Shown piece after piece: positions 1 to 28,960 of a DNA stretch of 28,960 bases (positions are counted from its first letter, which is position 1; each line of letters opens with the position of its first letter). The position numbers and the translations under genes are program-made. The stretch is from a virus. Under the pieces are notes generated by a model. The model made no database searches, was not told where the DNA came from, and saw nothing but the letters and a program-made list of their open reading frames with translations. The stretch spans positions 1 to 28,960 of the IMG/VR virus record IMGVR_UViG_3300032093_000631; one strand, written 5' to 3'.

Positions 1-2390
1 TTTTTGTATGACAAATCTGCCTTGACATCACGCTCACGGCACCAAATTTTAAGCCATTGCGTCAGCTTGGTGGTGGTCAATTTTGGAATGCTTTTGAGCT
101 TTTCAATCATGTCCTCCTTCTTCATCGTTAGGTAATAATCGGTATTTTTTTCATTGACATAGAACTGCGCCAGGTTGACCGCATTGGTCACAAGTTTGCC
201 CTCATTGGTGGTGACCCGTGCCGTCTTGAGGCAGTCCGGAGCGAAATCAAAGAAGTTCATCGCAAGCTGATCATCCATGTAATTGACAAAATCGGGGTGC
301 GTTTCCTTTATCAAAGTACGATTCGCGCTATTGGCCGTTAAATGGCTCAAATTTCGCCTATCTGATGCCAGCCATGTCTTGGCACAATAGATCATGTAAT
401 TGTCAAATTTGGCCCATTCCTGCTCGTCCCAGCCGCTAAAGAACGCACGACCGAACTCGTCAATCGGTTTATGCCGTGCATTGAAGTGCTTAACGACCGG
501 AAACTCAAACTTGCGATCAATGGTTGACTCGTCAGAATTTCCTACTGCGAAGTTGGATGTAATAAATATCTTGGGTGACTTCTCGTATGGGATGATGACT
601 TGCTTTTGGTTCTTCTTGTTGACCTGAAGAGACTCGGTAATTACGCTGTAAAGTTTCGTAAAATGGAAACTTTTTTCCACATCATCAATGAAAATGATGT
701 CAGTGTCGAACTCAATGTTCTGCCAAAGGAATGAGTCGTGAAAGTTGAATGACTTGCCATCCATCCGGCATGCCTTGCGAAATTTCTCAATCATCTTGAA
801 CACAAGTCCCTTGCCTGACCGGCCCTGGCTCTCCCCCTCATCCTCCGGGTCAATGTCCTCCATCAAGATTACTGCCTTGGTAATCAGATCATCCTTGTGT
901 CGATTCATCGCGTATCCCAAGATCGCCTCAAGCTTCTGAACATTTTCCCCGCCGAGGATGCTGATGAACTTGGCCGAATCGCAATCTTTGTGCTCTGCGT
1001 GTTGGTAATCCCGGTCAATGATGCTATCCTCCCAGATATAACCTTGCATCTCCTTGTATAGCACGTACTCAATCCGATCAGCCCATACCTTCACTGCCCG
1101 ATTGCGGAAGAAAAGCCATGTGCAATCAGCTGTGTCCTGAATGAAATTATCGTCAAGTTCATCCATCATGGCCATGAAGCCACCGTTCTCGGAGAAGATA
1201 GTGCCGACCCGCTCATGAAAATAGTCACGCACTTCAGCCTCTAATTCATTGAGAAATTGCCTGACGATATCCTTGGGCTCTCTGATGCTGACCACATTGT
1301 TGATCACCTGAACCATCTGACCGTTGTATGTCCGGTATCCAAGCTCCTTAAAATACCAGTTCAGTTCAGTGTACTTGACCTGAATCTTGTTGCCTACCTT
1401 GACCCAAAACTGACCCTCGTTGACAATATTGCGCCCGTATCCGTCCTCCGCAAGTTTAGCCTGAGCACGCATGAAATTTCCGTCATGATAGTAGGTCTTG
1501 TAAATGTCGAACGGCCCGTATGGCTTGCCTTGCTCAAACTCTGAATTATGTGTGAATAGGTAGAGACAGTTCTTCAGCGTGTACTTTTCTGCCGTATCCT
1601 TCCAGATGCTTCCTGAATGCGCCTGCGATGTGCTTGGTGACTTAATTACAAGACGGTCATCATGCTCACGCACGACCTTCCAGCCACGTTCCACGATCTC
1701 ATCACGGATATACCGCCAGTCATGTTGCTCATTGAAGACCTTGTAAGGAGCATCATCACGCTGCTTGTCAAACTTGGGTGCAGGATCAATCTCCACTTCA
1801 TTGAACGATCGGCAGATGGCGATGATAAAATTTCGCTCATCACTTGTCAGCGTGGGCATCGTCATCGGATTGCCTTGCTGGAAGAAGTAGCCTGGCGATG
1901 GCGCAGTCTTTACATATCTTTTATTTGACTCATCAAGCCGCTCTATTTTTGCCGCCGTTCCTTTCCCGCTGTGGCATTTAGCCAGTGCGCCATCCCCGCC
2001 TACTGTTTCTCCATAATAATAAATGTGCGCCCCTTTGGATGGTGTACGAGATATGACAAGCTTTGCGTAAAGGTCAGGATCGGCAAGTTCCAAGGTGTTC
2101 AACACCTTGCGTGTAATGCCGGGCTGCACCTTTTCATCTATGTCTATCACCTCCATGTTGCGCCGAAGCATGATGCCGATATGCACATCATCACGTTCAA
2201 AAAAGTAGCTGACATTGTGTGAATTGATTGGGTTTTGTATCAGTTTATGCACATTTGGTATCTCCTTTGTCGGGCTTTTGTCCGGCTTGAGTGGGATGAC
2301 CTGAATGCCATTTGTAATAAGTTCCTGCGCTGCGAGAAAGCAAGCCTTATCAATGATTTCACCTTCTTGTATGTATTCGTAGATGTTCAT
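1..2390 (-). CDS. Primase-polymerase / SF3-D5-like replicative helicase (3' end outside window)
   Basis: I read an open frame of about 796 codons from ATG at 2390 to the left edge with no stop, so the C-terminus is missing. The N-terminal ~200 residues look like an archaeo-eukaryotic PrimPol: a VIPLKPDKSP start, a VIDID metal-binding motif near residues 81-85, and KGAHIYYYG near 119-127 (the GG-x-H-x-Y/F type motif). The C-terminal half carries an AAA+ SF3/D5-like helicase: GRSGKG Walker A near 523-528, DIIFIDD Walker B near 564-570, and PKIFITSN sensor 1 near 606-613. Such fusions prime and unwind phage DNA at the fork. The start overlaps the stop of the 113-aa gene upstream (ATGA), which suggests translational coupling. 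Family assignment is firm; which nucleotides it uses for priming cannot be seen. Confidence 0.9.
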   Translation of the reverse strand, partial: MNIYEYIQEGEIIDKACFLAAQELITNGIQVIPLKPDKSPTKEIPNVHKLIQNPINSHNVSYFFERDDVHIGIMLRRNMEVIDIDEKVQPGITRKVLNTLELADPDLYAKLVISRTPSKGAHIYYYGETVGGDGALAKCHSGKGTAAKIERLDESNKRYVKTAPSPGYFFQQGNPMTMPTLTSDERNFIIAICRSFNEVEIDPAPKFDKQRDDAPYKVFNEQHDWRYIRDEIVERGWKVVREHDDRLVIKSPSTSQAHSGSIWKDTAEKYTLKNCLYLFTHNSEFEQGKPYGPFDIYKTYYHDGNFMRAQAKLAEDGYGRNIVNEGQFWVKVGNKIQVKYTELNWYFKELGYRTYNGQMVQVINNVVSIREPKDIVRQFLNELEAEVRDYFHERVGTIFSENGGFMAMMDELDDNFIQDTADCTWLFFRNRAVKVWADRIEYVLYKEMQGYIWEDSIIDRDYQHAEHKDCDSAKFISILGGENVQKLEAILGYAMNRHKDDLITKAVILMEDIDPEDEGESQGRSGKGLVFKMIEKFRKACRMDGKSFNFHDSFLWQNIEFDTDIIFIDDVEKSFHFTKLYSVITESLQVNKKNQKQVIIPYEKSPKIFITSNFAVGNSDESTIDRKFEFPVVKHFNARHKPIDEFGRAFFSGWDEQEWAKFDNYMIYCAKTWLASDRRNLSHLTANSANRTLIKETHPDFVNYMDDQLAMNFFDFAPDCLKTARVTTNEGKLVTNAVNLAQFYVNEKNTDYYLTMKKEDMIEKLKSIPKLTTTKLTQWLKIWCRERDVKADLSYK

Positions 2391-2728
2391 TTGAAACTTT
2401 TTGACTTAATAATTACACATTCGCCGTCAATAAATCCCATAGCACCCTGCCAGATATCCATGATGTATATGCATGTTTCTTTACATGGCTCTTTTTGAGT
2501 CTGAACTTTTATATTTGAGCCATTTACTTCAATAGACCACAATCTTGGGAATTTGTAGTATTTGTAATAGGAGTCGCAAAAAATACGAATTTTGTGAAAA
2601 TCAAGCTCTGCAGAAGCACTATTTTCAGCGCTGGATACCATCATTGGGTACTTAAAATTGTTAGCGTTCAAAGGTGCCTCAAATGTCATCACATGACCGG
2701 TCTTTAAGAATAAATCATACTTATTCAT
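2387..2728 (-). CDS. Hypothetical protein, 113 aa
   Basis: I do not recognise this protein. It starts at ATG 2728 and ends in an ATGA overlap with the primase-helicase. It is soluble, has no signal peptide or membrane segment, and contains four cysteines, two of them in a KEPCKETC stretch. Its base composition is visibly more AT-rich than the neighbouring replication genes, which may mark a later acquisition. It is the first ORF after the structured RNA at 2742-2832, only 13 bases separating hairpin and start codon, so the RNA could control it and, through coupling, the primase. Confidence 0.7.
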   Translation of the reverse strand: MNKYDLFLKTGHVMTFEAPLNANNFKYPMMVSSAENSASAELDFHKIRIFCDSYYKYYKFPRLWSIEVNGSNIKVQTQKEPCKETCIYIMDIWQGAMGFIDGECVIIKSKSFK

Positions 2729-2741
2729 ACAAAATAATTAA

Positions 2742-2832
2742 GCCCTAAACGACCGGGGGGATACAGCGTCAAAGACGCTCCCGGCCATTTAGGGCCATTA
2801 AATAGTTTCATCAAGCGGTATCCCTACGCTTG
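2742..2832 (-). ncRNA. Structured RNA element with two hairpins and a possible kissing interaction
   Basis: Read leftwards, hairpin A (2812-2832) is a 6-bp stem CAAGCG/CGCTTG with a 9-base loop. Hairpin B (2742-2795) has a 16-bp outer stem, a 6-bp inner stem AGCGTC/GACGCT closed by TTT, and a 7-base 3' bulge GTATCCC (2758-2764). The loop of A contains GGGATAC (2818-2824), the perfect complement of that bulge. The outer stem of B is continuous only in leftward RNA, where two positions become G-U pairs; rightward they are C-A mismatches. The 3' side continues into a T-rich stretch, so B may also act as a terminator. It matches no riboswitch or ribozyme I can name; pistol ribozymes have a similar loop pseudoknot but on the other strand of the internal loop. 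Identity and function are unknown. Confidence 0.6.
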
Positions 2833-2839
2833 GTTCCCA

Positions 2840-2847
2840 CAAATATA
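2840..2847 (-). promoter_or_regulatory. Perfect Bacteroidota -7 box upstream of the structured RNA
   Basis: The minus strand reads TATATTTG, an exact match to TAnnTTTG, directly after the TAG stop of the 76-aa gene. Transcription would begin around 2836, just ahead of hairpin A. No TTTG or TTG -33 element sits at the expected 17-23 bp spacing, so this is only a half-promoter match. Confidence 0.35.
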
Positions 2848-3078
2848 CTACCCCTTCCCCATTTTCTTCACGTCCTCCAAAAGTTTCCGCTGTGCCTCTC
2901 TGATCAGCCTGAACGCTCCGGCCATTGTCTTGATGCGGTCATCGGTCAGTTCATCATAAAGTACACCATCCATCTCGCTGATGGTCACGACCACCGAGAG
3001 TTGATTCTCGATAATGTCGAGCAGATATGCACCGTCTTCGGTCGTTTCATCCGCATCTTTCAGTTCTATGCCCATCAT
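2848..3078 (-). CDS. Hypothetical protein, 76 aa
   Basis: This small acidic-to-basic helical protein is one I do not recognise. It starts with two adjacent ATG codons (3078 or 3075); the first overlaps the stop of the metallophosphoesterase gene as ATGA, so it is probably translated by coupling. The C-terminal half (about residues 45-76) looks like one amphipathic helix ending in KKMGKG. It has no cysteine, signal or membrane segment. Its stop abuts the -7 box at 2840-2847, so it seems to be the last gene of its transcription block. Confidence 0.75.
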   Translation of the reverse strand: MMGIELKDADETTEDGAYLLDIIENQLSVVVTISEMDGVLYDELTDDRIKTMAGAFRLIREAQRKLLEDVKKMGKG

Positions 3079-4067
3079 AAGACCTCCCCTTTATGGATCC
3101 GGTAATTACGCACATGGAACGCTTCCCCATCGACATCGACAATGGCAAAGCCGTGGTTCCACTTGTTGATCGGAAGATACGCCGGGTGAAGCTCGCAAAG
3201 GCACCCGACCGAATAGGTGGTGGTAATCTCTCCGTTCATATTCGATTCTGTGTGCTCGCTGGTCTGGTGGTTGTGTCCTTGCATTGCAGACACTTTTCCC
3301 CGGAGGAACAAGCCACGCGCAATGTTGACCGGTGAGAATATCGACCCACCGAACTCATGCCCATGCACAAGGTTTAGCGCACCGAGCTTCAAGATGCGCT
3401 TGTCACCTACGACCTCAATGCCGTCAGCTCTTGCCTTGATGATATTGCGGAAGTCGAACTCATCGACCCCGATGATCTCATGTGCCTTCTGAATCAAGAA
3501 GTGGTCATACCTCTCGCAATGGTTGCCCATTTTGTAAATAATGAAGGCTTTGGGGAACAATGCCCGGAGTGCCATCATGAAGTCCTTGAACGATGCCAGC
3601 TCATGCGCCACGCTTCGGGCTTTCGGGTCTTTGACAAATCGACTCAACCCGTGGAAGTCAAGCGTATCACCATTCAGCACGATCGTGTCGATGTCTTCAC
3701 CCTTCGTGAAGTCGAATGTAGCCTCCAGTGCGCTTAATGAATGGTACGGAAGGTGAATGTCCGATAACACCAGCACCCGCTTGCCAGGCACCTTGTACGG
3801 CTCGTATGATGTCTCTGAACTCTCCGGTAAGTTGTACGGATTGCGTGGCCGGTGGGTCTGTTGTATCTCTGCAGGAGCAGTCCTGCGATATCTCCCGCTG
3901 TCTCCCTTGCCTGCTTTCCCTTCAATGCCACGGAGCACCTTGCGTGCATCCTCCAAATTTGTGTAGATCAGCTTGTTTTCGGCATAAATTATCCTCGCAA
4001 GCTTCAATGTGGGCATCTCCCATCCATACTTATCCCGCGCCTCTCTTGCAATATCTCCTTTGTTCAT
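3075..4067 (-). CDS. Calcineurin-like metallophosphoesterase
   Basis: The 330-aa protein has the full set of calcineurin-type metal-binding motifs: SDIH near residues 102-105, NGD near 132-134, GNHCER near 181-186, VHGHE near 234-238 and GHNH near 264-267. These bind two metal ions and hydrolyse phosphomono- or diesters. Residues 1-95 precede the catalytic domain and look like a small helical module followed by a proline/serine-rich linker; its role is unknown. Phages carry such enzymes among replication genes, where DNA processing, nucleotide turnover or removal of 2',3' cyclic ends have been proposed for relatives; the substrate here cannot be told. ATGA coupling to the 76-aa gene follows. 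I chose the first ATG because the N-terminal module reads smoothly into the catalytic part. Confidence 0.9.
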   Translation of the reverse strand: MNKGDIAREARDKYGWEMPTLKLARIIYAENKLIYTNLEDARKVLRGIEGKAGKGDSGRYRRTAPAEIQQTHRPRNPYNLPESSETSYEPYKVPGKRVLVLSDIHLPYHSLSALEATFDFTKGEDIDTIVLNGDTLDFHGLSRFVKDPKARSVAHELASFKDFMMALRALFPKAFIIYKMGNHCERYDHFLIQKAHEIIGVDEFDFRNIIKARADGIEVVGDKRILKLGALNLVHGHEFGGSIFSPVNIARGLFLRGKVSAMQGHNHQTSEHTESNMNGEITTTYSVGCLCELHPAYLPINKWNHGFAIVDVDGEAFHVRNYRIHKGEVL

Positions 4068-4091
4068 TCTTCTTGTGGTTACCCAAAGGTA

Positions 4092-4463
4092 CTACCACCG
4101 CGCGGGTGTGTCCCTTATGTCCACATGCACGAAGCCAGGGTAAAGACCGATTCCACCAAACCAAAGCTTTTTTTGCGCAATCAATTTCTCGATTACGCCC
4201 TTGAGTTTCCTCGGTGACATCGACTTGACGGTGATATCTGCCGCACTGGCCGTCAGGTGCTGGCTATTCGGCTTGCCTCCGATCTTGGTGTTGTAAGCCC
4301 GGTGACGATACGCTGAATTGATGCTTATCGGCTGCTTGATATAATCGCGCAGGATCTGCAAGTTCTTGGCAAGTTCAATCACATTATCGTGGTATATCGG
4401 CGGCACTTGTGTGCCATCATTGCAGGAAAATTCATGCAAATCGAAGTTCTCTGTCAGTTTCAT
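4092..4463 (-). CDS. Peptidase M15 family (candidate endolysin)
   Basis: From ATG 4463 the protein has 123 residues. The reading frame is open further upstream, but that part lies over the VRR-NUC gene in another frame and is not protein-like; the chosen start forms an ATGA overlap with the VRR-NUC stop. M15 zinc-peptidase motifs are present: SAYRHRAYN, then SQHLTASAADI, holding the first zinc His and the Asp, and GFVHVDIRD, holding the last zinc His. The family cuts peptide stems of peptidoglycan (D-Ala-D-Ala carboxypeptidase or L-Ala-D-Glu endopeptidase). There is no signal peptide, so export would need a holin; the holin and spanin candidates lie 7 kb away at the end of the late operon. 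It is the only lysin candidate seen in the window. Confidence 0.88.
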   Translation of the reverse strand: MKLTENFDLHEFSCNDGTQVPPIYHDNVIELAKNLQILRDYIKQPISINSAYRHRAYNTKIGGKPNSQHLTASAADITVKSMSPRKLKGVIEKLIAQKKLWFGGIGLYPGFVHVDIRDTPARW

Positions 4464-4753
4464 AGTTCTCTGATTAATCCGTTCAAATAAAGTTGTTTCA
4501 CGCTTGATACCACATACGCACCAAAGCCATTCATCTTGAGTTGCTGGATGCGATGTAATTGCATCGCAGAAGCTTTGCCGGTCTCGCTCTTGACCTCGAC
4601 AAACATCGTCATGCCGTGACGCATGCACAAGAGGTCAGGCATGCCGTTAAGGTTGGTCTGGATGAGCTTAACACATGTCCACCCTTCCTTCTCCAATGCC
4701 CTCATGACCTGACGCTGGATGACCGCTTCAGATAGTGGTGTGACGCTTCTCAT
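4460..4753 (-). CDS. VRR-NUC domain nuclease
   Basis: This is a compact 97-aa protein of the VRR-NUC branch of the PD-(D/E)XK nucleases. The diagnostic stretch runs GMPDLLCMRHG then MFVEVKSETG, giving the catalytic G-x-PD and E-x-K residues, followed by QLHRIQQLKMNGFGAYVV, the usual Q and hydrophobic strand. Length agrees with standalone phage VRR-NUC proteins, which act on branched DNA or as holiday-junction-like resolvases. I took ATG 4753 because residues after it fit the family; a start at 4816 would add 21 residues lying inside the previous gene. The start overlaps the 69-aa gene by 26 bases, and the stop overlaps the M15 start. Confidence 0.9.
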   Translation of the reverse strand: MRSVTPLSEAVIQRQVMRALEKEGWTCVKLIQTNLNGMPDLLCMRHGMTMFVEVKSETGKASAMQLHRIQQLKMNGFGAYVVSSVKQLYLNGLIREL

Positions 4754-4937
4754 AATAAGCCTCCGCTGATTCAATGAGCGCATCTTTGTCAAGGTAGCCA
4801 TCACCGGCATGGACATAGGCCGCGATCACATCATCACGATGCGCATCGAGCAGCTTCTCTGCCTTGTGCCTTATGGCCTCGAACTCTGGTGGCAGTTCGT
4901 CAATGAACTTCTTTATCTCATTCTTTGAACGATTCAT
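4728..4937 (-). CDS. Hypothetical protein, 69 aa
   Basis: A short charged, all-helical looking protein that I do not recognise. It starts in an ATGA overlap with the DUF3310 gene and its end overlaps the VRR-NUC gene. It has no signal peptide, membrane segment, cysteine or obvious DNA-binding motif. The tight packing on both sides supports it as a real gene of the replication operon. Confidence 0.7.
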   Translation of the reverse strand: MNRSKNEIKKFIDELPPEFEAIRHKAEKLLDAHRDDVIAAYVHAGDGYLDKDALIESAEAYYEKRHTTI

Positions 4938-5215
4938 GGCTGCTGATTTTTGTATTCAAGAGATATGATAAGGTCGATGTAGTGCTTGGCTTTGAGCAAG
5001 TCCACCACCCCACCCTTTGCTCTATGCCTGCAGAGGTATTTGATGGCGCATCCTTCCAGATACGGGATGTTGTTTGCGTGCACGAACTCCACAGGCTGAA
5101 TCTTCATGCCCTTATAATGTTCGCCACCTTCCTGACGCTGCAATGGGTCAGGTGCAATCATCCCATTGAACTTTTCTTCGATCGTGTTCATCGTTCGCTT
5201 TAGTGCTTGTAGCAT
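4934..5215 (-). CDS. DUF3310 family protein
   Basis: The core GGEHYKGMKIQPVEFV, then EGCAIKYLCRHRAKGG and DLLKAKHYIDLII, is the DUF3310 pattern: an HY-x(6)-Q-P start, an IKYL-x-R-x(2)-KGG middle and a KA-x-HYID end. The T7 gp1.7 nucleotide kinase carries a related domain, so a role in phage nucleotide metabolism is possible. The frame stays open back to 5329, but that stretch is a tRNA gene; the real start is ATG 5215 (93 aa), right after an (AC)n leader. ATG 5191 is an alternative. The stop overlaps the 69-aa gene (ATGA). Confidence 0.85.
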   Translation of the reverse strand: MLQALKRTMNTIEEKFNGMIAPDPLQRQEGGEHYKGMKIQPVEFVHANNIPYLEGCAIKYLCRHRAKGGVVDLLKAKHYIDLIISLEYKNQQP

Positions 5216-5229
5216 TTTGTGTGTGTTTA
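5216..5229 (-). promoter_or_regulatory. (AC)n translation leader
   Basis: The minus strand reads AAACACACACAAA immediately before ATG 5215, with no Shine-Dalgarno sequence. It is one of six near-identical leaders in the window; see findings. Confidence 0.5.
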
Positions 5230-5231
5230 AG

Positions 5232-5303
5232 TAGTCAGGACAGGATTCGAACCTGTATGTCCAACATTTGCCGTGTTGGGCGTTCCATTTCCGCCACCTG
5301 ACT
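5232..5303 (-). tRNA. tRNA-like gene, apparent anticodon GCA (Cys) with G at position 33
   Basis: A 72-nt cloverleaf can be drawn on the minus strand. The acceptor stem is AGTCAGG/CCTGACT (7 of 7), the D stem GGCG/CGCC with GG in the loop, the anticodon stem CAACA/TGTTG with loop CGGCAAA, the T stem ACAGG/CCTGT with the normal TTCGAAT loop, and the discriminator base is A. If the 7-base loop is right the anticodon is GCA, but position 33 is G instead of the nearly universal U, and bacterial tRNA-Cys normally has U73. It therefore may be a degenerate or specialised tRNA. No CCA is encoded. Its acceptor stem is identical to that of the tRNA-Thr at 5425. Confidence 0.7.
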
Positions 5304-5424
5304 TGGTCGGGTCTCTCCCCGTGTGTCACTTGCTGAGATCATTACCGGCGGTCGCACTTCGCATAACCTAGATAAGTTGCGAAGATTCTCCATTTAGGGC
5401 TCTCTTTAAGTTACTTTCCCCTCG
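5304..5424. other. Spacer between the two tRNA genes, with hairpin 5357-5384
   Basis: No ORF or third tRNA is visible here. The notable element is a perfect 7-bp inverted repeat CTTCGCA/TGCGAAG at 5357-5384 with a 14-base loop. It has no T-run on either strand, so it does not look like a terminator; it could be a processing signal for the tRNA precursor. Confidence 0.35.
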
Positions 5425-5494
5425 TAGTCAGGACAGGGTTCGATCCTGCGTCTCCCGGATACAATCCAGGGCTCTGCCATTGAGCTACCTGACT
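5425..5494 (-). tRNA. tRNA-Thr (anticodon TGT)
   Basis: The minus strand folds into a good cloverleaf of 70 nt. The acceptor is AGTCAGG/CCTGACT, the D arm GCTC-AATGGCA-GAGC, the anticodon arm CCTGG-ATTGTAT-CCGGG giving TGT with U33 present, and the T stem GCAGG/CCTGT. The T loop reads ATCGAAC, so the usual T54 is A, a small oddity. Discriminator base A, no encoded CCA. It lies just downstream of an intrinsic terminator, so it may need its own promoter or rely on readthrough. Confidence 0.85.
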
Positions 5495-5495
5495 A

Positions 5496-5525
5496 TAAAA
5501 ATCCCCAGCGTAGAAACGCAGGGAT
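5496..5525 (-). terminator. Intrinsic terminator
   Basis: Read leftwards, ATCCC/GGGAT closes an inner GCGT/ACGC stem and a short loop (5501-5525), followed at once by TTTTTA (5495-5500). This is a classic GC stem plus U-tract. It would end transcripts coming from the replication genes at 5671-11250 before the tRNA-Thr. Confidence 0.65.
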
Positions 5526-5569
5526 GTGATTGTCCTAATCCAAAACAAACCAAAAACCCCTATGCAAAG

Positions 5570-5653
5570 ACCCGAGTGAGGGATTCGAACCCACATTCAC
5601 ACCAATGGTGCGTTCTACCTTGACCTTCAAAGAGGTGCTTGAAATAACTCGGG
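5570..5653 (-). tRNA. Anomalous tRNA-like sequence
   Basis: The minus strand has a perfect 7-bp acceptor CCCGAGT/ACTCGGG enclosing 83 nt, and a T arm GTGGG-TTCGAAT-CCCTC with one mismatch. A D-arm-like segment (GGTC-AAGGTA-GAAC) lies too far from the acceptor: about 20 nt that form their own TTCAA/TTGAA hairpin are inserted between them. The place of the anticodon arm holds only CACC-ATT-GGTG. I cannot assign an anticodon. It could be a decayed tRNA, a tRNA with an insertion, or a tRNA mimic. Confidence 0.5.
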
Positions 5654-5670
5654 TACACAAACCATCCGGG

Positions 5671-5886
5671 TCATCTCTTTATCCACGGCGTTTGCGTGGC
5701 GAAAAATCCTATTACAAAAGCGGTCATGAATCCGGTCAAGATTGCGATAAATCGCTGATCGCCTCGATGCACATCATGCCAGTTCTCCGGCTTGCCATGC
5801 CCCGGCCCTTCGATGTGACGGAACAATGAGCAGGATGAGAGCGTAAGTGTTGCTAAAAGTGCGATTGTTAGTGTGTGCTTTTTCAT
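5671..5886 (-). CDS. Small lipoprotein with C-terminal membrane segment
   Basis: From ATG 5886 the protein has 71 residues: a lipoprotein signal MKKHTLTIALLATLTLSSC with the lipobox Cys at 19, a short polar stretch, then a hydrophobic segment at about 47-65 (FIAILTGFMTAFVIGFFA) and a basic tail. The frame extends upstream to 5937 but the lipoprotein signal fixes the start. The topology resembles a unimolecular spanin, yet only about 27 residues lie between the anchor and the membrane segment, which seems too short to span the periplasm. A superinfection-exclusion or immunity role is an equal guess. It sits beside another exported small protein, next to the tRNA region. Confidence 0.75.
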   Translation of the reverse strand: MKKHTLTIALLATLTLSSCSLFRHIEGPGHGKPENWHDVHRGDQRFIAILTGFMTAFVIGFFATQTPWIKR

Positions 5887-5947
5887 GTTCACATGTGTTT
5901 GATCAGATACCAGAATAAGTCGCAGACGAGCTGCCATCTTTTACTTG

Positions 5948-6184
5948 TCATTTGCGGTTCGGTTTGTGCAGAATGTCGTGCTGCGGGTGAGTGCAATAGT
6001 ATTTCAGGTTCCCGATGTTCAGGCCCTCCTCCGAGAACAGTGCCCAGGTAAGCTTGCACGCCTCCATGTAAAACATCCAGCCGACCCCCTTGGCCGCTTC
6101 TTTGATGCCGTCCCAGATGCCACCCGCCTGCGCGTTGGTGGATAGGCTGAAGGACAGCATGAGAATAAAAATTGTCTTTTTCAT
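5948..6184 (-). CDS. Secreted small protein, 78 aa
   Basis: The N-terminus is a clean Sec signal peptide with probable cleavage after NAQA (about residue 20). The mature ~58 residues contain two cysteines, an amphipathic GIWDGIKEAAKGVGWMFYM stretch and a His-rich basic end. I know no family for it. It lies between the helicase and the small lipoprotein gene, and two consecutive exported proteins in a replication region suggest cell-envelope functions such as exclusion of other phages. Confidence 0.75.
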   Translation of the reverse strand: MKKTIFILMLSFSLSTNAQAGGIWDGIKEAAKGVGWMFYMEACKLTWALFSEEGLNIGNLKYYCTHPQHDILHKPNRK

Positions 6185-6241
6185 TTTGTGGTTTATTTCA
6201 TTAAACGTGAAATTATCACCATTATTTCACAAATACTGAAA

Positions 6242-7510
6242 TCAAGATAGAAAATCTCGCTTGAAGTGGAACAAGGTGTAGTCCTTCTTGTCTTGTACAC
6301 GCTCGTATATCTTCTGCTCAATGCCACCTTCTGCCATAATCCAGTACACCATCGCCGGCCGCTCACGGTCTTTGCTCTGGAGCCTCGCCCGTGACTGGAA
6401 GTAACTGACTGCACTGAAGTCAATGTTCATCATGATGATGCAATCAGCCGATGATAAGTTCACCCCTTCCCTTCCGCTTTGGATCTGCGAGATATACACG
6501 CGGTCGGCTCCTGACTCGTTGAACTCATCAGAGTCCTTCGTGATGCGCTGACCAAAAGCAAGGTAGAGCATGTGCTCCTCGGCCTTAAATTTGTAGAAGA
6601 TGGCGATCTTCTGCCCTTTGAAGTTGTCACGAATGAACTCTGCTTTTGTGACATCAAATACCTGCGCTTTCGTCTCTCCTTCAGTCATGTCATCGGCCTC
6701 GTCAATGATGACCGTGCCTGAATACATCTGATGCGCCTTCTGTTGCAATTTAGCGGCAGTATCTGCGACGACCATACCTTGACTTGTCTTGAGCAGATTG
6801 TCCCGTAATAGCCGCCGTATTGCGTCATAAGTGGCATCCTTCATCTTCACCTCCATGCGCACCTCCTCGATGCTCTGCACGAACCCTGCCTCCTCTTGCG
6901 TGAACGAGATCATGAGGTGCTTCATGTCCGAATCAATGCGCCCCCGGTCAGCATGCGAGTAGTCATTCAGCTCACGGTTGTACACATACTTTTTCTTCAC
7001 CGTGACATAGTCCTTCGCCCATTCGTAAAAGTTCCGGTACTGCTTCCAAGGTGAATGCTCTGATATGTACATCTGCATGTACATCTGTGAGTGCGACTCC
7101 GGTGTGGGAGTGCCGGAGAGCAGGATCAGCAGCTTCGTGCCGACTATCTGCTTGAGTTGCTGGGTGCGCAGTGATGGCTTTGGGAACGCTCCCAAGCAAT
7201 GGGCCTCGTCACATATCACAAGGTCATATCCTGCAATGTCATCGGCTGACAATTTATGCAGTGCCTCGTAATTCAGGAGGTCAAGCTCAAAGGTGAACTT
7301 GCGCGACTCATAATCCTTCTCGATGCTCGACATTGCTTTCTTCTTGGTAACGAACAGCACCGAGGTCGCTCCAGCCTTCTCGGCAATGTTCAGCGAAGTC
7401 AATGTCTTGCCCGTCCGCACCTCCATCGCAAGGTAGAGGATGGAATGAGAGAGGAGGATGTCAGTCCCCCTCTCTATTATGTCAAGCTGATAGCCTCGTA
7501 ACTGCATCAT
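6242..7510 (-). CDS. SF2 helicase, Snf2/DEAH-like
   Basis: The 422-aa protein has ordered SF2 motifs: Q-like LRGYQLDII at 4-12, motif I EVRTGKT at about 30-36, motif II DEAH at 101-104, motif III SGTPT at 132-136, motif V SGREGVNLSSAD around 355-366 and motif VI QSRARLQSKDR around 378-388. The layout matches compact phage Snf2-type ATPases, which remodel protein-DNA complexes or help replication and recombination. The start could be either of two adjacent ATGs (7510, 7507); both overlap the previous gene by less than 30 bases. It is the longest complete gene of the early module. The 57 bases after its stop hold no gene. Confidence 0.92.
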   Translation of the reverse strand: MMQLRGYQLDIIERGTDILLSHSILYLAMEVRTGKTLTSLNIAEKAGATSVLFVTKKKAMSSIEKDYESRKFTFELDLLNYEALHKLSADDIAGYDLVICDEAHCLGAFPKPSLRTQQLKQIVGTKLLILLSGTPTPESHSQMYMQMYISEHSPWKQYRNFYEWAKDYVTVKKKYVYNRELNDYSHADRGRIDSDMKHLMISFTQEEAGFVQSIEEVRMEVKMKDATYDAIRRLLRDNLLKTSQGMVVADTAAKLQQKAHQMYSGTVIIDEADDMTEGETKAQVFDVTKAEFIRDNFKGQKIAIFYKFKAEEHMLYLAFGQRITKDSDEFNESGADRVYISQIQSGREGVNLSSADCIIMMNIDFSAVSYFQSRARLQSKDRERPAMVYWIMAEGGIEQKIYERVQDKKDYTLFHFKRDFLS

Positions 7511-7991
7511 AACCGGCTTTGTTTGCGTGGTTGAGTATGGCGGTCAGTGCTTCTGCTTCGGTCTTGGTGTCGCATATTTTTATCGCACTATGAATCTCAT
7601 AATCATGCCCCTCATCATTGGTGCCGATGTAGCACATGCTCACAACATAATCATCCCGGAACTCTTTATGAATGAAGATGAACTCTTCAGGCATCGTACC
7701 TAAATCATCAAGATCAGCTGTGATCGCTTTGATGATATCATGCGGCATCCAGATGTATTCCATAAGCGTCACGCAAAACATCATCATGTAAGTGCCGAAC
7801 TCAATTTTGTGTTCATTGCCACTTTTTGAGCCTGAAAGCTTTATGATTTCATTGGAAGCACGAGTTATGACATGATGCCTCTCCCACATCTCTTCTGACA
7901 GCCACATGGCGTTGACAATGTGCTCATCATTTTGCTTTACGTCAAGGCTTTCGCGCCATGCTTCGATCTGCTCAAGTTGCTCTTGTGTCAT
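7482..7991 (-). CDS. Hypothetical protein, 169 aa
   Basis: I do not recognise this acidic protein. Helical N-terminal half with a hydrophobic patch (TYMMMFCVTLMEYIWM, about 68-83) that is not clearly a membrane span, and an alternating strand/helix C-terminal half. It starts in an ATGA overlap with the preceding paralogue gene and its end overlaps the helicase start by about 29 bases, so it is embedded in the operon between single-gene duplicates and a helicase. No motif points to a function. Confidence 0.75.
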   Translation of the reverse strand: MTQEQLEQIEAWRESLDVKQNDEHIVNAMWLSEEMWERHHVITRASNEIIKLSGSKSGNEHKIEFGTYMMMFCVTLMEYIWMPHDIIKAITADLDDLGTMPEEFIFIHKEFRDDYVVSMCYIGTNDEGHDYEIHSAIKICDTKTEAEALTAILNHANKAGYDAVTRLSA

Positions 7992-8380
7992 TTTTGCGTG
8001 CTTTTGATGGTGATCAGTGCAGTTGCTTCAATTTTGCCGTATGTGACCGTCTCACCGATGCCAAGGTTCATGCCTTTGTCAAAGCACTCAACCGACTTCA
8101 TGATCTCTGCCACCATTGCGGAAGAGTTGAAGATGAAGTTGCTCTTATCAGATGACTGCCGCAAAGCAAAGCCATCCTTGTGCCCGAACTGGACAAACCA
8201 ATCACCAGGCTCTTGCTCTGATTGAAGGAACCTGACCCGGATGCCTTCAACCAATGAGAAGTGCGCAGCAGCACCCTTGTTGAAATTTACCGTGCCGCTC
8301 TTGCGTGCAATCCGGATCATCGGCTTCGAGCTTCTTACTCCTGACTTGACATTTGTCGTGTCGTAGATCTTAAATTTCAT
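7988..8380 (-). CDS. Hypothetical protein, 130 aa, paralogue of the next upstream gene
   Basis: The start is ATG 8380, directly after an (AC)n leader; an in-frame extension to 8434 lies over the neighbouring gene. The protein is beta-rich and aligns along most of its length with the product of 8392-8781: both have a strand-rich N-terminus, a W-x-(V/I)-(Q/S) strand after a charged turn, an NGF/DGF-x-L element and a closing phage-unknown region with a (V/I)-x-(E/S)-I-x-(K/N)-S helix. The family is unknown to me. A DNA-binding or host-takeover role is possible but not shown. Confidence 0.75.
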   Translation of the reverse strand: MKFKIYDTTNVKSGVRSSKPMIRIARKSGTVNFNKGAAAHFSLVEGIRVRFLQSEQEPGDWFVQFGHKDGFALRQSSDKSNFIFNSSAMVAEIMKSVECFDKGMNLGIGETVTYGKIEATALITIKSTQK

Positions 8381-8393
8381 TGTGTGTGTGTTT
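8381..8393 (-). promoter_or_regulatory. (AC)n translation leader
   Basis: The minus strand reads AAACACACACACA directly before ATG 8380, overlapping the stop codon of the upstream paralogue. No Shine-Dalgarno sequence is present. Confidence 0.5.
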
Positions 8394-8781
8394 ACTTGTT
8401 TTTGATTTGTGATGTGTCGAGCTTGAAAACCCATTTGTCTTCAACGCGCCTCTTCCGTAGGACGTAAGCACGTGCCATCCCGCCCTCATAAAATAGGCTG
8501 TTGAAGATCGAGATGATAAGATCCTTCCGCGTAAATACCAGTGTATTTGACCCGGTGTGCTTTGATAGTTTGAACCCATTGGCATGCACCGGAGATATGT
8601 ACCACTCCATTGACCCATCTATCTCTTTGCAGTAGAACTCCACCATATCGCCCACGTTCAGCCCCATGAACTTTCGGGCGATGCCGTTGATGGCAATCTT
8701 GCCCGGCTTCAGGTAGAACGTGATGAATGGCTGACCCTGGTACACGAACTTGGGACATGTCGCATCATTGAACGCCTGCAT
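8392..8781 (-). CDS. Hypothetical protein, 129 aa, paralogue of the next downstream gene
   Basis: Beta-rich protein with no known family. It shares with the 130-aa neighbour a P-F/M-I-T/R start, the M-V-E-F / I-R-V-R-F strand, the M-E-W-Y-I-S / D-W-F-V-Q-F strand, H-A-N-G-F-K-L / H-K-D-G-F-A-L, and T-L-V-F / N-F-I-F followed by a helix, so the two arose by tandem duplication. The start at ATG 8781 overlaps the RecB-like gene by 17 bases. No signal peptide, cysteines at 9 and about 51 only. Confidence 0.75.
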   Translation of the reverse strand: MQAFNDATCPKFVYQGQPFITFYLKPGKIAINGIARKFMGLNVGDMVEFYCKEIDGSMEWYISPVHANGFKLSKHTGSNTLVFTRKDLIISIFNSLFYEGGMARAYVLRKRRVEDKWVFKLDTSQIKNK

Positions 8782-9529
8782 CGGATGGCTTTTTATGCGT
8801 CAATGTGTAGGATACCTGGCGTGGCTTCGCGTCCTTGTTCTGCGCTTCCCAGAGCTGTTTTGTGACCTTGAAGAGATCATAGTCAGCGATGTTGTCCTCA
8901 ATGTCCTTCTTAAGCAGTTGCCATCCAATGCCCTGCACGGCACCCTTCGTGCCCAGCGTACGGGTCTTGGCATTGAGGTGAAGGATCGCCACCTGATCAA
9001 TCCGGTAAGAGGTCAGGACATGCACCAGAGCGGCATAAGCAGCAAGCTGAAGCCAATAGGAGTCGTGAATGTTGTTGCTGGTCTTAATGTCGATCAGCGT
9101 CAGCTTCCCATCAAGCCAGGCCAAGCGGTCAATAGTGCCGGCGAAGCCCAGCGCAGGGCTGACAAAGTTCTGCTCGTTCATGTAGTAGTCAGGCTTGAAC
9201 CTTGTGACGAAGTCAACATAACGCTCGAACATCGACCACTCGCTCATCTTGAACTGAAGATTGCCGTCCATGTTCAGCAGGCTGACCTCTTCGCCATTGT
9301 CGTATCGCTCCGTCAGGTCATGCACGACCGACCCGCGCCGCCCGGCTTCGTCCCGGATGGTGTCGGCATCTGTGCCGACCTCCTTGATCCACTTGAAGTA
9401 GGCGGCGTCCTTCGGGTACGCTTCAAGGATCGTGGTGACGGAGGGATAAAAGTTTCCCTCCGCGTAATAAAAGCGAGCATCCAGCATAGTGAGCTGACGC
9501 GCCTGCATGTCGATGATAAACTTGCTCAT
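8765..9529 (-). CDS. PD-(D/E)XK nuclease, RecB/Cas4-like
   Basis: This 254-aa protein has RecB-type nuclease motifs in order: RRGSVVHDL with the metal-site His near 70, GFAGTIDRLAW with Asp near 134, LTLIDIKTS with the D-x-K catalytic pair at 147-149, and YWLQLAAYAAL with the QxxxY motif near 161-165. Such enzymes resect DNA ends and in phages often work with an annealing protein and SSB. The adjacent upstream gene encodes an SSB-like protein, supporting a recombination or replication role; no annealase is recognisable nearby. The start follows an (AC)n leader. Confidence 0.88.
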   Translation of the reverse strand: MSKFIIDMQARQLTMLDARFYYAEGNFYPSVTTILEAYPKDAAYFKWIKEVGTDADTIRDEAGRRGSVVHDLTERYDNGEEVSLLNMDGNLQFKMSEWSMFERYVDFVTRFKPDYYMNEQNFVSPALGFAGTIDRLAWLDGKLTLIDIKTSNNIHDSYWLQLAAYAALVHVLTSYRIDQVAILHLNAKTRTLGTKGAVQGIGWQLLKKDIEDNIADYDLFKVTKQLWEAQNKDAKPRQVSYTLTHKKPSDAGVQ

Positions 9530-9541
9530 TGTGTGTGTGTT
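9530..9541 (-). promoter_or_regulatory. (AC)n translation leader
   Basis: The minus strand reads AACACACACACA directly before ATG 9529. It lies in the 23-base gap after the SSB-like gene. Confidence 0.5.
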
Positions 9542-9552
9542 GATTGGTTTAA

Positions 9553-10137
9553 TTAAAATGGAACATCTTCATCTTCCTGCGCATTTGCAATGTCACCACC
9601 GCCGAGCTTTGGCGTGATGTGCTCGCTGACATAAGCCTCCAGGAACTCCATCATATCACTGTCATCCCACTGCTCCACGCCCTTGATCTTGATCTTCTTC
9701 AGGCTGGGCATGTCTCCAGGATTGTCCTTTGTCCAAAACCACCGGAGGGCCTTGTCATCTTGAACCAGGAAGAGCTTGCTCCGCTTCTTGTCACCATCGA
9801 TCTCAACGGCCGGCCGGATCTTGATCGGCTTGCGCAGGTCGGCATTGGGGATGGACTTCAAGAAGCAGTTGGCATTGCCGCCGCTGTACTGGAACTGAAG
9901 GATGTAAGAGTCAGAGCCATCCTGAATGTTGACGCACCAGAACTTGCCGAAGTCTGTGTCTCTGACCTTGATGGCGGTGATCATGCCCTCAACGAAGTCA
10001 TAAGACTCCTCATGCACGGTGTTGCCCAGCTTGTTGGTGCGTGCCTTGCTCTGCGCCGTTGGTTCCTTGAACCGGCGCACGATCTTGCCGTCACTGACCG
10101 ACAAGTAAATTGCTGAATTTGAATTTCCGAGTGCCAT
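9553..10137 (-). CDS. Single-stranded DNA-binding-like protein with acidic tail
   Basis: The 194-aa protein is beta-rich and ends in QEDEDVPF, the acidic, Phe-terminated tail by which SSB proteins recruit partners (compare the DDDIPF end of bacterial SSB). The body contains a basic N-terminal segment and several aromatic strands (FGKFWCVNI, SYILQFQYSG, LRWFWTKD) fitting an OB-like ssDNA-binding fold, though sequence similarity to classic SSB is not obvious. It lies directly upstream of the RecB-like nuclease. I am confident of the tail and moderately of the function. The start follows AAAACACAA, a weaker version of the AC leader. Confidence 0.75.
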   Translation of the reverse strand: MALGNSNSAIYLSVSDGKIVRRFKEPTAQSKARTNKLGNTVHEESYDFVEGMITAIKVRDTDFGKFWCVNIQDGSDSYILQFQYSGGNANCFLKSIPNADLRKPIKIRPAVEIDGDKKRSKLFLVQDDKALRWFWTKDNPGDMPSLKKIKIKGVEQWDDSDMMEFLEAYVSEHITPKLGGGDIANAQEDEDVPF

Positions 10138-10158
10138 TTGTGTTTTGTTTTATTGGCG

Positions 10159-10470
10159 TTAATTAATAGAGAATTGGTTATAGATGATGCGATACTCAAG
10201 GCTTTCGGTCATGGTCTTGACAAAGTAATCGACCCGATCCTTGCGCATGATACCAGTCCACCGCTCCTTGAATGCAGCGATGACCTTCTGTCCGTCCTTG
10301 TAGGTTGCTACTTTCAGCGTGTCCTGGCAGTCAAGGTAGTCGGCTACGAACTCGTCCTCAAGGGTGAAGGCATCCATCCGCGCCTTGTACTCGCGGCGGT
10401 ACTCAATGGCGGCATAAGTGGCGAACATGAACATGAGCAGAGCAAATACGGCAACAATCGCTGTGATCAT
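10159..10470 (-). CDS. Small protein with N-terminal membrane anchor, 103 aa
   Basis: Residues 2-22 (ITAIVAVFALLMFMFATYAAI) form one membrane segment, followed by a basic RREYKAR stop-transfer-like stretch and a soluble helical C-terminal part. It has no known family. It starts in an ATGA overlap with the HTH gene upstream. An inner-membrane protein among replication genes could affect the host membrane or exclude other phages, but nothing in the sequence shows which. Confidence 0.7.
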   Translation of the reverse strand: MITAIVAVFALLMFMFATYAAIEYRREYKARMDAFTLEDEFVADYLDCQDTLKVATYKDGQKVIAAFKERWTGIMRKDRVDYFVKTMTESLEYRIIYNQFSIN

Positions 10471-10685
10471 AAAGATTTAATTTGTTGGTGAATGTATTGG
10501 AGATTTTTAGACCGTTCAATGTAGAACTGGCTGATGGTGTTGAACAGCTCCTCCCGGCATTTGCCGGTGTAGAACGTGTGGTAGATGAGCTGCTTTGAGC
10601 AGTGGGCAAGTTCGGCGAGTTTTTTGACATCGCCCGGCTCGCGCAGGACGTTCCATTCGTCAATGATTTCCTTCTTCAGTTGCAT
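10467..10685 (-). CDS. Small helix-turn-helix protein, 72 aa
   Basis: The segment VKKLAELAHCSKQLIYHTF, about residues 20-38, reads as a helix-turn-helix: a helix, a CSKQ turn and a recognition helix, followed by a FYTGKCREEL stretch. That suggests a small DNA-binding regulator. It overlaps the preceding gene by 26 bases and is coupled (ATGA) to the membrane-anchored protein that follows. Being near the promoter-proximal end of the early operon fits a regulator. The target is unknown, and other small HTH folds cannot be excluded. Confidence 0.65.
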   Translation of the reverse strand: MQLKKEIIDEWNVLREPGDVKKLAELAHCSKQLIYHTFYTGKCREELFNTISQFYIERSKNLQYIHQQIKSL

Positions 10686-10977
10686 TCAGATTGTTTTTAG
10701 AGTATTTTGTATCATCGTAGGTCACGAAAACGTTGTCGGTGCAATAATAGTCGCGGTAGAGGAAGTCGATAAGCTTGAGCCTCATCTCATCAGCCTTCCA
10801 CCAGTGGAGGTTCATGATGGAGCGCATGATGAGCGACCTGGCTTCTGCTTCGGTTTCAAATAACTGGTAGTACATGATGTAAGGGCCGGCTTCTTGCCGG
10901 ATGCCATCCGGCACAAAAGACTTGGCTTCTGACTCTGGGACATCTTTGCTCCGTGTGCGTGCAATTACTCTGTGCAT
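10660..10977 (-). CDS. Hypothetical protein, 105 aa
   Basis: I do not recognise this protein. It is soluble, with a basic start, an aromatic-rich middle (GPYIMYYQLF, then HWWKADEM) and no signal peptide. It is the second gene after the early promoter, is preceded by an (AC)n leader, and overlaps the HTH gene by 26 bases. Codon use and packing support it as a real gene. Confidence 0.7.
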   Translation of the reverse strand: MHRVIARTRSKDVPESEAKSFVPDGIRQEAGPYIMYYQLFETEAEARSLIMRSIMNLHWWKADEMRLKLIDFLYRDYYCTDNVFVTYDDTKYSKNNLNATEEGNH

Positions 10978-10990
10978 TGTGTGTGTGTTT
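10978..10990 (-). promoter_or_regulatory. (AC)n translation leader
   Basis: The minus strand reads AAACACACACACA immediately before ATG 10977. Confidence 0.5.
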
Positions 10991-11001
10991 ATTGGTTAAG
11001 A

Positions 11002-11250
11002 TTATGCAGTAAAAGTGATTGACCATCCATTCATCGCCGCGATGTAGTCAGCCAGGTCGCGCTTGACCTGACCGAAGTATGACGGCTCAAGATTATGACG
11101 GTCATTGAACTCATCGAAGTCGCGTGCATTGTTGTTGACAGCGGTCAGTAGGATGTCGCCGGCATAGAGTGTCCATTGGTAAGTGCCGTAAGAGATGCGG
11201 CTAACGATGATGTCAATGTGACTGGTCGTGGTTGTGATGTGCTGATTCAT
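11002..11250 (-). CDS. Hypothetical protein, 82 aa, first gene of the early operon
   Basis: From ATG 11250 the protein has 82 residues; the frame is open up to 11304 but that part crosses the promoter. It is a small soluble protein with an aromatic strand (YGTYQWTLYAG), a DFDEFNDRHNL stretch and no known domain. As first gene behind the proposed promoter it should be expressed early and strongly. The leader AAAACACACGCC is a weaker AC-type leader. Confidence 0.7.
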   Translation of the reverse strand: MNQHITTTTSHIDIIVSRISYGTYQWTLYAGDILLTAVNNNARDFDEFNDRHNLEPSYFGQVKRDLADYIAAMNGWSITFTA

Positions 11251-11282
11251 GGCGTGTGTTTTATTGCGTTTGTTTGATGAAT

Positions 11283-11315
11283 CAAAAGTACACCATTCTT
11301 CCAATATCTTCCAAA
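11283..11315 (-). promoter_or_regulatory. Predicted Bacteroidota-type promoter of the early operon
   Basis: The minus strand has TTTG (11312-11315) and, after 21 bp, TACTTTTG (11283-11290), which matches the TAnnTTTG -7 box exactly. The family consensus is TTTG or TTG about 17-23 bp before TAnnTTTG. Transcription would start near 11279, leaving a leader of about 29 nt before ATG 11250. The location between a terminator and the first gene of the block supports it. Confidence 0.6.
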
Positions 11316-11365
11316 TATTTCTCCAACTATTTTACAAATATTTTTCAGGTACTTAAAATAGTGTA

Positions 11366-11389
11366 GCCCCACCATAGACATGGCAGGGC
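11366..11389 (-). terminator. Hairpin closing the late operon
   Basis: In leftward RNA GCCCTGCCAT/ATGGTGGGGC forms a 10-bp stem with loop GTCT; two pairs are G-U. On the opposite strand the same positions are C-A mismatches, so the element is built for leftward transcription. The T-stretch TATTTTAAG begins about 4 bases later, so it is a moderate terminator. It lies 25 bases after the spanin stop. The 110 bases from 11304 to 11413 hold only this hairpin and the promoter. Confidence 0.55.
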
Positions 11390-11413
11390 GAACACACACA
11401 CAAAAGCACTATG

Positions 11414-11869
11414 TCAGCGGGAGAAAAGACGGATAGACACGGCGGTCACAAGACACGCCGATAAGATGATCACGGCCACCAGAAGGCCCTTGGAGTTGCG
11501 CTTCTTGGCATCCAGCTCACCGGATGTGCGGTCAAGTTGACGCTTCAGGAGCAGGGCACCAGCATCGTCTACCAAGACTCGATACATCGTGTCGGTCTTC
11601 ATGATGGTCTTCACGATGTCCTGGTACCTGACCTTGCGAATGTACACGGTGTCCTTGATCCGGATGGTGTCAACGTAGATATTTTCGTTGACAATCGTAT
11701 CATATCGGATACGCTCCACGCCCGGCAGGTACACCGTGTCGCTTCTGGGAGGATTCCGGGCAACATAGTCGGCGATGGCCGCGTCAATGGCCTCTTTCTT
11801 TTTAAGGGACTTTTGAACGGTGTTGCACGCAAATAGTCCAAAAATGGCGATAATTGTAAGATATCGCAT
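11414..11869 (-). CDS. Unimolecular spanin candidate (lipoprotein plus C-terminal TM)
   Basis: The 151-aa protein has a lipoprotein signal (MRYLTIIAIFGLFAC, lipobox Cys 15), a ~105-residue periplasmic part rich in alternating beta strands (DTVYL, YDTIV, YVDTIRIKDTVYI, TMYRVLV), and one membrane segment at about 127-147 followed by a basic end (RLFSR). An outer-membrane lipid anchor and an inner-membrane C-terminal helix in one chain is the topology of u-spanins such as T1 gp11, which fuse the membranes at the end of lysis. Length also fits. It directly follows the holin-like gene, one base apart, and precedes the late terminator. Function is inferred from topology and context. Confidence 0.75.
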   Translation of the reverse strand: MRYLTIIAIFGLFACNTVQKSLKKKEAIDAAIADYVARNPPRSDTVYLPGVERIRYDTIVNENIYVDTIRIKDTVYIRKVRYQDIVKTIMKTDTMYRVLVDDAGALLLKRQLDRTSGELDAKKRNSKGLLVAVIILSACLVTAVSIRLFSR

Positions 11870-11870
11870 C

Positions 11871-12044
11871 TTACTGCTTTACACTTCCGCCGGTCACGTT
11901 GTTATCCTTGGCGGCGATCAAGCCCAGGGCCGTGAGGACGGAGGTGATCGACAAGCCTTGTTCTTCTGTCAGCCATCCGAAGTAGGTGGCGGCGGCCAGC
12001 AGTGCGACAAGCACACCGGCGGCAGTTGTTTTCCAGTTCTTCAT
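11871..12044 (-). CDS. Small holin-like phage membrane protein, 57 aa
   Basis: The product has an N-terminal MKNWKTTAAG, a hydrophobic stretch VLVALLAAATYFGWL (11-25), a TEEQG turn, a second hydrophobic stretch LSITSVLTALGLIAAK and an AKDNNVTGG end. This is a recurring type of short phage protein usually listed as putative holin. Two membrane segments and position between a coiled-coil membrane protein and the spanin support a lysis role. The gene stops one base before the spanin start. Confidence 0.75.
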   Translation of the reverse strand: MKNWKTTAAGVLVALLAAATYFGWLTEEQGLSITSVLTALGLIAAKDNNVTGGSVKQ

Positions 12045-12060
12045 TGTTTTTTATTTATGA

Positions 12061-12267
12061 TTAACGATCTGCTTTGTCTTTCAATTCAAGCCGGATTTCA
12101 TTCACAAGCTCCATGATCCGATCGAGCTTGTCGTTCATCTTCTGGTCGGTAGTCTCAAGAGACTTGACACGAATGTCAAGTTCCTTTAGCTTCATCTCCA
12201 TCCGCATGTAGATGCCCAGAACGGATGCCACTGAACCCACTGCCCATACTATCATCTCAAAGGTCAT
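12061..12267 (-). CDS. Membrane-anchored coiled-coil protein, 68 aa (possible holin or holin partner)
   Basis: Residues 2-22 form a hydrophobic segment (FEMIVWAVGSVASVLGIYM), followed by a charged coiled coil with heptad hydrophobics (LKELDIRVKSLETTDQ, then LDRIMELVNEIRLEL). XhlA-like haemolysins have a similar make-up with reversed order. I chose ATG 12267, giving a TGATG overlap with the preceding stop; GTG 12270 is an alternative. Placed in front of the holin-like and spanin genes, it belongs to the lysis cassette. Confidence 0.7.
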   Translation of the reverse strand: MTFEMIVWAVGSVASVLGIYMRMEMKLKELDIRVKSLETTDQKMNDKLDRIMELVNEIRLELKDKADR

Positions 12268-12776
12268 CACGCTATTTTATTGACGGTTAAAATTATGGAT
12301 GGGATGGCCGGTCGAGATGGCGATGAAGCAGCGGCGATGTAGTTGATGAAAACCGATGTGTCAATGGAGTGCCAGCATATTTCAAAGTAATCGCCGGCGG
12401 CAGCGTTCACAAACCAATTCCATGCGGCAACATGCTTACCGGCATTGCCGGTCAGTGTGGTCTCCGTGTTGCTGTTCGCAATATTGCTGCCGTTCTTTTG
12501 TAGCCATATCTGAACGGTGTCATCTCCGCTGTCAGTCTTGTCGAGTTGTGCGGAGAATTGGATATTGTACACCCCGGCATTGGCCATCGTGATGCGGGAG
12601 TTGCTGACGATGCTCACGCCATTCGACAAGTCGGTGGTGTTGTAGGTCATCTTGTTGGCCGATGTCGCTCCGGCATTGGTTTGATCCACGGTCGAGTAGA
12701 ACGAACCATAGTATTCCTGCTGCCCGATTTGCACACCGATCGAGGTGCCGGTCACCGTTACATTTACATCGCTCAT
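12267..12776 (-). CDS. Jelly-roll (C1q/TNF-like) phage tail or receptor-binding protein
   Basis: The 169-aa product is all-beta. Its centre, with VSIVSNSRITMANAGVYNI followed by a QFSAQL strand, TVQIWLQKNGSNIANSNT, and a late AAGDYFEICWHS strand, is the pattern of C1q/TNF-like trimeric head domains common at the tips of phage fibres. It probably forms part of the host-binding apparatus. It follows the baseplate-like gene by an ATGA overlap. The N-terminal SDVNVTVTGTSIGVQIGQQ may be a short attachment strand. Confidence 0.75.
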   Translation of the reverse strand: MSDVNVTVTGTSIGVQIGQQEYYGSFYSTVDQTNAGATSANKMTYNTTDLSNGVSIVSNSRITMANAGVYNIQFSAQLDKTDSGDDTVQIWLQKNGSNIANSNTETTLTGNAGKHVAAWNWFVNAAAGDYFEICWHSIDTSVFINYIAAASSPSRPAIPSIILTVNKIA

Positions 12777-13108
12777 AAGGTAATATCTTCAGTTACGATA
12801 AAAGCACCGCGCACATAAGTCACCACTACACCGCTGGCAAAGGTTGCCTGAAGGTCGTATTGATACGCGCAACCATCCAAAGCGACAACCTTGCTGACGG
12901 TCACCACGTTGTTATTCGTGCCACCTACCGTCAGGCCGTCACCTTCACTGAAAGTCATCTTCAGGTCACCGTCTGGATGCGTGCGTACCTGCATGAGCAT
13001 CGTGGCAGTTGACAAGTCGATGGGCACGTTGCTGCCATCTGTCAGCGTGAAGGTGAGCTGCAATGTGTCATTGCGGTAGGCTCTTATGGTGTAGTTGCCA
13101 GGTGTCAT
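12773..13108 (-). CDS. Beta-rich tail/baseplate protein, 111 aa
   Basis: The layout (NDTLQLTFTLTDGSNVPIDL, then MLMQVRTHPDG, and a YQYDLQATFASG strand near the end) resembles the N-terminal domain of BppU-type baseplate upper proteins, a small Ig-like fold used to attach receptor-binding units. Length covers only that domain. It lies between a hypothetical tail gene and the jelly-roll protein, and overlaps both (ATGA). Confidence 0.7.
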   Translation of the reverse strand: MTPGNYTIRAYRNDTLQLTFTLTDGSNVPIDLSTATMLMQVRTHPDGDLKMTFSEGDGLTVGGTNNNVVTVSKVVALDGCAYQYDLQATFASGVVVTYVRGAFIVTEDITL

Positions 13109-13572
13109 AGTTCTTTCATCTTTATCTCAATGTCATGTGGCGCTTTCTGGTTGCCTCCGAAGTAAGGACGAAGGACGTAGCCCCAACCTTGTCGGAACAC
13201 CGGCACCGTGCACGCCATCCCTCTGCCATATACTTGCAGCGTGTGGTTCGATAATCCAGTGGTCAGCACAAAGATATGCTCTCTGCCGATGGGCACCTGA
13301 CCCATCATCTTCCACCCTCTTTCACGGTGTGCGTACCAGTACGCAAATATCTCGATGAAATCTCCGGCACTGTATCTCCAGCCAAACCTGACCGAGTTCA
13401 TCCGGTGATGTGGGAAGTATCCAATCCCAAAGAGCTTGTTGATATCGCTCTGGTCTTGCCCGATCCGATACCGGCACGATGGCGTGAACTCCACAGCGTA
13501 ACGCAATATCCTCGACTGCCCGATCAGTTCAGGCAGTCGAAGAGGAGCATGCGTGCCGGCTTTTATCATCAT
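13105..13572 (-). CDS. Hypothetical phage structural protein, 155 aa
   Basis: The protein is rich in aromatic and basic residues and beta strands (RYAVEFTPSCRY, RFGWRYSAGDFIEIFAYWY, GWGYVLRPYFGGNQ, and a closing PHDIEIKMKEL). I recall the PYFGG-PHDI type ending from tail regions of Bacteroidota phages but cannot name a family. A lectin- or jelly-roll-like fold is plausible. It starts ATGA-coupled to the secreted 132-aa gene and is coupled to the next gene. Three cysteines, no signal peptide. Confidence 0.65.
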   Translation of the reverse strand: MMIKAGTHAPLRLPELIGQSRILRYAVEFTPSCRYRIGQDQSDINKLFGIGYFPHHRMNSVRFGWRYSAGDFIEIFAYWYAHRERGWKMMGQVPIGREHIFVLTTGLSNHTLQVYGRGMACTVPVFRQGWGYVLRPYFGGNQKAPHDIEIKMKEL

Positions 13573-13967
13573 TGCTTCGGTGCTGTGCCTGCTGCTGCCT
13601 GACGAGCCGCCTGCGTAGCCGCCCTCTGCTCTCGCTGACGGACATTGAGTTCTCGCATCACAAGCACGACCGCCCGATCATCATGGTTCGGCTTGTTGGC
13701 GTAGTCTAAATATTTCGCCCCCGTCAGCTCAACGTTCCCGCTCGTCACCACGGCTCCCGTGCTATCGGACAACGTGTAATAAAAGCGTGCAGTCGTAGCC
13801 AAGTCATCCCATACGCATACCACGTCAATGTCATCTGCATCGTACACCACACCATTCACCCAAACCTTTACCTTGTCGATGGGTCGCTTGTTGGGCCGCG
13901 TGGAATCCTTCTGCGCAAAAGCGGAGAATGAAAAAATCATTAAGGCCAGCGTAATCAGTTGCTTCAT
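13569..13967 (-). CDS. Exported protein with Sec signal, 132 aa
   Basis: Residues 1-18 (MKQLITLALMIFSFSAFA) are a typical signal peptide ending in AFA-Q. The mature part has a beta-rich core (KVKVWVNGVVYDADDIDVV, RFYYTLSDSTGAVVTSGN) and an Ala/Gln/Arg-rich helical tail (about 108-132). Family unknown. It is the last of a run of three genes with Sec signals in the tail region, all overlapping or nearly so with neighbours. Confidence 0.7.
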   Translation of the reverse strand: MKQLITLALMIFSFSAFAQKDSTRPNKRPIDKVKVWVNGVVYDADDIDVVCVWDDLATTARFYYTLSDSTGAVVTSGNVELTGAKYLDYANKPNHDDRAVVLVMRELNVRQREQRAATQAARQAAAGTAPKQ

Positions 13968-14167
13968 TTTTGATCTTGTTTATTTTGCTCTGTCACTTGT
14001 TGAATGAGCTTGTATCTTATCGTTTCTGTCTGCTTTGCCGGCAGTTCCCCAAGTGCATCGTATATGATCTGCACCTCTTGTGCGGTCAATTCTAATTTGT
14101 AACTTTTTGGCGATGGCTGAAACGACATCAGTGCCATGATAGTCAGTAGTGTGAGTGCTTTTTTCAT
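13964..14167 (-). CDS. Exported small protein, 67 aa
   Basis: A Sec signal peptide (MKKALTLLTIMALMSFQPS) precedes a ~48-residue helical mature part (LELTAQEVQIIYDALGELP, then a Gln-rich tail NKQDQK). I know no family. The helical part looks like a small TAQEVQ-type binding or coil domain seen in other Bacteroidota phage proteins. It sits between the signal-bearing tail fibre and another exported protein, ATGA-coupled to the latter. Confidence 0.7.
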   Translation of the reverse strand: MKKALTLLTIMALMSFQPSPKSYKLELTAQEVQIIYDALGELPAKQTETIRYKLIQQVTEQNKQDQK

Positions 14168-14176
14168 GCTACAAAT

Positions 14177-15535
14177 TTAATCATTTGTGGTCTTGGCATG
14201 AATATAATAGATTGTACCTCCAATGCTTACCTCAATGGTTCTATTTGGGGATGTTGGGGTGACCGTTGCGACCGTTCCAAGTCTCCAATCATTTGCAGTT
14301 CCGCCAGATGGCGCAGCGGTTCTAATATTACCCGTTATTAAAGCATTGCCGTTCGCTTGTAAAATATACGCGCCTTGATCTGATGTGTATCCAAGCCAAA
14401 ATTCACCGTCACGAGTAAGTCGCATGTACTCATTGAAAGTTACGGTACTTCCTGCGGTAGAAGTCGTTGCGCTTGAGAAAAAATGCCCGCCATCATTTTG
14501 CAAATACCTTGAGCTATACCCATTATTTACTCTCACGTAATTACTTCCATTGTAAAAACTATTGGTGCCGAGTTGCATGAAAGAATTGTCAGATGTGACT
14601 ATATGACCACCAAATTTTAATTGTAATACACCCGAAAATCCAGACCATGCACTCGGCGCGGTACCAATTCCAACATTGCCTGAACTTGCGCCAAAAACTG
14701 CACCCCCTGAAGTATATTGATTGCCAGCCACTTGTAAAACGTAATCGCCATTATCTGTGAATGAAGTTCCGAGGATAGTCTCACCACCAGAAGTCACTCT
14801 GAAGCGTTCAACATTATTAGTAAAAACCCTAACATTTGCATTGCTATAATTATGGAAAAAGCCATCTTGCTGCGCCCCTTTATAGATATGCAAGCCGCTC
14901 GGTGTAGTTTGACCGGTGGTTGAATCTGTGAAAATCAATCTTACATCTGAAGATCCGACATTTCTATGCAGTTGTAGTGTTCTTTGGTAGCCGGTTTGTG
15001 CCGTTGTTGAACCAAAAACCAGATCGGTGGAAGTCTCATAAAGTCCGCTGTTTGAAATGACAGAGTCGCTTCTCATTTTTGATAAATACGCAGCACCAGA
15101 GAAGAACAATTTGTCCCATCTTATCCTAAATTGTGCAACACTATCAATACCCTTCTGCCGCCATGCCCTTGTTGATAGCAATGCAGCAGTATCAGCACTT
15201 GTCAAAGCAGTACCTGCCGTCCCGGCCATCTCCGCCCACTTGACACCTACACTATCCCAGTACAGAAACTTATTCTTCTGCACCGAGAAGATGAGCAAGC
15301 CATTGCGCTTGTTGCCGCTGAAGGAGGCCGTGTCCACGACCATTGGAGGCATCATGCCACGAGTGGCCCCGTAGCGTGGGCCTATGCTGAAGTATGCAGC
15401 GGTGTCCGTCACGGTGTTTCTGCCTGCGCTCATGCGGTTGGCAAAGACATAGTCCGGCACTGGGTTGACTTGCTGTGCTGACGCTTGAAGTGTTGCAAAA
15501 AATGCAACAAGTGAAAGTAGTCGTTTCATATTCAT
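14177..15535 (-). CDS. Tail fibre-like protein with Sec signal peptide, 452 aa
   Basis: The first 21 residues (MNMKRLLSLVAFFATLQASA) are a signal peptide; two ATGs (15535, 15529) can serve as start. The mature part resembles phage tail fibres: LLIFSVQKNKFLYWDSVG near the front, repeated N-x-(F/Y)-R-V-(T/N) and G-x-x-x-LGT segments, GNVGIGTAPSAWSG, and a closing NRTIEVSIGGTIYYI. The repeats suggest a beta-helical shaft. A signal peptide on a structural fibre is unusual and suggests either periplasmic or cell-surface display or a late-assembling secreted fibre. No intramolecular chaperone domain is visible. The gene is AT-richer than its neighbours, especially in 14160-15120. Confidence 0.8.
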   Translation of the reverse strand: MNMKRLLSLVAFFATLQASAQQVNPVPDYVFANRMSAGRNTVTDTAAYFSIGPRYGATRGMMPPMVVDTASFSGNKRNGLLIFSVQKNKFLYWDSVGVKWAEMAGTAGTALTSADTAALLSTRAWRQKGIDSVAQFRIRWDKLFFSGAAYLSKMRSDSVISNSGLYETSTDLVFGSTTAQTGYQRTLQLHRNVGSSDVRLIFTDSTTGQTTPSGLHIYKGAQQDGFFHNYSNANVRVFTNNVERFRVTSGGETILGTSFTDNGDYVLQVAGNQYTSGGAVFGASSGNVGIGTAPSAWSGFSGVLQLKFGGHIVTSDNSFMQLGTNSFYNGSNYVRVNNGYSSRYLQNDGGHFFSSATTSTAGSTVTFNEYMRLTRDGEFWLGYTSDQGAYILQANGNALITGNIRTAAPSGGTANDWRLGTVATVTPTSPNRTIEVSIGGTIYYIHAKTTND

Positions 15536-16362
15536 TTTGATATCACGTTTATGATTTCTCCTGCCAAAAGTGGCAGCTCAAAGTATATCTTCTGACCGAA
15601 TTGGTACACCACACATTCATTGGCCGGCACGTTGCCAATCACGGGCACGCCGTTGATGTTTGCCGTGCCTGCCACGCTCTCGCTGAATGATGTGATGTAA
15701 AGTGGTTCGGTCAGGTAGGTCTGAATGTCGGATGGCATGATGTTGAGTGCCGTGAAGTTGTACGATGCGGACACTGCCGGGAGTGCAGGCTGTGAGGTTG
15801 TGCTCTCTTGCTCCAGCACGATGTAGTTCACCCCCGTGATGGTGACATAGTAGCCGTTCTTCCACTTCTCTTTGCCGACCAGGTTGGTCAAGGTCGTAGT
15901 CGTGTCATCGACCACTACTTCAAGCTCGTTCGTGCTCTGTGCCGTGGCCGTCACCGACACACCCCACGTCTGCGCATTTACAGCCGCAACAAGGCCGTCA
16001 CGCACGTCAGTGGCAGTATCACCCGCCTGCGCTGTATAAACGGCCAGAATCGCCCCGAAATAGAGCGTGTATGTCCATCCCGCAGTTGGAACCGGCCCGA
16101 CCCTGAACACATAAATGCGGTCAGTTGAGCCGATGACTTCTGATATCTCAATGAGATAGGTGCCGGGAGGTCGGGTCTGCGGCCTTACGCCGTACCACTG
16201 ATAGGCTTTGATGCTTTGCGAACTGCTGCCGGTGTTGAAGGCCGTTGAGTGCTTCACCCCGATGCCATTGCGATCGACCACCATCACATCAGCGGCCACG
16301 ATGCCGGATGTGTCAACATATGACTGTGCTGCTGGGACAATGTATGTTTTAACGCTGACCAT
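15532..16362 (-). CDS. Tail protein, 276 aa
   Basis: Beta-rich protein. The N-terminal ~60 residues (AADVMVVDRNGIGVKHS, GSSSQSIKAYQW) resemble the C-terminal extension of the preceding tube-like protein (GVDVLDIRRNGIGLQVI, GSLEFGMALG), so a domain is shared between them. A second module at about 95-140 (YTLYFGAILAVYTAQAGDTATDVRDGLVAA) is a segment I have seen in other phage tail proteins. Specific role unknown; tail-tip or fibre-attachment is likely from position. TAATG junction with the tube-like gene, ATGA with the fibre gene. Confidence 0.7.
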   Translation of the reverse strand: MVSVKTYIVPAAQSYVDTSGIVAADVMVVDRNGIGVKHSTAFNTGSSSQSIKAYQWYGVRPQTRPPGTYLIEISEVIGSTDRIYVFRVGPVPTAGWTYTLYFGAILAVYTAQAGDTATDVRDGLVAAVNAQTWGVSVTATAQSTNELEVVVDDTTTTLTNLVGKEKWKNGYYVTITGVNYIVLEQESTTSQPALPAVSASYNFTALNIMPSDIQTYLTEPLYITSFSESVAGTANINGVPVIGNVPANECVVYQFGQKIYFELPLLAGEIINVISK

Positions 16363-17039
16363 TAAGCGACATAGATTACGAGGATATACTCATCGACACC
16401 GAGTGCCATGCCGAACTCAAGCGAGCCTGCGCCGGAGTTGAACTTTACCTGGCTGCCGGTGGGAGAGCCGGCGGTGATGACCTGAAGGCCGATGCCGTTC
16501 CGTCTGATATCAAGGACATCCACCCCGATCAGCACTGCATTTGATATAACCGTCTCGCCACCGGTGGCCGTGTAGTCCCATGAGTCCACATCTGTCAACG
16601 CATCGTTGATCGGCGTCTGATTAAATTCCGGATCACCCGACATTGTCAGCGTGAACGAGTAGGTGGCGAACTGACCAACCGTGCCAGATAATGTCACCTC
16701 GTCAATGAGACATGGCACATCATAGGTCTTTTGATTGCTTTGAGGATCGGTAAGCGTATAACGCGTCAGAACAATGATGTGATCGGTCTGGAAGTTCAGA
16801 AGGTCGAAGATCGAGTACTTCCCAACCCCTGCATCAATCTTTACGATGCCACTCCCGGTGATGGTGCCGCTTGTCCGGCCATAGATATAAGACCGCCACT
16901 TGCCCGTTGTGTATGGTGCCAGCTCTATCTTGTCAGTTGTTTGGGTGATGGTGACATCTTTGGCGCAAGCGAATGGGTAATAGCTTGTCCCAAGCTTTGC
17001 GTAAAAGACCACATTTTCACCCTTTACCGGATCGGCCAT
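16362..17039 (-). CDS. Tail tube-fold protein (second copy), 225 aa
   Basis: Residues ~15-145 follow the TP901-1-type tail tube pattern: VTITQTTDKIEL, a YTTGKWRSYIYGRTSG strand pair, SGIVKIDA, FDLLNFQ, and CLIDEVTLSGTVGQFATYSF. A ~75-residue extension follows, with the RNGIG motif shared with the next gene. Since a shorter tube protein lies upstream of the tape measure (21586-22023), this one more likely belongs to the tail tip or to a decorating ring; I rate that as inference. Confidence 0.75.
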   Translation of the reverse strand: MADPVKGENVVFYAKLGTSYYPFACAKDVTITQTTDKIELAPYTTGKWRSYIYGRTSGTITGSGIVKIDAGVGKYSIFDLLNFQTDHIIVLTRYTLTDPQSNQKTYDVPCLIDEVTLSGTVGQFATYSFTLTMSGDPEFNQTPINDALTDVDSWDYTATGGETVISNAVLIGVDVLDIRRNGIGLQVITAGSPTGSQVKFNSGAGSLEFGMALGVDEYILVIYVA

Positions 17040-17042
17040 AGT

Positions 17043-19151
17043 TTACTCGTAATAGTAGTCAAAGGTATGCACATCTGTCGCACCTGGCTCATTATCTGCA
17101 ATGGTGGTGTCCACAATCTCAATCAGCGTGGCTGACCATGTGCAGGACATGAAGTCAATCTCTTTCAGGTTCGTGATGGCAAATATTTTTGTCGGTGCAT
17201 CATCCACAAATTTGATCGTGTTGATGATGCCAATCGGATAGATGTCACCGAATGAGTCTGCCCACTTCAAGCCGAAGAGATTGACATCGAGCTTCGTCTT
17301 GTAGCCTCGGTTCATGTACCACTTGGCAAGCGCATGCTGGCGTTTGAATGTCAGCCGCTCGTCAGTGGTCACATCACCATTGAAGTCGGTGCGGCGATAC
17401 CACTCATCATTGGTGAGCGTGATGCCGTCAGTCTCAAGGATTGCGCCCTTGTGGTTCTGCGTCTGCGCATCGTCAAGATAGACCGTTTCCGTGTCGGTCT
17501 TCACAACATCCCGCGCAATGGTGTACCGATCATAGTCACCCTTCACCACTCTATTGCGCTGAATGCTGATGCTGTTGGTGATCTCTATTGTCAGGTCACT
17601 AAAATGACATTCATTTGTGGGTGCAACCGGAGGTGGAACGTAACTGCTTAACTGCAACCCATTCGTGAGATATACCTCAATCCATCCATCGAAAGGGATG
17701 CTGTCGGTCTCATATTCCTCCGTGCGCCATTCTTTAGAACTGGTGCCTGCCGGGTAGTTGGTGACAAGGCCCTGGCTGACCCCCAATGGGTTGTAGACTT
17801 GCCAAGAGTTGTCCGAGTACCGCAGGAAATAGGTGAGCGTTCCGTTCTTCAGAAGTATCTTGCCATACTCCAGAAGGTTGCTATTTGGTGAAAATTCAGT
17901 CGATGTTCGGAAGTTCACGCTGAACTTCATCTTGTCCTGCCACTTGACATAAAAGCGGCAGCTGAATGCTTCAGTATTCATCGCAGCCACCGTGCCCGGA
18001 GGTGCCGTAACATTTGATCCGCCGATATAAAAATAATTGTTGCGCAGACCTCCGACACTATACTCTTCTCTCCTGCCAATGGGAGTAACATTTAAGACGG
18101 TGCCTTCCGTGCCGTATTGGTACGGCTGCCACTGATCGACCGTGTACTCATCGTAAGATATGAGTATGCTGTTGCCGCCTCCGTCTGTCTCGGTCTTGGT
18201 GCCGCTCTGAACGTAATCACCATATTGAAACGACTGATTGCAGATAAGTTGATTGTGCGGCACCCAGTCGAAATTCGCTTGCGTGTAAATTGATGGCTTG
18301 ATAACGCTTTTAAGCATCTCGGGCACAATCGGCTTGACCTTTTCCTGAACTCCGACCTCGATATCATACCGCTTGTTCACCGCCGCTCTATTGCCTACCG
18401 TTGGCCGGTTCGTGTTGAAGCCCACAAGATTGCCCGTGCGAAATAGTTCAGGAATTCGCAGAATGACCCACAAAGAATTCCATTGGAATAATGTTTGAGA
18501 CCACGCGCGGTTGATCTTTTCGAGCACCATGTAGCCATTGTCGAACTCACCAGGTGCCTGCTCAAATGTGCGTGCATCAATCAAGCACTGGTCAATGCCG
18601 GTCTGGTTCGATGCCGATGACATCGAGGTGTGAAAGAGGTTTGAGTAGATTCGAGTGTAGAAGAAGTTTCCGATGATATCATCAGCAGCGTATTGGATAT
18701 AATTGAACGGCGTGTAGGTGCCGATCAGTGCCGCTCCGGTGCCATCGTTGAGTTGTTGGTTCTGAAGCCTCCCAAAGCCTTCATCTGCACGAAGCGTCAG
18801 GATGTGGTTAGTTGATATCCAAGTTTCTTCGATGTCCTCCTGACTTAATATGCCCGACCAATAACTGCCGAAGTCACCGAAGTCAAATCTGACGGTGATG
18901 TCGGTGTCGTTGTCGGTTAAAAAGTCCTCCAGAGATACCCCTCCGGCGGATGCCAGCACCTGAATGGTGGCTTGCTGTGGTCGGATGGGCTTGAACAAGT
19001 CGAAGTCTTGGTTAAACTCCCCAAGTATGAACGGCTGCGGCCCACCATACAAGCGGATGGGCGCATCATTGTAATCATCGAAAATAAAGTTGACCGTGCA
19101 AAGATCACCCTGCACGTTCTCGAACTCCATGAAGAACTTGACTGCTGCCAT
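17043..19151 (-). CDS. Large tail tip / baseplate protein, 702 aa
   Basis: The protein begins with a distal-tail-like region (residues 1-130: VNFIFDDYNDAPIRLYGG, FKPIRPQQATIQVLASAGG, ILSQEDIEETW, LTLRADEGFGRL), as expected for a hub that joins tape measure and tube. Its middle and C-terminal parts contain many beta strands and a closing KLDVNLFGLKWADSFGDIYP domain. It follows the tape measure gene with a TAATG overlap, the classical place of tail tip proteins. No peptidase or lysozyme motif is seen. The family name is not certain to me. Confidence 0.75.
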   Translation of the reverse strand: MAAVKFFMEFENVQGDLCTVNFIFDDYNDAPIRLYGGPQPFILGEFNQDFDLFKPIRPQQATIQVLASAGGVSLEDFLTDNDTDITVRFDFGDFGSYWSGILSQEDIEETWISTNHILTLRADEGFGRLQNQQLNDGTGAALIGTYTPFNYIQYAADDIIGNFFYTRIYSNLFHTSMSSASNQTGIDQCLIDARTFEQAPGEFDNGYMVLEKINRAWSQTLFQWNSLWVILRIPELFRTGNLVGFNTNRPTVGNRAAVNKRYDIEVGVQEKVKPIVPEMLKSVIKPSIYTQANFDWVPHNQLICNQSFQYGDYVQSGTKTETDGGGNSILISYDEYTVDQWQPYQYGTEGTVLNVTPIGRREEYSVGGLRNNYFYIGGSNVTAPPGTVAAMNTEAFSCRFYVKWQDKMKFSVNFRTSTEFSPNSNLLEYGKILLKNGTLTYFLRYSDNSWQVYNPLGVSQGLVTNYPAGTSSKEWRTEEYETDSIPFDGWIEVYLTNGLQLSSYVPPPVAPTNECHFSDLTIEITNSISIQRNRVVKGDYDRYTIARDVVKTDTETVYLDDAQTQNHKGAILETDGITLTNDEWYRRTDFNGDVTTDERLTFKRQHALAKWYMNRGYKTKLDVNLFGLKWADSFGDIYPIGIINTIKFVDDAPTKIFAITNLKEIDFMSCTWSATLIEIVDTTIADNEPGATDVHTFDYYYE

Positions 19152-20911
19152 TAGCCGACTCGGTTTATGCGTGCGTTTGAGCTATTTAGCACCCCGACAA
19201 GGTCAGTGCCCCTCTGCGTGAAGACTACCTGGCCGGCAAGTTGCAGACCGCCGCCGAAGCCACCCACACCGCCAAAGGTTGGGGCGGCTGCGCCACCAAT
19301 CCGAAGACCGCCGGCACCGCCTGCGCCACCAAGTTGCAGCGCACCGCGGAAGGCAGTGCCAAAGTTGATGGTGCCACCGGATGCAGCTGATATGACCAGT
19401 GCAAAGGCAGCAGCCTTGACCGTTGCCTTGATCAGGTCGATGACAAGTTTCTTGAACGATTCGCCCAGTGACTTGATAACACTCTGCCCATTCTCAATGG
19501 CGTTGAATACGCCGTCAATGGCCGGCGATATGACGGAGCTGAATGCTGCGCCTGCTTGTAGTCCAGCATCACGCAGTCGGTTCACGTTGTCAATGGCTGA
19601 CTGTATGGCTTCTGGTGGAATTATGGTGAAGTTGCGACCGAGAGTACCTTGTGATGGTGCGAGTGCTTCTTCAAATGCGTCACGATACGCTGTGACTATA
19701 CCAAGCCGCTCAAGTCTGCTTTTTGCTTCAGCCTGGTCGACATCAAATATTGATGTGAAGTCAAGCGTCTGCACCTGACCGGCTTCTGCGAGAATTTTGG
19801 CAAGTGACTTTTGCTTTTCTTCTGCTTTCTGTAAAGCAGCCGTCCGCTTATTTATTGCACTTGTATTCGTATTTGTGACCGTAGTGTTGTTCTGCGTGGC
19901 GGCATTTGCTGCATTGATTGGTGCCGTTATGGCATTGAACTGCCTTATGCTATCGCCGATGGCTGTGTTCAGTTCCCGTATCCTCGCACGCAGTTCAGTC
20001 ACTACTCTTGCCTGATCAAGTTCTGCCTGCGTGGCAGCGATGATGTCACGAGTGTCAACGGTGGCCGCTGCACCCACAATTCTTTGAGGAGCGGCCTGAA
20101 GGGTTCTGCGTCTATCTTGCAGCTTCTTCAGGATGTTCTCCTGCTTATTGAGCTCGACATTTGCCGCCCCTATCTCGCTCTCAAATCCCTTAGTTATGGC
20201 TGACTGAATCGTGGCTTGAGTATAAGCATTGACCGCGGTGGTCAGCGTTCCAAGCTTTGCACTCTCCAGATCGAGATTGCCAAAATATGTCTTGTTGATT
20301 TTCGCCAATTCTTGCAGCGCATTGTTGCGTTGCAAATAGGTTGCAGTCGTATCATTGACAATGGCGGCCAATGCCTGCACCCTGCTGATCTCCCCTTGCG
20401 TACTGCCGGCGGCATTTGATTGAATGCTGACCGATGACTTGAGCTGTTCATTGTACTTGGCATAAGATTCAGCCGCTGACCTTATCTCCTTGTTCAGTGA
20501 ATCTTGCTTGCCGAAAAGCGCATCAAGCGCACCGCCAAGGCTGCCATATTTCTGAATGGCCACCGTGATGGCAGAGCTGACAAGCGAAAAGCCAAGAAGC
20601 AGACCGGTAGGTCCAATAAGGCTTGTACCCAGTGCTTTTAATGCACCACCAACACCGCCGCTCTCTTTCCTTAAAGACTGAAATGACTGAAGAAGTGGCT
20701 CAATGTTGTTCTGAATGGCAATGAAGCCGAATGGTGCGTCAGAAGCGACCCGGCCAAGATTTGACAAAGCAAGCCCTGCTTTTGCAGAAGACGGCGCAAT
20801 AAGACCAATCTTTTTCTCAAAGTCATCAATCTCCTTGCGAGCTTGCCGGAGTGCGGCAGACATATCCTTCGTGTCTGCTCCGATAATTATTTGTAATGCT
20901 TCATTAGCCAC
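19151..20911 (-). CDS. Tape measure protein, about 586 aa
   Basis: The N-terminus ANEALQIIIGADTKDMSAALRQARKE has the IGAD-TKDM-ALR pattern of tape measure proteins; I therefore prefer GTG 20911 as start over GTG 20929 six codons earlier. The protein is mainly helical with coiled-coil stretches (KQENILKKLQDRRRTLQ, AQAELDQARVVTELRARI), a hydrophobic region near residues 100-125 (LIGPTGLLLGFSLVSSAITVA) and a Gly/Ala-rich hydrophobic C-terminus. These sets the tail length: ~0.15 nm per residue gives about 90 nm. It follows the tail chaperone genes, as usual in siphoviruses. Confidence 0.9.
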   Translation of the reverse strand: MANEALQIIIGADTKDMSAALRQARKEIDDFEKKIGLIAPSSAKAGLALSNLGRVASDAPFGFIAIQNNIEPLLQSFQSLRKESGGVGGALKALGTSLIGPTGLLLGFSLVSSAITVAIQKYGSLGGALDALFGKQDSLNKEIRSAAESYAKYNEQLKSSVSIQSNAAGSTQGEISRVQALAAIVNDTTATYLQRNNALQELAKINKTYFGNLDLESAKLGTLTTAVNAYTQATIQSAITKGFESEIGAANVELNKQENILKKLQDRRRTLQAAPQRIVGAAATVDTRDIIAATQAELDQARVVTELRARIRELNTAIGDSIRQFNAITAPINAANAATQNNTTVTNTNTSAINKRTAALQKAEEKQKSLAKILAEAGQVQTLDFTSIFDVDQAEAKSRLERLGIVTAYRDAFEEALAPSQGTLGRNFTIIPPEAIQSAIDNVNRLRDAGLQAGAAFSSVISPAIDGVFNAIENGQSVIKSLGESFKKLVIDLIKATVKAAAFALVISAASGGTINFGTAFRGALQLGGAGGAGGLRIGGAAAPTFGGVGGFGGGLQLAGQVVFTQRGTDLVGVLNSSNARINRVG

Positions 20912-21562
20912 CTTGCTCGTCCTTTGCACGCAATTTACGAAACATCTCGGCGATGTCGGCCTCTGTCACGCCGGCATCGGCATCACCCGGCAATCTCCAA
21001 AGTGCTTCAGGACTGTCAGGCACCTTCTTCGGATCTCCCCACATCTTCGCCATCATGAACATGACGAGCCGCGTGTTGCGGTAGTCGTGAATCAGCCGCT
21101 CTTGATATCCTTCGATGATGAGCGACACTTCCTTGAAAGTTAGCGCATCGTAGTCACTGCGACCTATCTCACCGGTGACGTGCGCCCTTAACTTGTCCCA
21201 GCCTTCTTGCGTGTCGAGGTCGAACTTTTTTTTTCTTCCTGCGATGCTGTGGTGGTAGGCTGAAGAAACTTGGAGTCGTAGAACGCCTGAAGGATGGGAG
21301 TGAACAGATCGGGAGTGCTTATATTTTCATCCACGAAGTCAACCACCTCTTCAAAGGTGAAGTCCGGGTCTTCCTTCTTGATGTAGCAATTATTGAAAAG
21401 ACCCCAGTAGATAATGACGGGCACGGCGGCAAGGTCTATCGAGTTATCCCCGAAGACCTTGCCAAGTTTTTGCATCTCCATGCCTATTTGCTGGACTGCC
21501 AGCATGCCGAACTTCAATCCTCGTGTACGGCCGAGGATGTCGGCTTGTATGTAACCGTTCAT
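20904..21562 (-). CDS. Tail assembly chaperone GT fusion, made by -1 frameshift
   Basis: The -1 frame stays open from the A9 run at 21226-21234 to the stop at 20904. It reads KFDLDTQEGWDKLRAHV, then SDYDALTFKEVSLIIEGYQE and on to ADIAEMFRKLRAKDEQGG. A shift after Lys112 of the shorter chaperone would give a 219-aa protein, 112 residues shared plus 107 new. A GTG-initiated 74-aa ORF from 21128 in the same frame is less likely to be the real gene, because its frame continues without stop to the slip site. In lambda the G and GT products bind the tape measure and recruit tube subunits. Confidence 0.8.
21188..21562 (-). CDS. Tail assembly chaperone (G-type), 124 aa
   Basis: A helical acidic protein (GLKFGMLAVQQIGMEMQKLG, VPVIIYWGLFNN, FTFEEVVDFVDEN) between tail tube and tape measure genes, the standard place of lambda G-like chaperones. 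The C-terminal end is a Lys/Ser/Thr-rich tail produced by reading the zero frame past the A9 slip site. The start follows an AC-type leader. Sequence similarity to named families is weak, but position and the frameshift arrangement make the call solid. Confidence 0.85.
   Translation of the reverse strand: MNGYIQADILGRTRGLKFGMLAVQQIGMEMQKLGKVFGDNSIDLAAVPVIIYWGLFNNCYIKKEDPDFTFEEVVDFVDENISTPDLFTPILQAFYDSKFLQPTTTASQEEKKSSTSTRKKAGTS
21226..21234 (-). promoter_or_regulatory. Programmed -1 frameshift slippery run (A9)
   Basis: Nine consecutive A on the minus strand give A-AAA-AAA as zero-frame heptamer (codons 111-112 of the G protein). After a -1 slip, reading continues as AAG-TTC-GAC into the open T frame. 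A homopolymer like this is a strong slippery sequence. No downstream pseudoknot was worked out. Confidence 0.8.
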
Positions 21563-21580
21563 ATTTGTGTGTGTAGTGTG
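21563..21580 (-). promoter_or_regulatory. AC-rich translation leader
   Basis: The minus strand reads CACACTACACACACAAAT directly before ATG 21562, in the 23-base gap after the tail tube gene. Confidence 0.45.
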
Positions 21581-21585
21581 AAAGC

Positions 21586-22023
21586 TTACGGAGTGATGTC
21601 AAGCGTGCCGGTAGATTGGATCGTCCCGGAGAAGTTGACATAGGCACCGCCAGCAGCATCTTGGTTGAGCGTCAGGTCAGTAATGTATGCTTCGCACTGG
21701 TGATAATAGACCGTTCCGATGGATGCGCCAGTGACCGTTGGATTCTGAAAGCGCACGGTGATCTTTGTCTTGTTCACCGTTGCAGTCAGCAGATCCTTAT
21801 AGCTTACTTGTGAGATAGTCGGTGCCACCTCGCAAACTGCATCGAACGAGAAAGAGAAGCCAGGATCGCCGACACTTGTCAGCTTGCCGCAGTTGGTTTC
21901 GTCCTCGTTCACCGTCACGGTGGAGTTTACGCTCGATGTGCGCAGGCAGACCAGCGTCTTGTAGCTTGAGCCGCCGGCTGTGTCGATTTCAATGTTCTGA
22001 ACCGAACCTTGTATTTGTCCCAT
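21586..22023 (-). CDS. Major tail tube protein, 145 aa
   Basis: A beta-rich small protein with the strand pattern of siphovirus tube subunits (GSVQNIEIDTAGG, VTVNEDETNCGKL, FSFSFDAVCEV, KTKITVRFQNP, YINDLTL-like YITDLTLNQDAAGG, FSGTIQSTGTL). It is encoded between the tail terminator and the chaperones, the usual place for the tube gene. Length is typical for small tube proteins. Several cysteines are present, but no signal peptide. Start ATG 22023. Confidence 0.8.
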   Translation of the reverse strand: MGQIQGSVQNIEIDTAGGSSYKTLVCLRTSSVNSTVTVNEDETNCGKLTSVGDPGFSFSFDAVCEVAPTISQVSYKDLLTATVNKTKITVRFQNPTVTGASIGTVYYHQCEAYITDLTLNQDAAGGAYVNFSGTIQSTGTLDITP

Positions 22024-22032
22024 TGTCCTTGT

Positions 22033-22458
22033 TTATTTTTCAATTAATGTCATATCAAAAGTAAGCAATTTCCGAACGAGCCATGCGCTGCCGTCCTGTT
22101 CGACCAAGTAGGTGCTGGATGCAAGCACCGGAGCCAAGAATTGAAAGTCTGCATCGGTTATGGTGGAGTAAGGAAAAGTAGTGATGCTGTTCATCACTTC
22201 TGCCGCAATGCCATCCGTCACATCGTAGTCAAGCTGCTTGTATTGCTTTGCCACTACATCCAGCGTGATCGAGCAATCATGTACGAAGAGCTGATTGTTG
22301 CCAACCTGGGCATGGGTCATGCTGTTGATGTACACATAATTGTCCGGCAGTGTGGCAATCGGTAACTGCGAGTAGACCGTGATTGCTTTGCCATCGTATG
22401 TCAGCGATGCCAGTGCGGCAGCAAATGCCTTGCGTAGTGATGTGCCTGGGTTTTTCAT
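22033..22458 (-). CDS. Tail terminator / tail completion protein, 141 aa
   Basis: The order SLRKAFAAALASLTYDGKAI, then DNYVYINSMTH and a strand HDCSITLDVVAK, resembles the DUF3168/gpU-type tail terminator fold: an N-terminal helix, a central sheet and a C-terminal strand (STYLVEQDGSAWLVRKLL). In siphoviruses it caps the tube at the head side. It lies just before the tube gene and is coupled (ATGA) to the HK97 gp10-like gene. Confidence 0.75.
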   Translation of the reverse strand: MKNPGTSLRKAFAAALASLTYDGKAITVYSQLPIATLPDNYVYINSMTHAQVGNNQLFVHDCSITLDVVAKQYKQLDYDVTDGIAAEVMNSITTFPYSTITDADFQFLAPVLASSTYLVEQDGSAWLVRKLLTFDMTLIEK

Positions 22459-23051
22459 CGCGGTCTATTTATTACTTCTTCAATCCTTGCCACAATCTTG
22501 GCTCTGTTTTTTACAAATGCAGGATACATAAACGGCTGCGGATTGATGCCATTTTTGTAAATCCTTTTCGCAATTAAGAAAGCAAGTTGCCGCTGATATA
22601 AGGCTTGTTGCAACCCGCTTGCTTTTCTAAATCGCCCTTTATTTGCGCCACTTTTAATCTGCACGATTTGAGTTGCTGCAATTTTTTTGCGTTGTATCCA
22701 ATCAAAGATATTGTCGACAAAATCGTCCCAAGTTCCACGCTTCGGCCGTGCTTTTATTTCTGCGGCAACATTCTGCATCTCTGTTGGCACTTTAACTTTC
22801 CCCCTTGTGCCAAACTCTAAATACGGTGCGTGGTAAGCATTTGCAAATATGCTAAACTGAAAATTTGTAACCTTTTCGACTCCAATGCTATTGCGTACTT
22901 CGCCAAAATTAGCAGGAGCCATCCTCTTTGCATCGCGAGCAATGTTATTGGCACCAGCTTCAATTTCTCTTGCTACTTGCCTTGAGACTTTACTCTCTAT
23001 CTCCGAAAGAGCGTTAACCACTCCTTGAACTCCTTTCAATTCAAAATTCAT
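22455..23051 (-). CDS. HK97 gp10-like head-tail or tail completion protein, 198 aa
   Basis: The HK97 gp10 features are an amphipathic start ELKGVQGVVNALSEIESKV, then NIARDAKRMAPANFGEVRNS, the typical NAYHAPYLEFGTRG motif and a closing PFMYPAFVKNRAKI. Family members join head and tail. The gene is clearly AT-richer than both neighbours (one 60-base sample 38% G+C, against 53% for a sample inside the capsid gene), so it may have been exchanged horizontally. ATGA overlaps on both sides show it is nevertheless integrated in the operon. Confidence 0.88.
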   Translation of the reverse strand: MNFELKGVQGVVNALSEIESKVSRQVAREIEAGANNIARDAKRMAPANFGEVRNSIGVEKVTNFQFSIFANAYHAPYLEFGTRGKVKVPTEMQNVAAEIKARPKRGTWDDFVDNIFDWIQRKKIAATQIVQIKSGANKGRFRKASGLQQALYQRQLAFLIAKRIYKNGINPQPFMYPAFVKNRAKIVARIEEVINRPR

Positions 23052-23563
23052 ATCGCCACCCTCCGGTAGTATTGTGCCGCCATCATGGGGAAGTCAACGA
23101 GGTTGGCACCCTCATTGCTCAAGTCGATGCCTCTGTTCTGATATGTATACGCCGTGATGGAGAGAATGTCATTCTTGATGTCTTCAGGAACGGCAGAATA
23201 GCCGCTTGTCAGCCATATCTCGTAGATGGCGGAGTGATACACCGATATTTGCGCTCCATTCGCTCCATAGGCCTTGTAATCGCTTGTAGAGCATCCGTCA
23301 ACCATCACCATGTCGATCGACTGCACTGGGCCTGGCAGTTCGTAAAGCTCGCCGGCGGTCATCTCAATGGTGAGATGCAGTTGGCGCGTGCCATAGTTGC
23401 GCCCGGTGTAGTTCTCGTGCCAGATGCGTGCGTTCTTGATCAGCGAACCTATGAGCGTGTCATCATCGCTGAACGCTATTTTCATGTAAGTCTTGGCCTC
23501 GGCTACACTCACCGGCTCGGTGGTATAGTCCTGCACTATCTCTGTATCGATGAGAAGGTTCAT
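23048..23563 (-). CDS. Head-tail connector (gp6-like), 171 aa
   Basis: The order PVSVAEAKTYMKIAFSDDDT, LIGSLIKNARIWHENYTGRN, TRQLHLTIE and, near the end, VPEDIKNDILSITAYTYQNR matches the phage gp6-like / phiE125 gp8 connector family: an N-terminal helix pair carrying the DDD-x-L-I-x-x-L-I motif, a beta core and a closing helix. It builds the ring between portal and tail. Coupled (ATGA) to the glycosyltransferase gene before it and to the gp10-like gene after it. Confidence 0.85.
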   Translation of the reverse strand: MNLLIDTEIVQDYTTEPVSVAEAKTYMKIAFSDDDTLIGSLIKNARIWHENYTGRNYGTRQLHLTIEMTAGELYELPGPVQSIDMVMVDGCSTSDYKAYGANGAQISVYHSAIYEIWLTSGYSAVPEDIKNDILSITAYTYQNRGIDLSNEGANLVDFPMMAAQYYRRVAI

Positions 23564-24552
23564 GCTTGTCGTTTATGGTCAGTGATCGACTGACGCATAA
23601 AGTTACGAAGTCTCTCCAAGGATGCCATTGGGTCGAGTTCACGGCTGCGAATCTTGGCCGCTTTGCTTGCTTTCTCGTATGCTTTCGGGTTAAAAAGTTT
23701 CTCAATCTGGTCAACCCATAGCTTGACTTCTTCTCTGTCAAAGTAAAGCCCTGCCTTTCCGCAATTCTCCCGAAGTCCCGGAGTACCACTGCTTATGACC
23801 GGAATGCCGGAGCACATGGCTTCAGTTGCAGTCCTGCCCCATGACTCGTACTTGGAAGGCATGATGAGTATGCGCGTCTTGGCGTAGACATCCTTGATTG
23901 TGGGAGTCTTTGGCAGCACGGTCACGTTTGGCGGTTGGTTCGTGTGCTGACCTTTGTCGGCTGGCTCCGAGTAACTGCCCATCACACCGATGAACTTGCG
24001 GTGCGGGAGTGCTTCCGCGATCTGCCGAAGGATGTGGCCGCCCTTGTTCTCGTCCAGGTTGATTAGCGTGATGGCTTCGTTGTACGATGGGTCAACATTT
24101 GTGTCGTAGTGCCTCCAATCGCATGGGGGAGTGACCACGATGCTCGGGTGCTCGTAGTTGAGCTGTGCTTTTGCCCACTCGCTGTTGTAGATGATGTATT
24201 GCGGATCTTCAGCCCAAACAATCCGCTGGTATGTGCTGGTGTTGTGAATGAGGTGGAAGAGCGGACGCTTGAACACTTGCGCGATGCCGATGCTCCAGTC
24301 GGTATAATCAAGATGAGTCATGATGGCATCCGACCATGTGAGCAGTCGCTCGATGACCATCTCCTCCGGCGGGAAGACATCAATGCCATCGTATGTGTAC
24401 ATCGAATTGATGCGGTAATGATTGGCTTGATGCAGAAGCACACGAACATCACCGCCATTGGCCTTGACATCCTTGTTGATCCAGTGCGCCATGTACTCCG
24501 CACCACATGTGTGTTGCGGTGGGTAGAGGTGGATGGAGTTGAGCAGTTTCAT
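23560..24552 (-). CDS. GT4-type glycosyltransferase, 330 aa
   Basis: A GT-B enzyme of the GT4 kind. The N-terminal domain includes PPQHTCGAEYMAHWINK; the C-terminal domain has VYAKTRILIMPSKYESWGRT followed by ATEAMCSGIPVISSGTPGLRE, the EX7E-type sugar-nucleotide motif (Glu of YESWG and Glu of ATEAM). It transfers a sugar from an activated donor; acceptor unknown. It is a non-structural gene between the major capsid and head-tail connector genes, coupled by ATGA on both sides to the methyltransferase and to the connector. Likely tasks are decorating the virion or altering the host surface; no signal peptide or TM is seen. Confidence 0.9.
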   Translation of the reverse strand: MKLLNSIHLYPPQHTCGAEYMAHWINKDVKANGGDVRVLLHQANHYRINSMYTYDGIDVFPPEEMVIERLLTWSDAIMTHLDYTDWSIGIAQVFKRPLFHLIHNTSTYQRIVWAEDPQYIIYNSEWAKAQLNYEHPSIVVTPPCDWRHYDTNVDPSYNEAITLINLDENKGGHILRQIAEALPHRKFIGVMGSYSEPADKGQHTNQPPNVTVLPKTPTIKDVYAKTRILIMPSKYESWGRTATEAMCSGIPVISSGTPGLRENCGKAGLYFDREEVKLWVDQIEKLFNPKAYEKASKAAKIRSRELDPMASLERLRNFMRQSITDHKRQA

Positions 24553-25109
24553 GGCTTGGTAATTTTCACGACCAACATCATATATCCCATATCATCTTCA
24601 CGGCCATCTTTGATGATCTCCACTCCCTGCATGCCTATAAAGTCAGTGAAGTGCCATAGACTGCGATGTGTCTCAAGCTCGTTCCCGTAAGCTGCGCCCT
24701 GCTCGATCCATACGGCGGGAGTGCTGATGAGGAGGATGCCGCCGGGATTCAGCACATCGTTCACGATCTTGCTTACCACTGCATTGCCTTCATCCTTGTC
24801 GAAGTGCTCAAGCACATCGGTCATGAGCACGCAGTCGTACTTCAAATCACTTGACTGCAAATATTGCTGAATTGTACAGTGGTGAACCTTGTCATAACAA
24901 AGCCAAAGAGGGGAGTGGTAGTCGTAGAAGCCTTCCACGCCTATGATGCAAGTATTGCTGTAATTTTCTTTTACGCCTACATCAAGCCAGTTGCGGATGC
25001 CTGCACCATTGATGCCATGCCCAATGCCGAGGTCGAGGATGGTCTTTGGGGAGTGCATCAGCACCTGACGCATGATGTCGCGGAAGGAAGAGTAAGAGCC
25101 GATTGGCAT
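24549..25109 (-). CDS. Class I SAM-dependent methyltransferase, 186 aa
   Basis: Motif I ILDLGIGHGINGAG (about 24-37) binds S-adenosylmethionine; VLMTDVLEHFDKDEG (about 94-108) and LNPGGILLISTPAV (about 120-133) complete the Methyltransf_11/23 type fold. No DNA-methyltransferase catalytic motif (DPPY/NPPY) is seen, so the substrate is more likely a small molecule, sugar or protein. The start follows an (AC)n leader after the capsid hairpin, and the gene is coupled by ATGA to the glycosyltransferase, suggesting the two act in one modification pathway. Confidence 0.88.
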   Translation of the reverse strand: MPIGSYSSFRDIMRQVLMHSPKTILDLGIGHGINGAGIRNWLDVGVKENYSNTCIIGVEGFYDYHSPLWLCYDKVHHCTIQQYLQSSDLKYDCVLMTDVLEHFDKDEGNAVVSKIVNDVLNPGGILLISTPAVWIEQGAAYGNELETHRSLWHFTDFIGMQGVEIIKDGREDDMGYMMLVVKITKP

Positions 25110-25122
25110 GGTGTGTGTGTTT
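25110..25122 (-). promoter_or_regulatory. (AC)n translation leader
   Basis: The minus strand reads AAACACACACACC directly before ATG 25109, in the gap behind the capsid-gene hairpin. Confidence 0.5.
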
Positions 25123-25137
25123 AGTTGTTAAGCAAAG

Positions 25138-25168
25138 AAGGGAGCAAGGCACTTGGCCTCACTCCCTT
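25138..25168 (-). terminator. Hairpin downstream of the major capsid gene
   Basis: In leftward RNA AAGGGAG-TG-AGGC pairs with GCCT-TG-CTCCCTT around loop CAAGT: 13 bp including two G-U pairs. On the opposite strand those positions are C-A mismatches. The following bases CTTCTTTGC are only weakly T-rich. It may be a partial terminator that lowers expression of the genes beyond the abundant capsid transcript, or a 3' stabilising stem. Confidence 0.5.
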
Positions 25169-25188
25169 TGTATTTATCAGAGGTCGGA

Positions 25189-26337
25189 TCAGCTCGCGCT
25201 TCCGTAGATAGCCGCAGTCGGCTGGAAGGAAAGCAGAGCTACACGGGCTTCAGCGCGGTAGGTCACCAGGTTCTTGATGAAATCGTCCTCATTGGTCTCA
25301 CTGCTACGAACAGCGAGGCCGGAGGCTTGAGCAATGGCGAACGCATCCGTGTTCATGACATAAATCTTGCCGCTCACGATTTGAGAGTGAGGAACAAGAG
25401 GTATGCCCACGATGCGAGTCTCCCCTTGTGCACCGATCGTGATGCCGCCCGGTACACCGTAGCTTCCGTTCGTAGGCTGGGTCTTCAGAACGCTTGCCCA
25501 CACTGCATGCGTGGTCAGGATCACGTTGGGCTGACCGAGACCGAGAGCGAGGTGTTGGGCAGTGTAGTCGATGATCCTTTCAGCGACCGGAGTGGCAGAG
25601 GTGCTGCCGGCGGTTGCAGATGCGGTGATCGTTGACATGAAGCTGTTGTTGATAGAACGATTCCAGTCTTCAAGCAGGCTCTGGGAGAGATATGCCTGAA
25701 GGAAGGGAAGGTCTTGCAGCATCTGACGGCTCACTCTTGCGTAACCGGCCACGAAGGGAACGCTGGTGTTGACCATTGTTACATCATAATCGACCTGGGC
25801 TTTCGCTGATCCTTCTGTCTGCGTTCCGAATGAACCCTCACCGATGGCAGCGTTCCCACGGGGGAAACTAACGTTGCCGGTGGCAGTCGGGATGATGCGG
25901 AAGATGTTGTACAGGTGCGGGCTGAAGAACGAGCGCAGGATTGGGTTGTCGGTGTAGCTGATCTGCGAGGTGCCGGTCAGGTTGTTGCCGAGTGTCATTG
26001 CGCCGACTGCCTTGGAGGAGTTGAACGGAGTCTCGGATTTGATGGCGTCAAAGTTGGCAGCCACGATGTCCATGATGCCAGCCTTCAATGACTTCTGACG
26101 GTCACCACCGAAAGCGTCATTTTCCATCTCGGATTTGATCTTGCCATTGGCGGCAATCAGGCCGTTGATCTTCTCGCGGAGTTCACCGAGGGTCTCGCCC
26201 TTCTTCTGCGCATCTTCGTTCAGCTGCGCAACAGTGGCAGCATGCTTAACTTCCATTGCAGCGACTTCCGCGCTGACCTGGGATTTGATTTCAGCGAGCT
26301 TCGGATCGAGCGCGCTGACGATGTCTTTTACTTCCAT
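25189..26337 (-). CDS. Major capsid protein, HK97 fold, 382 aa
   Basis: The first ~100 residues are a charged coiled coil (LAEIKSQVSAEVAAMEVKH, GELREKINGLIAANGKI), the delta scaffolding domain usually removed by the protease encoded just upstream. The rest shows HK97 landmarks: FPRGN...EGSFGTQTEGSAKA, VPFVAGYARVSRQMLQDLPF, LQAYLSQSLLEDW, and a closing ...YRAEARVALLSF. A hairpin follows its stop, as often with highly expressed capsid genes. No insertion or Ig-like decoration domain was noticed. Start ATG 26337. Confidence 0.93.
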   Translation of the reverse strand: MEVKDIVSALDPKLAEIKSQVSAEVAAMEVKHAATVAQLNEDAQKKGETLGELREKINGLIAANGKIKSEMENDAFGGDRQKSLKAGIMDIVAANFDAIKSETPFNSSKAVGAMTLGNNLTGTSQISYTDNPILRSFFSPHLYNIFRIIPTATGNVSFPRGNAAIGEGSFGTQTEGSAKAQVDYDVTMVNTSVPFVAGYARVSRQMLQDLPFLQAYLSQSLLEDWNRSINNSFMSTITASATAGSTSATPVAERIIDYTAQHLALGLGQPNVILTTHAVWASVLKTQPTNGSYGVPGGITIGAQGETRIVGIPLVPHSQIVSGKIYVMNTDAFAIAQASGLAVRSSETNEDDFIKNLVTYRAEARVALLSFQPTAAIYGSAS

Positions 26338-26360
26338 TTTGGTACGATTGTAAAAATTGT

Positions 26361-27563
26361 TTAAAAATGTTTGAGTATCAAAATATCGAGTGCATTGGCA
26401 GCATTTTTAGCTACATCGACCTCGACTTTTGGCTCTGCCGGTGTCTCTGCGACTGCCGACTTGCTACTCAAATCTTCGATGAGTTGGTTGAGCTGCTTGA
26501 TCTCAAGCATCAAGAGTTCGATGGTTTCATCTGTCGCATCAGTGTGCTTGATGAACTTTTCGAGCTTCTTGACCCTTTCAATCCTTGCATCCATTGATTT
26601 CAGTCCGAGCATTGGCGTGTACTCATTTGCGCCCCAGCTCGTCAAAGAACTTCCTTCATACAAAACTACGTCATAGAGTTCAGTGGCATCCTTACCCTTC
26701 CTGCTGCCCTTCACGTTGAACCCGATCGAGTGTTCTTTTACCAGGTCACTCTCGACCATCTTGATGAAGTCTCTGCCGAGCGTGTGAGTGCCGATCTGAC
26801 TTTCGTAGTAGAGGCCGTAGCTATCTTCTTTCAGCTCCATGATCTTGCCAAGCGGTTGGCGAGGGTCATGGTTCAGGAGGTGTTTAATCCTGCCCTTGGG
26901 AAACCATTCGGAAAGTGACTTCTGGAATGCCCCCGGCACGATGATGTCACCGTCCGAGTCTTTTATGTTGAAGGCAGAGAAGTAACCGGTGACGATGCCC
27001 TTCTTGGCATCGACATCCTTTACCTCCTGCGTCATGCGCTTATATCCGTAGATCATGCTTGTTTTTTTCTCGTCAATCTGCTGCAATTTACGAATTGCCC
27101 ACTCAATGCCTGCATCGCCTCCCCAGGCATCCCACATGATGCCACCGCACCCTTCGCTGTATGGCACATCCTTGTTCTGCTGGTGACGCTTAAAGGATGC
27201 CATCCGAGCGATGGTATCACGGCTAATGCGTTCACGGTTGGCGAGTTGATTGGCGCGTGTCCATCCGACCGGGGTGCCGCACGATGACCCATTCTCCTCC
27301 TTGTACTTCAGGGCACGCTTGGCGTTGTTGGTGGCTGCCTCTGGGTAGTCGTTGTATGTCTCTTCTTTGTGCATGATGGCATTGACGATGCCCTTCATGT
27401 CATCGTCATCATCATCGTCATCGTCGTCATCGTCACTATCCCCCTCGCTCGCCTCAATGGCAAGATATGCTTGATACGCACGGTTGGCCGCTCGTTCGGT
27501 GTTATACACACACTCACCATCTCCGATGCGATATTTTCCGTTGCTACATTGTTCGACTGGCAT
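26361..27563 (-). CDS. Prohead protease (HK97 U35/S78 type) with N-terminal fused domains, 400 aa
   Basis: The C-terminal part is the prohead protease: GIVTGYFSAFNIKDSDGDII (189-208), IKHLLNHDP with the catalytic His near 232, and VKEHSIGFNV with the catalytic Ser near 279, then ATELYDVVLYEGSSLTSWGAN. In front are two more modules: a CSNGKYRIGDGECVYNTE domain (about 5-35) and a KRALKYKEE...ERISRDTIARM...MWDAWGGDAGIEWAIRKL domain (about 65-165), a unit I have seen fused to such proteases but cannot name. A run of 12 Asp lies between them. The C-terminal ~70 residues are helical, probably the scaffold-like tail. It processes the capsid delta domain of the next gene. Confidence 0.9.
   Translation of the reverse strand: MPVEQCSNGKYRIGDGECVYNTERAANRAYQAYLAIEASEGDSDDDDDDDDDDDDMKGIVNAIMHKEETYNDYPEAATNNAKRALKYKEENGSSCGTPVGWTRANQLANRERISRDTIARMASFKRHQQNKDVPYSEGCGGIMWDAWGGDAGIEWAIRKLQQIDEKKTSMIYGYKRMTQEVKDVDAKKGIVTGYFSAFNIKDSDGDIIVPGAFQKSLSEWFPKGRIKHLLNHDPRQPLGKIMELKEDSYGLYYESQIGTHTLGRDFIKMVESDLVKEHSIGFNVKGSRKGKDATELYDVVLYEGSSLTSWGANEYTPMLGLKSMDARIERVKKLEKFIKHTDATDETIELLMLEIKQLNQLIEDLSSKSAVAETPAEPKVEVDVAKNAANALDILILKHF
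27399..27434 (-). repeat. GAY triplet run encoding poly-Asp in the protease gene
   Basis: Twelve consecutive GAC/GAT codons code for Asp 44-55. Both codons are mixed, so it is not a perfect microsatellite but may still vary in length between relatives. Confidence 0.85.
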
Positions 27564-27564
27564 G

Positions 27565-28377
27565 TTATCGTCTTTTTGGTATCAATCGTCCTTGTGCGTC
27601 CCGCTTGTTTTCAAAGCCCAAAACGCACCTGCAATTTATCGTAAAAGCGGCAGGAGCTGCCGGGTCGAGTGGGTAGTCAGCGGATGCGGTGATGCCGTTC
27701 GTCCTGCCGAGCTGCGTGAATGGCTGATCGAGCTCAACCACCCTGCCATCGAGCTGGGCATGGTCGTACTGATCCTTTTCGCTGAACCTTCTTGTCCGGA
27801 AGTCCATCACGCTGATCCACTCCTTTGTGACCTCGTAGTCTTGGAGTCTTGCTGCCTCGATGGCGGCAAGGTTGGCCGCTCGATTGCTCTCCGTTCGGGT
27901 GATGGTGAGTGCTCTTGCCGGAGATGCCACTTCCGGAGTGATGCGCCGGGCTACCTCTGCAAAGCCCCATCGCTCTGCCGTGCTTTGCACCAGGATGTTG
28001 AGGATGCGATCCTTGGTCGTTTGCTCGATCAGTGAAAGCAGATCGAGTGCCTGCTTGGTCAGTAGTTCGGTAATCGTCAGGAGAAAATTGGCGTTGAAGA
28101 ATGAGACCTTCTGTCCACGTTTTAGTTGCTGATTGGTCAGCCTTCCGAACTCCATCGCGACCGATTTGTGGAGCTTGTTGATGACATTCAGAAGGTTCTC
28201 ATCAAGGAGCGTGAATTGCTGGAAAGCACGGTCAAAGCCAATCTCTTCAGCCTTGGCAATGAACTGCTCGGCCTGCTTTGTGAGAGCACGCTGAACCTTG
28301 GGCAGACCTTCATCCTCATGCTTCTTTAGAAGCTGATGCCATCTCCTCCAGTACGATCTTCTTTGCCGTGATGTCAT
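27565..28377 (-). CDS. Mu F-like minor head protein, 270 aa
   Basis: The C-terminal half has the Mu F/SPP1 gp7 pattern: TRTESNRAANLAAIEAARLQ, then W-x-S-V-x-DFRTR...YDHAQLDG near 195-225, and a closing PAAFTINCRCVLGFE with the characteristic NCRC. The N-terminal half is helical (QALDLLSLIEQTTKDRI and similar). Such proteins sit on the inner side of the portal vertex and are made in a few copies. The start at ATG 28377 overlaps the upstream gene by 62 bases, unusually long; a non-ATG start further in is possible. Confidence 0.88.
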   Translation of the reverse strand: MTSRQRRSYWRRWHQLLKKHEDEGLPKVQRALTKQAEQFIAKAEEIGFDRAFQQFTLLDENLLNVINKLHKSVAMEFGRLTNQQLKRGQKVSFFNANFLLTITELLTKQALDLLSLIEQTTKDRILNILVQSTAERWGFAEVARRITPEVASPARALTITRTESNRAANLAAIEAARLQDYEVTKEWISVMDFRTRRFSEKDQYDHAQLDGRVVELDQPFTQLGRTNGITASADYPLDPAAPAAFTINCRCVLGFENKRDAQGRLIPKRR

Positions 28378-28513
28378 GTATCAGTCTTGTCCGATATGCT
28401 TCCCGTGCCGCGTCTCTCATCCTCTTCTCCGTTATGCAGCCCCGCTCGGTTGGTAGCTTCGGGAAGCGTGCCATCACGAGCGTGTGGATGATATGCAATT
28501 CATCTGCGCTCAT
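28316..28513 (-). CDS. Hypothetical protein, 65 aa
   Basis: A small charged helical protein between portal and Mu F-like genes that I do not recognise (LHIIHTLVMARFPKLPTERG, then RMRDAAREAYRTRLIHDI). It starts ATGA-coupled to the portal stop, which supports it being real, but its last 62 bases overlap the Mu F-like gene in another frame, so one of the two starts or the ORF itself could be wrong. Confidence 0.6.
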   Translation of the reverse strand: MSADELHIIHTLVMARFPKLPTERGCITEKRMRDAAREAYRTRLIHDITAKKIVLEEMASASKEA

Positions 28514-28960
28514 ATCTCTCCGAGCATGTCTTCTCCGCTCAAATCGCTTGCAGCCTGGTCGATGGGGATGAGGCCCTGAGCAATGTATGCGGCATCGTAT
28601 GCCCCACCCTTCGGCTCGTAGTTCATCGCCACGCGCTTCTCATCGTATGTCAGCCAATCAGCGGAGCGCAGGCCGTTGACCATCTTCTCCATGTCCCTTT
28701 GCAGTTCAGGCAAAGCCATGATGTCGAAGTCGATGAAGACGTTTTTGTCACCCATCCGCGGCACCAGCCACTTGTTCAGCTCATCGCGAAGCTGTGCGCA
28801 CATTGGCACAATGGTGTTCGTGACAAGATCGCGGAGTGCGTTCTGGTAGTTGTTGTCGGCCATGTTGTCAGCAGAGAACAGCACCACCGGCATGCTGAAC
28901 ACACGGCACCATTGCTCAAGGCTGAACTTCATCGTGTCGATGAGAGCCATCTCGGATGAG
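28510..28960 (-). CDS. Portal protein, C-terminal end (5' end outside window)
   Basis: The frame is open to the right edge. The visible ~150 residues match the C-terminal part of HK97-type portals: KFSLEQWCRVFSMPVVLF, ADNNYQNALRDLVTNTIVPM, LNKWLVP, FIDFDIMALPELQRD and VNGLRSADWLTYDEKRVAMN with the NEKRV-type turn. The position in front of minor head protein, protease and capsid genes is the standard order. The bulk of the gene and presumably the terminase lie to the right. Confidence 0.85.
   Translation of the reverse strand, partial: SSEMALIDTMKFSLEQWCRVFSMPVVLFSADNMADNNYQNALRDLVTNTIVPMCAQLRDELNKWLVPRMGDKNVFIDFDIMALPELQRDMEKMVNGLRSADWLTYDEKRVAMNYEPKGGAYDAAYIAQGLIPIDQAASDLSGEDMLGEI

Follow-up and report, generated by a model that had tools for sequence, protein, structure and literature searches.

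In the leaders of pT181-type plasmids, a terminator-like hairpin lies directly before the replication-initiator gene, and contacts between RNA loops matter there. The repZ leader of the IncB/IncI-alpha plasmids contains a hairpin whose loop pairs with a downstream stretch. Complementary loops are also known from the pRNA of phage phi29, in which a hairpin loop and a bulge-type loop match each other while their sequence drifts freely. In phage HK022, putL and putR RNA folds into two stem-loops where an early transcript begins, just past the promoter (PMC9378689). The pistol ribozyme carries its pairing strand on the left (5') shoulder between P2 and P3 (PMC4604425).

The window (the whole stretch of viral DNA that was analysed, 28,960 nucleotides) carries a compact element whose parts, like the neighbouring genes, are all read on the minus strand. 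It begins with a -7 promoter box of the Bacteroidota type, TATATTTG (2840..2847), abutted by the stop codon of an upstream gene encoding 76 aa (2848..3078). Seven bases further comes hairpin A (2812..2832; CAAGCG-TAGGGATAC-CGCTTG), in which folding predicts a stem of 6 bp (2832-2827/2817-2812) closed by a loop of 9 nt, TAGGGATAC (2826-2818). An AU-rich linker of 15 nt (2797..2811) leads to hairpin B (2741..2796), which is predicted to consist of an outer stem of 16-17 bp (2796-2780/2757-2741), an inner stem of 6 bp (2779-2774/2770-2765) and a UUU apical loop. Its sequence, GGCCCTAAATGGCCGGG-AGCGTC-TTT-GACGCT-{GTATCCC}-CCCGGTCGTTTAGGGCT, includes a bulge of 7 nt (2758..2764, in braces) on the 3' side, at the junction of the inner and outer stems. 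This bulge is perfectly complementary to GGGATAC (2818..2824) in the loop of hairpin A, the two strands forming a putative kissing helix. A U-rich tail, TAATTATTTTGT (2729..2740), in a terminator-like position and weak in the window, joins hairpin B to a start codon, the spacing from the end of the hairpin (2741) to the ATG (2728) being 13 nt. The gene that starts there (2387..2728), the first of the operon, encodes a protein of 113 aa with no match in Pfam or PHROG, and its slot is held by unrelated genes in relatives. It overlaps the start of a primase-polymerase/helicase gene (3..2390) that runs off the window and whose product matches Pfam Prim-Pol (E 1.6e-4, just under the cut-off), a PHROG DNA polymerase/primase family (E 5e-23) and a PHROG family of unknown function (E 1.6e-57).

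RNA folding of the minus strand gave a minimum free energy of -46.4 kcal/mol (z -4.7), and none of 200 shuffles did as well. The plus strand folds less stably (-38.8 kcal/mol), because G-U pairs turn into mismatches. When the letters of the loop and bulge were shuffled, a 7-nt complement arose in 0.13% of the shuffles. The existence of a structured leftward RNA is regarded as near certain. The initial annotation had described two hairpins after a -7 box in the leftward transcript, the second of them continuous on that strand only, placed 13 nt before a 113-aa ORF coupled to the primase-helicase; sequence and folding bear this out, and a recheck found all its coordinates correct.

Relatives were gathered by searching IMG/VR with the primase and a phosphoesterase, by a motif finder based on the anatomy of the element and by DNA-pattern scans. 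At a score of at least 34, the motif finder gave 29 matches in 796 kb of related phage DNA, some of them on overlapping contigs, and none in shuffled DNA. The finder matches in L025, L037, L146, L162 and L169, which lack the context of box and U-tract, were set aside as chance. Altogether, 27 distinct elements were found in related metagenomic phages, and phages bearing the element are known from metagenomes alone; phage records searched at the nucleotide level, using the window and an element of the AT-rich group as queries, yielded no relative carrying it. The elements belong to a GC-rich group around the window (e.g., L007, L009, L010, L011, L012, L015, L018, L166) and to an AT-rich group (e.g., L021, L027, L029, L032, L039, L049, L075, L086, L112). 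A covariance model based chiefly on AT-rich elements recovered those of the GC-rich group at E 7e-7 to 2e-4, though it was not built from them, with the exception of L011 and the window element, which were inside this model. The element is single-copy where present (12/19 records); where the covariance model also matched the opposite strand, it was responding to the same palindrome, and these matches were not taken as second copies.

Both stems and the complement are kept in 27/27 distinct elements, while the loop and bulge occur as eight different sequence pairs. The loop strands include GGGATA(C), GGGCGC, GCCCAC, GGCCAC, GGGACA, GTGGAAC, GGGAAAC and GGGGAAC, and the bulge is the exact complement each time. 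As the eight variants span two divergent groups, a single inherited accident is hard to accept. The 7-base complement of the initial annotation, perfect in the window, thereby needs one amendment: six base pairs are universal and the seventh is lineage-specific. Since MAFFT misregistered the two sequence groups, covariation was counted in A11, an alignment of 13 distinct sequences made by covariance model without the kiss; the covariance model R2 was built from untrimmed matches. In A11, 99.6% of 449 cells are paired, both sides change in 30 of the 35 pairs, and the covariation score reaches 0.878, compared with 0.222 for shuffles (a count that is not a probability, the sequences being related to one another) and at most 0.16 for slid partners. 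The kissing helix alone is 100% paired and scores 0.722 versus 0.139. All six pairs of hairpin A covary in the 13 homologs, and in hairpin B both sides change in 14 of the 17 outer and all five inner pairs of the model. The loop-to-bulge contact that had been proposed is thereby supported, with compensatory changes in the stems as in the kiss, and the covariance comparison suggested with it came out in its favour. Each element contains 3-7 G-U pairs; therefore, selection acts on the leftward RNA.

In Rfam 15, a search at the gathering cut-off gave no match for the elements of the window, L007, L009-L012, L015, L021, L027, L032, L049 and L086, and a permissive search with the element returned chance matches only, in agreement with the earlier remark that no family with this layout was known. 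The near-invariant bases are few, namely the loop UAG and some G/C positions of the stems. A riboswitch was considered and rejected, the unpaired bases being variable except for the loop UA(G) and the AU-rich linker. More generally, a riboswitch or ribozyme-like element, one of the functions initially offered, is disfavoured because so few unpaired bases are conserved.

The element immediately precedes the opening gene of the replication operon, irrespective of that gene's product, and the replication genes come after this next gene wherever the contig extends. The next gene encodes a small unknown protein in the window, L009, L011, L015 and L018, a DNA methyltransferase in L007, L010 and L012, a replication-initiator-like protein with an HTH_36 or Lin1244_N domain in L039, L049 and L075, a T5orf172 protein in L086 and a primase-polymerase in L166. 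L009 and L015 share a near-identical element followed by very different genes. This freely changing downstream gene speaks against a feedback by a specific downstream protein and in favour of a generic control placed at the operon's head.

An origin structure had also been put forward, which could be a primer RNA or a cruciform. In its favour, the element always adjoins replication-initiation genes, and its promoter is followed by an AU-rich stretch. However, L069 encodes an initiator that is 86% identical and overlaps the preceding gene, with no element there and none found elsewhere in the record. In the same way, L248-L251 keep the upstream gene of the 76-aa type and a 66% identical primase, and the element is absent. 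It is thus dispensable for the group and, as its G-U pairs point to selection on RNA and not on both DNA strands, we consider an origin structure most improbable.

Several other features were seen around these operons. In L248-L251, the leader before the primase-polymerase is much shorter, with a small GGTAATTACC palindrome, a TCTTTTTT tract and an A-rich start. The variable slot between the RNA and the primase (2387-2728 in the window; also L007, L009-L012, L015 and L018) holds fast-changing proteins of about 100 aa or DNA methyltransferases, which are possibly counter-defence genes. The initiators of L039, L049, L075 and L027 share their C-terminal ~90 aa, whereas their N-terminal halves are unrelated (HTH_36, Lin1244_N, others), a pattern resembling a swap of this domain at the RNA element. 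Furthermore, tRNA-like sequences whose length (86-124 nt) is unusual occur beside normal tRNA genes (window, ~5572-5657 on the minus strand; L009:1843-1948; L012:870-993); those of L009 and L012 match the tRNA model, and that of the window is below the cut-off.

A TA..TT[TCA]G box is located 2-9 nt ahead of hairpin A in 27/27 distinct elements. In Flavobacterium johnsoniae, the box TAHHTTTG spans positions -12 to -5 (PMC6847099), which places the predicted transcription start of the window element at about 2835, where the stem of hairpin A begins or shortly ahead of it. Hosts within the Bacteroidota are indicated by the promoter box, by the A-rich gene starts of these phages and by weakly related proteins in phages of Cellulophaga, Polaribacter and Chryseobacterium; a search of GTDB genomes with the primase and the element gave no match.

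At the other end of the element, a U-rich tail is found in all distinct elements that have sequence past the stem, with 6-9 U in many relatives. The tract of the window is interrupted (UAAUUAUUUUGU), and a consensus terminator scan of the window called no terminator at the element. A frame of 28 codons starting with ATG (2811-2727, minus strand) crosses hairpin B and overlaps the next start codon. A leader peptide encoded across this hairpin (MKLFNGPKWPGASLTLYPPGRLGLNYFV, ending on the next start codon) was rejected, the frame being absent in relatives. Most genes of these phages begin in A-rich surroundings (31-55% A and 15-29% T, frequently with A at -3), and the gene behind the element is an outlier, usually the sole one with 7 or more T among the last ten bases upstream of its start. 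Translation in F. johnsoniae is promoted by adenines at -3, -6, -12 and -13 (PMC6847099). With such adenines favouring translation and the other gene starts A-rich, the U-tract is better read as part of a terminator-like unit of hairpin and U-tract. Plain terminators of this kind are present elsewhere in the same phage genomes, and a hairpin followed immediately by a U-tract upstream of the first gene, one of the marks of promoter-proximal attenuators in general, is found here, though weak in the window.

Tentatively, and with slightly less than an even chance in our estimate, the structured leader would be an RNA checkpoint (attenuator) heading the phage replication operon. A leader of that operon is also the best-fitting of the functions that had been offered at the outset. 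The comparison shows a conserved pseudoknotted RNA together with its strand, promoter box, tail and place; from these we infer the start of the element's own transcript, the split between short RNA and read-through, and the tuning by the kiss. Transcription would begin at the foot of hairpin A; this hairpin and the inner one would fold first, then the bulge strand would dock on loop A, and the outer stem would close as the U-rich tract is synthesised. The kiss would thereby clamp the 5' end of the RNA to the terminator-like 3' hairpin. Some transcripts would end at the U-tract, giving a compact RNA of ~105 nt, and the remainder would continue into the replication genes. The speed or firmness with which the 3' hairpin closes would depend on the contact, and with it the amount of initiator/primase mRNA early in infection. 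As the kiss is compatible with the terminator stem, this would not be a classical antiterminator switch. In the bulge form, the lengths are matched (12-15 bp for the stem of A plus the kiss, 16-20 bp for the outer stem) and the linker measures 11-17 nt among relatives, which would fit hairpin A folding back along the outer stem in one molecule. Dimers may also form.

A hairpin so close to the AUG could instead affect translation. The element might indeed be a 5' leader involved in mRNA stability or translation only, its clamped hairpins shielding the replication mRNA and/or restraining ribosome loading at the AUG, perhaps until RNase III cleaves the long stem. A stem of 16-20 bp could serve as a substrate of this enzyme. 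Hairpin A starts only a few nt from the predicted 5' end, the ATG follows the end of hairpin B by 1-16 nt in nearly all elements, and such a leader would be indifferent to which protein lies downstream. However, it leaves unexplained both a U-tract in genomes of A-rich gene starts and a related unit, beside the terminase gene, that has no directly following start codon (see below), and we hold it to be rather unlikely.

Two other architectures were found. Several phages without the bulge form have, at the same place, a loop-loop version, in which the loop of hairpin A (GTAGTGTG) pairs with an apical loop (CACACTAC), the second hairpin being followed by 5-7 U and the ATG. This pairing covaries: GTAGTATG/CATACTAC (L037, L041), GTAGTGC/GCACTAC (L095) and CCAGCAC/GTGCTGG (GC-rich L057). 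The third version adjoins the terminase gene in AT-rich phages (L113:12370-12470; L226:5162; minus strand of L109, L227, L230 and L237). Its loops of 7 nt (once 6 nt) are fully complementary and covary (GTTGCGG/CCGCAAC, GATGCAA/TTGCATC, TTCGCAG/CTGCGAA, ATTACGG/CCGTAAT, GTAGAG/CTCTAC). This unit has its own -7-like box and a tract of 6-9 U that does not lead directly into a start codon, as would be expected if it were a terminator and not a translation signal; the L113 unit separates the terminase from the structural gene that comes next and is followed by 8 U. Beyond it, L113:12470-12695 is an apparently noncoding, hairpin-rich stretch of ~220 nt with its own TATCTTTG box, before the next long ORF; it has no match in Rfam and is possibly a further structured RNA.

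A kiss between a hairpin at the 5' end and a terminator-like one at the 3' end thus recurs as a principle, in three architectures and at two genome sites. That the contact of the 5' hairpin with a terminator hairpin, via a bulge or an apical loop, itself tunes termination (or builds multimers) is a more novel reading, which we hold to be rather unlikely. A phage sRNA acting in trans has also to be weighed: a stable RNA of ~105 nt would act on another RNA or protein through kissing loops or loop-bulge dimers, and its place before the replication genes would be a matter of packing only. An autonomous unit of promoter, hairpins and U-tract, the second unit beside the terminase gene and kissing sequences that change fast while complementarity is kept would all suit such an RNA. 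Nevertheless, nearly every element is found immediately ahead of the gene that opens the replication operon, the pairing bases are occupied by the kiss and there is no conserved single-stranded seed, so that a trans-acting role seems unlikely.

If the proposed role of the contact in termination is true, what has been conserved across at least three architectures, which occupy two sites of related phage genomes, is the principle and neither the sequence nor the exact fold. The element represents a well-supported additional family of phage RNAs, marked by a compact tertiary contact (~92 nt, kiss of 6-7 bp). It suggests that Bacteroidota phages may gate their replication genes by RNA alone, whichever initiator protein follows. 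The main form also provides at least eight natural orthogonal kissing pairs.

Compared with the systems described above, the element resembles the pistol ribozyme in that the loop of a short 5' hairpin, of similar look, pairs with the junction of two stacked stems. However, the pairing strand is on the 3' side of hairpin B in all homologs, which led to the rejection of this identity; in addition, the ten conserved nucleotides of the pistol catalytic core were not seen in the element, nor was there an Rfam match.

As in HK022 put, two stem-loops come right after a promoter, which would here also be an early one. A put-like antitermination RNA, whose nascent fold binds polymerase after the promoter and lets later terminators of the operon be passed, would share this layout with putL (PMC9378689). 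It is improbable, since few positions are conserved for contact with polymerase, three different architectures exist, and the element occurs in one copy that ends in its own U-tract. Conversely, put has no described loop-to-bulge kiss, has specific polymerase-contacting bases and is not followed by a U-tract and AUG.

The leaders of pT181-type plasmids use an antisense RNA from the opposite strand, whereas the partner loop of the element is in cis; opposite the leader, a -7-like box is found in only 2/27 elements and none is conserved, so that antisense control is unsupported. The repZ pseudoknot opens a ribosome site, whereas the kiss of the element leaves both stems intact and masks no Shine-Dalgarno sequence. 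Lastly, phi29 pRNA pairs between molecules on the packaging motor, whereas the element is found at the replication genes of phages that carry a terminase large subunit, and this genomic position makes a pRNA-like role unlikely for the replication-side element.
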